Source: Candidatus Sulfurimonas baltica
Lineage (GTDB): Bacteria > Campylobacterota > Campylobacteria > Campylobacterales > Sulfurimonadaceae
Assembly: GCF_015265455.1 (NCBI RefSeq)
Contig: NZ_CP054492.1
Coordinates: forward strand, 1,550,001 to 1,614,000
Direction of reading: 5' to 3'
DNA: 64,000 nucleotides
This document shows positions 1-64,000 of this stretch, in pieces (position 1 is the first letter of the stretch; each line of letters opens with the position of its first letter). The notes beneath the pieces were generated by a model, which was not told the DNA's origin, did not search any database, and saw nothing but the letters and a program-made list of their open reading frames with translations. Position numbers and translations under genes: made by a program.

Positions 1-797
1 TTATCCATCATTTTTACCCAAGAGCTACTTGGCAATAAATTAGGTGGATAAAGAGTATGACAGCTTACACACTCATCGTAGAACAGTTTATGTTCTACTT
101 TATAATTTACAGCTCTGTTATTGTCAGCCACTAAAACGTTAGATGGATTACTCAAAAGGTATATCAAAAGAAAAATAGATGAAGCTATCCATAAAACACC
201 AAACAGTTTTTGCAAAAGTGTAAGTTTTAAACTTTTCTCATCACCATATTTATATCCATCTACCATTGACTCAACGGCTTTTGATTTATGAAGAAGTTTA
301 TCAATTACTACACCTGCTACATGTATAAATATCACACCCATAAATGCATTGGAGAATAGCTCATGCACATCTTCAAAAAAATCCATATCTTTAAATAGTG
401 AGATATTTAAAAAAGAGAGTAGTCCCATCCCCTCTTGTGTCCCATATACAACAACCCCCGTTACAACTGAGGCCAAACCTAAAATAATCATGGCCACTAT
501 TGCCCAGCTTGAAGCCGGATTGTGACCCATATACTCTTTTTTTTCTCCAAATAAACCAAACATATACTCTATTAAATCTTTCAAGTTAAAGTTGAAATCT
601 TTAAACTTAGAGTATCTAACATCCATAAAACCCCAAATAATTCGAAACAAAAAAAGCAAACCAATTGTGTAGCCAACTATAGCATGGTAGCTGAGTAAGT
701 TTTCAAATTCTGCAAGTACAAATACCACTCCAACAGCAATCACAAGCAGTATATGAAAGAGTCTTGTAAAAAGACTCCATACATAAATCTTAGTCAT
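1..797 (-). CDS. Cytochrome b561-type membrane subunit with C-terminal DHC-like haem domain (partial)
   Basis: Incomplete: it starts at 797 and is still open at the window edge, with 265 codons visible. The translation begins MTKIYVWSLFTRLFH and holds about five hydrophobic segments (near residues 8-28, 35-53, 92-115, 138-158 and 185-205). Histidines such as H15, in YHAIVGY, in EDVHELF and in IFIHVAG could ligate two b haems. After the last membrane segment comes a c-type haem motif CVSCH (243-247) followed by LLPSSSWVKMM, which closely resembles the N-terminal haem region of the DHC protein encoded just upstream. It therefore looks like a di-haem cytochrome b fused to a DHC-like domain, passing electrons between the quinone pool and periplasmic c haems. 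Its start overlaps the DHC stop by 8 bases. Family assignment is firm; physiological substrate unknown. Confidence 0.85.
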   Translation of the reverse strand, partial: MTKIYVWSLFTRLFHILLVIAVGVVFVLAEFENLLSYHAIVGYTIGLLFLFRIIWGFMDVRYSKFKDFNFNLKDLIEYMFGLFGEKKEYMGHNPASSWAIVAMIILGLASVVTGVVVYGTQEGMGLLSFLNISLFKDMDFFEDVHELFSNAFMGVIFIHVAGVVIDKLLHKSKAVESMVDGYKYGDEKSLKLTLLQKLFGVLWIASSIFLLIYLLSNPSNVLVADNNRAVNYKVEHKLFYDECVSCHTLYPPNLLPSSSWVKMMD

Positions 798-1314
798 TTT
801 CCCATTTACCATAATTTGGGATATTTATATCTCTCTCACTATATGAACCTTTGTCAGCTGTTGTATGACAGGCCATGCAGTTTGATAAAGAGCCAACCTC
901 TTTTTGTGTTATAAGATTTTGGCGAATTTCTCTATGCTTTTTTATAAAATAGCGTGTATCAGTTACGGCTATCGGCGTTTCATCACCTCCTATACTGTTG
1001 TTTATCTTTGCACTTCTTTTATAGTTTGTAAACTTATCTGCTGAATTGTCAACAAGATAGTTCAGTATTTTTTTGTTATCTTGTGGTTCCAATGTTGCAT
1101 CTGTACCAAAGTGGTTTTCAAGATTTTTCATTAGCTTTACCCATGATCGCTCAGGAAGAAGTCCTGGCTGATATGCAAAGTGACAACTTGCACACTCTTT
1201 GATATAAAACTTATCTGTTACAGGAGCTACACCTCTATTTTCATTAAAACCCAATGAACTTGCATACACGCTTGCTGCTACAAATAGTGGCAGTAATATT
1301 AATTTTTTCATCAT
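790..1314 (-). CDS. Diheme cytochrome c, DHC family
   Basis: 174-residue exported protein. A signal peptide (MMKKLILLPLFVAASVYA) precedes two haem-binding motifs, CASCH (41-45) and CMACH (146-150), the arrangement of the DHC family of small diheme cytochromes c. The start is chosen because AAAGGAT lies just upstream. It is the middle gene of a three-gene unit, 7 bases after the SHP-like gene and overlapping the cytochrome b gene. DHC proteins are known to be encoded with SHP and a cytochrome b and are thought to be electron partners of SHP. The segment following the first haem (LLPERSWVKLM) is nearly repeated in the tail of the downstream cytochrome b, which suggests a duplicated domain. Expected location: periplasm. 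Confidence 0.9.
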   Translation of the reverse strand: MMKKLILLPLFVAASVYASSLGFNENRGVAPVTDKFYIKECASCHFAYQPGLLPERSWVKLMKNLENHFGTDATLEPQDNKKILNYLVDNSADKFTNYKRSAKINNSIGGDETPIAVTDTRYFIKKHREIRQNLITQKEVGSLSNCMACHTTADKGSYSERDINIPNYGKWEND

Positions 1315-1321
1315 TTATCCT

Positions 1322-1741
1322 TTATTTTTTGCTTATGATGTAAGTGATTACATCGCCTTTTTCCTGAGCACTGCCCTCTCTGGCATAAACATCTTTAAAG
1401 TTTCTGCGCAACCACTTTTGGACATCTTTAACATCTGTAAACCTCTTAGCATTAGCAGATGGAGAAAGCGGCTCTATAACTTTGTTAGTATGCTCGTTTA
1501 GTCCTTGTTTTGACAACTCATTTGTATGACAAGAGACACATGATATAAGCTTGTTGTTTTTGCCAATATGCTCAGAAGTAAAAATCTTCTCACCTCTTTT
1601 ATAATCAAATCCACTAAAACTTGGATTTTCTTTTTTTGCTTCATTATCTAAAGTTTTCATATACTTCTGCATCTCAGTATTTAGAGCTGTTGCTTGAGAC
1701 AATGAAAATACAATAGATAAAGTTATAATTACTTTATTCAT
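1322..1741 (-). CDS. SHP-like monohaem cytochrome c (DUF1924 family)
   Basis: 139 residues from the chosen start. An upstream in-frame ATG would add 17 residues, but AAAGGAG lies 6-7 bases before the ATG at 1741 and the protein then begins with a proper signal peptide (MNKVIITLSIVFSLSQATA). One haem site, CVSCH (68-72), is followed by a C-terminal half with ANAKRFTDVKDVQKWLRRN and EKGDVITYI, features of the DUF1924 / sphaeroides haem protein family. Family members are high-spin cytochromes c that can bind small ligands such as oxygen or NO; the in vivo role is unsettled. First gene of the SHP-DHC-cytochrome b operon and divergent from the histidine kinase at 1918, so the two may share a regulatory region. 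Confidence 0.85.
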   Translation of the reverse strand: MNKVIITLSIVFSLSQATALNTEMQKYMKTLDNEAKKENPSFSGFDYKRGEKIFTSEHIGKNNKLISCVSCHTNELSKQGLNEHTNKVIEPLSPSANAKRFTDVKDVQKWLRRNFKDVYAREGSAQEKGDVITYIISKK

Positions 1742-1862
1742 TTCTAACTCCTTTAATTTCTTGATATTAAAAGTATAGAAGAAGGGTGTCAATTTAGTTT
1801 AAACATTTCTTTACAATTTCTTTACAGTTTAAAACGCTATCTTCTATTACATTTTTTCTAGC

Positions 1863-1868
1863 TATAAT
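1863..1868 (+). promoter_or_regulatory. Putative sigma-70 -10 box of the 1918 kinase
   Basis: TATAAT about 50 bases before the kinase ATG, in the AT-rich 176-base divergent intergenic region. Campylobacterota promoters usually have a recognisable -10 and a poor -35. Placement is inferred from sequence only. Confidence 0.45.
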
Positions 1869-1917
1869 CCGTTCGAATTCAATTGCAATTATAAAATTTT
1901 ATGGGAATAGTTAATAT

Positions 1918-3900
1918 ATGGGAAAATACTTGTATTTTATAAAAAGATCTGTTTTTTTATGGTCTTTTCTTCTTTTTATTATAATTTTCATCTCTCTTAA
2001 GCAGCTTGGTTCTTGGTATGTTTCTAACATCATTGAACATCACAATAAAAATATTATAACCGAATTGACTGCTCATGGAAACACATTAAAAGAGGCGCTT
2101 GATAAACGTTTTGCTCTACTTTATGGACTCAAAACATATATAGAGGTTCAACTTAATGAAACTCAAGGAAATCTGGATTTAAATGATTCTGAAATTTTCA
2201 ACTTTGCAAAATCTATGCACGAATATTCATCAGCAATCAGGAACATAACTATTGCACAAAACGCAATACAAAGCTTCGTATATCCGGCTGAAAATAACGA
2301 AGAAGTTCTAGGGCACAATCTTTTAAGCGACCCACGAATCTCCGTTGTTGAAAATATTAAAAAAACTATAGAGACAAAAGAGCCAATACTTGACGGACCT
2401 TACGAGTTGCGCCAAGGTGGACTAGGAGTAGTTTTACGCTTAGCTATATTCAAAGATGAAAATTTTTGGGGAATTATTGCTATCGTTCTTGATTTGCCAA
2501 ATATTTTATTAGAAGCAGGTATATTGTCATCAAAATCTAATTTTGATATTACTGTGCGTAGTATGGATAACAAGATTATTGCTGGCTCAATTAAAGAGAA
2601 ATCAGCAGTTCAAGTTAAACATAGAGTTATAATTTTTGACAAATATGTAGATTTAATAGCATATCCTGCTACAAACTTCTATTATGATAATCTTCATTGG
2701 ATAATTAACTCAATCGTATTTATTATTGCTCTTATGTTAAGCTCTATTGTTTATATTGTAGCTAATAGGCAAGTTTATCTCAAATCTGCTATTGAAAAAG
2801 CCTCTTTTGAACTACAAAAAGAATCACAAGACTTGAAAACAATAATTCAAGAAGCTCCTAACCCTATTATGATACATAATGAAGATGGAGATATTCTCAT
2901 GGTAAACAAAGTCTGGGAGAGACTAACCGGATATAACTATAAAGAGATAAATACAATAGAAAAATGGGTTGAAATAGCTTATGGCAAAAAATTGTTATTT
3001 GTAAAAAAATATATTGATAAACTCTATGCCATGAATAAGCCATCTGATCAGGGAGAATATAATCTTCGCACAAATAATGGAAACATTGTTACATGGCAGT
3101 TTAGTTCCGCTCCTCTAGGGATAAGAGATGGTAAACGCACGGTAATCTCTTCTGCTATGGATGTAACCGAGCTAAAAAGAAAAGATGAACTGTTAATTGT
3201 TCAGTCTCGCCACGCCGCTATGGGGGAGATGATTGGGATGATAGCTCATCAATGGAGACAACCTCTTAGTGTGATTTCAATGACTGCCAACAATATATAT
3301 TTAGATATTGAACTTGGTGAATTTAATGAGACAAAAGCACAAGAGTACTCAAAAAATATTATGAAACATACGAAACATTTATCAGATACAATAGATGACT
3401 TTAGAAACTTTTTTAAACCTGACAAAGCTATCTCTGTTGTAAAACTAAAAGATATTTTGGAAAAAACATATGTTATTATAAACGACAGCTTAGTTAATAA
3501 TAACATTAAAATAAACACTGTATATGAATCCGATTCTGAAGTAGAGGCATACCCAAGAGAGTTGATGCAGGTATTTGTAAATATTATAAATAACGCCAAA
3601 GATGCACTATCTATACATCATAACGATGAGGCGACAATAAACATAAAAGTCTATGAAGATGAAAAGTATGTAAATACTGAAATATGCGACAATGGAATCG
3701 GTATAGATGAAAAAATATTATCTAAGATATTCAATCCATATTTCAGCACAAAAAATGAGAAGAACGGAACAGGCTTGGGTCTGTACATGAGCAAAATGAT
3801 TATTGAAAATCACCTTCATGGAGTTATTGAAGTTATAAACAAAGATAATGGAACATGTTTTAGAGTACGCCTTAAGAAAATTATTGAAAAACTCAACTAG
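1918..3900 (+). CDS. Membrane sensor histidine kinase, CHASE-PAS type
   Basis: 660 residues. A membrane segment (about 12-32) is followed by a periplasmic CHASE-like sensor (about 40-255), a second membrane segment (about 262-284), one PAS domain (about 300-420), and a kinase core. The phospho-accepting histidine is H444 in AHQWRQP. The N box (VNIINNAKDAL), G1 (CDNGIGI) and G2 (GTGLGLYMSK) ATP-binding boxes are all present, so the enzyme looks active. No response regulator gene is adjacent, making it an orphan kinase. Its dimerisation region is strikingly like that of the kinase at 13967-16789 (SRHAAMGEMI.MIAHQWRQP in both). The stop codon TAG coincides with the first bases of a dispersed hairpin repeat. 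The ligand is unknown; CHASE domains bind small extracytoplasmic molecules. Confidence 0.92.
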   Translation: MGKYLYFIKRSVFLWSFLLFIIIFISLKQLGSWYVSNIIEHHNKNIITELTAHGNTLKEALDKRFALLYGLKTYIEVQLNETQGNLDLNDSEIFNFAKSMHEYSSAIRNITIAQNAIQSFVYPAENNEEVLGHNLLSDPRISVVENIKKTIETKEPILDGPYELRQGGLGVVLRLAIFKDENFWGIIAIVLDLPNILLEAGILSSKSNFDITVRSMDNKIIAGSIKEKSAVQVKHRVIIFDKYVDLIAYPATNFYYDNLHWIINSIVFIIALMLSSIVYIVANRQVYLKSAIEKASFELQKESQDLKTIIQEAPNPIMIHNEDGDILMVNKVWERLTGYNYKEINTIEKWVEIAYGKKLLFVKKYIDKLYAMNKPSDQGEYNLRTNNGNIVTWQFSSAPLGIRDGKRTVISSAMDVTELKRKDELLIVQSRHAAMGEMIGMIAHQWRQPLSVISMTANNIYLDIELGEFNETKAQEYSKNIMKHTKHLSDTIDDFRNFFKPDKAISVVKLKDILEKTYVIINDSLVNNNIKINTVYESDSEVEAYPRELMQVFVNIINNAKDALSIHHNDEATINIKVYEDEKYVNTEICDNGIGIDEKILSKIFNPYFSTKNEKNGTGLGLYMSKMIIENHLHGVIEVINKDNGTCFRVRLKKIIEKLN

Positions 3901-3981
3901 ACCCTGAATCAAGTTCAGGGTGACGCGGGTGACGTCACTCCAAAGCAAACTCTCGTCATTCCAAACTTGATTTGGAATCTA
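3897..3981. repeat. Dispersed paired-hairpin repeat, copy 1
   Basis: Two inverted units. Left unit 3897-3925: CTAG, then arms CCCTGAA/TTCAGGG around loop TCAAG, then TGACG. Right unit 3954-3981 is the same design in reverse orientation, with arms ATTCCAAA/TTTGGAAT. It lies between the convergent kinase and hrpB genes and could act as a bidirectional terminator, but other copies lie in divergent promoter regions. See the finding on this family. Confidence 0.85.
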
Positions 3982-4007
3982 ACCGCCTCATCATTCAGAT
4001 GGTTTAA

Positions 4008-6521
4008 CTACATATTTTTTTTTGTTTTATTAGTCGCAACTGCTTCATACGGGTTCTCAGGCCAGTAATGTCTTTTATACTTACCTCTAAGCTCTTTTGC
4101 CACCTCAACGTACGAGTTTTGCCAAAAGCTTTTTAAATCGTATGTTATTTGAATAGGTCGCATAGCCGGCGACAAAAGATGAATCTGCAAAGGCATAGTG
4201 CTTTTTAGTACCTTTGGCATCTCAAGCAGTCCGAAAACTTCTTGAATCTTCACACTTACAGATGGCTTATCCGGGTCTGAGTAGTCTATATAAATATTTG
4301 AACCGCTTGGAACTTTTACATGTAAAGGTGCGAGAGCTTCTAAACGCTGTTGATTATCCCATGATATTAAAGCCAAGAGAATTGCATACATGTCCAAGCT
4401 CTCAAGCTCTTTAACCGTAGTGACACCATCAAGATACGGCTCCAGCCAACTGTCTAAACTACTCATTAGAGTCTCATCGCTTAAATCTTCAAACATCAAT
4501 TCCAGATGTCTGTTTACAAAGTTTACCCTTGCCATTAAGCTAGTTGCTTTTTTACTCCATGTTAGAAGTCCCAAGCCCTCTTTTTTAATTAACTCTAAAA
4601 TCAGTTTTTTGTAGTTGTGCTTTGAGCTTTGTTTACTTACAGATGAGTGAAGCTGCAACTGTAAAAAATAACTGTTATCTCTTATGTCAAATTTTTTGTT
4701 TTCTTTATTGTAGTTTATGGACTCACTCTGTTTTATAAAATCTGCAAAATACTCCTCAATCTGCCATAATGATACTCCCATAGACAAATTTATAAAAGAG
4801 TCGCTTTCGTTTGCATTTAAATTTGGTACAACTAAGAACTCCTCGTTATACAGAGAATCTTCTACATGTAGGATTGCCCCTTTGCCGTTACTGAGTTTAT
4901 ATCTGTTCTCACCTCTAGCTCTTTGCTTTGCAAGTCTGTCTGGGTAAGCCATAAGAAGCAATACCACTAATATATCTTTATTTAAAGAAGTGTTTTTGTT
5001 ACCCACTTTTTTAATCTTTTTTAGTTTGGAGTAAAAGAAATCTGCCTGTTTCAATACCTCTCTCGCTCTACCTACATGTATATAGTTTTCATCAAAATCT
5101 TTTTCGTAAAGATGGACAAATCTTGAGAGTATATTGCTGTCTATACGTGAATTTTTTAAAATATCTTTTTCAATCAAAAGTGCTGCCAAAAGAGATGCCT
5201 CATAAGCAAACCCCATATCATTTGCTTTTAATATCATATAAGAGAAGCGGGGATGCACTCCAAGACTCAAAGCCTCTCTTCCAAAGGGAGTGATTTTATA
5301 AGAGTCATCTAACATTTGCAACTCTTGCAATACACCCCTGCTCTCTTTTATAAGCTTCTCACTTGGAATATCAAGCCACTTAAGTTCATTAAAATCATCA
5401 ACTCCCCACAAAGCAAGGTCTAAAAGCAGTGAACTTAAATCTGACCTTAGTATTTCAGGCTTTGTTGATTCAAGTAAAACTTTCCCCTCATGCCAAAGTC
5501 TGTAGCACTTTCCGTTTGAGACACGTCCAGCCCTTCCTGACCTTTGTATGGCTGACTCTTTAGATATAAAGGACATCTCCAGATGGTCCATAGCGTTTGA
5601 GTGGTTATATCTTGATAGTTTTTCAAAACCGGTATCAATGACAACCCTTACACCCTCAATGGTCAAAGATGTCTGGGCTATGTTTGTTGAGAGAATAATT
5701 TTTCTACATGTAGAGTTTTGCAAGGCTCTATCCTGCTCTTTTTTACCCAGTGCTGAGTATAGAGGAAAAACTGAAATATCTTTGTTTTTTAAAGCTACAT
5801 GTAGTGAGTTTTGCAAGTTTTTTATCTCTTTGACTCCAGGTAAAAAAACTAAAATATCCCCCTCGTCATCTTTTACAGAGTTAAGAATTGTACTTAATAC
5901 TAGAGCATTTGCTGACCTGCTGTCTGGCTGCTTTGTATTTATATTTAAATAATTGACTTCCACCTCATAGGTTCTACCTTGTGAAGTGATAACAGGAGCA
6001 CTCTCAAGCAGTTTTGAAATCTCTTGTGAGTTAAGCGTTGCTGACATTATTAAAATTTTTAAATCATCTCGCAGTAGCTCTTGAACTTGCAGAGACAAAG
6101 CCAAAGAGAGGTCGCTGTTAATGCTTCTCTCATGAAACTCATCAAAGATAACCAAAGCTACTTTTTCAAGTGTTTGGTCTGCTTGAAGCATGCGAACCAA
6201 TATAGCTTCAGTTACTACAAGGATTTTTGTTTTTTCACTATAACAACTATCCATTTTAACCTGATACCCAACACTCTCTCCGACATCTTCACCTAAAAGT
6301 TTAGCCATTTGAGTAGCAACCATTCTAGCCGCAACTCTTCTTGGCTCAAGCATAATTATCATCTTCTCGCCAAGCCAAGACTCTCCAAGCAAAGAAATTG
6401 GAACAAGTGTACTTTTTCCTGCTCCTGGAGGAGCTTGCAGTATAAGTGTCGAGTTAGCGCTTAGTGTGCTTTTTATATCTTCTAAGACTTCGTTTATCGG
6501 GAGGTTTTTCATATTCGCCAT
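4008..6521 (-). CDS. hrpB: ATP-dependent helicase HrpB
   Basis: 837 residues, full length for HrpB, a DEAH-box ATPase of the superfamily 2 RNA helicases. Visible are the Walker A motif APPGAGKST (30-38), the DEAH-type motif DEFH (127-130), SATLN, STNIAQTSLTIEGV, and QRSGRAGR, followed by the long HrpB-specific C-terminal region. The bacterial protein has a poorly defined role in RNA metabolism. The start could be the first ATG or the one three codons later (MANMKN); the radical SAM gene upstream on the same strand ends 7 bases before it, so the two are probably cotranscribed. Two exact copies of CTACATGTAG lie in an LHV frame here and one in an STCR frame. Confidence 0.93.
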   Translation of the reverse strand: MANMKNLPINEVLEDIKSTLSANSTLILQAPPGAGKSTLVPISLLGESWLGEKMIIMLEPRRVAARMVATQMAKLLGEDVGESVGYQVKMDSCYSEKTKILVVTEAILVRMLQADQTLEKVALVIFDEFHERSINSDLSLALSLQVQELLRDDLKILIMSATLNSQEISKLLESAPVITSQGRTYEVEVNYLNINTKQPDSRSANALVLSTILNSVKDDEGDILVFLPGVKEIKNLQNSLHVALKNKDISVFPLYSALGKKEQDRALQNSTCRKIILSTNIAQTSLTIEGVRVVIDTGFEKLSRYNHSNAMDHLEMSFISKESAIQRSGRAGRVSNGKCYRLWHEGKVLLESTKPEILRSDLSSLLLDLALWGVDDFNELKWLDIPSEKLIKESRGVLQELQMLDDSYKITPFGREALSLGVHPRFSYMILKANDMGFAYEASLLAALLIEKDILKNSRIDSNILSRFVHLYEKDFDENYIHVGRAREVLKQADFFYSKLKKIKKVGNKNTSLNKDILVVLLLMAYPDRLAKQRARGENRYKLSNGKGAILHVEDSLYNEEFLVVPNLNANESDSFINLSMGVSLWQIEEYFADFIKQSESINYNKENKKFDIRDNSYFLQLQLHSSVSKQSSKHNYKKLILELIKKEGLGLLTWSKKATSLMARVNFVNRHLELMFEDLSDETLMSSLDSWLEPYLDGVTTVKELESLDMYAILLALISWDNQQRLEALAPLHVKVPSGSNIYIDYSDPDKPSVSVKIQEVFGLLEMPKVLKSTMPLQIHLLSPAMRPIQITYDLKSFWQNSYVEVAKELRGKYKRHYWPENPYEAVATNKTKKNM
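4862..4871. repeat. Iterated palindrome CTACATGTAG, inside hrpB
   Basis: Exact copy; on the coding strand it reads Leu-His-Val. Confidence 0.8.
5704..5713. repeat. Iterated palindrome CTACATGTAG, inside hrpB
   Basis: Exact copy, read in a different frame from the previous one (Ser-Thr-Cys-Arg), so protein sequence alone does not explain it. Confidence 0.8.
5795..5804. repeat. Iterated palindrome CTACATGTAG, inside hrpB
   Basis: Exact copy only 82 bases from its neighbour, read as Leu-His-Val. Confidence 0.8.
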
Positions 6522-6528
6522 TATACTT

Positions 6529-7407
6529 TTAAAAACTTCTAAATATCTCAGGAACTAAAGCATCTTTGCCTATTTCCAATGCTGTGTTTAACTCCTCTAT
6601 TAGCCTCTCTCTATCCTTTGGGATTGTTCCTGAGAGATGCAGAGCATTAGAGGCGTGGTTGGAGCGAAATATTACTTTATTGCAAGGGTCTAGTAGTTGT
6701 AAAAATCTCTTCTGCTCATCCAATATCTGATAATCGTCAAGCATAGTAAAATCATTAAAGTGTTTATAAAAATTATCTTTAGCATCATCTTCTAAACCTA
6801 ACTGCAGAGTTGATAGATAGTTGAGAGTTGTAGCATTTACAATCTTAGCAGTATCTTGGATATGCTCAGTTGTATACTTCTCTCCTCCTATACCTAAAAT
6901 AACTGTTGCTGATATTTTCATACCAGAAGCAGAGGCTCTATTTAGAGACTCTATGATTTGGCTTGAGTTAACACCTTTAGTAATCTTTTTTAGTACTGTA
7001 TCGCTTCCTGACTCAACTCCATAGTAGATTAAGTTTAGTTTGTTAAACACAAGAAGTTCTAGCTCCTCTTGTGATTTTTCAAGAAGATTTTGTGCAGATG
7101 CATACAGCGACACCCTCCTTAGTTTAACAAATGATTTCTGGAGGTATTGAAGTAATTTAACCAGATAGCTTGTATCCAAAGAGAGCGCATCACCATCGGC
7201 TAGAAAAATTTTACTTGCCGCTGGATAATGTGTAGCCAATTTATCTATATCTTTAAAAACATCTTCCATATCTCTTACTTTATAGCTCTTTGTTTTATAC
7301 ATGGAACAAAAGCTGCAGTTATTGTAACTACAACCGTATGTTGCTTGAATAATTACGTTATCAGCTTCTGCAGGCGGTCTAAATAGTGGGTGTGAGTAGT
7401 TTATCAT
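6529..7407 (-). CDS. Radical SAM protein
   Basis: 292 residues. The cluster-binding cysteines are C26, C31 and C34 in YGCSYNNCSFCSMY. The spacing Cx4Cxx C differs from the textbook Cx3CxxC and is typical of a small uncharacterised radical SAM subgroup with this CxxNxCxFCxMY signature. Further radical SAM features follow: FLADGDAL, YYGVESGSD and ATVILGIGG. Lacking an added RNA-binding or second cluster domain, it gives no clue to its substrate. It is the first gene of a pair with hrpB and is divergent from the small gene at 7496. The family call is secure; function is unknown. Confidence 0.85.
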   Translation of the reverse strand: MINYSHPLFRPPAEADNVIIQATYGCSYNNCSFCSMYKTKSYKVRDMEDVFKDIDKLATHYPAASKIFLADGDALSLDTSYLVKLLQYLQKSFVKLRRVSLYASAQNLLEKSQEELELLVFNKLNLIYYGVESGSDTVLKKITKGVNSSQIIESLNRASASGMKISATVILGIGGEKYTTEHIQDTAKIVNATTLNYLSTLQLGLEDDAKDNFYKHFNDFTMLDDYQILDEQKRFLQLLDPCNKVIFRSNHASNALHLSGTIPKDRERLIEELNTALEIGKDALVPEIFRSF

Positions 7408-7495
7408 TTAGTATTTTATCCTAACGCTCACAAATCAACCCTTACAATTGGAATAAAAATTGCATAGCTTAATATATATCTTTTAAGGATTTAAT

Positions 7496-7681
7496 ATGAC
7501 ATACCAGACAAACCCAGAAATTTCACACTCTTATGACTCTGGCTACAGACAAACATACGAAGGCAAACAAATCAAAGTTATTACAGTATTTTCAGATATT
7601 GGTGTAGCTATTGTTGAAGATGAGTATGGGAATATATTTGATGTTAAAAATTCAGTTATTAGAACCGTAAACTCTCAGTAA
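7496..7681 (+). CDS. Small conserved-looking protein of unknown function
   Basis: 61 residues, acidic to neutral, soluble, with no signal peptide. AAGGAT precedes the ATG at good spacing. The middle (GKQIKVITVFSDIGVAIVEDEYGNIFDV) looks like an alternating beta-strand pattern such as a small SH3-like barrel; this is only a pattern impression. First of three small cotranscribed-looking genes (7496-8232), separated by 16 bases from the next. I do not recognise a family. Confidence 0.75.
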   Translation: MTYQTNPEISHSYDSGYRQTYEGKQIKVITVFSDIGVAIVEDEYGNIFDVKNSVIRTVNSQ

Positions 7682-7697
7682 AGCATCTTTACTCTAT

Positions 7698-8018
7698 ATG
7701 AACTACGAATTTGAAGAAGACGAAGAACCGACTTGGCTTGTAAAACAGCGTGAAGATGCCCTTATTGCTGAAAGCTCTTACGCAAAAAATGAAAAAATTA
7801 TTTACAAAAAAGGCGATCAAGTTGGAAACTTCTTATTTGTTAACTACAATAAATTTAAAAACCGTGCTACATTTGAGTGTCAGGAGTGCGGTAGAAAATT
7901 TACCTATAATATATACAGCATAAAAAGTAAAAAAAAGTGTAAGTGGTATAAGTTTCACGATAAGAGATTTAAGCCAAAAGAGAATTCTGAAAAATCTATG
8001 GAATTGAGCGATGATTGA
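7698..8018 (+). CDS. Small charged protein with a CxxC knuckle, unknown function
   Basis: 106 residues with an acidic N-terminus (NYEFEEDEEPTW) and a basic C-terminal half. It contains one CQEC pair (FECQECGRKFTYNI), half of a zinc-ribbon; a further Cys follows in KKKCKWYKF, so full metal binding in a monomer is doubtful. The gene overlaps the next by 8 bases, indicating translational coupling. No strong ribosome binding site is visible before the start; reinitiation from the upstream gene is possible. Family not recognised. Confidence 0.7.
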   Translation: MNYEFEEDEEPTWLVKQREDALIAESSYAKNEKIIYKKGDQVGNFLFVNYNKFKNRATFECQECGRKFTYNIYSIKSKKKCKWYKFHDKRFKPKENSEKSMELSDD

Positions 8019-8232
8019 TTTAGACATAGAAGTATGTGTTTGCAACTCTTTAAGCATAAAAGATATAGCTACATGTATAAAGAAAAATAATTTTACAACC
8101 TTGGAAGAACTCCTTGCAAACAGCGACTGCCCTATGGGAGACGTTTGCGAAGCATGTACCAACGAAGGTTATTATAATGACGGAATAAATATACCTATGG
8201 TTATCTCTATGGTAGATAAAGGTTTAATATAA
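8011..8232 (+). CDS. BFD-like [2Fe-2S]-binding small protein
   Basis: 73 residues. C9-V-C11 near the N-terminus and C46-E-A-C49 further on reproduce the CxC...CxxC layout of the bacterioferritin-associated ferredoxin (BFD)-like domain, with the intervening helix-rich region (SIKDIATCIKKNNFTTLEELL) also typical. BFD domains carry a [2Fe-2S] cluster and act either as free ferredoxins releasing iron from bacterioferritin or as modules of larger enzymes. No ferritin gene is nearby. It overlaps the preceding gene by 8 bases. The fold is likely; the partner is unknown. Confidence 0.72.
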   Translation: MIDLDIEVCVCNSLSIKDIATCIKKNNFTTLEELLANSDCPMGDVCEACTNEGYYNDGINIPMVISMVDKGLI

Positions 8233-8250
8233 AATAGTGTTTTCAACAAT

Positions 8251-8349
8251 TTAGGTCGCTATAAGAGGTTTTAAAAACTCTTCTGCCGCCAGAGCAACAG
8301 CACCCATTAAAGAAAAACCTCCAAAGAGACTTGTTAAAAGTTTTTTCAT
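8251..8349 (-). CDS. Small single-span membrane protein, 32 residues
   Basis: Begins MKKLLTSLFGGFSLMG and continues into AVALAAEEFLKPLIAT. GAAAGGATTGAAG ahead of the ATG gives a good ribosome binding site. The peptide is a single hydrophobic segment with a positively charged start and a short acidic or polar tail, so it is either a small membrane protein or a short secreted peptide. It lies 71 bases downstream of the beta-CASP gene on the same strand and converges on the 8011 gene. Too short for family assignment. Confidence 0.6.
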   Translation of the reverse strand: MKKLLTSLFGGFSLMGAVALAAEEFLKPLIAT

Positions 8350-8420
8350 CTTCAATCCTTTCAAAATTTTTATATTTTACGGAAACTATATATTTAATTT
8401 ATGGAGGAATTATGAAATTT

Positions 8421-9818
8421 TTATATACTTAACGGAATACCAAGTTCCATTATATGAGCCTCATATCCCAGCTCATTTTTAATAACATTTGCAAATATCT
8501 CCATTTTTTCAACTTCTCCATGGATTAAACAGAGCTTTTTAATATTTTTAACTCGACGCATCCACTCTATTAACTCACCTTGATCTGCATGAGCCGAAAA
8601 ACCGTTAATCGTGTAAACCTTAGCTTTTGTTACAATATCTTCTCCGTAGATTTGAACTGAACCTGCCCCATCGACTATGTTTCGCCCCAATGTTCCTTCA
8701 ACTTGAAAACCAACAAAAATAAGTGAATTTTTAGGATTCCAAAGTCTATGTTTTAGATGATGCATAATACGACCACCATTACACATACCGCTTCCTGCAA
8801 TAATGATAGCTTTTTTAGTAACTTTGTTGATAGCAATAGATTGGTCTCTAGAAGTGATTGGCTTAAGCCATGCAAATGAAAAAGGATCCTTTTTGCTTCC
8901 TGGACTGTATTGAAGCTTATCGCTTAAATGAGTTGTGTATTGGTTATAAAGCTTTGTTGCTTTAATTGCCAGCGGACTATCAAGAAACACCTGACATTTT
9001 GGCAACTCCCCATTGTCATGCATCTCATGAAGCAACCAAAGTATCTCTTGGGTTCTCTCCAGTGCAAAAGATGGAATAAGTACATTACCATTTTTTTTCA
9101 AAGTTGATACAACCGCTTCTTTAAACTCTTCTATACTCTCATCTAGCAGTTTATGTGTGCGATCTCCATAAGTTGATTCTATAAACAGTGTATCAGCTTC
9201 GTCCAGCTTGTCATGGTTGTCAATAACCAATCTCTCCGTAGAGCCAATATCACCTGAAAAGACTATACGTTTATGATTGTTTTGCTCCTGATAATCAATC
9301 ATAACAAAAGCACTTCCCATAATATGACCAGCATTACCGAATGAAACTCTTATATGTTGCTTTAGTTTATGCTCTTCAAAATACTCCAACGTACGCCATT
9401 GTTTTGTATAAACCTGCTTGACATCATCCTTGGTATATAGTGGCTCTTGCACACTCTCCTCATCGCCATGTCTACGAGCTTTTCTTCTTATAGTTTTATA
9501 CTCTTCCAACAATATACCAGCGCTGTCAAGAAGCATAATTTTAGAAATATCACGAGTAGCTTTGGTAGAGATAATCTCTCCATTAAATCCATCTTTAATT
9601 AGCTTTGCTACTCTCCCAATATGATCAAGATGAGCATGAGTCAAAATAAGATAGTGTATTTTTGCAGGGTCAAATCCAAAAGGCTCATAATTTTTTTCAC
9701 TTCCGCCATCACCTTGAAACATACCACAATCAATTAAAATTTTTATTGAGCCAATTTTTAGTAGATGACAAGAACCTGTCACAGTTTTTGCCGCTCCGTA
9801 TGATGTAACAGTTACCAT
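8421..9818 (-). CDS. Metallo-beta-lactamase / beta-CASP family RNA-processing nuclease
   Basis: 465 residues. The zinc-binding signature HAHLDH (61-66) is followed by a further His in SFGNAGHIMGSAF, an Asp in FSGDIGS and the beta-CASP blocks ending in FSAHADQGEL and CLIHGE. This is the layout of single-domain beta-CASP enzymes related to archaeal and eukaryotic CPSF-type nucleases. Family members cut or trim RNA; a specific substrate cannot be inferred here. The N-terminal SYGAAKTVTGSCHLL is characteristic of this subgroup. It appears monocistronic, possibly with the small gene at 8251, and is divergent from the small basic gene at 9963. Confidence 0.9.
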   Translation of the reverse strand: MVTVTSYGAAKTVTGSCHLLKIGSIKILIDCGMFQGDGGSEKNYEPFGFDPAKIHYLILTHAHLDHIGRVAKLIKDGFNGEIISTKATRDISKIMLLDSAGILLEEYKTIRRKARRHGDEESVQEPLYTKDDVKQVYTKQWRTLEYFEEHKLKQHIRVSFGNAGHIMGSAFVMIDYQEQNNHKRIVFSGDIGSTERLVIDNHDKLDEADTLFIESTYGDRTHKLLDESIEEFKEAVVSTLKKNGNVLIPSFALERTQEILWLLHEMHDNGELPKCQVFLDSPLAIKATKLYNQYTTHLSDKLQYSPGSKKDPFSFAWLKPITSRDQSIAINKVTKKAIIIAGSGMCNGGRIMHHLKHRLWNPKNSLIFVGFQVEGTLGRNIVDGAGSVQIYGEDIVTKAKVYTINGFSAHADQGELIEWMRRVKNIKKLCLIHGEVEKMEIFANVIKNELGYEAHIMELGIPLSI

Positions 9819-9962
9819 AAAACACCCCCTGAACTAGAATGTAAACTTAGCTATAGTCAATTATATACAAAATTAATAAAGTTTGCATTAAGATTTTAAG
9901 CATAAGTCGTATAGAATGTGTATACAGATATATGATTTACAAATCCAAATAAAGGGGACGTT

Positions 9963-10064
9963 ATGGCAAAAGGTCAAGATGCAAAAAAAACAGTTAAGAA
10001 AACAGCGACAAAAAGTCTAAAAGAAAAGCGCAATGATAAAAAAACGAAAAAAGCTCAAGACTAG
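9963..10064 (+). CDS. Small lysine-rich basic protein, 33 residues
   Basis: Begins MAKGQDAKKTVKKTAT and ends KTKKAQD. Roughly 40% of residues are Lys or Arg, with no hydrophobic segment. A strong AAAGGGGACG ribosome binding site precedes the ATG by about 5-7 bases, and a bidirectional hairpin terminator follows the stop. Short MAKGQ...-type basic proteins occur in several proteobacterial genomes without a known function; nucleic-acid binding is a guess from the charge. Confidence 0.7.
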   Translation: MAKGQDAKKTVKKTATKSLKEKRNDKKTKKAQD

Positions 10065-10076
10065 AACTCTCTCTTC

Positions 10077-10120
10077 TTTAGGCTAAAAACTTTGTTTAAA
10101 AACTCACTTTTTAGCCTAAA
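10077..10120. terminator. Bidirectional hairpin terminator
   Basis: Perfect 13-base arms TTTAGGCTAAAAA and TTTTTAGCCTAAA with an 18-base loop, ending in A/T runs on both sides. It separates the convergent 9963 and 10116 genes; the stop codon of the latter lies inside the right arm. Confidence 0.8.
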
Positions 10121-11069
10121 AAATACACCCCTTAATAATCTCTTCGCGTGTGGCTTTTATAATAGACTCTATCTCTATGTCATCTGTCACAGCTTTATCA
10201 AGTAATTTTAAAGCTTCAACAGGTCTGCCGGTGTGATATAAAAGATCTGCTAGGTTGTTCAGAGTAATAGGATGTGTAAAATCTATCAATAAGATTTCAC
10301 GATATATCTGTTCGGCATTATTTATCTGCTGCGAGCTATAATAGGCATTTCCCAATGCAAATAGGATACCTACATCTTCGGGCCAACGGATAAGGGCACT
10401 TTTGTAGGCAATGATGGCTTCATCCCTCATACCTGTTTTTTCAAGATCGTAAGCAGAGTGCAGAAACTTTTTTGGTGAAGCAGTTGCAGGGAGTTCTTGC
10501 GGAGGCAATAGAACAACTCCCCAGTTACCACTTCTCTCCCATAATGCAGCAAATGTACCTATCGGCACTGCTTCATTTGCTTTATCGGCGAAATGCATCA
10601 AAATTTTCTCCTCTATAGCATCATAACCAGTGATTGGAGAGTAGTGCCAAAGTGGGTACCATGAGTAACTACGGTTTACCAATACAATAACCGGATGGTG
10701 TTGTGAGAGTTCAGAAAAAAGTGCATCAAATGTTGGTTCCAAAGGATAAGCAATCATACCGTTAGCCCTAGCAGCAGAAATGAGTTCTATCTGCAAGGTA
10801 CCCCCTTTTTCAGGAATCAATGTCCGTTCATCCAATTCTTCAAGCGTGAGATGTGGGACATAAGAAGTTGTTGATTGCCAAAAAGATGAAACCATCTCAA
10901 TAGATGTTGAGCCACAAAGATTAGAACGTGGTGAAATAAAAGGGATATTTATGCTAGATGATTGGTAATTATTACCTAATGGCAGAGGATTCTTTGGCAC
11001 ACAGCCACTTGAAATAATCAAAGTGGCTGCTGCAAAAATTAAGGAGAGTGACTTACTTATGTTATTCAC
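10116..11069 (-). CDS. C39-like cysteine peptidase lipoprotein with TPR repeats (PA2778 family)
   Basis: 317 residues. A lipoprotein signal ends at C23 (IISSGC). The peptidase domain carries the catalytic triad expected for peptidase C39-like proteins: C52 (SNLCGST), H142 (WHYSPITGYD) and D162 (HFAD). About residues 195-305 form three tetratricopeptide-type repeats (EAIIAYKSAL, NAEQIYREIL, EALKLLDKAV). The enzyme is therefore predicted to be membrane-anchored outside the cytoplasm, with a TPR platform for a protein partner. It follows its PA2779-type partner gene by 8 bases, a pairing seen in many proteobacteria. C39 peptidases classically cut after Gly-Gly; the true substrate of this subgroup is not established. 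Confidence 0.85.
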   Translation of the reverse strand: MNNISKSLSLIFAAATLIISSGCVPKNPLPLGNNYQSSSINIPFISPRSNLCGSTSIEMVSSFWQSTTSYVPHLTLEELDERTLIPEKGGTLQIELISAARANGMIAYPLEPTFDALFSELSQHHPVIVLVNRSYSWYPLWHYSPITGYDAIEEKILMHFADKANEAVPIGTFAALWERSGNWGVVLLPPQELPATASPKKFLHSAYDLEKTGMRDEAIIAYKSALIRWPEDVGILFALGNAYYSSQQINNAEQIYREILLIDFTHPITLNNLADLLYHTGRPVEALKLLDKAVTDDIEIESIIKATREEIIKGCIF

Positions 11070-11077
11070 TCTACTGT

Positions 11078-11473
11078 CTAGTTATTAGTTATAGGTTTAG
11101 TAAAGTTAAAAACTTTTGTTACTCCAAGAATATCGGTAATCAACAAAACTATAAAAATAAAAACAATGGCACCTATTATAGACGCGCCGCCATCTGCACC
11201 TGCAGGCAATGTGTCAATTTGATATGCGATTTTTGAAGCCTCTTCATCAGTCATAGAAGCAACTCTAGCCTCAATCATTTTCGAATCTACACCCAACTCT
11301 TCAAATCTTTTTACAACGTCCTCACGGGAGATAATCTGGGCAAGTTTATCTTTAGAAGATGCAGAAGCATAATTTCCTACAAGTGCATCTGTAGAAGCCA
11401 TTTGTGCTGATAAAACCCCTGAAAACAGAGATATACTTAAAATAAATGATAAAACAAGTTTTGAAATTTTCAT
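11078..11473 (-). CDS. PA2779-family membrane protein, partner of the C39-like peptidase
   Basis: 131 residues from the ATG at 11473, preferred over an in-frame start 11 codons upstream because AAAGGAAAGTAT lies just before it and a clean signal peptide follows (MKISKLVLSFILSISLF). The middle is soluble and helical; the C-terminus has a Gly-rich motif PAGADGGAS (Gly-Gly at 95-96) immediately before one membrane segment (about 97-117) and a short tail. Upstream partner of the peptidase gene, with an 8-base gap. Function unknown in the family; the Gly-Gly before the membrane span makes it a candidate substrate of the neighbouring peptidase (inference). Confidence 0.8.
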   Translation of the reverse strand: MKISKLVLSFILSISLFSGVLSAQMASTDALVGNYASASSKDKLAQIISREDVVKRFEELGVDSKMIEARVASMTDEEASKIAYQIDTLPAGADGGASIIGAIVFIFIVLLITDILGVTKVFNFTKPITNN

Positions 11474-11591
11474 ATACTTTCCTTTAAATGTATTTAGCAA
11501 AAACAAACAACTATTTTGTGCTGCGTCAGGTATTGCAATCCTATTAAGATTAATCTAAGCTTGGTTTTGAGAAACTGATTTTGCTTATAAA

Positions 11592-11725
11592 CTAGATTCC
11601 AAGTCAAGCTTGGAATGACGATATGCCGTCAATTTGAATAAGTGGTCATTGAAAACACGTCCATTATTGGAAAAACGCTGTCATTGACGACACACCCGTC
11701 ATTCTGGACTTGATCCAGAATCTAG
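11592..11725. repeat. Dispersed paired-hairpin repeat, copy 2 (wide spacing)
   Basis: Left unit 11592-11620 has arms ATTCCAAG/CTTGGAAT around TCAAG. The inverted right unit 11697-11725 has arms ATTCTGGA/TCCAGAAT around the same loop. The roughly 76 bases between them contain degenerate fragments of the same motif (CGTCC, GTCATTG). It occupies the 413-base divergent region between the PA2779-type gene and the gene at 11887, in which I see no gene. Confidence 0.85.
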
Positions 11726-11843
11726 TTGCTTATTATTTTGAAAATTGATTTTATATATAAATTATATTTACATAAACATAATATTAAAACTATTTGTTTA
11801 AGTACAATATTAGCGATATTTTCATACTCTACAAAGAAATAAA

Positions 11844-11875
11844 CTAGACTCCCAGCCAAGCCTGAGAGTGACGAG
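11844..11875. repeat. Single degenerate unit of the hairpin repeat
   Basis: CTAGA followed by imperfect arms around loop CCAAG and then TGACG; two stem positions are mismatched. It ends 11 bases before the ATG at 11887, in the leader of the YyaL-like gene, so its hairpin could affect translation initiation. Confidence 0.65.
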
Positions 11876-11886
11876 GTAATAAAACA

Positions 11887-13821
11887 ATGTCAAACAAATT
11901 AGCTACACAAGACTCACCATATCTGCAACAACACAAAGATAATCCTGTTGATTGGTATCCTTGGGGTGACGAAGCATTTCTTAAGGCAAAAAAAGAGAAC
12001 AAAGCAATATTTATATCTATAGGTTACAGTTCATGTCACTGGTGTCATGTAATGGAAGAGACTGTATTTGAGAACCAGATATGTGCAGATATTTTAAATG
12101 AGCATTTCGTATCTATAAAGGTTGACCGTGAAGAGCGTCCAGATATAGATAAACACTATCAGGAAGTTCACATGTTGCTCAACCGTCGTGCCGGAGGTTG
12201 GCCAACATCTATTTTTTGTACCCCACAAAACAAACCATTTTTTGCAGGAACTTATATACCTCCAGAGTCTCAAGGTGGGAGCATTCAAGGGATGGGGTTT
12301 ATAGAACTTACAAAACTTATTGGTGAGAAGATAGCCCAAAATGATGAACAAATTTATAAAAATGCAGATGAAATTGAAGGTTTTCTAAATCATATTGAAC
12401 ACCCAAAAGAGGCAACTCTACTAAAAGAGGATTTCGTCAAGAACTTTATGCTTCAGGTTAAGAACAACTATCAGACAAAAGATGGAGGTTTCTCGGTTGC
12501 ACCTAAGTTTCCACATGTAAGCACACTTGGAACACTCCTTACTATTGACAAACTATATGGCGACAAAGAGGCCTCTTCCATGTTGCTTCATACTTTAAAC
12601 AGTATGAAAAAGGGTGGCATGTATGACTTGGTTGACGGTGGGTTTTGTCGCTACTCCGTTGACAACGAGTGGATAGTTCCTCACTTTGAGAAGATGCTTT
12701 ATGATAACGCCCTGCTTTGTGAAGTTTATGCAAATGCCTACCTAACATACATGGATGAGAGTTTTCTACATGTAGCCAAAGATATTGCAGATTTTTGGCA
12801 AAACTTTATGAGTGAAGACAACCTTTTTTACAGTGCGAGTGATGCAGACAGTGAGGGCGAAGAGGGAACTTACTTTATTTATACCTATGAGGAAGTTTAT
12901 AATATTTTACAGGTGAACAACTATGAGAATATTGAAGATATTCTACGAAGTCTTAGTGTTACAAAAAATGGAAATTTCGATGGGAAAAATATTATCAGAT
13001 TTAAAGATGCAGAGGCACCAAAAGAGTTTGAAACTATAAAAGTCCTCCTAGGTGATTTAAGAGCCTCGAGAGAGTACCCGTTTTGTGATAAAAAAATTCA
13101 AACCTCATGGTCAAGTATGATGATAAAATCTCTTTTTGTTTTAGGGAACATTGATACAAAATATAAAGATAGAGCTAAAAAAAGCCTTGATGCACTACTA
13201 AAAACTATGTTTATTGAGGGAAATCTTTACCATACAACACTTATACATAAAAGACCAAAAGTGGAAGCTTTTTTGGAGGACTACGCTTATCTTGCACAGG
13301 CTCTAATTTTAGCATTCAATTCAACTCAAGATGAAGTGTATCTAGTTAAAGCCCAGCACTTTGCAAATATGGCACTCGAAGAGTTTTACAAAAACGGTGT
13401 TTGGAAATTCAGCACAGGAGAGTTTGAGACAAAAGCCGATATAGCAGACAACACATACACTAGCTCGGTAAGTATTATGATAGATGTACTAATATCTTTA
13501 AGCACTCTTCTTGAAGATGAAAAATATGCTCACTTTGCATTTAAAACGCTGGAGTACAACTCTTTTGAACTAGCACGCCGCCCTGTTGTTTATCCTTACA
13601 TGTTACGTCAAATGCTCAGGTATTTAAAGGGTGACAGAATTATAAAATCAAACATAAAAAATCTTCAAAACAATGCTTTTAAACTTAGCTCAATCAGCTA
13701 CCCTTTTATACAACAAAAAGCCGCTGATGAGAAAGATTTTATGATTTGCGGAACAAAAAGCTGTTTTGCCAGCATAGAAAATCTAAACAATATTAATGAT
13801 ATAATCGCCAAAAGTTTTTAA
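11887..13821 (+). CDS. Thioredoxin-domain protein of the YyaL / DUF255 family
   Basis: 644 residues, slightly shorter than the usual 670-690. The N-terminal thioredoxin-like domain carries CHWCH (C50, C53) in the family signature [11 protein letters not shown], and [17 protein letters not shown] is diagnostic of the family. The remainder is an alpha/alpha-barrel like N-acylglucosamine 2-epimerases. Function is unproven in bacteria; a redox or sugar-related role has been suggested from the folds. A degenerate hairpin repeat sits directly before the start and no clear ribosome binding site is seen. The small lipoprotein gene follows 18 bases downstream and is probably cotranscribed. Confidence 0.88.
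12766..12775. repeat. Iterated palindrome CTACATGTAG, inside the YyaL-like gene
   Basis: Exact copy, read as Leu-His-Val. Confidence 0.8.
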
Positions 13822-13839
13822 CTATAAAAAGGAAAGAAG

Positions 13840-13950
13840 ATGAAAAAAGTTATATTAACTCTTATTTTAGCACTTGGTTTTGCAAGTATGTTCACTGCAT
13901 GTGAACGCAACGACTACCAACATCCTGGATACCGCAGTAACAACAAGTAA
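13840..13950 (+). CDS. Small lipoprotein, 36 residues
   Basis: Begins MKKVILTLILALGFAS and continues to a lipobox-like FTAC, then a 16-residue polar tail ending YRSNNK. AAAAAGGAAAGAAG gives a strong ribosome binding site. It follows the YyaL-like gene by 18 bases and is closed by a hairpin terminator. The lipobox (Phe at -3) is imperfect but acceptable. A tiny membrane-anchored lipoprotein of unknown function is the best reading. Confidence 0.7.
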   Translation: MKKVILTLILALGFASMFTACERNDYQHPGYRSNNK

Positions 13951-13958
13951 TTCTATGC

Positions 13959-13992
13959 AACTACCCCTAAACTTTTATGCTTAGAGGTAGTT
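13959..13992. terminator. Bidirectional hairpin terminator
   Basis: Arms AACTACCCCTAA and TTAGAGGTAGTT (one mismatch), loop of 10, T-rich continuation on the plus side. Lies between the convergent small lipoprotein and histidine kinase genes and overlaps the kinase stop codon. Confidence 0.75.
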
Positions 13993-16789
13993 TTATAACA
14001 AAACAAGCACCATCGTCTGAGTTATATACAGACAACGCTCCTCCTATATGCTTCTCGATTATTGTTTTGCTCATATAAAGACCCAGTCCTGTCCCGTCTT
14101 TCTCCCCCTTGGTTGAAAAGTAAGGTTCAAAAATTTTCTTTATTACCCCGTCTCCTATTCCTCCGGCATTATCGCAGATTTTAATTTTTAGACTCTCAAT
14201 TTCATCTTCTACAGATATAAATATTTTTCCACTCTCTATCTTATTGCCTATAAGTGCCTCTTTTGCATTTTTTACAATGTTTATTACAACCTGCATCAAT
14301 TCTCTTGAGAATGTCTCAATTTTTATATCTTCACCCAATTCCAGAATGAGTTCTATACCGTTTGTTTCTAAAGATTTTCCAATTACTTTAAGCGTATCAT
14401 TTATCACATCCTGCAACAACACCTCATCTTTAGTTTTCCCCGGTCTAAAAAAGTTTCTAAAATCATCTATGGTTTTTGACAACTCTTGAGTTTGTTTTAT
14501 GATATCTTCTGAATCACTCTTAAGAGACGCTTCATCTATCATCTCCAGCTCTATATCCGTTAATATATTATTTGCATCCATAGATATAACGGAAATTGGT
14601 TGTCTCCACTGGTGGGCTATCATACTTATCATCTCTCCCATTGCGGCATGGCGGGACTGGGCTATCATTATCTCTTCTTTATCGCCAAGTTCTTCTTCAA
14701 GCTTTTTAATCTCAGTTATATCTGTATGAAAACCTACCATTCTTATGGCTTTTCCTTCTAGATTACTAATTATTTGTGCGCGATCGAGTATCCATATCCA
14801 ATGTCCATCTTTATGTTTCAATCTATAAATACTCTCAAACTGCCTTTTTGGATTTTTATATGCTTGTGACATATCATCAGTAGCCTTCTCCAAATCATCT
14901 GGATGCAGCAGTTCTATCCATGTATCAAACTCATTCACAAGTTCATAATCCTCATACCCAAGCATACTTTTCCACCTTGGTGAGTAGTAAACCTCATTTA
15001 ACTCTAAATTTCTGTCCCATATCCCGTCGCTTGTACCGCCGACAGCATATTCCAACCTCTCACTCAGCTTCTCTATTTCAGTAATATCTGTAAAAACAAC
15101 CAAACTTCTATCTTTGTCGTCAAAGTAAATATTTTTTACATTTACCACAAAAATATGAACTTCACCCTCTTTTAGCATTTTAGCCTTATGGACGCTGTCT
15201 TTATTTTGATTTATATATTCTATCCAGTTGACTCCGTCCATTTCAGTTTGCAGATATCCATCTTCTTTAATGAAAAGATCGCATATACATGTGTGATCTT
15301 CTAAAAAATCTTCTACTGTTTTATATTTTGTAAACTCAAGCATGGCCTTATTCGCCGTATGAAGCCTCATCCCGTTTGTCGTAATAACAATTGAGGGCAC
15401 CGCTTCAAAAACTGATTCAAGATACTCTTTAGCTTTGTTGATTTTGTCTTCTAACTTTTTTTGTGTTGTAATATCCTGAATAACTCTCATCGAAGAGACA
15501 GGATTGTCATCCTCATCAAAAACTGTTTCACAACTCTCATATATATATTTAGTGACTCCATTTTTCAAGACTATACGGTGAGTTAAACTGTATGGTTGTC
15601 TATCTATAAGTGAATCTATATATGCATCTTTTAGCGCTTGTAAATCATCTTCATGAACAAGAGCTGAGAGCGATTCATATCTAAAGTCAAAACTCTCTTT
15701 ATCTAGATTGTAGATATCAAAAATTTCATCCGAACATTTTAAACTGCCTGTTGTCAAGTCAAGATTCAAACTGCCAATCTTAGCAATTCTCTGAGACTCT
15801 CTTAGCATATGCTCACTCTCTTTAATAACTTTATTAAATTTTTTTAGGCTTTTTGAATTGTAGATTAATATATATATCCACATTGCTATAGTGATTATGG
15901 CAAAAAATAAAAATATAAATATAAAAAAATATAACTGAAATGACTTTAAGTCTGTAGTATCAATATTTTCTTTTTTAAAAAAAAGAATATTATGAGCCAT
16001 TAATTCACCTCTAACAGTATATAAGTTATATGTTGTGACTATATAATTTTCAAACAGTATAAAGTTCTCTATACTAAGAAAACGTTCAGTACCTGCTTTT
16101 TCAATCTTTTTCATCAACTCTTTAGATGCATTTAAATTAACAACATAGTGTCCATCTAAAAATAGTTTTCTAAATGGTTTTGTTATTTTTTTCGTTAAAG
16201 ATTTCTCAACTAACATAATTGGCTCTATCCCAACATGTACAAGTTTTTCAGATATAGAGTTAAATTTTGAAATCAACTCTATTATCCCGATAAGTTTATT
16301 GTTTTTATAAACCGGCTGTATAGACTTAAATGTTAAATCAAACTTTCCTGAACTAATAGGATTCATGGGCTGTGGATTTAAAAAAAATTCTGCTATATCA
16401 ACTCTAGCCTTTGCTACACTATCCCCTGTATTGTTCGTCCAACTTCTGTATAAAGAGTTTCCGTCAATATCAATTATCTGAATCCATACATTTTCAAGTT
16501 CTTTATTTTTTTGTAAACCCTTTATTATCTCACTGAAATCAAGTAATGATTTATCTTTTTTTAAAAGTGCTTCTTCTACAGACTTGTTTTTACTTAAAAC
16601 AAAAGCTATAGACTCTGTGCTGCCCTGTTTTTCGTCTATCAATTGTGAAAGTTTATTTTTCATACTTTCACTCTGTTTTTGATAGATGTCACTCTTTAAT
16701 TCTTTACTTTTATATATATAGTACATGCTGGCTGATAATATAAATAATAATGTAGAGATTACACCTATTGCGACAATCTTTTTACCCAT
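13967..16789 (-). CDS. Membrane sensor histidine kinase with three PAS domains
   Basis: 940 residues. An N-terminal membrane segment (about 7-27), a periplasmic sensor region of about 250 residues and a second membrane segment (about 285-312) are followed by three PAS domains (roughly 330-450, 453-570 and 575-700). The kinase core follows, with the phospho-histidine in MIAHQWRQP and ATP-binding boxes NIVKNAKEAL, CDNAGGI and GTGLGLYMSK. The extracytoplasmic region suits a Cache-type sensor, which I cannot confirm by eye. It overlaps the upstream REC-PilZ regulator gene by 8 bases, so the two form a probable cognate pair. Its dimerisation domain is very similar to that of the orphan kinase at 1918, so cross-phosphorylation is conceivable. 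Confidence 0.9.
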   Translation of the reverse strand: MGKKIVAIGVISTLLFILSASMYYIYKSKELKSDIYQKQSESMKNKLSQLIDEKQGSTESIAFVLSKNKSVEEALLKKDKSLLDFSEIIKGLQKNKELENVWIQIIDIDGNSLYRSWTNNTGDSVAKARVDIAEFFLNPQPMNPISSGKFDLTFKSIQPVYKNNKLIGIIELISKFNSISEKLVHVGIEPIMLVEKSLTKKITKPFRKLFLDGHYVVNLNASKELMKKIEKAGTERFLSIENFILFENYIVTTYNLYTVRGELMAHNILFFKKENIDTTDLKSFQLYFFIFIFLFFAIITIAMWIYILIYNSKSLKKFNKVIKESEHMLRESQRIAKIGSLNLDLTTGSLKCSDEIFDIYNLDKESFDFRYESLSALVHEDDLQALKDAYIDSLIDRQPYSLTHRIVLKNGVTKYIYESCETVFDEDDNPVSSMRVIQDITTQKKLEDKINKAKEYLESVFEAVPSIVITTNGMRLHTANKAMLEFTKYKTVEDFLEDHTCICDLFIKEDGYLQTEMDGVNWIEYINQNKDSVHKAKMLKEGEVHIFVVNVKNIYFDDKDRSLVVFTDITEIEKLSERLEYAVGGTSDGIWDRNLELNEVYYSPRWKSMLGYEDYELVNEFDTWIELLHPDDLEKATDDMSQAYKNPKRQFESIYRLKHKDGHWIWILDRAQIISNLEGKAIRMVGFHTDITEIKKLEEELGDKEEIMIAQSRHAAMGEMISMIAHQWRQPISVISMDANNILTDIELEMIDEASLKSDSEDIIKQTQELSKTIDDFRNFFRPGKTKDEVLLQDVINDTLKVIGKSLETNGIELILELGEDIKIETFSRELMQVVINIVKNAKEALIGNKIESGKIFISVEDEIESLKIKICDNAGGIGDGVIKKIFEPYFSTKGEKDGTGLGLYMSKTIIEKHIGGALSVYNSDDGACFVIKLPLSIKV

Positions 16790-18284
16790 TTTGCTTACCT
16801 TTAAATTCTCTGATTATCGCCATCTGTCTGTTTGTTATATATTTTATCAAATCAGTTCTGCTTTGAGACGTTAGCTTAAAAATAAGTATAACCTCAAAAG
16901 CATGTTCGCTCTCACTTTTTTTAAATATCACTGCTTTTGTTTTAATATTTAAGGATTTTTCATCCATACTTAAAAACATCTCAACAACAACTTCTCCGTC
17001 AATTTTCAAACCCGCAGGAAGAGAGTCTAGTTTTAATCTTACTGCATCTAGTGAAATATCTTCTATCTTTATATTTCCTAAAAATTTATTTTCTCCTAAA
17101 AAAAGTGATATATTATGTTTTTCTTCCGGAGCTATGCGAACAGTTTTTCTATTAACTGCCGAACTAGCAGAAAAAGAGAGCTCTTTAAGCTCAACGGTTT
17201 GGTCTTTAAAGTTGATATTTACATATTTGCCTTCAATAGCTTCCGGTAAAGCATCTGATGTGATAATGCTTTGTAACTCTATTTGTATAGACTTTAGTTG
17301 TAAAAAGTTAGTTTTTAAAACTATGCTATTCTCTTTAAGCTCCACTATAGAAGCGTCATTGGTAATACTCAAACCATAATAATAGTTATGAAGCTGCACC
17401 TTTGCACTGTTTCTTTGAATAATTTCCAAAAGTTTAAACATCGCTTTTGTATCTTCAACGTTATTCTTGCTTTTAATCTGTGAATCGTCATAAAGTTTTA
17501 ATAGGTTGAGTTGCGTCAAGTCATCAAATGACAAAATTCCGTAAGACTCTTTATTTGGAATTTTTTGATATTTCAATACAAAATGTCTTAAATTTTCATT
17601 TTTGTCTTTAATCTTTATATTATATAATTTTTGAGAATGTTGACTAATCTCATCAAACCAGTTTTTCTCCGGTTTGTTGTATAAAAAACCGTCATGTTTC
17701 AATAAAAGGCTTCCAATGTCTCCATGTTTTTCTACAAACTCTTCAATATTTTTTACCCCAAAATATTCCAAAAATACCTGATTTGCAAAGGTTGGTTCCG
17801 AATTTTTCAGCATCAGCACAATCGAGCTTTGGTAGTTAAAAACATTTTTTAGGTTTGTATTAAAAAGTTGAGTGTCTTGCTCTTTTTTCATCTCATCGAC
17901 TACCGAAAAAATAACCTCTTTAAATTGAGCAATTTCTACAGGCTTGTTTAGATATCTATACACACCAATCTCTATGGCTTTAAAGAGGTACTCTTTATCA
18001 TCAAAAGCGGACATAATAATAATCTTAGTATCGGGAGCAATCTCCTTAATATGCCTAGACATATCTATGCCGTTCATCTTTGGCATATTGATATCTGTTA
18101 TGACTATCTGAGGGAGGTGCTCTTTAAAAAGTTCAAGTCCATTAACTCCATCATACGCAACATATAAATTGTCAAAAAATTTACCTATCAGCTTGCTCGC
18201 TTTTTCTCTCAAAGCATCATTATCTTCTACATATAAAACTTTTAAATCTTTAGCTTCGCGCTGTAACTCTTTTAAATCTTTCAA
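16782..18284 (-). CDS. Response regulator with receiver and C-terminal PilZ-like domain
   Basis: 500 residues. The receiver domain has the acidic pair E20-D21, phospho-acceptor D64 (VITDINMPKMNG), S92 and K114. A central region (about 140-270) resembles a PAS-like sensor, and another (about 270-390) has no clear match. The C-terminus resembles PilZ: an RxxxR motif (RKTVR) and then DISLDA, where the usual DxSxxG has Ala for Gly, so c-di-GMP binding is plausible but not assured. There is no DNA-binding domain, so output is probably post-transcriptional or on surface or motility functions. First gene of the pair with the three-PAS kinase. Confidence 0.85.
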   Translation of the reverse strand: MKDLKELQREAKDLKVLYVEDNDALREKASKLIGKFFDNLYVAYDGVNGLELFKEHLPQIVITDINMPKMNGIDMSRHIKEIAPDTKIIIMSAFDDKEYLFKAIEIGVYRYLNKPVEIAQFKEVIFSVVDEMKKEQDTQLFNTNLKNVFNYQSSIVLMLKNSEPTFANQVFLEYFGVKNIEEFVEKHGDIGSLLLKHDGFLYNKPEKNWFDEISQHSQKLYNIKIKDKNENLRHFVLKYQKIPNKESYGILSFDDLTQLNLLKLYDDSQIKSKNNVEDTKAMFKLLEIIQRNSAKVQLHNYYYGLSITNDASIVELKENSIVLKTNFLQLKSIQIELQSIITSDALPEAIEGKYVNINFKDQTVELKELSFSASSAVNRKTVRIAPEEKHNISLFLGENKFLGNIKIEDISLDAVRLKLDSLPAGLKIDGEVVVEMFLSMDEKSLNIKTKAVIFKKSESEHAFEVILIFKLTSQSRTDLIKYITNRQMAIIREFKGKQNG

Positions 18285-18371
18285 GAACCAACCTTAATAG
18301 TAACTTCGAAAATAATATAATATTAATAGTCTCACTAGACTTAATTATTATTAATCTTATATTTACTTTGA

Positions 18372-18377
18372 TATAAT
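18372..18377 (+). promoter_or_regulatory. Putative -10 box of the pdxJ-pdxA operon
   Basis: TTTGATATAAT 28 bases before the TTG start, in an AT-rich region divergent from the response regulator gene. A matching -35 is not obvious. Confidence 0.5.
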
Positions 18378-18405
18378 TGCTGCTATAAAAATTGAGGATG
18401 ATAAT

Positions 18406-19194
18406 TTGAGTATGACACTAGGTGTAAACATCGACCATGTAGCAGTTTTAAGAGAGGCAAGGAGGGTAAATGACCCCGATATTTTAAATGCGCTTTATGT
18501 TGCATGTACAAACGGTGCCGACCAGATAACCATACATCTTCGCGAAGACAGAAGACATATACAAGACATTGATGCTCTAAACATTATAAAGCACTCCACT
18601 CTCCCTGTGAACCTTGAGTGTTCTATAGACAAAAATATATTAAGTATAGTTTGCAAACTTAAGCCCCACCGTGCAACGTTGGTTCCTGAAAAAAGAGAAG
18701 AGGTAACTACGGAGGGTGGTCTTGATGTTTTTTCTTATGAGGATGAAATCTCTTATGCTATTGAGCAGCTTCACGACTCTATAATTCCTGTTTCATTATT
18801 TGTTGACCCAACTTTACAAGCTATGGAAAAGTCAAAAGAGTTGGGTGCTGAGATGGTTGAGCTTCATACCGGAAGTTTTGCAAATATATTTGCTATGCTT
18901 AACTCTTCACTCTCCCACTCAAACCACTCTGTAAAAGAGCTTGAACTCCCACGCTATGAGCTTCAAGAGAGACTTGAGAACTCTATAGAGGAGATCGTAA
19001 ACGCTGCCAAACATGCCAAAAAACTTGGTCTTGAAGTAGCAGCAGGACATGGGTTAAACTATCATAATGTGTCTTATATGATGAAGATACAAGAGATAAC
19101 GGAACTAAACATCGGTCAAAGCATAATTGCCAGAAGTGTTTTTAGCGGTTTAGCTGATGCTGTCAAAGAGATGAAAAGGTTGACTTCGAGATGA
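18406..19194 (+). CDS. pdxJ: Pyridoxine 5'-phosphate synthase PdxJ
   Basis: 262 residues. PdxJ condenses 1-deoxyxylulose 5-phosphate with 3-amino-2-oxopropyl phosphate to give pyridoxine 5'-phosphate. LGVNIDHVAVLREAR, the RREDRRHI-type phosphate region (HLREDRRHI), VTLVPE-like TLVPEKREE and AAGHGLNYHN are all present. Two starts are possible: TTG at 18406, well spaced after GAGGAT, or ATG at 18412, too far from it; TTG is preferred. The stop overlaps the pdxA start (ATGA). Together the two enzymes supply the DXP-dependent vitamin B6 route. Confidence 0.96.
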   Translation: MSMTLGVNIDHVAVLREARRVNDPDILNALYVACTNGADQITIHLREDRRHIQDIDALNIIKHSTLPVNLECSIDKNILSIVCKLKPHRATLVPEKREEVTTEGGLDVFSYEDEISYAIEQLHDSIIPVSLFVDPTLQAMEKSKELGAEMVELHTGSFANIFAMLNSSLSHSNHSVKELELPRYELQERLENSIEEIVNAAKHAKKLGLEVAAGHGLNYHNVSYMMKIQEITELNIGQSIIARSVFSGLADAVKEMKRLTSR

Positions 19195-20108
19195 GCAAGC
19201 CAAAGATATCTGTAAGCGTTGGTGACTTAAATGGTGTTGGCATTGAGATAATTCTAAAAGCTCACAAAGAGATTTCCCAGTACTGCACTCCCGTTTACTG
19301 CATAAACAAATACATGTTGCAACAAGCCTCAAAACTTCTACATGTAGAGATTCCTGATGATTTTCAAACATCTTTTGTAGATGGTGATTTCAATATAGAA
19401 CCAGGGAAAGTCTCTGCAAAATCCGGAAACTACTCATTTGACTCTTTTATGCATGCAGTAAGACTTTGTGAGACCAAAGAGACACAGGCTGTTGTCACTA
19501 TGCCGATACACAAAGAGGCTTGGATGATGGCAGGGCTTGAGTACAAAGGTCACACGGACGCACTTCGCAAATACTTTAAAAAAGATGCCATTATGATGCT
19601 TGGGTGCGAGGAGATGTTTGTAGCACTCTTTACTGAGCATATTCCGCTAAAAGATGTTGCTTCCTCTATAGAGTATAAAAAGTTGAAACAATTCTTTTTA
19701 GATTTGCACAGCTCTATCCCAAATGAAAAAATTGCAGTTTTGGGACTAAATCCACATGCAGGAGATAACGGCGTACTTGGAGATGAAGAGTTAATAATAC
19801 ACAAGGCATTAAAAAGTGCAAACATACAAGTTGGGTTTGAGCAGTTTATAGGTCCAATAGTCCCCGACATAGCCTTTACCCCGGAGTTTAGAAAAAAATT
19901 TAAATATTTTGTCGCAATGTACCACGACCAAGGGCTTGCACCGCTAAAAGCACTCTACTTTGATGAGAGCATAAACATCTCTCTCAACCTTCCAATAATA
20001 AGAACATCTGTAGACCATGGAACAGCCTTTGACATTGCATACAAGGGTGATGCCAAAACTCTCAGTTATATAAATGCCGTTAAAAACTCTATAAAAACAT
20101 CACATTAA
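19191..20108 (+). CDS. pdxA: 4-hydroxythreonine-4-phosphate dehydrogenase PdxA
   Basis: 305 residues, NAD-dependent dehydrogenase acting just before PdxJ and supplying its amino-ketone substrate. The substrate and metal-binding signatures are visible: GDLNGVGIEI near the N-terminus, TMPIHKEAW, GHTDALRKYF, LNPHAGDNGVLG and AMYHDQGLAPLKAL, with the closing RTSVDHGTAFDIAYKG. Slightly shorter than the enterobacterial enzyme, as in other Campylobacterota. Translationally coupled to pdxJ by a 4-base overlap. Confidence 0.96.
   Translation: MSKPKISVSVGDLNGVGIEIILKAHKEISQYCTPVYCINKYMLQQASKLLHVEIPDDFQTSFVDGDFNIEPGKVSAKSGNYSFDSFMHAVRLCETKETQAVVTMPIHKEAWMMAGLEYKGHTDALRKYFKKDAIMMLGCEEMFVALFTEHIPLKDVASSIEYKKLKQFFLDLHSSIPNEKIAVLGLNPHAGDNGVLGDEELIIHKALKSANIQVGFEQFIGPIVPDIAFTPEFRKKFKYFVAMYHDQGLAPLKALYFDESINISLNLPIIRTSVDHGTAFDIAYKGDAKTLSYINAVKNSIKTSH
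19338..19347. repeat. Iterated palindrome CTACATGTAG, inside pdxA
   Basis: Exact copy, read as Leu-His-Val. Confidence 0.8.
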
Positions 20109-20262
20109 AGTCATATTTGTGTCAAATGTCGACATAGTGTCACTATATTTAATAATTTAAGCTAAGACAGCAGTTCAACTTGCTAGAATTATCTATTGTA
20201 ATTAAATTAATGCTTAGTAACGCTATATAATATTTACTAGGCACATAAAAAAAGGAATTTGA

Positions 20263-21906
20263 ATGTCATTTTGTATGTTTAGCACTAAAGAGAAATGTAG
20301 CATAAAGCTAAAGTTGATTCTGTTGTCTTTTATCGGTATCGTTTCAATGTCGGTTATATTTTTGATAGCTACTGGTGCGTTCTCTTTGTTTAAAGAGAAG
20401 AACGATGAGAAGACGCAGTTGAACTCTTTTTTTGAGTCAACTATGAATCTTGAAATCAAACTTAATACCATAAGGGGTAACTTTTATGAAGGTGCTCTAA
20501 AAAAAGAGGCTGAACTTGCCAGTTTGGGGAGTGAAAACGACAATATAAACTTTCTTATTAATGACCTCTCAGCAAAAACTGAAACTTTTCAAGATCCTGA
20601 AGACAAAAAACAGTTACAAGAGGAGCTTGAAAAAGTAAGACTTATGTATGTGACATTTTTTAAAAATGGGAAGAGTTTTATCAAAAATGTAATTGATGAC
20701 CCTTCAGAGGCAACTTTTGAAACAGGTGAATTAAATAAGCTTATTGATAATCTTTTTAAAGAGATGACGATTTTTACTAAATTTGTGGCTGAAAACAAAG
20801 CTGCTAAAGAGGTAGCAATCGAAAATGCGCTAAAAGATGCAAACACCCAATTAATAACAATCAGTTTAGCAGCGGCACTCGTACAGATTCTTTTTTCGCT
20901 TTTCATTCAAAAAGGGATTACCGGCTCTATAAACAACATATCTAATTTACTCAATGACATAAGTAAAAACAAAGATTTGGGAAGAAGTTGTCAAACTATG
21001 CTGGAGCCTGAACTATTAAAAATCTCTGACTCTATTCATGATTTAACACAATCTTTCTCTTCTGCTATTAAAAAGGTTACTGATGCTTCAAGAGATGTCC
21101 TTCACTCATCAGAAAACATTGATGTTTTATCAAAAAAAGTTGGTGTTTCATCAGAGACAATTTTAAAGAAAACAACTTCTTCAGGTGAGCATGCTAAACA
21201 CTCATTAACAAAAGTGGAAGAGTCTAAGAACTCTGCTATAGAAGCTGATGAAAAAATCAATGCAGCAGTTGAATCAATTGATGATGCAAAAAACAAATCG
21301 AAAAAACTCAATATTCAAGCTAATGATTCTGCAGAACACTTTACAGATTTGGCAGATAAACTAAGATCACTAAGCAGTGATGCTGAAGATGTTAAAAATG
21401 TTTTAGGCATTATAAATGACATTGCAGACCAAACTAACCTACTTGCTTTAAATGCTGCTATTGAAGCTGCTCGTGCAGGTGAACATGGACGTGGTTTCGC
21501 GGTTGTTGCCGATGAAGTAAGAAAACTTGCAGAGAGAACTCAAAACAGTCTTTCGGAGATAAGTGCAAGTATCTCTGTTGTTGTTCAAGGGATTCAAGAT
21601 TCATCTGAGCAAACGGCAGCAGGAGCAAAAGAGTCACAAGCTTTATCTGAAGATGTACTGTTGATAAACAATACACTTACTGAAGCTTCAGATATGATTT
21701 ACAATGTACGTAAAGATGTCTCTATGACGGTTACACACTCTAAAGAAGTAGAAGAAATTATGAATTTACTATACCAAGATAATTTAGAAATTGCAAAACT
21801 AAGTGAAGATAGTAAATTGTTAAGCGTTGATACTATTTCTGCATCTTCAAAATTAATACAAACCAGTGAATTGCTCTCTCAAGAAGCAAATCAGTTTAAA
21901 ATTTAA
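20263..21906 (+). CDS. Methyl-accepting chemotaxis protein
   Basis: 547 residues. Membrane segment 1 is near residues 14-36, a sensor region of about 150 residues follows, and membrane segment 2 is near 195-216. The cytoplasmic signalling tip is intact ([42 protein letters not shown] region, about 385-430, quoted in part). The periplasmic region is short and helical, suggesting a four-helix-bundle sensor; the ligand is unknown. AAAGGAATTTGA precedes the ATG. It stands as its own unit, 155 bases after pdxA, and no che gene is adjacent. Confidence 0.93.
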
Positions 21907-21974
21907 AAGGAGCAGATTTAAGTAGAGTGTGAACTGTTAGTTATAAACCAAACCATAAAAAAAGGAAGAAAACT

Positions 21975-22241
21975 ATGAACAAAAGAACAATCGTATCATT
22001 GGTAGCTGCAACATTGCTTGCAACTCAATTAGTAGGAGCAGACTTAGGTGCTTTGGCACAAGGTGTTTATGCAAAAGCTGGTGGAAATAAGACTGAGGCT
22101 CAGTGGTCTCGTTATTTTTCAAAGCCGGATAAACTTGCAGCATTTGGAATTGATGGATTAAGTGAAGCAGACCGTTCTGCATTGTTAAAATATTTAAACG
22201 AGCGTTCTGCTGATAAAGATCAGTCAACAGTACCTAAATAG
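21975..22241 (+). CDS. Exported small protein resembling a haem-less cytochrome c
   Basis: 88 residues with a signal peptide (MNKRTIVSLVAATLLATQLVGA) and a strong AAAGGAAG ribosome binding site. The mature part (LAQGVYAKAGGNKTEAQWSRYF ... GLSEADRSALLKYLNERSAD) has the helix pattern of small class I cytochromes c, notably the C-terminal 'sxxdrxallkYL' helix, yet there is no CxxCH and no cysteine at all, so covalent haem binding is excluded. Directly upstream of the DUF3373 gene (18-base gap). Probably a periplasmic partner of that outer-membrane protein; the cytochrome likeness is a pattern judgement. Confidence 0.75.
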   Translation: MNKRTIVSLVAATLLATQLVGADLGALAQGVYAKAGGNKTEAQWSRYFSKPDKLAAFGIDGLSEADRSALLKYLNERSADKDQSTVPK

Positions 22242-22259
22242 ACACTAAGGAGAATATAA

Positions 22260-23828
22260 ATGAAATTATCGACAATTACAATATCACTATTATTAGCTGG
22301 TAGTACACTTTTCGCAGGTGAGCTAGAAGATTTAAAAGCTCAAATGAACCTTATTCAAGAAAAACTTGAAAAAGCAGAAAAAGACAGAGCAGAGCTTTGG
22401 GAAGTTTCTGAAAAAGTTGAGACTAAAGCTTTCTCAAATAAACTTAGCTGGTCTGCTGACCTTGGTTTTCGTGTAGACTCATTCTCTTTTGATAACAATG
22501 GTATGGGCAATAATATAGGAACGCAATTTGTAGATCCTGTTCCAGGCGATGGTCTTACTACAGCAGATAAAGCAGCGGCAAGAGAATACGCTTTTCCACA
22601 AGAGAAAAAATGGGACCCGCACTACTCTGGAAGTCTTAAACTTGATGCTAAAGCACAGTTTACTAACGATACAAGCTTTAACGGCCGTATGATTATTAAC
22701 TGGAGTTCTCAAAATGAACAAAGACTTTGTATTTTAAGCCCACAAAATATTGGTGATGAGCTTCCATCTGCAAGTTCTACAAAATTTCGTGCTATAGATT
22801 TAGACAGAGCATATTTTGATTACAAGTTCAACAAAGATGGTGCTGTCCCTATGATTGCTAGTTTAGGAATACTTCCAACTACTGGTGGTTTAAGTCTAAA
22901 TATGATGGAAGATAAGCCTCGTAAGTCTGTTTTTCCAAGTATTATGTTTGAGAGCAACGTTCAGGGTGCTATCTTAACTGGTGACCTTTCAAAAGTTACA
23001 GGAATGGACAAAACTTACCTACGTGCAATCTACGGTAAAGCTTTTACACTTAATGATGATGGTTATTACTACCAGTGTAATCGTGAAAACATTCAAAACA
23101 TAAATGTAATGGGTCTATTTTTAGAGACAGAACTACCTTTATTTGGTGTTGAAAACACTTTTTGGATTGGTATAAACAAAAATGCTGATATTAAAGCTAC
23201 ACCTTTCTTATTTGGTTCAAGTACTGCAAATGTACTTTATAACACATCAATCGTCACTCAAAAAAATCTTGGTGATATCACTAACTACGGTTTTGGTATA
23301 GAGGCTACCAGTATGGCTGATGGCAAACTTGATGCTTTCTTTCACTATGCTATATCTGACCCAGATTCAAATGGAGAGTGTGTAAATTACAGTACTAATG
23401 CTTTAACTAACTGTGCATCATCAACTATTGGAAACGTTAGAAATCCTGGTGGTTACTATGAAAGTATTGCTGGTGGTACACTACTGCAAGACAATGGTTC
23501 AGCACTCTACCTAGGTGTTAAGTACGACACAAAATCTAGCTGGGAAACTAAACTTGGTTATGAGTTCAACATGGGTGATGAGAGCTGGTGGTCAGCGACT
23601 CAGGGCTCAGAAGATCCTTTTAACAAGTTAGCTACTCGTGGTACTGTTCATGAGGCATATGTAATTCAACCAATTACAAACAATATCTCTGCTCGTTTTG
23701 GTTACCTTAGAATTCAATCTGACTATACTGGTACAGGTTTGCACTTTGGAACAACTACCGGAGCAGACAGTCTTAAACAAGATTCAGTACAAGAAAACTT
23801 TTACTTAAAAGTTAATGCATTTTTCTAG
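22260..23828 (+). CDS. DUF3373 outer-membrane beta-barrel protein
   Basis: 522 residues. A signal peptide (KLSTITISLLLAGSTLFA) is followed by a short coiled coil (about 21-55, DLKAQMNLIQEKLEKAEKDRAEL), then a long beta-rich region with many Gly/Asp/aromatic alternations and a terminal Phe (KVNAFF), as expected of an outer-membrane barrel. The coiled coil plus barrel layout and the sequence after it (LSWSADLGFRVDSFSF) match the DUF3373 family, found mostly in Campylobacterota. AAGGAGAATATAA gives a strong ribosome binding site. Function is unproven; porin-like transport is likely. Probably cotranscribed with the small exported protein before it. Confidence 0.85.
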   Translation: MKLSTITISLLLAGSTLFAGELEDLKAQMNLIQEKLEKAEKDRAELWEVSEKVETKAFSNKLSWSADLGFRVDSFSFDNNGMGNNIGTQFVDPVPGDGLTTADKAAAREYAFPQEKKWDPHYSGSLKLDAKAQFTNDTSFNGRMIINWSSQNEQRLCILSPQNIGDELPSASSTKFRAIDLDRAYFDYKFNKDGAVPMIASLGILPTTGGLSLNMMEDKPRKSVFPSIMFESNVQGAILTGDLSKVTGMDKTYLRAIYGKAFTLNDDGYYYQCNRENIQNINVMGLFLETELPLFGVENTFWIGINKNADIKATPFLFGSSTANVLYNTSIVTQKNLGDITNYGFGIEATSMADGKLDAFFHYAISDPDSNGECVNYSTNALTNCASSTIGNVRNPGGYYESIAGGTLLQDNGSALYLGVKYDTKSSWETKLGYEFNMGDESWWSATQGSEDPFNKLATRGTVHEAYVIQPITNNISARFGYLRIQSDYTGTGLHFGTTTGADSLKQDSVQENFYLKVNAFF

Positions 23829-23857
23829 GCATTTAGCTTCTTATCGTCTTTGCTAAA

Positions 23858-23943
23858 CTAGACCCTGAATCAAGTTCAGGGTGACGGGAGTGTCGTCATT
23901 TCAAGCTTGACACATCGTCATTCCAAGCTTGACTTGGAATCTA
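23858..23943. repeat. Dispersed paired-hairpin repeat, copy 3 (with internal duplication)
   Basis: Left unit: CTAGA with arms CCCTGAA/TTCAGGG around TCAAG. The inverted right unit begins twice: a truncated copy (CGTCATTTCAAGCTTGAC) and then a complete one with arms ATTCCAAG/CTTGGAAT. It lies between the DUF3373 and nitroreductase genes on the same strand. No gene is seen in this 188-base gap. Confidence 0.85.
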
Positions 23944-24016
23944 ATTTCCCCTTAATCAAAACTCTCAATTAACACTTTTATGATAAACTAACCCAAATAT
24001 TTTCAAGGGCTACTAT

Positions 24017-24646
24017 ATGAAAAATGATTTTTTAAATGCTATGGACTTTCGACACGCTTGTAAAGTTTTTGATGATACTAAAAAAATATCTGATGAAGAT
24101 ATAAACTATATACTAGAGTGCGCTAGAAAGTCACCCTCCTCTTTTGGCATGGAGGCGTGGAAGTTCTTGGTTATAACAAACGAAGAGTTAAAAGCCAAAC
24201 TAAAACCTGAGTGCTGGAATCAGGCGCAAATCACTACATGTTCACATTTGGTTGTTGTTTTAGCTGGAATTGAGTCTGCAAAAATAGAGTCAGGCTTGCC
24301 AAAAAAACGGTTTGCAAGAAGAAAGATGAAAAAAGAGATGTTAGATATGTATCTAAGTATCTACTCACAACACCTGAAAAAAACTCTAAGCAGTGATGAG
24401 AACATCTATGCGTGGACAGCAAAACAGACATATATAGCAGCAGCCAATATGATGAGTGCGGCAGCATTTGTTGGCATAGACTCATGTCCAATTGAGGGCT
24501 TTGACAAAGATAGAGTTGAAGAGATTTTAGAACTTGATACAACAAAACATCAGTTAGCTATGCTTTTACCTTTTGGCTATAGAATAAATGAGCAGTCAGA
24601 GCAAGTAAGACGCCCATTCAAAGATGTCGTAGAGTTTATAGACTAA
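24017..24646 (+). CDS. NAD(P)H-dependent nitroreductase-family flavoprotein
   Basis: 209 residues with the FMN-dependent nitroreductase pattern: FRHACKVFDDTKKIS near the start, RKSPSSFGMEAWKF for FMN and NAD(P)H binding, and the C-terminal GIDSCPIEGFD and LLPFGYR. Close relatives in Helicobacter are oxygen-insensitive nitroreductases of the RdxA/FrxA type; physiological electron acceptors are not known. AAGGGC lies before the ATG at acceptable spacing. It converges on the methyltransferase gene at 24643 with a 4-base overlap of the ends. Confidence 0.9.
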   Translation: MKNDFLNAMDFRHACKVFDDTKKISDEDINYILECARKSPSSFGMEAWKFLVITNEELKAKLKPECWNQAQITTCSHLVVVLAGIESAKIESGLPKKRFARRKMKKEMLDMYLSIYSQHLKKTLSSDENIYAWTAKQTYIAAANMMSAAAFVGIDSCPIEGFDKDRVEEILELDTTKHQLAMLLPFGYRINEQSEQVRRPFKDVVEFID

Positions 24647-25290
24647 CTTAGTTTTTCAAACATAATAGTATTTTTGCTATTGTGTTTGACAATCCTCAAA
24701 TTTAGCTCCCTAGCCAAATACTCAAATGTTAAAATATCAAAAAAACCTATGTGTGTAATGTCACGAATATACCACCATTTTAAAAATTTATCATCGTTGT
24801 TTGGGTGAAAAGCACTCATAAGCAAAAGGTAGCCGTTTTTCTCTACATGTAGAAGTAGTTTTTTTAATATCTCAAGCGGATTTTGCAAGTGTTCAAGCAC
24901 CTCGGTAGAGCAGATTAGGTTGTACTTTTTATCTTCATAAATTTTTGCTGGAAAATAAAAAAGATCGTATCTGTCACATGTAACACCTCTGCGCTCTAAA
25001 AGTATAGGCAACACTTCACCCTCGCCGCATCCAAAATCCAGCGCATTTTCTATGTTTTGCAGATGTGGCTCTACAAACTCATCCAATAATTCATCAAACA
25101 TTTTGACATACCCTAATGATTCAAAGTTGTTGTGGTGTTTGTCGTAGTGTTTTTTCTCGCGCTCTTCATCTATATAAAACTGCTCATCTAAGAAAATATA
25201 TCTACATGTAGAGCACTTATGATATATCTTTTTGCTCTTCTCATCAGTTATAGCAACTGTATCACCTGCACATATTTTGCAACTATTCAT
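24643..25290 (-). CDS. Class I SAM-dependent methyltransferase with N-terminal zinc-ribbon-like motif
   Basis: 215 residues. C4-x2-C7 and C26-x2-C29 (CKIC ... CSTC) form a likely zinc ribbon at the N-terminus. The Rossmann methyltransferase domain has motif I DFGCGEGEVLPIL, an acidic residue after strand 2 (DRYDLF) and CSTEVLEHLQNPLEIL, the signature of ubiE/methylase-11-like enzymes. Substrate unknown; similar zinc-ribbon methyltransferases often act on sugars or polysaccharide intermediates. Overlaps the convergent nitroreductase end by 4 bases. Two exact CTACATGTAG copies lie within the gene, in two different frames. Confidence 0.85.
   Translation of the reverse strand: MNSCKICAGDTVAITDEKSKKIYHKCSTCRYIFLDEQFYIDEEREKKHYDKHHNNFESLGYVKMFDELLDEFVEPHLQNIENALDFGCGEGEVLPILLERRGVTCDRYDLFYFPAKIYEDKKYNLICSTEVLEHLQNPLEILKKLLLHVEKNGYLLLMSAFHPNNDDKFLKWWYIRDITHIGFFDILTFEYLARELNLRIVKHNSKNTIMFEKLS
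24843..24852. repeat. Iterated palindrome CTACATGTAG, inside a methyltransferase gene
   Basis: Exact copy, read on the minus strand as Leu-His-Val. Confidence 0.8.
25202..25211. repeat. Iterated palindrome CTACATGTAG, inside a methyltransferase gene
   Basis: Exact copy in the same gene as the previous one but read as Ser-Thr-Cys-Arg, and placed within the zinc-ribbon motif CSTC. Confidence 0.8.
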
Positions 25291-25331
25291 AAGTAAAAAT
25301 CTTTTTTATGCAATCATACCATTATCTTTGA

Positions 25332-25337
25332 TATACT
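25332..25337 (+). promoter_or_regulatory. Putative -10 box immediately before the 25345 start
   Basis: TATACT, preceded by TTGA, only 7 bases from the ATG. With transcription normally starting about 6-8 bases after a -10, the mRNA would be leaderless; no ribosome binding site is present. Confidence 0.45.
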
Positions 25338-25344
25338 TCAACTT

Positions 25345-26466
25345 ATGAATCCTATACTATTTTTCACAGCCTTTTTCGGTGTTTTTATTCTTCTCAACAT
25401 GTATATATCCAAGCGACTTATTGCAAAACTGGATATTAAAACTGCTACGAAACGCTACTTTCGTATCTTCCTTATTGTTAACCTCTTGGGGATTATAGGT
25501 TACGCATCTGGTCGGTATTATATCAATATTCCAAACTGGCTGTATTTTATGCTCTCGCTCCCAATCGGAATACTTTTTTTACTCTTTTGCACAACTCTTA
25601 TTTACGATATCTCAAGGGTCGTTCTCTCGTTTGCGCCAATCTCAGACTCAAGAAGAAAGTTTTTTAAAAAATCTTTAGACATCTCTTCACTTGCAGTTGC
25701 TACAACTCTTACTCTAAAGTCAATATATGAGGCAAGATTTGTAAAGCTTGAGCGTGTAACTATAAAAATCAAAGATTTAAAACGCCCATATAAAATAGTT
25801 CAACTCAGCGACATTCACATAAGCGGTCTTATCAATGCAAAATTTATAAAAGATATAGTTAAAAGGGTAAATGCTCTTGGGCCAGATATTGTAGTTATAA
25901 CAGGAGATTTAATAGATATAGATATAGACCATGCAAAAGATACTCTACATGAGCTAAAATCTTTAAACTCTAAATATGGAACTTTTTTCATTGTAGGAAA
26001 CCATGAATATTTTCACAATATCACAAAAATCATCGACAGAGTAAAATCTATAGGCATAAGAGTCCTTGAAAATGAAAATGTATATATTGGAGAGGATGCA
26101 CAAGGGTTCAATCTCGCTGGCGTCTATGATATATTTGGATACAGAGCCAAAACGCATATGCCAGATTTACAAAAAGCACTTCGTGGTAAAAAAGATTCTC
26201 CTACTATACTTCTAGCACACCAACCTAGATATATAGAAGAGGTAAAAGATGGTGTTGACTTGGTTTTAAGCGGACATACCCACGGCGGTCAACTCTACCC
26301 TTTTAGGCTTTTGGTAAAACTGCAACAGCCGTACATCGCAGGACTTCACCAACACAATGAAAAACTGCAGATATATGTAAATAAAGGGACAGGTTTTTGG
26401 GGTCCGCCGATGAGGCTCGGTGCTTCTTCGGAGATAACAGAGATAGTTATACAAGCGGAGATTTAA
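25345..26466 (+). CDS. Membrane-anchored metallophosphoesterase with an internal twin-arginine motif
   Basis: 373 residues. Three hydrophobic segments (about 3-22, 38-57, 64-92) come first, then SRRKFFKKS near residue 102 followed by a hydrophobic stretch, which looks like a Tat signal placed inside the protein. The phosphoesterase domain has the complete calcineurin-like metal set: LSDIHISG, GDLID, GNHEY and SGHTHGGQ. Relatives of the YkuE type hydrolyse lipid-linked substrates outside the membrane; the substrate here is unknown. No Shine-Dalgarno sequence precedes the start and a TATACT box lies 7 bases before it. Confidence 0.88.
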   Translation: MNPILFFTAFFGVFILLNMYISKRLIAKLDIKTATKRYFRIFLIVNLLGIIGYASGRYYINIPNWLYFMLSLPIGILFLLFCTTLIYDISRVVLSFAPISDSRRKFFKKSLDISSLAVATTLTLKSIYEARFVKLERVTIKIKDLKRPYKIVQLSDIHISGLINAKFIKDIVKRVNALGPDIVVITGDLIDIDIDHAKDTLHELKSLNSKYGTFFIVGNHEYFHNITKIIDRVKSIGIRVLENENVYIGEDAQGFNLAGVYDIFGYRAKTHMPDLQKALRGKKDSPTILLAHQPRYIEEVKDGVDLVLSGHTHGGQLYPFRLLVKLQQPYIAGLHQHNEKLQIYVNKGTGFWGPPMRLGASSEITEIVIQAEI

Positions 26467-26473
26467 CCCCCGC

Positions 26474-26737
26474 CTACTTTATACTATCAGGGACTAATCC
26501 AACCTCTTCTAAAAAGTGTCTAAGTTTTAAGATTGTGTCTTTTGTTAAAATGCTGCTATGTGCGAGTGCCATAATCAGCTCTTTATCTTTGATAAATATT
26601 TTTGCCTTGTTATGCTTTGTCATCTCTACTCTAGCACCATAATGTTCCAACGCGCTAAGCACCTTTCTCCCATCAATATTTCCAGATACCGGATGCTCAA
26701 ATAACTTTTCTATCTTAACTTTATGTCTATGGCTCAT
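26474..26737 (-). CDS. Small conserved protein with HicA-like features
   Basis: 87 residues: SHRHKVKIEKLFEHP, then GNIDGRKVLSALEHYGARVEMT, IFIKDKELIMALAH and TILKLRHFLEEVGL. The order of a short helix, an alpha-beta-beta core with a central 'kvlsaLehyGa', and a final 'lRhFLeevGl' helix suggests a dsRBD-like HicA fold. The catalytic histidine of HicA toxins would lie in the second beta-hairpin; the His in LAHSS is a candidate. There is no antitoxin gene beside it, so a toxin role is unlikely or unproven. Similar free-standing proteins occur in other proteobacteria. Follows the YceI gene on the same strand. Confidence 0.7.
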   Translation of the reverse strand: MSHRHKVKIEKLFEHPVSGNIDGRKVLSALEHYGARVEMTKHNKAKIFIKDKELIMALAHSSILTKDTILKLRHFLEEVGLVPDSIK

Positions 26738-26759
26738 ACAAACCCTTATCTATCAGTAT

Positions 26760-27374
26760 TTATTTACAACCTGCCGATTTGATGTTAGTTGTAAACCCTA
26801 TATTGACATCATTCCAAGTTTTTCCTTGATGTAAGCCAAAACACGCTTTATTTATTGAATATAATGCTTTGTTAGCGTTAAAATCAAAAAGGTCTATAAC
26901 ACCCTCCGCTTCAAATACTTCCCCGTTATAAGTGTATTTCATAGGCACTTCTTTGATTATGTTATTCATTTTAATCTCAACTATTAGTGAGCCTTTTTTC
27001 TCTCCCTTTTTTGCTGTTTTGTCATCTACGATAGCTATGATTTTAGCACCGATATTTTTTCCAATCATTACATAAAAGAAAGACTCAATAAGTTTGGCAT
27101 CACGAGCCGGATTTTTTGAATTTACACTTTTGGTATCTATATCTACTGAAGAACCGACAAATAACTCTTGTAAACTTTTTGAGCTAAGTGATGCAGTTTT
27201 GTAGTTTACACTGTCAAATCCACCACCAACACCAAGCTTACTAGGAGTTTTAAACGCTGTGAAATTTACACCAAAATCACCAACTTGCGACAACTCACAA
27301 CCATTTGTAGAGGCAGACTGCCCAGCATTTAGCAGTGATACTGCGAATACTATTGAAACAATAACTTTTAACAT
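26760..27374 (-). CDS. YceI-family periplasmic protein
   Basis: 204 residues with a signal peptide (MLKVIVSIVFAVSLLNAG). The lipocalin-like YceI pattern is clear: VGDFGVNFTAFKTPSKLGVGG, the hallmark VDIDTKSVNSKNPARDAKLIESFF and repeated beta-strands after it. YceI-like proteins bind polyisoprenoid or related amphiphilic molecules in the periplasm; a ligand cannot be deduced. Stands 22 bases upstream of the HicA-like gene, to which it is probably cotranscribed. Two cysteines (C26 and the penultimate residue) could form a disulfide. Confidence 0.85.
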   Translation of the reverse strand: MLKVIVSIVFAVSLLNAGQSASTNGCELSQVGDFGVNFTAFKTPSKLGVGGGFDSVNYKTASLSSKSLQELFVGSSVDIDTKSVNSKNPARDAKLIESFFYVMIGKNIGAKIIAIVDDKTAKKGEKKGSLIVEIKMNNIIKEVPMKYTYNGEVFEAEGVIDLFDFNANKALYSINKACFGLHQGKTWNDVNIGFTTNIKSAGCK

Positions 27375-27488
27375 GAAAATCCTTCTTTAATTTTTTTAGA
27401 CATAGAAAAGTATAACTGCTGGTTTATAAAAGCATTGTTAAATTTAATAACTTTAATATATATATTTTGTTTTTATATGTTAGAAAGA

Positions 27489-28178
27489 CTATCTTTGCTT
27501 ATTTATCATCAAAAGATATAAAACTACGCTAATCCCAGCACTTCCTAAAATCATAGCCATAACAACTATCTGGTATCTCACGGCAATCAAAGGGTCTATT
27601 CCTGAAAGAATCTGTCCTGTCATCATACCGGGAAGTGAAACTATTCCAACTGCTAAAAATGTATTTATCGTAGGTATTAATGAAGCCTTAAAGACAACTT
27701 TTCTTGCTTGCTCGTATGTTGAAATCAACAACTCTTTTTCAAATCTCTCTGCTGCCAAAGAGACTGCATTCATAGAGTTTGCATATATCATTCCTGCTAT
27801 GGGCACAACATACCTTGGCTCATAAAATGGGGTGAGTTCCAATACAAATTTTATAACTAAAACTAGGTTTACACTTCCTCCGATTGCTATAGCAAAAACT
27901 ATTACAGAATACACATAAAGAGTTTTATTATGCAGGTTTCTTAAAACAATAAGACTCGACATCGTAATCATTATTAAAATTATAAAAAGTCCTATAAACC
28001 ATGAATCATTCTCAAAAATATAGATTAGTGCATAACCAATCAGCAACAGTTGAACAACCATTCTACTGCTGGCATAGAGTATCTCTTTGCTGTCATCAAT
28101 CCATTTATAATAAAAATACCACACTAACGAGAGAGGAAGAAGCATATAAAGAAGGTTTTGTGCTGGAATCAATTCCAT
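27489..28178 (-). CDS. FetB-family (UPF0014) membrane permease
   Basis: 229 residues from the chosen start. A longer in-frame ATG 15 codons upstream exists, but GGAG lies 7 bases before the ATG at 28178 and the protein then begins at ELIPAQNLLYMLLPL. Seven or so hydrophobic segments and the signatures YVVPIAGMIYANSMNAVSLAAERF and GIVSLPGMMTGQILSGIDP identify the FetB/YbbM family. FetB works with the ATPase FetA in iron export and peroxide tolerance in Escherichia coli. No ATPase gene lies beside it here, so it must borrow one or act in another way. Divergent from the gene at 28384, with a hairpin repeat between them. Confidence 0.88.
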   Translation of the reverse strand: MELIPAQNLLYMLLPLSLVWYFYYKWIDDSKEILYASSRMVVQLLLIGYALIYIFENDSWFIGLFIILIMITMSSLIVLRNLHNKTLYVYSVIVFAIAIGGSVNLVLVIKFVLELTPFYEPRYVVPIAGMIYANSMNAVSLAAERFEKELLISTYEQARKVVFKASLIPTINTFLAVGIVSLPGMMTGQILSGIDPLIAVRYQIVVMAMILGSAGISVVLYLLMINKQR

Positions 28179-28250
28179 TTCATTCTCCGAAAAATTTATA
28201 TTATTTTTTTGACAGTATATCAAGAATTTTACTATGTGAATAATTAGTAA

Positions 28251-28314
28251 CTAGGCCCTGAATCAAGTTCAGGGTGACGGAGATGTCGTCATTCCAAACT
28301 TGATTTGGAATCTA
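28251..28314. repeat. Dispersed paired-hairpin repeat, copy 4
   Basis: Compact pair: left unit CTAGG with arms CCCTGAA/TTCAGGG around TCAAG, and inverted right unit with arms ATTCCAAA/TTTGGAAT. The left flank TGAATAATTAG just before it is shared with copy 5. It lies in the divergent region between the FetB-like gene and 28384. Confidence 0.85.
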
Positions 28315-28372
28315 ATTAATGAACTACAATTGCCTGAAAAATAAAGAAATTATCCAAGAGTAGTTTTTTAGC

Positions 28373-28378
28373 TACAAT
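28373..28378 (+). promoter_or_regulatory. Putative -10 box immediately before the 28384 start
   Basis: TACAAT ends 5 bases before the ATG, with no ribosome binding site: a second candidate leaderless start. Confidence 0.4.
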
Positions 28379-28383
28379 TACTT

Positions 28384-28839
28384 ATGAAATCTTTTATACT
28401 TTTATTACTTCTTTTTATTTCTGTAAACGCAGATGAGCTATATATAACTGCTTATATATTCTCTTCACATTTTAAAGATAGAGACAGCAGTTCTGAAGAG
28501 TTCAATGAGAAACATAATGCTTACGGCATAGAGTATATCACAGACAATAAATACACATTTACCTATAACCATTTTACAAATTCAAGAGAGAGAGAAACTG
28601 ATGCTATCGGAGTTGGATATCTATTTGAGCTAAATAAATCTTTTGGTTTACATATGATTGGATGGTATCAGAAGGGTTACTGTTTTAGCGATCTTAAATC
28701 AGTTGAGTGTCAAGAGAACAGTGATGATAAAAGTGTAATTATCTTGCCGCTTCTTTACTACAAAAACGAATATATAAAACTGGATTTTTTAACCACATCA
28801 GAGATGTTTGGGCTAAGGTTTAATATAAAAATCTACTAA
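28384..28839 (+). CDS. Exported small beta-rich protein, unknown function
   Basis: 151 residues. A signal peptide (MKSFILLLLLFISVNA) is followed by alternating polar/hydrophobic strands rich in Tyr and Phe (ELYITAYIFSSHF, NAYGIEYITDNKYTFTY, AIGVGYLFELNKSFGLHMIGWYQ), ending MFGLRFNIKIY with an aromatic last residue. This suits a small outer-membrane barrel of about eight strands. The pattern resembles PagP-type or OmpX-type proteins only in general design. Converges with the methyltransferase gene at 28844 (4-base gap). Start supported by the -10-like TACAAT just upstream, not by a ribosome binding site. Confidence 0.72.
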   Translation: MKSFILLLLLFISVNADELYITAYIFSSHFKDRDSSSEEFNEKHNAYGIEYITDNKYTFTYNHFTNSRERETDAIGVGYLFELNKSFGLHMIGWYQKGYCFSDLKSVECQENSDDKSVIILPLLYYKNEYIKLDFLTTSEMFGLRFNIKIY

Positions 28840-28843
28840 TATA

Positions 28844-29527
28844 CTATCTCTTCTTAAATATAAGAAGCGTCTTGTCCTTGGTGTCATAAAGAGAGAAAGT
28901 CTGTTTATCTGCAAGCTTTAAGCCAGATAGATTTTGGAAAATCTTGAGTTTGTGAAAATACTGCACTATTGTGTCTTGATGTTTTTTATACATGTCATCT
29001 TCTATTTTTTCAAACAGAGTAAACTTTGTATGAAGTTCATCATTTTCAAACACTGCATCTACGCTTAAAAACTCATCATCCGTGTCATTGCTCATAGTCC
29101 CCTCAGCCACATCACTAAAACCGTAACGGGTGTTTATATCTGCTATAAAAATTCCATCATCTTTAAGTTTTTCAGCTACTGCATCTAAGAACTTTATCAG
29201 AGCGTCATTGTCTAAAAAGTTAAGCACATCAAATATACTTACAACAGCATCGTACTTGCCAGAGACTTCACTAACATCGATACATTCTGCGTCAAGACCT
29301 TTTAGCTTGCACTCCTCTACCATAACAGAGCTAAGATCAACTCCCTTACATGTAACGCCATCACTAATCATACGTTGCATAAATCCGCCACGCCCACAAC
29401 CGACATCCAGCAGTGTTTTTACATTAAGCTCATCAAGCTCAGAGCGGTAAAGGTCATAGAGTGCTTCAGTAGCCTCTTCAATACCTAGAAGGTGTTCAGC
29501 TTTTGCGTATAAATCTAGATTAGTCAT
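28844..29527 (-). CDS. Class I SAM-dependent methyltransferase
   Basis: 227 residues. Motif I is LLDVGCGRGGFM, with an acidic strand-2 residue in GVDLSS and a motif II-like YDAVVSIFDVLNFL. It resembles small-molecule methyltransferases of the methylase-11/25 groups. The substrate is not indicated. Last gene of a four-gene unit (unknown, coaX, hisG, this); only 2 bases separate it from hisG, so it is surely cotranscribed, which does not by itself imply a histidine role. Confidence 0.87.
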   Translation of the reverse strand: MTNLDLYAKAEHLLGIEEATEALYDLYRSELDELNVKTLLDVGCGRGGFMQRMISDGVTCKGVDLSSVMVEECKLKGLDAECIDVSEVSGKYDAVVSIFDVLNFLDNDALIKFLDAVAEKLKDDGIFIADINTRYGFSDVAEGTMSNDTDDEFLSVDAVFENDELHTKFTLFEKIEDDMYKKHQDTIVQYFHKLKIFQNLSGLKLADKQTFSLYDTKDKTLLIFKKR

Positions 29528-29529
29528 AA

Positions 29530-30159
29530 TTATTTAGCTTCTTGTTCAGCTTTGATAACTTTGTTAATTTTTGCATATATATCTAAAACTTCATCTTTTT
29601 TTGCAATATAGCTGTTTTTGTTGGCAATCAGGTAAGTCGAAGAAGTCATTATGTCTTCAACAACTTCTAGTCCGTTTTGTTTCATTGTAGCACCTGTCTC
29701 AACAACATCAACAATCATGTCAGCAAGTCCAATAATTGGAGCAAGTTCTATAGAGCCGTAAAGTTTGATTATATCAACAGATACAGCGCGCTCTTCAAAG
29801 TAACGCTTTGTAATGTTTACCATTTTTGATGCAACTTTAATGTCCGGCTTATCAAGGTCAAGTTTTTCACCTTTTTTCATGCCGATTGAAACTTTACAAA
29901 TCCCACGTTTAAGGTCAAGAAGACGAATAACATCTAACCCCTGCTCTTCTAAAGTATCGAGTCCGACAACGCCTATGTCAGCCGCTTGATGATAAACATA
30001 TGTAGCCACATCTTGGTTTCTAACAAGTAAAAAACGAAATTTAGGAGTATCTAAAATAAGCTTTCTATCATCAAACTTAAAAGTGTCACCAAAGATTGTC
30101 TCAAAAATTTCTAAAGTCTCTTTTGCGATACGACCTTTTGGAAGTGCAACTGTTAACAT
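29530..30159 (-). CDS. hisG: ATP phosphoribosyltransferase, short form HisG
   Basis: 209 residues, catalytic domain only: LTVALPKGRIAKETLEIFE, VRNQDVATYVYHQAADIGVVG, and the phosphoribosyl-pyrophosphate loop DMIVDVVETGATMKQNGL. The C-terminal regulatory domain of the long form (about 290 residues) is absent. Short HisG enzymes need the HisRS-like subunit HisZ for activity and histidine feedback; no hisZ is in this window. First step of histidine synthesis. Overlaps the coaX end by 7 bases. Confidence 0.95.
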   Translation of the reverse strand: MLTVALPKGRIAKETLEIFETIFGDTFKFDDRKLILDTPKFRFLLVRNQDVATYVYHQAADIGVVGLDTLEEQGLDVIRLLDLKRGICKVSIGMKKGEKLDLDKPDIKVASKMVNITKRYFEERAVSVDIIKLYGSIELAPIIGLADMIVDVVETGATMKQNGLEVVEDIMTSSTYLIANKNSYIAKKDEVLDIYAKINKVIKAEQEAK

Positions 30160-30770
30160 ATATTTGCCTTTTTCATTATCTTTTTCATCCCGTTAAACAC
30201 TACTCTCTCGTCGATTATTGCTTCAGTAAAGATTTTCGCAAACTCTTTTGCATCTCCACCCGTTAAAACTATTTTCATATTATGAGAGAGAACTTCACTC
30301 TGAAGTGTTTTAAGATATCCATAACTTATGGAATCTCTGGAATTTTTTGGCATTTTATCTAAATCTAGCTCAAAGTTAAATGAGTAATCCAAAACTGTTG
30401 ATATATTTTTATATGCGTTACTCATAGCCATAAGCCCTGGATATATAAAACCACCCTCATATTTTCCACTTTTTACAAGGTCAACCGTAATTGCACTTCC
30501 GGCATCTATGACAATACCATCGCCTATATCTTCACATGCCATAACTCTATCTATACCGATTGTTTCATAGTATTTTGACATATCTACATGTACAGACAAA
30601 TCAACCCAATTTTTTAAAGGTTTTAAAATGTTTAAGACTTTTGGGTTAACGCAAATATAAAAAACAATCTCTTTTACCGTTGAGGGGTTAAAAGTTTTAA
30701 CATCTTTTTTGTAATCTTCATCAGAGTCAAGAAAATGAAACGAAGTATTTCCAATATCACAAAGTAGCAT
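30153..30770 (-). CDS. coaX: Type III pantothenate kinase CoaX
   Basis: 205 residues from the ATG at 30770, which shares one base with the stop of the preceding gene (TAATG). A longer in-frame start five codons upstream would bury it in that gene. The ASKHA-fold signatures are DIGNTSFHF at the N-terminus (phosphate 1), IGIDRVMACED, DAGSAITVDLV and GGFIYPGL, and LTGGDAKEF near the C-terminus. It catalyses the first step of coenzyme A synthesis; the type III enzyme is not feedback-inhibited by CoA. Slightly shorter than the typical 240-260 residues, as in other Campylobacterota. Confidence 0.93.
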   Translation of the reverse strand: MLLCDIGNTSFHFLDSDEDYKKDVKTFNPSTVKEIVFYICVNPKVLNILKPLKNWVDLSVHVDMSKYYETIGIDRVMACEDIGDGIVIDAGSAITVDLVKSGKYEGGFIYPGLMAMSNAYKNISTVLDYSFNFELDLDKMPKNSRDSISYGYLKTLQSEVLSHNMKIVLTGGDAKEFAKIFTEAIIDERVVFNGMKKIMKKANIC

Positions 30771-31090
30771 TAGTGAATCTTCCAACCTTGCTTTTTAAAT
30801 GCCTCACTAGCTTTGGAACATAACGGAGCATCTATAAAAATAATTTTGTGTTTAAAATTATGCCCGCAAAAAATGGTTAACTTTGCATAAATCTCTTCAA
30901 ATTTATGTACATCTTTCATAAGTATTCTGCTCTTTTGGCTAACCGCAAATATTGCCCAAAAATAACCTGTGATATCCGTAGCTTTAAATATTTTAATCCT
31001 GTTTCGTACTCCCAACTCTTTGGGAGATATCTCTAACATTTTTTTATAAATCTTCCCCTTGGCTCTCAAGGAATCTACTACCATTTGCAT
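30770..31090 (-). CDS. Conserved hypothetical protein, unknown function
   Basis: 106 residues, basic, no signal peptide and no membrane segment. Contains VRNRIKIFKATDITGYFWAIFAVSQKSRIL, FCGHNFKHKIIFIDAPLCSKASEAFKKQGW, with three cysteines too scattered for an obvious metal site. Two in-frame ATGs lie 6 bases apart at the start. First gene of the coaX-hisG-methyltransferase unit and overlaps coaX by one base. I do not recognise the family. Confidence 0.72.
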   Translation of the reverse strand: MQMVVDSLRAKGKIYKKMLEISPKELGVRNRIKIFKATDITGYFWAIFAVSQKSRILMKDVHKFEEIYAKLTIFCGHNFKHKIIFIDAPLCSKASEAFKKQGWKIH

Positions 31091-31247
31091 CTCTATGTGT
31101 TTGCCTTTGTAATTAATATCTTATTCTATCAAAACTATCCATAGTTTAAGTAGTTCTTTTGAGAATGTTAAATACAATTTACTTCAAACAAGATTAGTTA
31201 AATTAGAGTTGCTATATTCTATCAATATAACTTAAAGACATATATGT

Positions 31248-31253
31248 TATAAT
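31248..31253 (+). promoter_or_regulatory. Putative -10 box of the TolC/RND efflux operon
   Basis: TTATAAT 38 bases before the tolC-like ATG in an AT-rich divergent region of 201 bases. No repressor site is evident, and no regulator gene is adjacent. Confidence 0.45.
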
Positions 31254-31291
31254 CAAAGCTTAATTTAATAAGATAAAAACAAAGGAACTTT

Positions 31292-32686
31292 ATGAAAAAA
31301 AGATTCGGTCTGCTCTTTACTGCGTTTATCCTTAATTCATCAATTGTATATGCCTCAGATTCTCTCGACTTGACTGCTGCTATAGAAATTTTAAAAAGAG
31401 AGAACTTAGAGATAAAAAGTGCCTCGTTGGAGTTGCAATCAGCCAAAGAAGATGTAAAAACAGCTTCTGGAAACCATTGGGGGAAGCTTGATTTTATTCA
31501 GGATTTTGCAAACTCTGATGATGCCGGAAATGTTTTTGGCTTTAAACTAACCTCTAGAGAGGCTACTTTTGGTGATTTTGGATTTAATGAGTTTTTAGCT
31601 CAAATGCCTGCTTTAATAGCTGGAACACCAGGTGCAGGTGAAAAAGTTTTGGCTACACAGCCAGATGACCTAAACTACCCAGACTCAAGAAACTTTTTTC
31701 AGAGTAAACTAAAATATGAAGTGCCTATTTTTACAGGGTTTAAAATCTCTAGCTATACAGATATTATGAACGCTATGATGAAAATGAAAACTCTTGAAAA
31801 AAAGCAAGTTGTAAACGAAAAAATTTATCAAATCAGAAAAAGTTTTTACGATATGGCTCTTCTTAAAAACTCAAGTGAAAATCTCAATACGATTTTACAA
31901 AACATTAACACTCTTGAGCTTGTTACAAAAAATATGATAGAAGTTGGTTATGCAAAAAAAGTAGACCTGCTTGAAGTAAAAGCGAAAAAGGGAAATGTTG
32001 AGAGACTTATTTCTCAAATGGACTCTAATCAAAAACTTCTTTACCACTTTATCAGCTTTTTACTAAACCAAAAAGTCACAGAAATCCAAACTCCATCTAT
32101 GGATATGCCGATGCCATCATACACAAATGATGATATTTTAAATTCTAACATAGATATAAAAAGAGCAAATAATGGACTAGAGATTAGAAAAAGTATGGTA
32201 CAACTCTCTGAGGCTTCATACTACCCTATGATAGGGGCTTTTGCAGAAGTAGCAACAGCCGATGATTCATTTTTGGGTGAAGCGTCTGACCATACAGCTT
32301 ACACGGTTGGAGCAAGACTTACTTGGAATATTTTTAACGGTGGGATAGATAGTGCAAATGTTGAGAAAGCCCGTCTTGATTTTATAAAAACAAAAACTGA
32401 GGTTCAACTTGCAAATAGCGGAATATCGCTTCAGATAGATAAAATTAAAACAGAGATTGACACTTACAATCACGATATTATCTCTCTAGAAAAAGAGTTG
32501 GCTCTTTCAGATGAGATTTACAAAAACTACGAGGGAAGATATAAAGAGAAGCTATCTTCAATGAGTGACGTAATCATAAAGCAGTCTGAACAAATTCAAA
32601 AAATTCTGCAACTTAATCAAGCAAGAAACAAAAGAAACGAAAGAATATTCGCATTAGAAAAATTAGCAAATGGAGAAGAAAAATGA
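31292..32686 (+). CDS. TolC-family outer-membrane efflux protein
   Basis: 464 residues. A signal peptide (MKKRFGLLFTAFILNSSIVYA) is followed by two repeated coiled-coil and strand halves, as in TolC: AIEILKRENLEIKSASLELQSAKEDVKTA, QVVNEKIYQIRKSFYDMALLKN and the second half VQLSEASYYPMIGAFAEVATADD with RLTWNIFNGG. Forms the outer-membrane channel of a tripartite pump with the adaptor and RND proteins encoded next. AAAGGAAC precedes the ATG. Overlaps the adaptor gene by 4 bases (ATGA). Confidence 0.9.
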   Translation: MKKRFGLLFTAFILNSSIVYASDSLDLTAAIEILKRENLEIKSASLELQSAKEDVKTASGNHWGKLDFIQDFANSDDAGNVFGFKLTSREATFGDFGFNEFLAQMPALIAGTPGAGEKVLATQPDDLNYPDSRNFFQSKLKYEVPIFTGFKISSYTDIMNAMMKMKTLEKKQVVNEKIYQIRKSFYDMALLKNSSENLNTILQNINTLELVTKNMIEVGYAKKVDLLEVKAKKGNVERLISQMDSNQKLLYHFISFLLNQKVTEIQTPSMDMPMPSYTNDDILNSNIDIKRANNGLEIRKSMVQLSEASYYPMIGAFAEVATADDSFLGEASDHTAYTVGARLTWNIFNGGIDSANVEKARLDFIKTKTEVQLANSGISLQIDKIKTEIDTYNHDIISLEKELALSDEIYKNYEGRYKEKLSSMSDVIIKQSEQIQKILQLNQARNKRNERIFALEKLANGEEK

Positions 32687-33471
32687 AGAGATTTTTAATA
32701 TTTTTAGCACTGGGAGCTTCGCTTATAGCAGAGAGCATAACACTTTCAGGAACAGTTATTAGTGATAACAAAAAGATGATAACAAGCCGTTTCATGGGCT
32801 TTGTAACTGAAGTTAAAGTTTCCGAGGGCGACTTTGTAAAAAAAGGAGACCTTCTTTATTCTATTGATTCAAAAGAGATTGACTCTGCTCTTACTCAGGT
32901 TCAACTTGGTATTTCACAAGCGCAACTCTCCCTTCAAATGTATCAAAATCAATACACAAATGTAAAACTAAATCTAGAGCGCCACAAGAGACTTCTTGAA
33001 AAAGACATGGTTTCAAAGTTTGAAGTTGAAAACCTAGCACTTGCTGAACAAAACTTAGCAAATATGACAGATATTGCAAAAAAACAGGTTACGCAGGCAG
33101 AAGCACAATTAGCAGAAGTTAAAAACCAGTACAAATACCTAAATGTAGAAGCACCAAATGACGGTGTTATTGTAAACAAAAATATAAAAGTGGGTGAGAT
33201 GGCTATGCCAGGAATGCCAGCTATTATACTTTCAGATTTAACTAACCTTAAAATAGCTGCTGAAATAGCTGAAAATGATTTAAGCCGAATAAAGCATGGA
33301 ACAAAGGTTACTATAAATATACCATCACAAAATATAAAAGCTATAGGGACTGTAAGTGCAATTATCCCTAATTCAAATCCGATGACACACACATTTGAGA
33401 TAAAAGTTTCATTTAAAAACACTTACAAATCAGTATATCCTGGTATGTACGCTACTGTAATTGTTAAATAA
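32683..33471 (+). CDS. Efflux RND periplasmic adaptor (membrane fusion protein)
   Basis: 262 residues. A short signal or anchor (MKRFLIFLALGASLIA) is followed by a lipoyl-like half (GFVTEVKVSEGDFVKKGDLLYSID), a coiled-coil hairpin (about 70-150), the second lipoyl half (VEAPNDGVIVNKNIKVGEMAMPGMPAI) and a beta-barrel (KIAAEIAENDLSRIKHGTKV). This is shorter than most AcrA-type adaptors (about 380) and lacks a long C-terminal membrane-proximal domain. Bridges the TolC-like and RND proteins. Upstream overlap ATGA with the tolC-like gene. Confidence 0.9.
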   Translation: MKRFLIFLALGASLIAESITLSGTVISDNKKMITSRFMGFVTEVKVSEGDFVKKGDLLYSIDSKEIDSALTQVQLGISQAQLSLQMYQNQYTNVKLNLERHKRLLEKDMVSKFEVENLALAEQNLANMTDIAKKQVTQAEAQLAEVKNQYKYLNVEAPNDGVIVNKNIKVGEMAMPGMPAIILSDLTNLKIAAEIAENDLSRIKHGTKVTINIPSQNIKAIGTVSAIIPNSNPMTHTFEIKVSFKNTYKSVYPGMYATVIVK

Positions 33472-33481
33472 GGCACTGTTT

Positions 33482-35065
33482 ATGAATAATTATAAACCAA
33501 ATGATATAGCCGGAAAACTGGCAGCTGGATTTTTAAGGAATCCTCTAACTATTGTATTGGGCATATTTTTACTCTCCATTGGATATCTTGCTCTTATGAT
33601 TATGCCAAGAGAAGAAAACCCTCAAATGGTTGTAAGTGGCTCTACTGTTATTGTTGCTCTGCCGGGTGCTAGTGCAGCTGAGATAGAAAAAGTAATTGTT
33701 AAACCTCTAGAGCGAAAGCTTAAAGAGGTAAAGGGAGTTGAGCATATCTCAGGAATGGCTATGGATAATGTTGGAATTGTAAATGCCGCATTTTTTATTG
33801 GCGAGGAGAAAGAGGGCTCAAATCTTAAAGTATATGACAAGATTATGCAAAACTCCGGTATGTTTCCAAAAGGGGCTATGAACCCTATTATAAAACCTCT
33901 TGATATTGATGTTGATATTCCCGTTGTCTCTGTTGCTTTTTACTCAAAAAATAAGCAAATGAGCAAAACTGAGCTATATGACAAAGTAAAAGATATTCAG
34001 CACCATATAAATGGTCTAAACAATGTAGCTGTTACGGAGCTAAAAGGTGGTAACAGACACCAGTTTAATATAGAAGTAGATATTAACAAACTCTCTGGTT
34101 ACAATATCTCCATGGGTCAAATTGTAGAGGGTGTAAATTCACTTTCTTACAGTGTTCCAGCTGTAAAAAACAGAACTGAGGAGAACAAGCTTATTATACT
34201 TGGTGTCAAAAATGCGATTGAGAGTGCTGATGACATTGGAGATATAATAGTAGCTCAATATATGGGCTCACCAATCTATCTAAAGCAGATAGCAAAAGTA
34301 GAAGACTCATATGATATTCAAAACTTTAAATCAGCTCACATTAGTCAAAGAGATGAAGGCGGTAATTTCATGCCACTTCAAGAGCAGGTTACCCTTACTG
34401 TTTCAAAACTTCAGGGGACAAATGCCGTAATAATTGCAGATGCTGTTAAAACAGAGCTTGAAACTTACAGAGAGGTTTTAAACAAAGAGGGAATCGGATA
34501 CACGATAACTAGAAATGATGGACAAAGAGCAAATGAGGCTGTAAATGAACTTGTTTATCACCTTGTTCTCTCTATTGTTATTATAGCTATCTTACTTATC
34601 TTAGTTCTTGGCTGGAGAGAGTCTCTTATTGTTACTTTTACAGTTCCGGCAATTTTAGCAATTACCCTTTTTGTTGCTTATTTAACTGATCAGACTATTA
34701 ATCGAATTACTCTATTTGCATTTTTACTTTCACTTGGTCTTTTGGTTGATGCTGCAATTATTGTTATTGAAAACATCCACAGACACTTACACTCAAAAGA
34801 TTCGGCAAATAAAACACTCGATAATCTTATGGTAGAAGCTACTGATGAGATTGGACCACCTACAAATATTGCAACTTTAGCAATTATTATGACTATGGTT
34901 CCAATGGCGTTTGTTGGGCAAATGATGGGTCAGTTTATGAAGCCAATTCCCGCAAATGTTCCTGTTGCTCTTGTTGCTTCACTATTTGTAGCATATATAT
35001 TTACACCTTACTTAGCAGCTAGAATGCTTAAAAAACCAGACCACAGCAGCAAGGATAATCACTAA
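33482..35065 (+). CDS. RND efflux permease, N-terminal half
   Basis: 527 residues, half the length of a normal RND pump (about 1000-1050). Membrane segment 1 (NPLTIVLGIFLLSIGYLALMI), the first porter domain (EENPQMVVSGSTVIVALPGASAAEIEKVIVKPLE), then membrane segments 2-6 with the proton-relay helix LGLLVDAAIIVIENIH. That helix has Asp-Ala where AcrB has Asp-Asp, as in the heavy-metal-efflux (HME) branch. Start ATG 33482, with AAGG about 9 bases before it; a TTG 21 bases upstream is a weaker candidate. The stop TAA overlaps the ATG of the C-terminal half (TAATG), so both halves are probably made from one mRNA and assemble. Confidence 0.87.
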   Translation: MNNYKPNDIAGKLAAGFLRNPLTIVLGIFLLSIGYLALMIMPREENPQMVVSGSTVIVALPGASAAEIEKVIVKPLERKLKEVKGVEHISGMAMDNVGIVNAAFFIGEEKEGSNLKVYDKIMQNSGMFPKGAMNPIIKPLDIDVDIPVVSVAFYSKNKQMSKTELYDKVKDIQHHINGLNNVAVTELKGGNRHQFNIEVDINKLSGYNISMGQIVEGVNSLSYSVPAVKNRTEENKLIILGVKNAIESADDIGDIIVAQYMGSPIYLKQIAKVEDSYDIQNFKSAHISQRDEGGNFMPLQEQVTLTVSKLQGTNAVIIADAVKTELETYREVLNKEGIGYTITRNDGQRANEAVNELVYHLVLSIVIIAILLILVLGWRESLIVTFTVPAILAITLFVAYLTDQTINRITLFAFLLSLGLLVDAAIIVIENIHRHLHSKDSANKTLDNLMVEATDEIGPPTNIATLAIIMTMVPMAFVGQMMGQFMKPIPANVPVALVASLFVAYIFTPYLAARMLKKPDHSSKDNH

Positions 35066-36747
35066 TGTTTGAAAAATTTCACAATGCTGTTTTAAATGGC
35101 ATACAGAGTCCAAAAAAAAGAAACTTTATACTTATGGGAACTCTTTTAGGTTTTATACTATCTGTAATGATGATAGCTCCAACAAAAATGGTTCTGGCAA
35201 AAATGCTCCCTGGAAAAAATAACGATACATTCAGTATTTATACTACACTTGTTGAAGGGAGTTCTATTCAGCAGACAAAAGAGGTAACAGACTGTGTAGT
35301 TGGTTTAGTTCAAAAAGAAAAAGAGGTCACAGACTTAGAGGTATTTTTAGGGATGGGTGCTCCTCTTGACTTTGCAGGACTTATCAAGGGTTCACACTTT
35401 AAAAATAGTGAGAATGTTGCCGAAATAGTTTTAAATCTTACAAAAAAACATGACAGAGTTGAGCCGTCATACTTTATGGTTCAAAGAATGAGACCGAGCA
35501 TACTTAAAAACTGTGGCTCTATATATGAAGGTACAGATATATCTTTTGTTGAGCCTCCAGCTGGACCTCCTGTTTTAGCGGCAATAGTTGCTGAGATTTA
35601 CGGAAATGATGCTAAAGGCATAAGAGAGCTATCAAACAGAGTTGCAGACGTTTTTAAAACAACAAGCGGTCTAGTTGATGTAGAAGTAATGCAAGATGAG
35701 ATTTACGATACTTTTGAGCTGAAAGTTTTAAGTACAAAAATTGCAAAATCTGAAGTAAACATAAAACAGTTAAATGACATACTTTACTTATCTTTTGAAG
35801 GTATGCAGATAGCTGTTAAAAACTCAGATACTATAAGTGATCAAATCCCTATCTACCTCTCCTTAAGCAAAGAGTCTAAAAAGTTTTCGTCTAAAGATAT
35901 CAACTCTATAAAAGCAAAGCTTTCATCGTTGAAACTGATGAATAAAATGGGGATGATGATACCTGTTACAGAGCTTGTAGAAGTGACTGCTAAAAAATCA
36001 AATCCTATGATTATGAGTAAAAACCTTCACCAAATGACAAATGTTATGGCTGAGACAGATATGGTTTCTCAGGTTTACCCTCTTATGGACGCTAGAAATG
36101 TGATTTTAAACACATTTACAGATAAGTATGAGATTGAAAAAATAGGTCTTTTCAACCTAAGACTAACTGATAAACAAACATCTAAAGTATATAAGCTAAT
36201 CTGGGATGGAGAGATGGAAGTAACACTGGATACTTTTGTTGAGCTTGGTGCTGCGTTTATAGCGGCTCTTGTTCTTATCTTTTTACTTATGGTAATTTAC
36301 TATAAAAGTTATACTCTTAGCGGTATCATACTTCTAGGCTCATTCCTCTCAATTATAGGTGTAATTGTAGGTCACTGGATTATGGATGTTTTCACAGCAG
36401 ACACTTTCTTTTTGACAGCAACTTCTCTTATCGGGTTTATCGCTCTAATAGGTATTAGTTCTCGTAACTCACTTCTTCTTATTGACTTTACAAAATCTCT
36501 GATGGATGAAAAGAAGATGCCAAAGGCTGAAGCTATCGCATACGCAACAGCGACACGTGCTAAGCCTATCTTTTTAACTGCGGCAGCAATTATCCTTGCT
36601 TCAACACTTTTGGCTGGTGACGCTGTGTTTGGCGGTCTTGGAGTTGCTCTGATATTTGGAACAATTGCGGCTGTTGTGGCTTCACTTATAGTTGTGCCGA
36701 TACTTATGTATAAAGCAGACTTACAAAGGCATTTTAATTTAGATTAA
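35065..36747 (+). CDS. RND efflux permease, C-terminal half
   Basis: 560 residues covering the second repeat of an RND pump: membrane segment 7 (NFILMGTLLGFILSVMMI), porter domains with MLPGKNNDTFSIYTTLVEGSSIQQT, and membrane segments 8-12 (AAFIAALVLIFLLMVIYYKSYTLSG and onwards). In the helix equivalent to AcrB TM10 the conserved Lys is Arg (GISSRNSLLLIDF). The halves meet exactly at the boundary between the two structural repeats. A 1-base shift would be needed to fuse the frames, but the junction (CACTAATGTTT) has no slippery run; gene fission is favoured over frameshift. Confidence 0.87.
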   Translation: MFEKFHNAVLNGIQSPKKRNFILMGTLLGFILSVMMIAPTKMVLAKMLPGKNNDTFSIYTTLVEGSSIQQTKEVTDCVVGLVQKEKEVTDLEVFLGMGAPLDFAGLIKGSHFKNSENVAEIVLNLTKKHDRVEPSYFMVQRMRPSILKNCGSIYEGTDISFVEPPAGPPVLAAIVAEIYGNDAKGIRELSNRVADVFKTTSGLVDVEVMQDEIYDTFELKVLSTKIAKSEVNIKQLNDILYLSFEGMQIAVKNSDTISDQIPIYLSLSKESKKFSSKDINSIKAKLSSLKLMNKMGMMIPVTELVEVTAKKSNPMIMSKNLHQMTNVMAETDMVSQVYPLMDARNVILNTFTDKYEIEKIGLFNLRLTDKQTSKVYKLIWDGEMEVTLDTFVELGAAFIAALVLIFLLMVIYYKSYTLSGIILLGSFLSIIGVIVGHWIMDVFTADTFFLTATSLIGFIALIGISSRNSLLLIDFTKSLMDEKKMPKAEAIAYATATRAKPIFLTAAAIILASTLLAGDAVFGGLGVALIFGTIAAVVASLIVVPILMYKADLQRHFNLD

Positions 36748-36751
36748 TTCT

Positions 36752-36775
36752 TACATGTAGAACTCTCTACATGTA
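36752..36775. terminator. Hairpin built from two ACATGTAG-type palindromes
   Basis: Perfect 10-base arms TACATGTAGA and TCTACATGTA with a 4-base loop ACTC, in the 31-base gap between the convergent RND and CYTH genes. The right arm contains the exact palindrome CTACATGTAG (36767-36776). It lacks a clear T-run, so termination is likely but not certain. Confidence 0.6.
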
Positions 36776-36778
36776 GCT

Positions 36779-37255
36779 TTACAAATTGGTTTTCCATTTT
36801 GAAAATGGATTTTCTAAAAGATTAGAGTTGTAGTATCTGGCATCACCGGTTACTTCTTTTACAACCCATTCAGGTAATTCAACACTCTCATTTTCATCTT
36901 CAAGCTCTACTTCTGCAACTATGAGACCTTCGTTTTCATTATAAAATACATCTATTTCCCAGGTATGGTTTTTATGCTCAACCAGATACCTTTTCTTATC
37001 TATAAATGGTTTTAAGCACAACTTCTCTAACATTTCATTTGCATCATCGAGCGGTATAGAGTACTCAAACTCAACTCTTGATGCACCTACATTTTTACCT
37101 TTTATGGTTATAAATGCCTCGTCACCCCTTACTCTCACACGAACAGTAGTTTTATCTTTAGTCTGAATATAACCCTGCTTAATTTCATATCCGTTTTGTA
37201 GATTTTCAACTTTGTCTATATCTATTAAAAATTTTCTTTCAATCTCTAAGCCCAT
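36779..37255 (-). CDS. CYTH-domain protein
   Basis: 158 residues. The diagnostic ExExK appears as GLEIERKFLID at the N-terminus, with TVRVRVRGDEAFITIKGK and VAEVELEDENESVELPEWV later, matching the CYTH tunnel fold of inorganic triphosphatases and adenylate cyclase 2. As a free-standing small form it most likely hydrolyses tripolyphosphate or a related triphosphate. Overlaps the DUF502 gene by 17 bases and is probably cotranscribed with it. Confidence 0.88.
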   Translation of the reverse strand: MGLEIERKFLIDIDKVENLQNGYEIKQGYIQTKDKTTVRVRVRGDEAFITIKGKNVGASRVEFEYSIPLDDANEMLEKLCLKPFIDKKRYLVEHKNHTWEIDVFYNENEGLIVAEVELEDENESVELPEWVVKEVTGDARYYNSNLLENPFSKWKTNL

Positions 37256-37910
37256 TTTTTCTCCCCAGCCAGTCGCTTAGCGAAATAAAATCACTTATTT
37301 GCTTTGGTTGTATTTTTACAATATCAGACATACTTTTCACACCCATGGAGAGTAAATACTTTAAGTTGTCATCAAACTTTGCTTCTTCAATAACAAAAAT
37401 ATTATCTTTATGTACTTCAAACATATATCCACCGTTTGGGATTGGTGTTTGCGATAATGTCACAGTGTAATGTTCTTTTATAATGCTCTCTTTTTGAGAA
37501 TACATAAGCCCTATGTTATACCCCTCATTTGCGAAACCTCTTATAGCCACTACTAAAACTTGTGTTTCACCTTTTTTTGAAGAGTTAAAGATACCTATAA
37601 TGTCTTTGATTGTTGAGTAGCCTGGTATCTTTGAGATTAATGTCTCTAAAAAAGTAGCTACTCTTGTCTCCATCAAGTGACCGACAAGATACAAAAGTAA
37701 CAAAAATATAGCCACAACAATAACCAGCCATAAAAATCCGTCATTTTGTGGTGCAAAACCAATAAGCGTAAATACACCGTGTGCCAATAAATCAACTTTA
37801 TTATATAGCCATAGCACAATCATTACAACCGCTACTATAGGAAGAAGCCAAAATACCCCTTGAAGTGTTACCTCTAAAAAGTGCTTTATTGGTGATTTCT
37901 TATTTGTCAT
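37239..37910 (-). CDS. DUF502 membrane protein
   Basis: 223 residues. Two membrane segments (about 18-40 and 56-78) flank a short loop, and the C-terminal region has the family signature IPGYSTIKDIIG, then VLVVAIRGFANEGYNIGLM and PIPNGGYMFEV. The family is widespread and uncharacterised; some plant members are LCV-like, which gives no bacterial function. Upstream gene of the CYTH pair. Hairpin repeat copy 5 lies 43 bases upstream. Confidence 0.85.
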   Translation of the reverse strand: MTNKKSPIKHFLEVTLQGVFWLLPIVAVVMIVLWLYNKVDLLAHGVFTLIGFAPQNDGFLWLVIVVAIFLLLLYLVGHLMETRVATFLETLISKIPGYSTIKDIIGIFNSSKKGETQVLVVAIRGFANEGYNIGLMYSQKESIIKEHYTVTLSQTPIPNGGYMFEVHKDNIFVIEEAKFDDNLKYLLSMGVKSMSDIVKIQPKQISDFISLSDWLGRKNGLRD

Positions 37911-37952
37911 TTTTGCTCCGTTTTTTAATCAAATTCTCTGAATAATTAGCTA

Positions 37953-38043
37953 CTAGACTCTGAATCAAGTTCAGAGTGACGGAGTTATCGTCATTCCAAG
38001 CTTGACAAAGTTATCGTCATTCCAAGCTTGACTTGGAATCTAG
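37953..38043. repeat. Dispersed paired-hairpin repeat, copy 5 (with internal duplication)
   Basis: Left unit CTAGA with arms ACTCTGAA/TTCAGAGT around TCAAG. The right unit starts twice: a truncated copy (CGTCATTCCAAGCTTGAC, then AAAGTTAT) followed by a full inverted unit with arms ATTCCAAG/CTTGGAAT. Left flank TGAATAATTAG is shared with copy 4. Confidence 0.85.
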
Positions 38044-38246
38044 TTTATTAGTCTCAATCTTAATAGAGATTATATCTAAGCTATCATTTAAAGCTTGAAA
38101 CAAAATCTTTAGTTTACTTTTTATATTCCAACTATTACTTTTAGAATAAAAAAGAATACTGCTGATGAAACTGCTGCAATTGGCAATATACTACCCCAGA
38201 AAAATCAAACAACTATTTCTAAAGTTTAATTCTCAAAAGAGTAAAC
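38044..38246. other. Gene-free AT-rich gap between hairpin repeat and IS element
   Basis: 203 bases with no convincing gene. On the minus strand there is a short hydrophobic open stretch (beginning FFWGSILPIAAVSSAV and ending VIVGI before a TAA, roughly 38126-38197), which could be the eroded tail of a membrane protein, but an in-frame stop lies just before it and it has no start. Confidence 0.4.
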
Positions 38247-38266
38247 TTACTCAACTTTCGCACATA
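38247..38266 (+). repeat. IS left terminal inverted repeat
   Basis: TTACTCAACTTTCGCACATA; exact reverse complement of the right end. 103 bases lie between it and the transposase ATG. Confidence 0.9.
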
Positions 38267-38369
38267 GATTTCACTAAATCCACGAACTTAATTTGAGTAT
38301 TAAAGCCCATAAATAGCCACTTTTTAGTATAATTTTGTCACCACAACATCAAAAATACAAGGCTATTTT

Positions 38370-39734
38370 ATGGAACTTGACAATTATATACAAACTGCAG
38401 TGAGAAGCATATTAAAGAATCCAATACTTGAAGTGCTAACAGAGATAAAAATCACAAAAATACTTAAGCAGAGCAACTTCATTAAACGAAATGTTGGCTA
38501 TCCACCATTTCAAATAATATTACACTTCGTTTATATGTTAGTGATGCAAAAACGCCAGTCAACATTTATAAAAAAGAGCGATAGTGCATTTGGGAAAGAT
38601 GCCTATTACAGATTTATCAAAGATAGTCGTTACAACTGGCGAAAGTTTTTAATGCTAAGTACTACTGCACTTTTGCAAAGAATAAAACCACTACATAAAA
38701 ATGGTGAACATCGCTTACTCATTATTGACGATACAGTAGAGTCTAAGAGAGGTAAATACATTGAGGGAAGCTGTAAATATATTTGGAGCAATAAAGAACA
38801 TAGGAGTATCAATGCGCTCAATATCGTATCTCTAAATTATGCAGATTCACATTCAACTTTTCAATTAGATTTTTCTATAAAAATGAATGGTAGCAATAGA
38901 AAAGATATTTCAGAGTTCACAAATAAGCTACATCACAGAAGTAATGCATATCAGAGAAAGAGTGAAATTACTAAAGGCAAAAATATACTAGCTATTGAGA
39001 TGCTGCAAAGAGCTTTGGATAACGGTGTTGATGCAGATTACTTGCTCGTAGATAGCTGGTATGCTAAACCGAATTTCATACATCAAGCTAATGAACTTGG
39101 TATGCCAGTAATAGCAAGACTTCCAAACAATAAACTTATTTGGAACTTTAAAGGCAAACATAAAACTATGAATGCAATCTATGACAGTATGAAAAACTAT
39201 CGTCACAAAAGTAGTGGTAAACATGGCAAAATATCGTACAAATATTTCGATGCCATTGTAGAACATGCAGTTTTAGGTAAAGTCAAGCTCGTATTTTTAC
39301 ACACAGGTAAAGAGTTGTTAGTTTTTATCTCAAGTGATATTACTATTGCAGGCAAAGAGATTCTAGCAACTTATAAAAAGAGATGGAATATTGAACAAGG
39401 CTATAAAGATCTCAGAAACCTCTTCGGTTTTGGAAAAGAAGAAAATCGTATCTATGAATCACTAATTGCAAAAATAACACTATCTATGTTTGCATATAAC
39501 ATTGTAAGTTATATTAACCGTATAAAGCATGAACCACAAACTCTTGGAGAACTCTTTAGAGATTTAGAATGTGAGCTTGAAACACTGGCAATATCAATGC
39601 AACTCTTTATTAAAATACTGACAAAAATCTCTGAAATCCAAAATGTTGTCAAGGATAATAAAAATTTACTCAATATTATCGCTGTGCTCAGTGCTTATAC
39701 TCAAAAAGAGTTAGGTTTTATGTGCGAAAGTTGA
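38370..39734 (+). CDS. IS4-family transposase
   Basis: 454 residues, intact DDE enzyme. Acidic residues lie at D120 or D121 (LLIIDDTVES), D228 (LLVDSWYAK) and E342. The IS4 signature Y-x2-R-x3-E-x6-K appears as YKKRWNIEQGYKDLR, with the last Lys replaced by Arg. Reading frame uninterrupted and the gene lies within intact inverted repeats, so the element may still be mobile. The stop lies inside the right inverted repeat. Confidence 0.92.
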   Translation: MELDNYIQTAVRSILKNPILEVLTEIKITKILKQSNFIKRNVGYPPFQIILHFVYMLVMQKRQSTFIKKSDSAFGKDAYYRFIKDSRYNWRKFLMLSTTALLQRIKPLHKNGEHRLLIIDDTVESKRGKYIEGSCKYIWSNKEHRSINALNIVSLNYADSHSTFQLDFSIKMNGSNRKDISEFTNKLHHRSNAYQRKSEITKGKNILAIEMLQRALDNGVDADYLLVDSWYAKPNFIHQANELGMPVIARLPNNKLIWNFKGKHKTMNAIYDSMKNYRHKSSGKHGKISYKYFDAIVEHAVLGKVKLVFLHTGKELLVFISSDITIAGKEILATYKKRWNIEQGYKDLRNLFGFGKEENRIYESLIAKITLSMFAYNIVSYINRIKHEPQTLGELFRDLECELETLAISMQLFIKILTKISEIQNVVKDNKNLLNIIAVLSAYTQKELGFMCES

Positions 39735-39738
39735 GTAA
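39719..39738 (-). repeat. IS right terminal inverted repeat
   Basis: TATGTGCGAAAGTTGAGTAA, exact reverse complement of the left end; it overlaps the end of the transposase gene, including the stop codon. Confidence 0.9.
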
Positions 39739-39753
39739 ATAATTATATAGTGT

Positions 39754-39781
39754 TTCTACATGTCAAAACTGACATGTAGAA
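39754..39781. terminator. Hairpin of ACATGT-type palindromes, probable serA terminator
   Basis: Perfect 12-base arms TTCTACATGTCA and TGACATGTAGAA with loop AAAC, lying 20 bases beyond the serA stop and just outside the IS end. It is one base off the CTACATGTAG palindrome on each side. No strong T-run follows. Confidence 0.65.
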
Positions 39782-39801
39782 TATAAAAAGAGAAGTTAGA
39801 T

Positions 39802-41391
39802 TTATATACGTGCGTAGTTAACGCTTGAGCAAGCTTCTAGCTGTAGAAGTTCATTAAGAGCTGCCTCTTTCACTATGCTGTCAACAAGAATAACAGCGAT
39901 AGCTTGTGCTTTATTGTTTCGTGCAAGAGAGAAGTCTGCAATATTTACGTTATGATTTGCTAAGATTGACCCTATGCTCCCTATTACGCCGGGAACATCA
40001 CGATTTTTGAGTATTACCAAATCACCTTTAAGTGCTACTTCAATATCAAAACCATCAATTGCAACTATACGAAATACATTATCGTCAAATATTGTTGCAC
40101 TAATTGTAGTAGTTCCACCCTCAGCCGTAGTAAGCTTGATAGTAATGAGGTTTTTATAAACAGTTGAATCAACAAGAGCTTCAAATTCTACTTTGATACC
40201 CTTCTCTTTCGCTATAAAATCAGCATTAACATAGTTGATTGTGTCATCACTCGTTTGACTCATCGCACCAACAGCAACGAAAGTAGCAAGAGACTCTACA
40301 TACTTAGCTATCTCACCTTGACCGCTTACTTTTATAGCAATTATTTGAGATTTGTTAATCTGAGATTCTAAGAAACCTATCTTCTGACCCATCTCTAAAA
40401 ATGGCTTAACAAATGGTGGGATTTTACTCTCATCAATTGGTAAATTCATAGCATGAGCATAAGAGATGCCTTTAGCTGCTGCAATTGCATTCTCAGCTGC
40501 TTGAGTGCCAATGTTGTACTGAGACTCATAAGTATTTGCACCTAAATGAGGAGAAACAACAATATTATCAAGATCTAAAAGAGGATGATCAGTAGCAGGT
40601 TCTTTGTTAAATACATCAATACCTGCGAAACGGATTTTACCGCTTTTAAGTCCGTTATAAAGTGCTTCCTCATTGTAAAGACCACCTCTAGCACAGTTGA
40701 TTAAAACTACACCGTCTTTCATCTTTGCAATCTCATCAGCAGTAATCATATTTGTAGTTTCTTGATTTTTAGGAGTGTGAATAGTAATAATATCACAAGC
40801 TAAAATATCTTCGAAGTTTTTGGTATAAGTCATATCAAGGTCAGTAACTTTTGATGGGTTTATATATGGGTCATACGCAACGATATCCATCTCAAAAGAT
40901 GCTGCTCGTTTTGCAACACGAGAGCCAATATTACCAAAACCTATAACACCAAGCTTTTTACCCTTCATCTCATAACCGTACCACTTCTCTCTTTTCCAAA
41001 CTCTTTGGTTTTTAAGATGGTCATGTGAGTATGGGAACATTCTCATACATGAAAGCATGTGCGCCATTGTTAGTTCAACTGCAGCAATAGTATTTGCAGT
41101 AGGGACATTCATTACAATAATTCCCTCTTTTGAACAACCTGGGATATCAACATTGTCAACACCAACGCCAGCTCTAACAATAGCTTTCATATTTTTTGCA
41201 GCTTTTATAAAATTATCATCAACATCAGTTGAACTTCTAGTAATAGCTACATCAGCATTAGCGATAATATCTAAAAGTTTTACCTTATCTTCATCGGCTG
41301 CCATTATAAAATTAATATTTTCATCATTACGAAGCATCTCTAAACCAGCTTCGTGAATATGGTCACAAACTACTATAGTATGTTTTTTCAT
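39802..41391 (-). CDS. serA: D-3-phosphoglycerate dehydrogenase SerA
   Basis: 529 residues, the long form with an intervening domain and C-terminal ACT domain. NAD-binding GVIGFGNIGSRVAKRA, the catalytic ARGGLYNEEAL and SPHLGA with His-Leu-Gly-Ala, then ASB-like and ACT regions (GVIGSIGSILANHNVNIADFSLAR). First step of serine synthesis; the ACT domain usually allows serine feedback. Last gene of the operon pheS to serA; its start shares one base with the stop of the hypothetical gene. Confidence 0.96.
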   Translation of the reverse strand: MKKHTIVVCDHIHEAGLEMLRNDENINFIMAADEDKVKLLDIIANADVAITRSSTDVDDNFIKAAKNMKAIVRAGVGVDNVDIPGCSKEGIIVMNVPTANTIAAVELTMAHMLSCMRMFPYSHDHLKNQRVWKREKWYGYEMKGKKLGVIGFGNIGSRVAKRAASFEMDIVAYDPYINPSKVTDLDMTYTKNFEDILACDIITIHTPKNQETTNMITADEIAKMKDGVVLINCARGGLYNEEALYNGLKSGKIRFAGIDVFNKEPATDHPLLDLDNIVVSPHLGANTYESQYNIGTQAAENAIAAAKGISYAHAMNLPIDESKIPPFVKPFLEMGQKIGFLESQINKSQIIAIKVSGQGEIAKYVESLATFVAVGAMSQTSDDTINYVNADFIAKEKGIKVEFEALVDSTVYKNLITIKLTTAEGGTTTISATIFDDNVFRIVAIDGFDIEVALKGDLVILKNRDVPGVIGSIGSILANHNVNIADFSLARNNKAQAIAVILVDSIVKEAALNELLQLEACSSVNYARI

Positions 41392-41870
41392 TATGTATCC
41401 TCTTTGTATAGCCCAACATTGGCTGAAATTTGGTATTTTTTTAGCGCATTGACTAAAGAATTTAATTTTTTTATATCTTGTGAATATATCAGTAATTCTA
41501 CACCATTTTTATCTCTTGATAGATAATACTTTAACTTATGTTGTCCAAGTTCTTCATTTAGGCAAAAAAGCTGGTATGGGTCTAAAATAGTTGCGGAGAG
41601 TTTGTATATGGATTTACTAATAACATTGTCATTCAAATCAACTTTTATAAAAACTTCATTTACAGGGTAGAAGTATCCCAATCTCTCAGTTTGAGAAAAG
41701 TGGTTTAACCAAATTTTCTTTGGTTCTTTGATAACAACTTCACTCTTGTGTTCTAGAGGGTCTAGGTTGATTTGAGTTTCATTTGAATTGATTGAAATAA
41801 GAAAAAAGATGATAAAAACAGCTACTCCGACTGCAATGAGTGGAGTAAACCATTTTAAAATCTTTTGCAT
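41391..41870 (-). CDS. Membrane-anchored hypothetical protein (Cj0892c-like position)
   Basis: 159 residues with one N-terminal membrane segment (about 10-30, WFTPLIAVGVAVFIIFFLI), the rest probably periplasmic with mixed charge. No recognised motif. Its place between rpsA and serA matches an equally uncharacterised protein in Campylobacter (the gene order I recall is rpsA-Cj0892c-serA). It shares a single base with the serA start. Function unknown. Confidence 0.8.
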   Translation of the reverse strand: MQKILKWFTPLIAVGVAVFIIFFLISINSNETQINLDPLEHKSEVVIKEPKKIWLNHFSQTERLGYFYPVNEVFIKVDLNDNVISKSIYKLSATILDPYQLFCLNEELGQHKLKYYLSRDKNGVELLIYSQDIKKLNSLVNALKKYQISANVGLYKEDT

Positions 41871-41875
41871 AATAT

Positions 41876-43531
41876 TTACTTAAATTTATCTTTAATAAGG
41901 TCACCTAAAGAGTGTGATTCATTATCATTAATCTCTTCAAGCATAGCTTGATTTTTAATATAATCTAGTTTTTTAACAGAGAGGCGAATGCGGTCATTAC
42001 GAGTATCTATAACTGCAATAGCTGCTTCTATTTCTTGTCCAGAAACTAATTCACTTTTTTCTAACGGTGCTAAATCTTCATCACGAATTAAAGCATCAAC
42101 GCCATCCTCTAAAGAAACGAATACACCAAAATCTTTTATGTCACGGATAGTACCGGTAACGATACTGTTTACTTTATGCGTTGTTGCAAATTTATCAATA
42201 GGAGACTCTAGAAGAGCTTTTCTATTTAGAGATATCTTTTGATCTTCTTGGTTGACTTTAGCAATTTTTACTTCAACTTCGTCTCCAGATTTTAAAACAT
42301 CTTTACATTTAACGTTTTTATCCCAAGAGATATCTTGATTATGTAAAAGACCTTCAACTCCATCAATACGAACAAATGCACCAAAATCAGTTAATGAAGT
42401 AACTGTACCAGTAACAACATCACCCTCTTTAAAGTTTTTCATAAATTCATCAAAAGGTTTTGGTAGAAGTCTTTTTAGTGAAACACGAAGCTTATGAGTC
42501 TTAGAATTTATTTCGATTACTTCAACATCAATTTCTTGACCTACAGTTAGGTAATCATTAGGATTCTTAACATTTTTGTTCCAAGAAATTTCTGAGATAT
42601 GTAAGAAACCTTCGATATCATTTCCTAAGTCAACAAATACACCATATGCTTCAATGTTTGAAACGGTTACAGTAATTGTATCACCTTCATCTAATTCGCT
42701 CTCAACTTCAGCCCAAGGGTCAGACTGAACAGCTTTAATAGATAATGAAAGATGTCTCTTATCTTTGTCGTAAGAGATTGCTTTTACAGTTACAACATCA
42801 CCCTCTTTGTAAAGTTTAGATGGGTTAACTGGACCTTTGTAGCTGATTTCATTGTAGTGAACTAAACCATCAACGCCACCAATATCTACGAACATACCGT
42901 AGCTAGTAATTTTCTTGATAGAACCTTCTACAAATGTATCTTCTTCCATAAGTTTGTCAATAATATCTTTTTTCTTTTTACGCTCTTCATTAAAAAGTTT
43001 ACGACGAGAAACCACAATTGAGTTTTGCTCTTCATCAATCTTAACAACTTGTGCTTTAATCTTACGACCAATCACATCGTCAGTATCTTTAAAAGCAGCT
43101 AATGAACGAGGCATAAAGAAAGAGACTTCGTCAGCTTCTACTACGTAGCCACCACGATTTTTCTTAGTTATAATACCTTCAATAGTCACATCTTCGAAGT
43201 CTTCTTTGTGTGCATCAATAAAATCAATAGTTTTTTGTAGCTCTAAAACTTTTTTATAAGATATTTTAGGACGCTCATTGTAGTATCCTGTAACCATAAC
43301 TTTAATTTTATCACCAGTATTAAACTTTAGTACGCCATTTTCACTGATTTCATCTAAGCTAAGAATACCTTCTAGCTTATCGCCAACACCAACTAATGCT
43401 CTATTTTCATCCGCTTGTATTTCAACAATCTCACCCTCTACGATGCGAGTCGTCTCTTGCTGTTTTTCAGTTGCAGCAAACATCTCTGCAAAATTTTCTT
43501 CTTCTTCAAATGATTCGTTATCGAACGCCAT
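41876..43531 (-). CDS. rpsA: 30S ribosomal protein S1
   Basis: 551 residues with six S1-type OB repeats; typical phrases are IEGIITKKNRGGYVVEAD, VEGSIKKITSYGMFVDIGGVDGLVHYNEISY, VTVSNIEAYGVFVDLGNDIEGFLHISEISW, VTGTVTSLTDFGAFVRIDGVEGLLHNQDISW and VTGTIRDIKDFGVFVSLEDGVDALI. Binds mRNA leaders during translation initiation. Full length for the family. The ispH gene lies upstream, separated by 107 bases that hold a terminator, so rpsA probably has its own promoter. Confidence 0.96.
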   Translation of the reverse strand: MAFDNESFEEEENFAEMFAATEKQQETTRIVEGEIVEIQADENRALVGVGDKLEGILSLDEISENGVLKFNTGDKIKVMVTGYYNERPKISYKKVLELQKTIDFIDAHKEDFEDVTIEGIITKKNRGGYVVEADEVSFFMPRSLAAFKDTDDVIGRKIKAQVVKIDEEQNSIVVSRRKLFNEERKKKKDIIDKLMEEDTFVEGSIKKITSYGMFVDIGGVDGLVHYNEISYKGPVNPSKLYKEGDVVTVKAISYDKDKRHLSLSIKAVQSDPWAEVESELDEGDTITVTVSNIEAYGVFVDLGNDIEGFLHISEISWNKNVKNPNDYLTVGQEIDVEVIEINSKTHKLRVSLKRLLPKPFDEFMKNFKEGDVVTGTVTSLTDFGAFVRIDGVEGLLHNQDISWDKNVKCKDVLKSGDEVEVKIAKVNQEDQKISLNRKALLESPIDKFATTHKVNSIVTGTIRDIKDFGVFVSLEDGVDALIRDEDLAPLEKSELVSGQEIEAAIAVIDTRNDRIRLSVKKLDYIKNQAMLEEINDNESHSLGDLIKDKFK

Positions 43532-43619
43532 TACCTATCCTCTTGTTACATAAAAATTTCGTGATTGTACCTAAATAATGATTATATTACTATTAATTAA
43601 GAATAAATTTAGGTATTAT

Positions 43620-43647
43620 AAAAAAGTTTCTTAATTCCTTAAGAACC
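43620..43647 (-). terminator. Rho-independent terminator after ispH
   Basis: On the minus strand GGTTCTTAA, a short loop GGAA and TTAAGAAAC form a stem of 7 pairs plus one mismatch and an outer G:C, followed by six T. The ispH stop codon TAA lies in the stem. Confidence 0.65.
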
Positions 43648-44466
43648 TTTTTTTATTGAATTTACAACATTTTGTATAATCCAATCGGGAGTAGATGCAC
43701 CAGCGCTTATACCGCAGAATTTTTTATTTATAAACCATTTATAATCTAAATCGTTTTCATCTTCGATATGATAACTATCACTGCAATTGTCATGCGATAT
43801 ACTAAAAAGCTGTTTTGTATTTGATGAATTTTTACCGCCAATGATTATCATAATATCTGCTTTTGTAGATATTTTTCTGACGGCTTCTTGATTTTCAAAT
43901 GTTGCATTACAGATAGTATTAAAGACTCTCACCTCTTTATAGCGTGGAATCAAGTAGTTCGCAACTTCCATATAATCTTCGACTTTTCTTGTGGTTTGTG
44001 CGACTAAAGCTATTTTATCTTTTAGCTTAACACCTTCTAGATCCTTAGAACATGTAACAACCCTCGCGCCATGGGTAGCATAACTTTTAACACCTTTTAT
44101 TTCGGGATGAGCTTCATCTCCAAAAATAATAATATCATAGCCCTCTTCGCTCATATCCTGGCAGATTTGTTGTGGTTTAGTCACATAAGGACATGTAGCG
44201 TCAACAACATTCACATTGTTTTCTTTTAACTCTTGTAGCTCATTTTTAGGTATTCCGTGTGTACGAATAACTGCTTTATCACCAGATTTAAAGCTTCTAT
44301 GGTCATCAGTAAGACCAACTTTAAAATCTTTTTGAAGTCTCTCAATTTCTTTATTATTATGAATCAATGGTCCATAAGTGGAAGAGTCTGTATTTTCTTC
44401 AGCTATTTTTATAGCCCTTTTAACACCAAAACAAAAACCATATTTTTCAGCCAATTCAATTTTCAT
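43639..44466 (-). CDS. ispH: 4-hydroxy-3-methylbut-2-enyl diphosphate reductase IspH
   Basis: 275 residues. The three cysteines that hold the [4Fe-4S] cluster are present: C12 (YGFCFGVKRA), the one in DATCPYVTKPQ and the one in NTICNATFENQ. Last step of the non-mevalonate isoprenoid pathway, producing IPP and DMAPP. It abuts aroA with no gap (TAG-ATG). A trans-acting terminator hairpin follows. Confidence 0.96.
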   Translation of the reverse strand: MKIELAEKYGFCFGVKRAIKIAEENTDSSTYGPLIHNNKEIERLQKDFKVGLTDDHRSFKSGDKAVIRTHGIPKNELQELKENNVNVVDATCPYVTKPQQICQDMSEEGYDIIIFGDEAHPEIKGVKSYATHGARVVTCSKDLEGVKLKDKIALVAQTTRKVEDYMEVANYLIPRYKEVRVFNTICNATFENQEAVRKISTKADIMIIIGGKNSSNTKQLFSISHDNCSDSYHIEDENDLDYKWFINKKFCGISAGASTPDWIIQNVVNSIKKGS

Positions 44467-45747
44467 CTACTTAAATTCTATCTTTGTAATTCTTTGAAGT
44501 AATTCAAAAAAGTTTGGAAATGATGTATTTATACAGTCTAAATCAGTTACATTCATTCCACATCTAAGACCTGCTACAATAAAACTCATTGCAATTCTAT
44601 GGTCACCATCACTGTCAACAGTGGCTTTTTTTAATTCTCCGCCAGTAACTGTATAACCATCTTCATATTCAGTAGTAGATATACCACAAGCATTTAAGCC
44701 ATCAACAACTGTAGAAATTCTATCACTCTCTTTTACACGAAGTTCCTCTGCATTTTTAACAACGCTAGTACCCTCTGCACAAGCCATTGCAATTGAAAGA
44801 GCTGGGAGTTCATCTATAAGCCAAGAAATATTATCTTCAATAGTTATAGCTTTTAGAGGAGCATACTTTACATGTATATTTCCTATTGGCTCATACTTAC
44901 TATCTGTTGTTTCATATTTTATATCTGCACCCATTCTCTGTAAAGCCTTAAATGCTTCTATACGGGTTGGATTAAGGGTAACACCTTCAAGAACAATACT
45001 AGAATCAGGTGTGATAGCGCACGCAACAGCAAAGAAAAAGGCACTTGATGGATCAGCAGGAACTCTGATTTTCAGTGGAGAAAGAAGCTCTTTCATAGGG
45101 TTTATAGTTGTCTTTAAACCATCTACATGTATATCTGCGCCCATACCTTTTAACATTCTCTCTGTATGGTCACGTGATAGTTCAGGCTCTGTGTACGTAC
45201 ATGTTCCATTAGCACGAAGTGCAGCAAGAATCATACAGCTCTTTACCTGAGCAGAGGCAATTTTACTATCATAATTAAAAGCTTTTAAAGACGATCCTCT
45301 AATACTAAGTGGAGCTAGATTTGCATCTTCTCTACCGTCAAATATTGCACCAATTTCACGAAGCGGAGTTGTTACACGCTTCATTGGGCGTTTGCGCAAG
45401 TATTTATCGCCAGTAAGAACAAAATGACCATTTGCGGAACTTAAAAGACCACAAAAGAGTCTCATTCCTGTTCCTGAGTTTCCACAATCTAGTATCTCAA
45501 AAGGCTCTTTAATTCCGTCAGAAGAGATTTGAATAGTCACGCCGTCATCTTCAACTTTAGCACCGAGGTTTTTTACAATTTCTAAAGAGTTCATAGTATC
45601 TTCTGCTCTTAAAAAGTTAGTAATTTCACTTGTTCCATTTGCCAACATGCTAAACATAACACTTCTATGCGAGATAGACTTATCTGGAGCAATTTCACTA
45701 ATTGAAAGTGAAAACGGAGATGCTTTACTTACTTCTACTCTACTCAT
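44467..45747 (-). CDS. aroA: 3-phosphoshikimate 1-carboxyvinyltransferase (EPSP synthase)
   Basis: 426 residues. PDKSISHRSVMFSMLA, GNSGTGMRLFCGLL, DKYLRKRPMKRVTTPL and LRVKESDRISTVVDGL are EPSP synthase signatures of both substrate-binding halves. It transfers enolpyruvate to shikimate 3-phosphate on the chorismate pathway. Overlaps pheT by 4 bases and abuts ispH. Confidence 0.96.
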   Translation of the reverse strand: MSRVEVSKASPFSLSISEIAPDKSISHRSVMFSMLANGTSEITNFLRAEDTMNSLEIVKNLGAKVEDDGVTIQISSDGIKEPFEILDCGNSGTGMRLFCGLLSSANGHFVLTGDKYLRKRPMKRVTTPLREIGAIFDGREDANLAPLSIRGSSLKAFNYDSKIASAQVKSCMILAALRANGTCTYTEPELSRDHTERMLKGMGADIHVDGLKTTINPMKELLSPLKIRVPADPSSAFFFAVACAITPDSSIVLEGVTLNPTRIEAFKALQRMGADIKYETTDSKYEPIGNIHVKYAPLKAITIEDNISWLIDELPALSIAMACAEGTSVVKNAEELRVKESDRISTVVDGLNACGISTTEYEDGYTVTGGELKKATVDSDGDHRIAMSFIVAGLRCGMNVTDLDCINTSFPNFFELLQRITKIEFK

Positions 45748-48077
45748 CTAAGTCCAATTCCTAATTCACTTTTGAGTGTTTGTAAAATAGCATCCATAGA
45801 TGAAGTAATATCCTCTTCTTCAAGAGTTTTATCATTCGATTGAAGCACAAAACGAATTGAGAGACTCATATTATCACCTAATGATTCATCACTGTATTTA
45901 TCAACTGGATAAAAACGAACTAAATTAGCTATTTCAGCTGTGCTAATTACTGTTTTAACCTTTTCATAACTCATATCTTGAGGCATAATCAAACTCAAAT
46001 CTTTAAAAGATGCTTGATATTTTGAAGATTGTTTTGCTGTTTTTAGACCGTATGGCAATTTGTTAAAATCAAGTTCACACATAAATGTAACTTCTAAATT
46101 ATAAGCATCTTCAACATTTGGGTGAACGCGGAACAACTCCCCTACTGATTCACCATCTATTATTACTTCAGCACACTGGTACATGTGAGATAATGAGTGT
46201 TTAGTTTTATATTCACGAAGTTCAAACTTCCCAATTATGTCTGATACTTTTTGAGCGAAGTAAGCAAAATCAACTTTACTTGGTTTTCCAACGTTTGAGA
46301 GACTCTCTTTTTCTCTGTCTCCTGAAAATAACATAGCCATCTTAACAGACTCTTCTCTTTTGGAATTAAATAGTGAGCCAACTTCAAAAAGTCTAACAGA
46401 TGTATATCCGTTTTTACTGTTATTTGATGCTGCTTTTAAAAGTCCTGTTAAAAGTGTTGACCTTAAAGTATCAAGAGTGCTGACTATAGGATTAAGAAGT
46501 TCTAAATCATCACTAACAGTTTCAAATCCATACTCAGTAAGAATTTTTTTCTCATCAAAAACAAAATGCACAGACTCAAAAAACCCACTATATGCTGCTT
46601 TGTGTCTATATGCTTTTCTCTTTTTGTATGTGAAATAATCATCTTTAAGTCTATTCTCTTCTGTAAACTTAAAAGCCTTTGAAGGTATATTGTCAATACC
46701 GATGAGACGAACAATCTCTTCAACTATATCTTGCTTATTTTGTATATCATGTCTATATCTAGGAACAGTGATTACAAAAGTATCGGCTGATGATTTCCTT
46801 GCATTAAAACCTAAGTTTTTCAATATTTTAGTTATCTTAACCTTATCAATACTAGCACCGATAATATCGTCAATCTCTTTTTTTGAAATACTGATTATTC
46901 TATCTTCACATGTATCACAAAGCTCAATAGTACCTCCAAAAAATGAAGAGTCTGAATTTGATTCCAGAAGGTTTAAACAAAAGCTCAACCCTTGATTTAG
47001 TTCAGGCTCACTTCCTCTTGAAGTTTTATAGTACATAGGTCCTGAAACTATTTTATTTTCATGCATCTTTTTAGAGATTACGTCAGGTGGGATGTAACTA
47101 GCTTCTATTAAAACAGTACCTTCATTATATGTCACTTTTGACACATCTTCTTGAATTATTCCAACTGTTGAAGCTTTTGTATTTGACATAATGGATGCAT
47201 AACCATTCTCATCTTCTACTAATTCAATCTTTGCCATAGTTTCATTTTGAGCGCAGAAAAAACCAAAATTATATGCCCTTAATATAACACCGCTGCTATG
47301 AGTTGCATATAAAATAATTGACTCAATGTCTGTCTCTCTTTTTTCTTCTATTTGGGCAAGTCTAAGCTTCACTACAAATGGCAAATTCAAATCTTTAAGA
47401 TCAACTGCTTTGTAGCGAAGATTTACATTTAAATTATTATCATGTGAGAGAGTTAAAATTCTTCCAATTCCAACTCTTTTTTCATCACTCTCTTCTATAT
47501 TGTTTTCTCTTAATGGTCTGTCAAAAGCTGCACTTAAATCTCTTGCTACACCTCTTATACTAAGGCAGTCTCCACGATTAGCAGTTAGCTCTATCTCTAT
47601 TAAATCATCACTGAAAATAGAATTTTCACAGACTTCCTCACCTAAGATATATCTTCCAATACTGCTATCGAGTTCTACAATTCCTTCTTGACAATCCTCT
47701 AGTCCAATCTCTGAAGCAGAGCATATCATCCCTTCTGACTCAACACCACGGAGTTTTACTGGCTTAATCACGGTACCGTCTGGCATAACAGCACCGATTG
47801 TAGCAACTATTACATCAAGTCCAGCTCTAACATTTGAAGCGCCACATACGATTTGACGAATACTTGATCCTATATCTACCTGACAAACATTTAGTTTATC
47901 AGCATCAGGATGCTTTTCACACTCTAAAACTTTTCCAAATATTATTTTTTTTGGTATATTATAACTTTTAAGACTATCAACTTCTAAACCAATAGAGTTT
48001 AATTTTTTAGCCAACTCATCTGTTGTAATACCGTCTAAATCTATCCACTCGTTTAGCCAACTTCTAGTAACTATCAT
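45744..48077 (-). CDS. pheT: Phenylalanyl-tRNA synthetase beta subunit
   Basis: 777 residues. N-terminal tRNA-binding EMAP-like domain ([74 protein letters not shown]), the B3/B4 editing domain with [20 protein letters not shown]5 and the catalytic-like core, ending with the FDX-ACB anticodon-binding region ([18 protein letters not shown]). Works as an alpha2-beta2 heterotetramer with PheS. ATGA overlaps with both pheS and aroA. Confidence 0.96.
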
Positions 48078-49078
48078 TGAAACTGCTCCAACAATTTAAT
48101 ATCTCCTTCAAAAAGAGAACGAAGATCACCTATCTGATGAATCAGCATGGCAAATCTTTCAACGCCTAAGCCAAAAGCATATCCACTAACATTCTCATAT
48201 TTAACTGCTTCAAATACATTTGGATCCACTATTCCACATCCCAATACTTCTAACCAGCCTGTTTTAGAACATACACGACAACCAGAACCTTTACAAAATA
48301 CACAGGAAATATCAACCTCTGCCGATGGCTCTGTAAAAGGGAAGAAAGATGGACGAAATCTAACTTCTACATCACCAAACATATACTTTAAAAAATCTTC
48401 TAATATATATTTTAAATTAGCAAATGAAACTTTACCTTCATCATCTACCAAAAGTCCTTCAACCTGATGGAACATTGGCGTATGAGTAATGTCATAATCA
48501 CGGCGAAACACAGCACCTGGAGCAATCATACGAATTGGTGGTTTAGTATTCATCATAGTTCTGATTTGAACCGGTGAAGTATGAGTACGAAGAAGCATTT
48601 CATCTTTAAAATAAAATGTATCCTGCATATCCCGAGCCGGATGATATTTAGGAAGGTTAAGAGCCTCAAAATTATTAAAATCATCCTCAACCATATTACC
48701 TGTTTTAACAGCAAAGTTCATAGAAGAAAAATATTCAACTATTTTGTCCATTGTCTCCATAACAGGATGAAGTGCACCGGATTCAGAGCTTGAGCTAAAC
48801 ATAGAAACATCAATAGATTCAGCTTTCATAGCAGCTTGTAATTCTAATGTTTGAAGAGTTATTTTTCTTGCCGTAAGTTCATTCATCAGCCCACTTTTAT
48901 GGGTGTTCAACTCTTGTGCTATTTTTGATTTTTCTTCATTTGGTGCTGTTTTCATCTTAGCAAACTGCTCTGCTAACACACCTTTTTTTCCAAACACAGA
49001 AATCCGAATCTCTTCGATTTTATCAACACTCTGTGCTTCTTTTATTGCATCATACCACTCTTTCAATAGAGTCTCCAT
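48074..49078 (-). CDS. pheS: Phenylalanyl-tRNA synthetase alpha subunit
   Basis: 334 residues starting [16 protein letters not shown]. The open frame continues about 50 codons upstream into the divergent intergenic region, but that extension is hydrophobic and low complexity and unlike PheS, so the ATG at 49078 is taken. Class II motif 2 appears in [12 protein letters not shown] and [23 protein letters not shown], and motif 3 in [11 protein letters not shown]-x2-C pairs near [12 protein letters not shown] fit the zinc-like insertion of this family. Lacks a strong ribosome binding site. Confidence 0.95.
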
Positions 49079-49162
49079 ACTGGTGGTTAACACCACATAA
49101 ATTTTAAAAAAGATTATAGTCAAATATAATTTATATATAGCTTCATTTATCAATTTATATGT

Positions 49163-49168
49163 TACAAT
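49163..49168 (+). promoter_or_regulatory. Putative -10 box of the HIT gene
   Basis: TACAAT 20 bases before the HIT start, followed by AAAGGAAGTGAA as ribosome binding site. In the divergent region with pheS. Confidence 0.45.
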
Positions 49169-49188
49169 AAATAAAAAAAGGAAGTGAA

Positions 49189-49545
49189 ATGTGTCTATTT
49201 TGTAAAATAATAAGTAAAGAAATACCATCAAATATTATTGCGGAGAATGATGAATTTTTAGCGTTTCATGATATTAATCCAAAAGCTCCTGTACATATTT
49301 TAGCAATACCAAAACTACATGTAGATAGTTTTAATGATACCTCTCCTGAGATGATGGCAAAGATGACATCGTTTATTCATGAAGTAGCAAAAGAAGTTAA
49401 TATTGAAAATAGCGGCTACAGAGTTATAACAAATATTGGTGACGATGGCGGGCAAGAGGTCAAGCATCTTCATTTTCATATACTTGGCGGGGCAAAACTA
49501 AAGTGGGGTCACTTAAGTGATGTTGATCCAAAAGGTCTAATTTAA
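49189..49545 (+). CDS. HIT-family nucleotide hydrolase
   Basis: 118 residues, typical for the HINT branch of the histidine-triad family. The histidine triad HLHFHIL is present near residue 97, and [17 protein letters not shown] is diagnostic. Such enzymes hydrolyse nucleoside phosphoramidates; a cellular role is not clear. Divergent from pheS as in Campylobacter, followed after 4 bases by a lytic transglycosylase gene, so likely cotranscribed. An exact CTACATGTAG lies inside. Confidence 0.93.
49315..49324. repeat. Iterated palindrome CTACATGTAG, inside the HIT gene
   Basis: Exact copy, read as Leu-His-Val. Confidence 0.8.
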
Positions 49546-49549
49546 GCTT

Positions 49550-50737
49550 ATGATTAAAAAAATAATCATTAGCTTATCATTAGCGACAGTTATTTTTGCT
49601 CAAACCGCCAGTGAGTTTCAAAAACAGCAGATGCAAAATTTTACAAATGAAAAAACTGAGTTTAATGATTACAAAAAAAATCTTGAACTAGAGTTTGAGC
49701 GCTATCAAGAAGAACACCTAAAAGAATATAATAATTATAAAAAAGAACTGAGCAACTACTGGGAAAACCCTGAAATGTCGACCAAAAAGAGTTGGATTGC
49801 ATACACCAAAGATAAAAAAACCAGAACGAATGTAAACTTTGAAGAAGAGATAATTGTTGTACAAACTATAGCAAACTCCCAAAAAGAAGCTAATGAGAAC
49901 CTTCAAATAGCATTGGCAAAAGTAATCACTGTAGACACTAAGACTGTTCAGGAAAATGACCCTCTTGAGGTTAGACTCTCAAAAATAAGAACACCATCTT
50001 CTATTGTAATTAGCGAAGTAAAATCTGAACCTATTTTATCAACTGTTATATTTAACAAAACTCCAACAAAAGAAGATGTAGCAAGTTATGTTAAAAAGAC
50101 TATAGAGAGTAGTAAAGTAAAGTCGGTTAAATCAAATAAAATCAAACACTCAAAAGTTTACACTCTAAAGGTTAAAATGCCTAAAGATGCAATGATTAAA
50201 AGGTCAAAACTTTACTATACTGAGGTAAAAAAACAAGCTAAAGTACAGGAACTCCCTGTACCTTTGGTTTTTGCTATTATGCACTCTGAAAGCAGTTTTA
50301 ATCCAAGAGCAAGATCACATATACCCGCGTATGGCTTAATGCAGATTGTTCCAAAGTCTGCAGGAATTGACACGTATCAATACCTTTATAAAAAGAAAAA
50401 GCTTGTATCTGGCACTTATTTATATAATAGCAAAAACAATATAACAATGGGAAGTGGATACTTACATATACTCTATTACAAATATTTAAAAGATATAAAA
50501 AATAATGACAGCCGCCTCTACTGCACAATAGCTGCATATAATACCGGAGCCGGTAACATTGCATGGGCATTCACTAAAACTCATAACATGAATAAAGCAG
50601 CCCCACTAATCAATGCTTTGACACCGGAGCAGGTATATAATAAGCTCATTAAAGATTTAAGATATGATGAGCCAAAAGAGTATTTAAAGAAAGTTTCAAA
50701 AAGAATGAGTGCTTATCATAAAATATATGGACTATAA
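49550..50737 (+). CDS. Lytic murein transglycosylase, MltC-like
   Basis: 395 residues. A signal peptide (MIKKIIISLSLATVIFA) is followed by a charged helical region (about 20-70) and an MltC-type N-terminal domain (DUF3393-like, with NFEEEIIVVQTIANSQKEANENLQIAL). The C-terminal SLT domain (about 235-380) has the catalytic Glu in IMHSESSFNPRA, then AYGLMQIVPKSAG, TIAAYNTGAGNIAWAF. It cleaves peptidoglycan glycan strands to 1,6-anhydro ends in the periplasm. There is no lipobox, so unlike MltC of Escherichia coli it is not obviously a lipoprotein. Confidence 0.9.
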   Translation: MIKKIIISLSLATVIFAQTASEFQKQQMQNFTNEKTEFNDYKKNLELEFERYQEEHLKEYNNYKKELSNYWENPEMSTKKSWIAYTKDKKTRTNVNFEEEIIVVQTIANSQKEANENLQIALAKVITVDTKTVQENDPLEVRLSKIRTPSSIVISEVKSEPILSTVIFNKTPTKEDVASYVKKTIESSKVKSVKSNKIKHSKVYTLKVKMPKDAMIKRSKLYYTEVKKQAKVQELPVPLVFAIMHSESSFNPRARSHIPAYGLMQIVPKSAGIDTYQYLYKKKKLVSGTYLYNSKNNITMGSGYLHILYYKYLKDIKNNDSRLYCTIAAYNTGAGNIAWAFTKTHNMNKAAPLINALTPEQVYNKLIKDLRYDEPKEYLKKVSKRMSAYHKIYGL

Positions 50738-50761
50738 AAAATACTTATATAATCATCGAGA

Positions 50762-50881
50762 CTAAAAAAAGCCTCTGTAATTTTCTCCCCACTCTCTTTT
50801 CTTGCTTAATAAATATGTCAACTCATAAGCCATAATCAATAAAGCTCCACTAGCTAATAATACTGTTGCTATCTCCAACAT
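50762..50881 (-). CDS. Small single-span membrane protein, 39 residues
   Basis: Begins MLEIATVLLASGALLIMAY and continues with ELTYLLSKKREWGENYRGFF. AAGGAG lies 7 bases before the ATG, an almost ideal ribosome binding site. One membrane segment (about 5-20), then a basic cytoplasmic-type tail. It converges with the transglycosylase gene and fills the 222-base gap before the OsmC gene. No known family recognised at this length. Confidence 0.68.
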   Translation of the reverse strand: MLEIATVLLASGALLIMAYELTYLLSKKREWGENYRGFF

Positions 50882-50959
50882 GATAGACTCCTTATATATT
50901 TTTTATATAATAGAGTATAAAATCATAAAGTGCGAATAATATGTCAATTTGTCATATTA

Positions 50960-51424
50960 TTATGATGGGCAAGCTTCTATTTCACCCATGTCTATCTTTA
51001 CTCCACCACCGGAAATCATCTTTTCATTTTCACGAATCAACTTTGAATTGTGAGTAATAGAGTATGAAATACGGACTGAGTCTCTAATAGTATTGATTGT
51101 TGAGCAATATGTCTCCAGCGAAGCCATAACCCATCTAGCAGCCATAGTATCATCTGCATCAGAGTCAAAACTAAAATTTAAAAATAGTTCATTAAATTTT
51201 TTTGGAAAATCTGCATTTCTAACAACATCACTTTCAATTACTAAATTTGAAACAGTTTTATTTTGATTTTTAGGAAGCGAGACGATATCAGTAGCGCTAC
51301 ATGTAATAATCCCTGCTAAAAAATACTCTAGCGGGGAAATGTCAGGTACATTAATTGTAAAACTGCTGTTTACGGTTTTAGCTTCAAACTTCATATCTTC
51401 TTTATGTGTTACAGTTACTTTCAT
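50960..51424 (-). CDS. OsmC/Ohr-family protein
   Basis: 154 residues. The reactive cysteines are found in TCSATDIV and LETYCSTI, the second two-thirds along the chain, consistent with the OsmC branch of peroxide-reducing thiol proteins. ISPLEYFLAGI is typical of the N-terminal half. Reduces organic hydroperoxides or binds thiols; substrate not specified. Follows argH by 6 bases on the same strand. Confidence 0.88.
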   Translation of the reverse strand: MKVTVTHKEDMKFEAKTVNSSFTINVPDISPLEYFLAGIITCSATDIVSLPKNQNKTVSNLVIESDVVRNADFPKKFNELFLNFSFDSDADDTMAARWVMASLETYCSTINTIRDSVRISYSITHNSKLIRENEKMISGGGVKIDMGEIEACPS

Positions 51425-51430
51425 TATATT

Positions 51431-52810
51431 TTACCCTTGTAAAAAAGTTTCAAAATATGAGAGCTGTTCTTTAGTTCTTACAGTTGATGTGCCGCCAGCT
51501 GAAGTTCTAGCATTCATTGAGTTTTTCAGTATTAAAAACTCAAGCACATCTTCGCTTATTCTCGAGTCAATCTCATGAAGATATTTAAATTCAATGTCAC
51601 TCAAATCTATTTTCAACTCTTCACTTTTTGCGACAGCTTTTCCTGTAATAAAGTGTGCTTCACGGAAAGGAATATCACATTTCTCAACCAAATAATCAGC
51701 TAAATCTGTAGCTGCCAAGTGACCTACAGAACACGCACTTTTCATATTATGAGCTTTTACTTCCATTGTCTTAATAGCTTCTTTTAGAATCTCCAATGAT
51801 ATTTGAGCAGTCTCTACAGAGTCAAAAACACCCTCTTTATCCTCTTGAGTATCCTTGTTGTAAGCTAAAGGTAAACCTTTCATCACAGTCAAAAGACCCA
51901 TTAAAGAACCATAAACACGACCTGTTTTACCTCTAAGGAGTTCTGGAACATCAGGATTTTTCTTTTGTGGCATTATTGATGAACCTGTTGAATATTCATC
52001 GCTTAACTCTACAAAACCAAACTCATAACTAGACCACATTACTAACTCTTCACTTAGACGAGAAATATGCATCATCATAGTAGAGATATTAAACAAAATC
52101 TCTAATGCAAAATCTCTGTCACTAACTGTATCTAAGCAATTTATACTTACGCTGTCAAACCCTAAAAGCTTTGCTGTCATGTCTCTGTCAATTTTATGAG
52201 GAGTACCGGCTAGTGCTGCACAACCAAGAGGAGAAACATTATTTCTTTTGTATGAATCTTCAAATCTCTCTATATCTCGTTTAAACATAGAGAGGTAAGC
52301 ACACAAATGAAAAGCAAAGTTTGTTGGCTGTGCATGTTGCAGATGAGTCATACCTGGTATCAATGTCTCAGTGTGTTTATGGGCTACAACTAAAACTTCA
52401 CTCATTAAAAGTTTTAAACCTTCTACAATTTCTAGATTTCTCTTTAAAACATAGCGACGAAAATCAACTGCAACCTGATCATTTCTGCTTCTTGCAGTAT
52501 GAAGTTTCTTTCCAGCATCACCAATAAGAGCAGTTAATCTTTTTTCAATTCCCATATGCAAATCTTCATCGTGAATATTCCATTCAAAGACATCTGACTC
52601 TATCTCTACAATAATTTGGTTCAATCCATCCGTTATTTTAGTAAGTTCTTCAGTAGTTAAAATATTTTGTTTTGTAAGCATTTGGGCATGAGCCAATGAG
52701 CCTTCAATATCTTCTATATATAGTTTTCTATCAAACATTATTGACGCATTAAATTTATCTAAAAGAGATGAAGCACCTGTCGAAAAACGACCTGACCACA
52801 TTTTATCCAT
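51431..52810 (-). CDS. argH: Argininosuccinate lyase
   Basis: 459 residues. The fumarase-superfamily signature [20 protein letters not shown] is present (quoted in part), together with [18 protein letters not shown] and [11 protein letters not shown]. Last step of arginine synthesis, splitting argininosuccinate into arginine and fumarate. Upstream of the OsmC gene in a probable two-gene unit. The 174 bases before its start hold no gene that I can see. Confidence 0.96.
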
Positions 52811-52984
52811 AATAATTTCCTTAAATTAATTTCATATTTGTTTTGGCAAAATGTACATAACCATAGTGCCTTGTAGTTATTTAAAAGTTTGGTATTTTAG
52901 CGAAATTAATTTATTTTACAAAGGCATAGAAGTAGAAAGGTAGATAGGGAGTGGTTCTATCTAAAATATATATCGTAGTGTTGA

Positions 52985-53326
52985 TTAATCACATGCAGGT
53001 ACATTACCACTGTCTTTTGCATATTCAACTAAAAAATGTTGTAAATGTTTAACTTTTTTCTTATATTTTTTATCATTAAAATATTTTACAGAGTGTTTGG
53101 CTTTTGTGTTTTCGCTTTGCAGATGAATTTCTGCCAACTTTTCACCTTTATTTGCCATCAACTTTTTCCATTCTCTTTTTTTCTTAGTAGCAATAAACGC
53201 CTGTCCACCCTTGTGGCACTTCACGCATTTTTTCACAAACTCTCTTTGACCTTTATATACAGCCGCACTAGAAGTAAGCGACGTAAAAACAAATATAGAC
53301 AGTAAAAGGACAGAAAACTTGCTCAT
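52985..53326 (-). CDS. Small monohaem cytochrome c
   Basis: 113 residues with a signal peptide (MSKFSVLLLSIFVFTSLTSSA). One haem site, CVKCH, in FVKKCVKCHKGGQAF. The rest is very basic (many Lys) and lacks a clear distal Met. A single Cys near the C-terminus (VPACD) could pair or ligate. Seems a periplasmic electron carrier of the Campylobacterota type, not obviously linked to neighbouring genes. AT-rich flanks of about 100 to 170 bases on each side are gene-free. Confidence 0.85.
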   Translation of the reverse strand: MSKFSVLLLSIFVFTSLTSSAAVYKGQREFVKKCVKCHKGGQAFIATKKKREWKKLMANKGEKLAEIHLQSENTKAKHSVKYFNDKKYKKKVKHLQHFLVEYAKDSGNVPACD

Positions 53327-53423
53327 ATATAAACCTCAAAATTTAATAATAGTCAATATTACATTAGTATTTATTATATTAACCTTATACACAACACAAA
53401 TAAGTATTATTTGATATTAGTAG

Positions 53424-55238
53424 TTATAATTGAAACTTTTCATACGTTTTGTCATCTAAATCCCAGACACCCTTTTGCTTTAATAACTCCACAACACTTG
53501 GTGTACAATCAACATCATCTGGCCATTCTCTGCTGAATCCATCTAACATATTTTTATTAGTTCCATCTACCCCAACCATTAGTCCAGATATAAATATATC
53601 TCTAAGGGCATCAATATTATTTGAAACTCTCCAGATTAGCATGTAAGCATTAAATATGTCATTCTTTTTCTCATCAACAAAAACAACAATTCTAATATTT
53701 GTGCTCAAGCCTACAAGAGCGTTAAAATACTCTTTAGCATTTTTTGTTTTATTTACAGATATAACTGTAATAGGATTTTTTGTTCTTCTCATAAATTGGT
53801 GAAGATTCACAGCATCTGGAATCACCTCTTTAACTCTTTTTAGTAACTCTTCATCACCCAAAAGTTGTGGGGCTTCCACTCTATTAGCAGCTGTTGAATC
53901 AATGCCTAGTTTTCCACCAACAAGCGTTTCAGGTGAAGAGTGATCAAGTGCATCTAAAATTCCTTCAGATATAAAAAGTGATTTTGGGGTAAACCTGTCT
54001 AGGATATATGAAGTTAGCGCTCCATAATTATCTAGCTTTGGAGCATTTTCATCCAAAAAGATTGCATGCTTAACAAAGCTCATCTGACCTGCACCCCAAA
54101 AAGCGTGCATAAACTGTTTTGCATGACCCTTATACTGTGGTTGCATTTTTGCCAAAATCAGATTATGAAAACCTGCATTTTCAGGCATATGATAATCAAC
54201 TAATGCAGGTACGGTAGTCTTTAAAAGCGGGAAAAAAATCTTGCCAGTAGCCCAACCCATATATTTATCTTCTAAAGGTGGCTTACCAACTACTGTTGCC
54301 AAAAATACCTTATCTTTTTTAGTTGTAATTGCATAGACTTCCATGACAGGATAAGGCTCTTCTAGCGTATAGTAACCAGTATGGTCACCAAACGGACCCT
54401 CTACTTTAAGCTCTTGCGTATCTACCCAACCTTCAATCACATAATCAACATCAGCAGGTATATAAAGAGGTGTTGTTATAGATTTAACAAGCTTTGCTGG
54501 AGTTTTAGTAATCAGACCATACATAAGCAACTCATTAACACCATATGGAAGAGGAGCTGTCGCACACCAAGTGTATAGTGGATCGCCACCAATAGCTATA
54601 CTAACAGGCATCTTTTTGCCAGCTTTTTGATACTGATCAAAAAAGTGTGAAGAGTCTTTGTGAATTTGCCAATGCATTCCTAAATGATTTTTATCATAAA
54701 CCTGAAGTCTATACATTCCAAGATTTACCATATCACCATCTAAACTTTGCGTATATACTTGCCCCATAGTAATAAAAGGGCCACCGTCTTGTTCCCAAGT
54801 AGTTAATACAGGCAATTTATAAAGGTCTATATCATCTTCGAGATACTTAACTTTCTGACAAGCACCCTCACCTTTTAAACGTTTTGGAAAAATATTTTTT
54901 AGTGAAAAAAGCTCACTTGCCATTGAGACTTTGTCCATAAAACTAGATGGTGGTTTCATATGGAGAAGTTTAGTTATCTCATCAGCTACAGACTCAATAG
55001 TTCTGCCAAAAAGTAGCTCACAGCGTCTATAAGAGCCAAATACATTCATAAATACCGGCTCATCAAATTTTACACCGCTTTTTTTATCTACAACATTTGT
55101 AAAAAGAAGGGCTTTACCGCCATCCTTTTTCTTTACCTCTGCATAGGCAATATGAGGAATCTCTAAATATATATCTAGCTCTAAATCAATAATTTTTAGT
55201 TCATCGTTTTTTTTTAAAAGTTCTATCGTTTTTTTCAT
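53424..55238 (-). CDS. UbiD-family decarboxylase, probable menaquinone biosynthesis (MqnL-like)
   Basis: 604 residues. UbiD features: TTWEQDGGPFITMGQVYTQ, GMYRLQVYDKNHLGMHWQIHKDSSHFF, FGDHTGYYTLEEPYPVMEVYAI and GPFITMG-type prFMN-binding residues (Arg/Glu/Glu region). Length matches the longer Campylobacterota form used in menaquinone synthesis. The futalosine route is standard in this group and uses this decarboxylase with UbiX and prenyltransferase MqnP; that assignment is inference from group and length. Last gene of the DUF2018-to-ubiD run. Confidence 0.87.
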   Translation of the reverse strand: MKKTIELLKKNDELKIIDLELDIYLEIPHIAYAEVKKKDGGKALLFTNVVDKKSGVKFDEPVFMNVFGSYRRCELLFGRTIESVADEITKLLHMKPPSSFMDKVSMASELFSLKNIFPKRLKGEGACQKVKYLEDDIDLYKLPVLTTWEQDGGPFITMGQVYTQSLDGDMVNLGMYRLQVYDKNHLGMHWQIHKDSSHFFDQYQKAGKKMPVSIAIGGDPLYTWCATAPLPYGVNELLMYGLITKTPAKLVKSITTPLYIPADVDYVIEGWVDTQELKVEGPFGDHTGYYTLEEPYPVMEVYAITTKKDKVFLATVVGKPPLEDKYMGWATGKIFFPLLKTTVPALVDYHMPENAGFHNLILAKMQPQYKGHAKQFMHAFWGAGQMSFVKHAIFLDENAPKLDNYGALTSYILDRFTPKSLFISEGILDALDHSSPETLVGGKLGIDSTAANRVEAPQLLGDEELLKRVKEVIPDAVNLHQFMRRTKNPITVISVNKTKNAKEYFNALVGLSTNIRIVVFVDEKKNDIFNAYMLIWRVSNNIDALRDIFISGLMVGVDGTNKNMLDGFSREWPDDVDCTPSVVELLKQKGVWDLDDKTYEKFQL

Positions 55239-55277
55239 AATTTTTCTTTATTTTTATTTATTTTATTCAGTAATTGT

Positions 55278-56237
55278 TTATAATCTTTGTGGCATTTCAT
55301 CTTTAAATGCTGTTTCTTCTGCTTTTTTCAATAGTTCTAGTGCGCCATTATCTATCATTTTTTTTGCCATCTCAAAACCCAGATTTTTGGATTCATCTAC
55401 ATGTAACACTACTTTTTCATTCATAATATTTGTTCCATTAGGAAAACCAAGCATAACTCTAAAAGTTATTTCGTCTTTGTTTTTTACCGCGTTACATGCA
55501 ACAGGTGCTGAACACCCTGCTCCAATTTTACTAATAAAATCTCTCTCTATTTTTGTACAGATAAGAGTGTCTTCATCGTTTAGACTCATAGCTATCTCAC
55601 GAATTTTATCATCTCCACAGACTATCTCAATTCCAAGTGCTGCTTGCCCCATCGGAGGTATCATCATATCAAGTGAGAGTTTTTGCGTGTATGGAATATC
55701 TTTAAGCAAATCTAGTCTATTAAGTCCTATCCAAGCCAATATAATCGCATCATATTGAGCTTCACCTAGTTTTCTAAGTCTTGTATTTACATTACCTCTT
55801 AAATCTTTTACTTTTAAGTCTGGTCGTTGTTTCAAAAGTTGCATTCTTCTTCTCAGGCTTGTCGTTCCAACTACTGCACCTTGGGGCAACTTCTCAAGAG
55901 ATTCATACTTGTGTGATAAAAAGACATCACTTTGGTCTTGTCTTTGAGTAACAGCTACCAATTCTAGACCTTTTGGTATATATGTCGGAACATCTTTTAG
56001 ACTATGTACTGCTATGTCTGCGTTGCCTGCTAGCATCTCATCTTCAAGCTCTTTTGTAAAATGACCTTTTCCGCCAATCAAAGCTAGCGGCTTGTCTAAA
56101 ACTTTATCCCCATTACTCACAATTTTATTTAACTCAACTGTTATATCAGGATAAGATGCTTCTATTCTATCTTTAATATGATACGCCTGCCAAAGTGCTA
56201 AATCAGAGACTCTTGTTGCTATTGTTAATTTTTTCAT
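55278..56237 (-). CDS. hemC: Porphobilinogen deaminase (hydroxymethylbilane synthase)
   Basis: 319 residues. The dipyrromethane-cofactor cysteine lies in GAGCSAPVACNA (about residue 245), and TRVSDLALWQA, SLKDVPT and TTSLRRRMQLL are diagnostic. Polymerises four porphobilinogens into hydroxymethylbilane in haem synthesis. The position beside hemA in the same run makes a haem cluster. Adjacent to the dsb-like gene with no gap. Confidence 0.96.
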   Translation of the reverse strand: MKKLTIATRVSDLALWQAYHIKDRIEASYPDITVELNKIVSNGDKVLDKPLALIGGKGHFTKELEDEMLAGNADIAVHSLKDVPTYIPKGLELVAVTQRQDQSDVFLSHKYESLEKLPQGAVVGTTSLRRRMQLLKQRPDLKVKDLRGNVNTRLRKLGEAQYDAIILAWIGLNRLDLLKDIPYTQKLSLDMMIPPMGQAALGIEIVCGDDKIREIAMSLNDEDTLICTKIERDFISKIGAGCSAPVACNAVKNKDEITFRVMLGFPNGTNIMNEKVVLHVDESKNLGFEMAKKMIDNGALELLKKAEETAFKDEMPQRL

Positions 56238-57068
56238 CTATTTAGCTTCTTTATATTTATTTTTAGTTCTATCCATATCGCCATCAAAAAATATTGTTGG
56301 TGTTCCTCTGACCATTACAAGGTCGGCCACTTTTAAATCATGTTCTATATGCTGTGAAACTTTTTTTGAGAGCAAATCTGACTTATTTATGTTTGAATTC
56401 ATTGTTTTATTGAATTTTTCCAATATTACATCAACTGATTTTTCTCTTGGATCAACTTCTACTTTGTAAAGGCTAAGAAGCACATTTTTTTCACCTTTAA
56501 GTTCAAGAGCTACAGCTGCTTTAACCAGCTCTACAGCTGCCGGATGAAGTGACGGAAGTGGAAAATGGTAATAATATATTGCAAACTTTTTTGGATATTT
56601 TTTCATATAGTTAATTGCCTCTGGTACATAACTCCTACAAAATGGGCATAACGGATCTGAAAAAATAACTACCTTATGCTTAGCATTGCTATCGCCATAA
56701 ATCAAGTTCTCTTTGCTGTAATATTCATCTTTAAATGGCAATGAAACCAAGTCACCGACATTGCTACTACTTTCAATATCATACAACTCTTTTGTTATCA
56801 CATTGCCATCAGAAAACCAAACCATTTTTTGAGTAACTTTTCGTTTATCTTTTTTAACTACTGCATCCAACTCAACAAAATATGCCGTCCACTCTTCTCT
56901 TTGTTTTACGATAACCTCATTTATGACTCTAACGTTTACCGACTCTAAGCTTGGATTATTGCTAAAATTATTTTTTAAAAAATCCTCAACTTTTTCACTT
57001 GCAGAACCTGCTTCTAATATACTACTTAATAGAACTGTTATCGCTAATAATTTCAACATCGATGACAT
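56238..57068 (-). CDS. Thiol:disulfide interchange protein, DsbA/DsbC-like
   Basis: 276 residues. Signal peptide (SSMLKLLAITVLLSSILEAG), an N-terminal region of about 120 residues, then a thioredoxin-like domain with CPFC (DPLCPFCRSYVP) and a cis-Pro loop in RGTPTIFFDG. Layout fits a DsbC/DsbG-like isomerase or a periplasmic DsbA-type oxidase; the N-terminal region may dimerise. AAGGATACAA before the first ATG supports this start. It overlaps the fxsA-like gene by 47 bases, unusually long for this genome. Lies among haem and cytochrome-linked genes, so a role in cytochrome c maturation is possible. Confidence 0.86.
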   Translation of the reverse strand: MSSMLKLLAITVLLSSILEAGSASEKVEDFLKNNFSNNPSLESVNVRVINEVIVKQREEWTAYFVELDAVVKKDKRKVTQKMVWFSDGNVITKELYDIESSSNVGDLVSLPFKDEYYSKENLIYGDSNAKHKVVIFSDPLCPFCRSYVPEAINYMKKYPKKFAIYYYHFPLPSLHPAAVELVKAAVALELKGEKNVLLSLYKVEVDPREKSVDVILEKFNKTMNSNINKSDLLSKKVSQHIEHDLKVADLVMVRGTPTIFFDGDMDRTKNKYKEAK

Positions 57069-57450
57069 TTGTATCCTTTTTTATATTTTTAGTTTCAAAA
57101 TTTGTTTTACACTTTCCTGATTTTACATTATAACGATTAACCGCCATAGTAGTAAAAGCACTAAATTGTAATAATACACCAAGTATATCTGTTAAAAACC
57201 CTGGTATTATTAGTAAAATACCGCCAAGTATTGTAAAAAGATTTAATCTTTGAAATTGTTCTAAGTCTATACAGCTGTAAGAGACTGCTGTCATATTTTC
57301 AGCTAATGTTTTTCTAAAATTTATTAAAATAGATATACCAAAAAAAGCACTTAATATTATTTCAAAAAATGTCGCCAAACCGCCAATAGCAGATGAAATA
57401 TTTACAGAGATTAGTACTTCTAAAAATAGATATATTACAAAATATATCAT
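57022..57450 (-). CDS. FxsA-family membrane protein
   Basis: 142 residues. Three or four hydrophobic segments (about 2-20, 27-43, 73-92 and nearby) and the signature GGILLIIPGFLTDILGVLLQF identify the FxsA family. In Escherichia coli, FxsA overexpression relieves F-plasmid exclusion of phage T7; its normal role is unknown. Upstream of the dsb-like gene, whose start lies within its last 47 bases. The proS gene lies 1 base upstream. Confidence 0.88.
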   Translation of the reverse strand: MIYFVIYLFLEVLISVNISSAIGGLATFFEIILSAFFGISILINFRKTLAENMTAVSYSCIDLEQFQRLNLFTILGGILLIIPGFLTDILGVLLQFSAFTTMAVNRYNVKSGKCKTNFETKNIKKDTNVIDVEIISDNSSIK

Positions 57451-57451
57451 G

Positions 57452-58756
57452 TTATATTAATCCCATAATATGCTTATAAATATCACCCGTATTAATTGAA
57501 GTTTTCTCTTGCGTTTTTCTATTGTAGACTTGAACATGTCCATTGTCCAACTCTTTTCCAATAATTACAGTATATGGGAAACCAATAAGTTCTGCATCTT
57601 TCATTTTGAAGCCAAATCTCTCTTTTCTGTCATCAAGCATAACTTCAACATTTTCACCTAAAAGTTTCAAGTATAACTCTTCTCCAAGCGTATTTTGTGC
57701 TTCATCCTTAATATTAGAAATCATAATATTTACTATATATGGAGCTGTCTCTTTTGTCCAGATACAACCGTTTTCATCATGATTTTGCTCTATAACCGCA
57801 GCAACCAGTCTACTTACCCCTATACCAAATGTTGCCATCTCAAAAGGTTTTGGTTTTCCATTTTCATCACTAAAGTTTGCTTCTAAAGCACTTGAGTATT
57901 TATCTCCAAGTTGGAAAATGTGTCCAACTTCAATACCTTTTTTAAAGTTAAGTTCTCCACCGCAAACACATTTATCACTTAGTTCTTGTGTTTGTAACTC
58001 TTCATACGATTTCTCATTTAAAGCATCAATCTCTTCTTCATTTGTAAAGATAGTCTCTATGTTTGCGCCGTAATCACAACTTTTACAAACAACTATAGTA
58101 TCTTCACCACTATCAGCTAAAACATGGAACTCTTTACTTCCAGTTCCTCCAATAGCTCCGCTATCAGCCTCTACTACTCTAAAATCAAGTCCAAGTCTTG
58201 TAAAAATCTTTTTATAAGTCACTTCCATCAAGTTAAATTCTCTAATCATATCTTCTTGTGATGCGTGAAAAGAGTATCCATCTTTCATTAAAAACTCACG
58301 ACCACGTAAAAGTCCATATCTAGGTCTTGCTTCATCACGAAATTTAGTATTAATTTGGTATAAGTTGATAGGTAAGTCTTTATAGCTAGTTACTCTATTT
58401 TTAACTAACTCTACCATAGCTTCTTCATTTGTAGGGCTTAGTACAAAATCATTTTGGTGTCTATCAGAAATGCGAAGCATCTCTTTTCCCATAGTATCAG
58501 CACGACCGCTTCTCTCCCATAAACTAATAGGCGTTACAAAACTAAGTTGTACTTCATTGCAACCGGCGTTATCCAACTCCTCTTTTACAATATTTCTAAT
58601 CTTTTCTAATACAATCTTTCCTAATGGCATAAAGTTATAAAGTCCAGCACCTTGCTGGTTTATAAAACCGCCTCGCACCAAAAACTGGTGTGATGGCAAA
58701 GTTGCATCAGAAGGAGCTTCTTTTGTTGTTGGTATAAACGCTCTACTTCTTCTCAT
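57452..58756 (-). CDS. proS: Prolyl-tRNA synthetase lacking the INS editing domain
   Basis: 434 residues against about 560-580 for the usual bacterial-type enzyme. Class II core is intact: motif 2 ([25 protein letters not shown], about 139-163, quoted in part), motif 3 ([14 protein letters not shown], 311-324) and C-terminal anticodon-binding domain. Where the roughly 180-residue INS domain normally sits, only about 27 residues (236-262) lie between C224-x2-C227 and C263-x-C265, zinc-ribbon cysteines that commonly flank INS. So the editing domain that hydrolyses Ala-tRNAPro is missing. The frame is continuous, arguing against a mutation. Overlaps hemA by 14 bases. Confidence 0.93.
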
Positions 58757-60047
58757 TTATCTTTCCTTTAACAAAAAATTGACAGGCATGACCATGTGGG
58801 GCTTCACAAGTATGCTTTTTCATACTAGATAGCATTGCACCAGCCATTGTATCTGACTTTGACTCGTCAGAATTATTTCTCATCTTATATGTCATATCAT
58901 GCAAAAATCTTTTTATTACCTGTTCCCCCATTTTACGAACTTGATCAGAATACTCTTTTGGAATATAGCCACTATTTATAACTCTGTCACTCTCCGCATT
59001 AGCAGCTTCAAAAGCTTTACTATATATCTCTTTTATAATTGGTTCAACATCAAGAGTATCTAGTAATTCAAAGAATTCAACAGTACTTCTTCCAACAATC
59101 CCATGGGCCATTCTTGCGCTATCTTCTCTAGCACTCATATTTTCATCAACAATATTTTTTAAATCGTCTATAACATATAAATTAATTCGTTCATCTTTAT
59201 GGCAACTAATATCACGAGGCAATGCCATATCAAACCAATATCTATCAAAATCGCAAGGTTTTATTATCTCATCTGTAATAATAGCTTTAGGTGCTGATGT
59301 TGCAGTAAATAAAATTTCAAACTCGTTTACTGCAGTTGGCAATTCACTATAGTCTAAAACTTTAGTGCCATTAGCCTCTGCAAAACCATCTGCGTGTTCT
59401 TTAGTTCTATTCATAACATATACATCTGCACCACTTGAGAGCAAATGCTTGGCAGTTATTTCCGACATCTCTCCTACACCAATTATTAGTGCTTTTTTGC
59501 CATCTATATCTTTCAAAACAGACTTTAGCAGTGATACTGCAACACTTGCTATGGAGACAGGCTTAGAAGAAATATCTGTTACATTTCTAACTTTTGCTGC
59601 ACACTTAAAAGCATGATGAACTGCACGTGCCAGTTTTTTACCACCAAAATTATGATCCCCTGCGTATCTAAATGCATCTTTTATTTGACCTGCGATCTGC
59701 GTCTCACCAACTACAATAGAGTCAAGAGAAGATGCAACTGCAAATAGATGATGTATAGCGCTACTGTCATCAAATACATCGGCACGCCCCTCAAGCTCAT
59801 CTACACTTATTTCTGAGTGTTCACTTAGCATTGCGAAGACATGTTCTGTAGCTGATCTCACATCATTGCAGCTAGCAAACACTTCCATCCTATTACATGT
59901 AGATATAAGCATAACTTCATTTATAGCTTCATGATTATGTAGCTTTGTTAAGCATGCATTTAAATGATATTGATCAGAGTAAGATAACTTTTCTCTAATC
60001 TCCATAGTTGAATTTTTATGTGAAAAACTTATATTTAAATAGTGCAT
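58743..60047 (-). CDS. hemA: Glutamyl-tRNA reductase
   Basis: 434 residues. The catalytic Cys is C51 ([11 protein letters not shown]). The NADPH-binding [38 protein letters not shown] and the C-terminal dimerisation helix are present. It starts haem synthesis by reducing glutamyl-tRNA to glutamate-1-semialdehyde. The C-terminal tail has an extra [12 protein letters not shown] with two Cys, a small extension of unclear role. Shares one base with the polyprenyl synthase gene. Confidence 0.95.
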
Positions 60048-60934
60048 CAGTAACTTCTTTTTATCATAGTTTGTAGTATTGAGACCAATTCGGAGTCATC
60101 TTTCATGGCATTCATAGCTTCATTTGAAAGTTTTGCAGCCAATTCAAATGATTTTTCTATTGTTTTATGCTCACTCATCTTCATTTTAATCCAAGTGGTA
60201 TCTTCCTCGTTCAGAGGTTGTGCATGAAGAGATATTAACCGTTTTTTATCCCCAGCATCTAAGAGTTTATACAAGTATATGTACGGAAGTGTGCATTTAC
60301 CTTCGACATAATCATTCATCGCAGGTTTTCCTATGGTTGCCGCATCTGCTGTAATATCTAAAATATCATCAATAATTTGAAAAGAGAGTCCAAGGTTTCT
60401 CCCATAAAGTGCATGAGAAGAAGCATCTTTTCCAACTAGAATAGCACTGGCTTCAGATGCAGCCTCTATTAAGGTAGCAGTCTTGAGATATAACATGTCA
60501 AGATATGTCTCTTCATCAGAATTGAACTCATCTGCCATCTTAACATCCATCATCTCACCCTTAGAAAGAGCGGTTACTGAAGATGCTATTACCCTAGCAA
60601 CATCTTTGTCAAATGAAACCAATTCAGTAAAAGCTTTCGAGTATAGAATATCACCTAGCATAACAGCTGTTTTACTACCGTCTGTAGCATTAACAGAAGG
60701 GATTCCACGTCTAAGGTTAGATTCATCAATGACATCATCATGCAGTAGGCTGGCAGCATGAATAAGTTCTACAATAGCAGCTAAAAGAGGAGCTTGAGGA
60801 GAACTGCTTGCAATCTTTAAAATCAACTTTGCCCGAAGTCTTTTTCCGCCAGATAACATCTCAAAAAGACGAGTAACTTCATCATAATCTATCTCTTTAA
60901 TCAATCTTGCTATTTCGTCTTCTACTCTATGCAT
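60047..60934 (-). CDS. Polyprenyl diphosphate synthase
   Basis: 295 residues. First aspartate-rich motif LLHDDVIDES and second FQIIDDILD, both Asp-rich, with GGKRLRAKL for IPP binding. Makes the isoprenoid chain (octa- or heptaprenyl) for menaquinone side chains. In Campylobacterota this gene lies next to hemA. Chain length cannot be set from sequence by eye. Starts at an ATG overlapping hemA end by one base. Confidence 0.93.
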   Translation of the reverse strand: MHRVEDEIARLIKEIDYDEVTRLFEMLSGGKRLRAKLILKIASSSPQAPLLAAIVELIHAASLLHDDVIDESNLRRGIPSVNATDGSKTAVMLGDILYSKAFTELVSFDKDVARVIASSVTALSKGEMMDVKMADEFNSDEETYLDMLYLKTATLIEAASEASAILVGKDASSHALYGRNLGLSFQIIDDILDITADAATIGKPAMNDYVEGKCTLPYIYLYKLLDAGDKKRLISLHAQPLNEEDTTWIKMKMSEHKTIEKSFELAAKLSNEAMNAMKDDSELVSILQTMIKRSY

Positions 60935-60943
60935 TATCTCTCT

Positions 60944-61360
60944 TTAATTGTTTTTTAAATACTTCAACTCAATATTTCCGGTACCATCAGACAGAAGAAG
61001 CTCCAGATTTGCTTCTCCTGTCTCATGATTAAACTCTTTAAACCTAACCAACACATAGGGTTCAGTGTAAAAATTGGACCCGCTAGGCTTTAAAATAACT
61101 CTAAAACTTTTATTTCTGTTTCTTAAGTAAAGTACGTTTTGAGCCACTATTGTGTCGTATGACCTTAAAATAACAAGACCACCATTTTTGTAAAGTGTCC
61201 ATCTGAATTCAAAAAGCTTTTCTTTATCGTCGTATTTTACAAGAATTTTCTTTTGCTCATCCTTTTTCAAGGATATTTCTTTAATTTCTTTAAACTCATT
61301 AGCAAAAATGACACTAAAGCTAAACAGTAAAAGAGTGAAAACTTTTAAAAGTTGCTTCAA
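60944..61360 (-). CDS. Exported hypothetical protein of the hem-ispB operon
   Basis: 138 residues with signal peptide (MKQLLKVFTLLLFSFSVIFA). Mature part is beta-rich with basic and acidic clusters (KEIKEISLKKDEQKKILVKYDDKEKLFEFRWTLYKNGGLVILRSY). No known domain. It occupies the place of HP0241 in Helicobacter, if that synteny is correct. Located between DUF2018 and the polyprenyl synthase with gaps of 0-10 bases. Confidence 0.82.
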   Translation of the reverse strand: MKQLLKVFTLLLFSFSVIFANEFKEIKEISLKKDEQKKILVKYDDKEKLFEFRWTLYKNGGLVILRSYDTIVAQNVLYLRNRNKSFRVILKPSGSNFYTEPYVLVRFKEFNHETGEANLELLLSDGTGNIELKYLKNN

Positions 61361-61648
61361 TTATTCACTTTTTGAAACTATTTCACCCATAAGTTCAATA
61401 CATAAACTTTTCATTTTACTTTCTACTTCATCACGATTTGTAACCATTAGCATTTTAACTTTATCATCAAAGTCATCACCAAAATGCTCATTTAGTACCA
61501 ATTCCATGGCAGCTCTTTTTTTAATAAAATTTGCTAAATCAAATCTAACAACATCGTTATTAGCCGTAAATACGATATCCATAAGTTTACTCTCTGGAGA
61601 ACCTAAAAATACATCATCTTCATCTTCAAATAGTGCACTATATTTCAT
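61361..61648 (-). CDS. DUF2018-family protein (HP0242-like)
   Basis: 95 residues, all helical by appearance, mostly acidic, no signal. EDDVFLGSPESKLMDIVFTANNDVVRFDLANFIKKRAAMELVLNEHFGDDFDDKV carries the family pattern. The Helicobacter pylori member HP0242 forms an intertwined helical dimer; function is unknown. First gene of the long operon running to ubiD. Confidence 0.87.
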   Translation of the reverse strand: MKYSALFEDEDDVFLGSPESKLMDIVFTANNDVVRFDLANFIKKRAAMELVLNEHFGDDFDDKVKMLMVTNRDEVESKMKSLCIELMGEIVSKSE

Positions 61649-61737
61649 ATATAATTCCTTAAATTTTAAATATTACAGCGATTATATCATCACAATAATA
61701 ATAGTTGCTTAACCCCTCTTATTAAGTCTTATTTTTA

Positions 61738-61743
61738 TACAAT
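61738..61743 (+). promoter_or_regulatory. Putative -10 box immediately before the 61750 start
   Basis: TACAAT within TATACAAT, ending 6 bases before the ATG, with no ribosome binding site: third candidate leaderless start. Confidence 0.4.
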
Positions 61744-61749
61744 ACAAAA

Positions 61750-62892
61750 ATGAAAACATATGACTATATAATAATTGGAGCTGGCAGTGCAGGATGTAAT
61801 ATGGCTCATTCTCTGCAACGAAATGGAAAAAAAGTAGCTGTAATTGATAGATACGGAATTGCCCAAGGTGCAAGTGGTGCTGCAGGTGCTTTCCTATCCC
61901 CTCTTCCTGGAAAAAAAAACCAATACAATTCATTTATAAACCAAGCACTTGATTTTTCTATAAACTTTTATGAAAAACTAATTCCTAATGAGATTGATAA
62001 AAAAGGTGTCCTAAGAGTTGAAAACGATAATTTTGACAAACAAAAGCTTGAAGAAAATGCTTTGTCATATAAGCATATACTGAGCAAAGAACTTCATGAA
62101 ATATCAAATAATTTTAGAGATATAGATGGATATTTTTATGAAAATGCTGCTATCGTTAATCCTCTAACAGTATGTACAAAACTATTAGAAAATTGTGATT
62201 TTTATAAGAAAAATGTTAAAGAATTAACAAAAGAAGATGATTATTATATATTTGATGATATTAAAGCAAATAATATTATTTTAGCCCAAGGTGGAAGCAC
62301 TTCTTTGGTTAAAACTCCTTACATGTACATAACTCATGTATTTGGTCTCAAGATAGATGTTAAAACTACAACAAAGATTCCTTTTAACATACATAAATCA
62401 ATCTCTGTCTCAACAAACAAAAGCGATGGAACTGTTGCTATTGGTGCAACTCAGATAAGACACTTTGCTACAAATGAGATAGAGTGTTACACAACTTGCG
62501 ATAAGTGCGGACTCTATGTTGATATTGAAGATGAGCAAATAGAGTCTCTTCTAACTCAAGCTAATGAGCTGATAAAACTAGAAGACCTAGAAGTAGTAAA
62601 AAGCTTTAAAGGGGCACGTGCCACTATAAAAAGCTACTTTCCAGTAATTGGTAAAGCAGTTGATTTTAGTGGGTCATTAGAAAAACATCCATCCATAAAA
62701 AATGGAACTAAAATACCAGCTGAGTCTTTGGAGTATCATGATAATGTTTATATAATAAATGCGCTTGGTTCAAGAGGTTTTGTACTAGGTCCTTATTTGG
62801 CAGAGGTATTAACTGAAAATATTTTGAACAATAAAGAGATACCAAAAGAGGTATCTACTTTAAAGCTTTTTTATAAAACAGCAAGAAAATAA
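61750..62892 (+). CDS. FAD-dependent oxidoreductase, MnmC-like C-terminal type
   Basis: 380 residues. FAD-binding DYIIIGAGSAGCNMAHSLQ at the N-terminus and GLYVD..., then KGARATIKSYFPVIGKAVDF and LGSRGFVLGPYLAEVLTENI near the end, as in the DAO family and the oxidase half of MnmC. MnmC carries out the last tRNA wobble-uridine steps; a stand-alone oxidase half is possible here but not proven. No Shine-Dalgarno sequence; a TACAAT box lies 6 bases before the ATG. It converges on argB, with the two stop codons adjacent. Confidence 0.85.
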   Translation: MKTYDYIIIGAGSAGCNMAHSLQRNGKKVAVIDRYGIAQGASGAAGAFLSPLPGKKNQYNSFINQALDFSINFYEKLIPNEIDKKGVLRVENDNFDKQKLEENALSYKHILSKELHEISNNFRDIDGYFYENAAIVNPLTVCTKLLENCDFYKKNVKELTKEDDYYIFDDIKANNIILAQGGSTSLVKTPYMYITHVFGLKIDVKTTTKIPFNIHKSISVSTNKSDGTVAIGATQIRHFATNEIECYTTCDKCGLYVDIEDEQIESLLTQANELIKLEDLEVVKSFKGARATIKSYFPVIGKAVDFSGSLEKHPSIKNGTKIPAESLEYHDNVYIINALGSRGFVLGPYLAEVLTENILNNKEIPKEVSTLKLFYKTARK

Positions 62893-63744
62893 TTATTTAA
62901 CTATTTGCGTCCCAACACCCTCTGAAGTAAAGAGTTCTAGCAATAGTGAGTGTTCTATTCTTCCATCAATAATGTGAGCTTTTTGAACTCCACCCTCGAT
63001 AGCTTCAAGACAAGCATCAACTTTTGGAACCATACCGCCGTGGATAGTTCCATCAGCTTTAAGAGCTTCAACTTCATCTTTTGTGAGTGTGTTCAACAAC
63101 TCTTTATCATTATTTAGAACACCTGCTGTATCTGTTAAAAATATTATTTTATTTGCACCGATTGCTTTGGCTACGTATGATGCACAAAGGTCTGCATTTA
63201 TGTTAAATCCAGGATGTCCCATCTCATCGCCGGCTGCAATAGGCGCAATTACTGGAATAAATTTTTCTGCAATTAAATTAGAAATAACGTCAGCCTTAAC
63301 ATCTGTGATATTTCCGGTAAGTCCCCATTTAGTAAAATCTTTTGCTTTTGCAGTAATAAAATGAGCATCTTTACCGCTAATACCTATAGCTTTGGCTCCA
63401 TGAGAATTCAATAGTGAAACAATCTCTTTATTTATCTCTCCGCTTAGTACCATCTCTACAATTCTCATAACCTCTTTTGAAGTCACCCTTTGTCCATCTA
63501 TAAATTTTGATTCAATACATAAGGCATCAAGCATCTCATTAATCTGTCTTCCTCCACCATGTATTACAACCGGCTTTATTCCAACTAAATACATAAGTAA
63601 AATATCTTGAGCAAATTTCTCTTTTAATTGAGGTGATTCTTGCGCTGAACCGCCATATTTAATAACAACAATCTCTTTATTAAACTTTTTAATAAACGGC
63701 AGGGCCTCAAGCAGTGTTTTTACAGTTTCAATTTTTTTTTGCAC
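62893..63744 (-). CDS. argB: Acetylglutamate kinase
   Basis: 283 residues. VIKYGGSAQESPQ, VIHGGGRQINEML, INADLCASYVAKAIGA, DTAGVLND and GGMVPKVDACLEAI are amino acid kinase signatures of ArgB. Phosphorylates N-acetylglutamate in arginine synthesis. The start is GTG at 63744, 7 bases after AAGGA; it lies 17 bases inside lpxK. Convergent with the FAD oxidoreductase. Confidence 0.95.
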   Translation of the reverse strand: MQKKIETVKTLLEALPFIKKFNKEIVVIKYGGSAQESPQLKEKFAQDILLMYLVGIKPVVIHGGGRQINEMLDALCIESKFIDGQRVTSKEVMRIVEMVLSGEINKEIVSLLNSHGAKAIGISGKDAHFITAKAKDFTKWGLTGNITDVKADVISNLIAEKFIPVIAPIAAGDEMGHPGFNINADLCASYVAKAIGANKIIFLTDTAGVLNNDKELLNTLTKDEVEALKADGTIHGGMVPKVDACLEAIEGGVQKAHIIDGRIEHSLLLELFTSEGVGTQIVK

Positions 63745-64000
63745 TATTGTTCCTTCTATAATTATCTATAATCTTAAATATTTTTTCATCAACTTCTACA
63801 TGTAAGTCCAATAACGAAAGTGGCAGATTAAACGACTCTAATTTTACAAAGTCTTTATATGTCACTAAAACCGATTGCGAAGCATCTTTTTTAAGTATCT
63901 CCTCTATCTCACTTTTTACAAATGAGTGGTGATCTTCAAAGTAGTTTCTACTAACTACATGTGGCAGATAATCTTCTAAACGTGTTGGTCTTGCTATGGC
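63728..64000 (-). CDS. lpxK: Tetraacyldisaccharide 4'-kinase LpxK (partial, C-terminal end)
   Basis: Only the last 90 codons are visible; the gene extends off the right edge. They read AIARPTRLEDYLP ... VVSRNYFEDHHSF ... VLVTYKDFVKL ... FNLPLSLLDLHV, matching the C-terminal part of LpxK, which phosphorylates the lipid A precursor. The end overlaps the argB GTG start by 17 bases. A near-palindrome CTACATGTAA lies inside. Confidence 0.83.
   Translation of the reverse strand, partial: AIARPTRLEDYLPHVVSRNYFEDHHSFVKSEIEEILKKDASQSVLVTYKDFVKLESFNLPLSLLDLHVEVDEKIFKIIDNYRRNNSAKKN

Follow-up and report, generated by a model that had tools for sequence, protein, structure and literature searches.

How can alanine be kept out of proline codons in a bacterium whose prolyl-tRNA synthetase (ProRS) contains no editing (INS) domain? 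Quality control of this kind, the editing of alanine by ProRS, is textbook knowledge; the question is raised by the proS gene of Candidatus Sulfurimonas baltica, which lies in the window, i.e., the whole stretch of 64,000 nucleotides that was analysed. The gene and its two neighbours were located as follows.

57022..57450, minus strand: fxsA-like downstream neighbour (named by eye), Sulfurimonas-type
57452..58756, minus strand: proS, INS-less bacterial-type prolyl-tRNA synthetase (open reading frame, Pfam, NCBIfam, AlphaFold)
58743..60047, minus strand: hemA-like upstream neighbour (named by eye), Sulfurimonas-type

The proS gene was found to be a single open frame encoding 434 amino acids, unbroken from ATG to stop. 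Pfam search (E ≤ 1) of the protein has shown the presence of the class II core (PF00587) at residues 96–325 and the anticodon-binding domain (PF03129) at residues 344–427 and nothing else; PF04073 was absent at the same threshold, and no INS was found between motifs 2 and 3, where INS-bearing ProRS contains it. The protein scored 603 bits against NF006625 (proline--tRNA ligase), a bacterial NCBIfam model of 559 positions, which it matched in two stretches, and 538 bits, just below the cut-off of 550, against the short model NF008979 (437 positions), which it matched colinearly over 1–430. The ProRS structure of Rhodopseudomonas palustris (2i4l) was aligned over query residues 1–426. The AlphaFold model, made with 31 aligned short enzymes, had a pLDDT of 86.5 and a pTM of 0.87; it resembled solved bacterial ProRS both with and without INS, and its TM score with 2i4l was 0.86 from both sides. 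The enzyme of the window is a bacterial-type ProRS, with a class II core, an anticodon-binding domain and a family-level score, and it is an INS-less one, colinear with the R. palustris ProRS and containing a short linker in the place of INS.

58076..58087, minus strand: CxxC pair, residues 224–227
57971..58075, minus strand: 35-residue linker in place of INS, residues 228–262
57962..57970, minus strand: CxC pair, residues 263–265

The interval from CxxC to CxC was 35 residues, and not about 27 as the sequence-only reading of this locus had counted, whereas the 56 INS-bearing rows from Campylobacterota contained 163–187 residues there (median 167). Compared with these relatives, the enzyme of the window lacks about 130 residues. 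The same reading had described complete catalytic and anticodon parts, an intact frame and a missing INS domain, and it was right in all three, as seen from the open frame, the Pfam domains, the absence of PF04073 and the short stretch between the cysteines. It had also named a sequencing artefact as what would undo its claim. An assembly or sequencing error that removed INS in frame has practically no probability, since the INS-less architecture was seen again in 56 of the 135 genomes examined from the genus, several of them single-contig, and was also found in named records from many isolates and metagenomes.

Of 200 genomes sampled from the class (47 genera), three showed the INS-less match pattern, i.e., a single colinear ProRS match, all of them in the genus of the window among the matches listed; genomes beyond the matches listed were judged by match number. 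PF04073 was present in 193 of the 200. The loss is therefore lineage-specific, as had been guessed from the sequence. The 135 genomes of the genus comprised 56 with a complete INS-less ProRS, 67 with an INS-bearing ProRS and PF04073 (including three on truncated frames), and 12 with a fragment or nothing, which were placed in neither class; one of these, G256, contained an A-type fragment. The 56 INS-less genomes consisted of 45 of group A, with 80–100% identity to the enzyme of the window, and 11 of group B, with 64–70% identity. For the comparison of single rows, open reading frames of less than 380 amino acids were left out, which removed only L098 of the 138 matching frames, and the merging of identical rows reduced 137 rows to 116. 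The cysteine pairs flanking INS, said in the sequence-only reading to be kept, were indeed kept in the enzyme of the window: all four cysteines were present in 39/39 distinct A-type short rows and 56/56 INS rows, and each of them in 17–19 of the other 21 short rows. We infer that the four cysteines bind zinc.

Other irregularities were seen in single genomes. In two 99%-complete genomes of the class sample (G062 and G089), no ProRS of either type was found, only ThrRS-like or other class II matches, which is probably an assembly gap. In genus g17 of family f2, the ProRS frames of G016 and G119 were normal in length (561 and 571 amino acids, respectively), but no PF04073 match was obtained; G018, G050 and G124 each gave a single PF04073 match, with values of only 5e-5 to 7e-6. 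This genus may be in the course of losing INS.

As judged from the sequences, the proS gene proved to be a chimera, in which a catalytic domain of the Arcobacteraceae type, with INS already deleted, is followed by a native Sulfurimonas anticodon-binding domain. The first codons also appear to be native Sulfurimonas, by two sites.

58688..58747, minus strand: first breakpoint interval, codons 4–23, native start then Arcobacteraceae-type (two sites, codons 2 and 3)
57821..58687, minus strand: codons 24–312, Arcobacteraceae-type catalytic domain including the INS-deletion junction (27/27 sites, catalytic-segment tree, p-AU 0.0002)
57740..57820, minus strand: second breakpoint interval, codons 313–339, catalytic/anticodon boundary (sites 312 and 340; Pfam domain from 344)
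57455..57739, minus strand: codons 340–434, native Sulfurimonas anticodon-binding domain (12/12 sites, tree 99/95)

The term Arcobacteraceae-type is used for rows titled Arcobacter, Aliarcobacter, Malaciobacter and Arcobacteraceae together with the genomes that cluster with them (a few with Sulfurospirillum or Sulfurovum titles). Four Arcobacter-type rows were short (INS-less); three of them are titled Arcobacter or Arcobacteraceae and one Campylobacteraceae. In a BLAST search against the collected loci, the INS-bearing rows nearest to the N-terminal 235 residues were of the Arcobacteraceae type, and the remaining C-terminal part was closest to Sulfurimonas. The consensus of group A contained 41 diagnostic sites, of which two were Sulfurimonas-type (to codon 3), followed by 27/27 Arcobacteraceae-type sites at codons 24–312 and 12/12 Sulfurimonas-type sites at codons 340–409; the probability of such a prefix-plus-suffix order under site shuffling was 4e-10. 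The 39 distinct A rows were also scanned row by row, at 40 sites and with slightly different thresholds from those of the consensus scan. Codon 3 was Sulfurimonas-type in 39/39 rows and codon 2 in 38/39, codons 36 and 312 were Arcobacteraceae-type in all 39, and codon 340 was Sulfurimonas-type in all 39. Because the states of codons 312 and 340 are uniform in the 39 rows, the second breakpoint is both sharp and common to them all. The cells at sites 24–312 of these rows were 921 Arcobacteraceae-type, 15 Sulfurimonas-type and 195 neither, and those at sites 340–402 were 320 Sulfurimonas-type, 9 Arcobacteraceae-type and 22 neither. The mean identity of A to the Arcobacter-type short enzymes fell from 88% at residues 301–330 to 31% at residues 341–370.

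The trees of the catalytic segment, the anticodon domain and the two halves of the protein used 14 of the 39 distinct A rows. In the catalytic-segment tree, group A clustered with the four INS-less enzymes of Arcobacter type (100/98) within the Arcobacteraceae-type clade (99/99), and the 25 native Sulfurimonas-type rows formed a separate clade (100/100). Forcing A together with all 25 native rows was rejected (p-AU 0.0002, log-likelihood 80 lower). In the anticodon-domain tree, A was placed with Sulfurimonas (99/95); the rejection of its grouping with the Arcobacteraceae type was weaker (p-AU 0.026), and a single clade of A was not rejected (p 0.11). When the protein was cut at the INS site, the N half gave p 0.008, which overstates the case, as the constraint left out L115 and three rows of another INS-less group (C1) that nest among Sulfurimonas, and the C half, which includes the Arcobacteraceae-type codons 266–312, gave p-AU 0.091, so that the Arcobacteraceae grouping was not rejected. 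As the groups were named only once the pattern had been seen, the p-values do not refer to a hypothesis set in advance. Convergence, or a variation of rate along the protein without any recombination, could also produce discordant trees, and the anticodon domain offers such an explanation some room, as it provides only 96 columns and leaves many forks unresolved; it is nevertheless very improbable in view of the order of the diagnostic sites in the 39 A rows, the steep fall of identity after residue 330 and the opposite topologies of the catalytic and anticodon parts.

The gene order ispA-hemA-proS-fxsA-dsbG-hemC (genes named by eye) was found in most Sulfurimonas loci within contig reach, was whole in L083 and L084, and was largely alike in INS-bearing and INS-less Sulfurimonas loci. 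The Arcobacter-type short loci L066–L068 contained hemA-proS-fxsA-dsbG, and two of them also contained hemC; the other Arcobacteraceae loci contained only ispA-hemA-proS. The shared synteny makes homologous recombination at the proS locus plausible. A tree of the flanks (ispA, hemA and fxsA) was made from the named loci and the window only, with L119 left out and L098, a contig-end fragment 92% identical to the enzyme of the window, counted as A by hand. It contained 27 A, 15 INS and 5 B rows; the A loci were scattered over Sulfurimonas with seven changes, of which starred branches forced four, and a single clade of A loci was rejected (p-AU 5e-115). Since one catalytic clade and one mosaic layout, common to all 39 A rows, occur on many flank backgrounds, one chimera has probably been passed around Sulfurimonas by recombination; recombination may have affected the flanks as well. 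In the catalytic-segment tree, the Arcobacter-type short enzymes nested inside A beside L070 and L081 (98/90), so that the last transfers could run either way. The anticodon domains of L070 and L081 were placed with INS-bearing Sulfurimonas in the anticodon-domain tree (100/94).

Two further features of the neighbourhood were noted. The hemC-like gene showed 52–55% identity to its counterpart in the window (55278–56237) in 14 A-type loci (L044, L048, L049, L050, L051, L054, L055, L056, L057, L059, L061, L062, L063, and L065) against 78–93% in the other Sulfurimonas, which suggests a second, separate gene replacement near proS. In L045 and L112, the distance from the fxsA-like to the dsbG-like gene was about 1.4–1.7 kb greater than in other loci.

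The other INS-less ProRSs of the order look like separate losses in the sequence comparison. Group B, L075 and C1 contained native catalytic domains, and their linkers were unlike that of A though nearly the same in length (33–35 residues); the linker of group C2 was 15 residues. The remnants at the junctions resembled, by eye, each group's own INS flanks, and INS has therefore probably been deleted more than once in the order. The N-half tree, with the outgroup included, contained six INS-state changes, three of them forced by starred branches. L077 (Campylobacterales) and L080 (Sulfurovum) contained an INS-less ProRS with only 15 residues between the cysteine pairs, apparently another independent deletion.

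In the relatives, the profile PF04073 (tRNA_edit) detected both INS domains embedded in ProRS frames and free-standing proteins, and it matched 12 of 14 control genomes, Caulobacter vibrioides among them. The source genome is one contig and 100% complete; it contained no PF04073 match at E ≤ 0.001, and at E ≤ 0.1 the sole match was a 14.3-bit fragment with an internal stop. A second profile, A2, made from Sulfurimonas and Arcobacteraceae-type INS domains and one YbaK, gave nothing at E ≤ 1 in the source genome (G000). It matched the controls G129 and G208 (INS-bearing), G320 (INS and free-standing) and G300 (free-standing), and among 14 INS-less genomes without free-standing PF04073 it found nothing in 13 and a 10.7-bit fragment with a stop in G206. 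With PF04073 and A2, neither a free-standing INS-superfamily protein of the ProXp-ala type nor the YbaK of triple-sieve fidelity (INS or ProXp-ala, plus YbaK) was found in the source genome. The sequence-only reading had expected a free-standing editor such as ProXp-ala to compensate, with a genome search for an INS/YbaK protein as the check; as that search gave none over the cut-off, rescue by ProXp-ala is not supported.

The same absence was found across the genus, where 52 of the 56 INS-less genomes were without PF04073 over the cut-off, as were 36 of the 40 with at least 90% completeness and at most 5% contamination. The remaining four of the 56 (G209, G226, G257, and G300) contained a free-standing PF04073 protein of about 160 amino acids; the only one typed, in the L072 genome (G332, which is G257 by coordinates), was a YbaK (TIGR00011, 182.9 bits, cut-off 153). 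The L072 genome was also the only one with PF04073 among 21 INS-less genomes of unstated completeness reached via named loci (4 Arcobacter-type, 11 Sulfurimonas or other Campylobacterales, and 6 from elsewhere), which partly overlap the genus search. Absence of the INS family is not unique to Sulfurimonas and seems not to be rare outside it: in the class of L097, an alphaproteobacterial MAG, PF04073 was lacking in 43 of 96 genomes, many of them small and of unstated completeness, counted irrespective of the ProRS type.

Only one ProRS was found in the source genome, and a second, archaeal-type ProRS gave no match over the cut-off there. One tRNAPro was present among 44 tRNA matches (150 of 192 first-look candidates scored; all 44 covered by ARAGORN on loci). 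It contained the anticodon UGG, C1:G72 and A73, the pattern of the Caulobacter-type ProXp-ala system, and its canonical C1:G72 and A73 rule out an unusual acceptor stem. The acceptor-stem elements G72 and A73 are described as used both by bacterial ProRS and by ProXp-ala (PMC3973320).

Two sites, in the motif 2 loop and in motif 3, were altered in the enzyme of the window.

58316..58318, minus strand: Tyr147, motif 2 loop (INS-bearing rows: Phe in 55 of 56)
57818..57838, minus strand: motif 3 segment MATFGIG, residues 307–313; MG[TC]YG in the INS-bearing relatives compared

Group A and its Arcobacter-type kin contained MATFGIG instead of MG[TC]YGIG in motif 3 and had lost Leu296. Ala308 was found in 38 of 39 A rows (the exception is L124) and in 4/4 Arcobacter-type short rows, and G308A/Y310F was confined to A and this kin. 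The F147Y substitution was present in 39/39 A rows, three of the four Arcobacter-type short rows and four of the five B rows, against 1 of 56 INS rows, and was absent from the INS-less L075, C1 (three rows) and C2 (two rows). Residues 141–154 of the AlphaFold model were of low confidence and include Tyr147, for which reason the model was not used for placing it. The motif 3 change was absent from the INS-less B, L075, C1 and C2. A general sharpening of the proline pocket as a rule for INS-less ProRS is unsupported, because motif 3 is of the standard form in the other INS-less groups. The altered motif 2 and motif 3 residues may contribute to the exclusion of alanine, and we treat them as leads only.

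With neither INS nor ProXp-ala, what is left is rejection at the synthetic site, hydrolysis of Ala-AMP there, a hidden editor, or tolerance of errors. We favour an account in which the chimera, the sole ProRS found, would have formed once and then have been handed around Sulfurimonas via homologous recombination at the syntenic locus. Ala-tRNAPro would receive no post-transfer editing by any known family; alanine would be rejected at the synthetic site, by the first sieve and perhaps also by release of Ala-AMP before transfer, and the residual low level of alanine at proline codons would be tolerated. We consider this account, taken whole, to be reasonably probable. Pre-transfer activity with alanine has been reported for an INS-bearing ProRS (PMC13003883).

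The discrimination of Escherichia coli ProRS against alanine is given as 23,000, or about 1200 at cellular concentrations, and at this effective value editing is described as likely required in that species (PMC10164551). This argues for a hidden editor, and a trans-editor from outside the INS superfamily, either a new family or a promiscuous deacylase, might clear Ala-tRNAPro; if editing is needed in the 52 INS-less genomes of the genus without PF04073, something else must do it. At the locus itself, no candidate stood out beside proS, where the neighbours within contig reach are largely alike with or without INS, and we regard such an editor as unlikely. A different cause of the spread would be resistance of the INS-less catalytic domain to a natural ProRS inhibitor or toxin, the loss of editing being a hitchhiking cost. 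The tight catalytic clade on scattered flanks and the nearly fixed changes in motif 3 and at residue 296 would fit such a resistance, but B, L075, C1 and C2 are INS-less without the motif 3 change, and we know of no natural ProRS inhibitor of this kind for these bacteria; we consider it decidedly improbable. It is also doubtful that the editing-free module is a recombining cassette under positive selection, substituted for the proofreading form in several Sulfurimonas lineages and shared with Arcobacteraceae, with low fidelity at proline codons, or unaided alanine rejection, being adaptive.

INS-less bacterial ProRS is already known. In our search, which had most subscription journals outside it, no published account of an INS-less ProRS in Sulfurimonas or the Epsilonproteobacteria, or of its recombination, was found. 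The novel elements are the domain chimera, the scatter of its occurrence and the coexistence of both states in a genus whose INS-less genomes mostly show no INS-family protein. Here both INS states are present at the same locus within one genus, with a sharp domain swap, and nothing in 52 of the 56 INS-less genomes matched a known substitute editor. The presence of both states in close relatives makes it testable whether the second sieve is dispensable, replaced, or unneeded given a better synthetic site, and the genus offers a natural experiment on life without proline-versus-alanine proofreading.

Among the known systems, methanogens share the lack of PF04073 with the source genome: the two control genomes without it (of 14) were both methanogens, which indicates that life without the INS family occurs. 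The methanogen ProRS is, however, an archaeal-type enzyme of a different lineage. The INS-bearing ProRS of the E. coli/Enterococcus faecalis type belongs to the same family (NF006625) and has the same fold (2j3l) as the enzyme of the window. The INS-bearing sister Sulfurimonas contain their ProRS at the same locus, and relative to it the enzyme of the window is without the roughly 130 residues of the editing domain. Bacteria without INS have been described as using ProXp-ala (PMC10164551, PMC6344894); Caulobacter crescentus and Clostridium sticklandii, in which ProRS has no functional INS, are given as examples (PMC10164551). The 'mini-INS' ProRS of C. crescentus and R. palustris is also among the closest systems; it consists, like the Sulfurimonas enzyme, of the catalytic and anticodon domains only (TM 0.86 with 2i4l). 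C. crescentus is described as clearing Ala-tRNAPro by ProXp-ala and Cys-tRNAPro by YbaK (PMC6344894), neither of which was found in the Sulfurimonas genome. Unlike these two ProRSs, the Sulfurimonas enzyme is a domain chimera and contains the CxxC/CxC pair, and INS is retained in other species of its genus.
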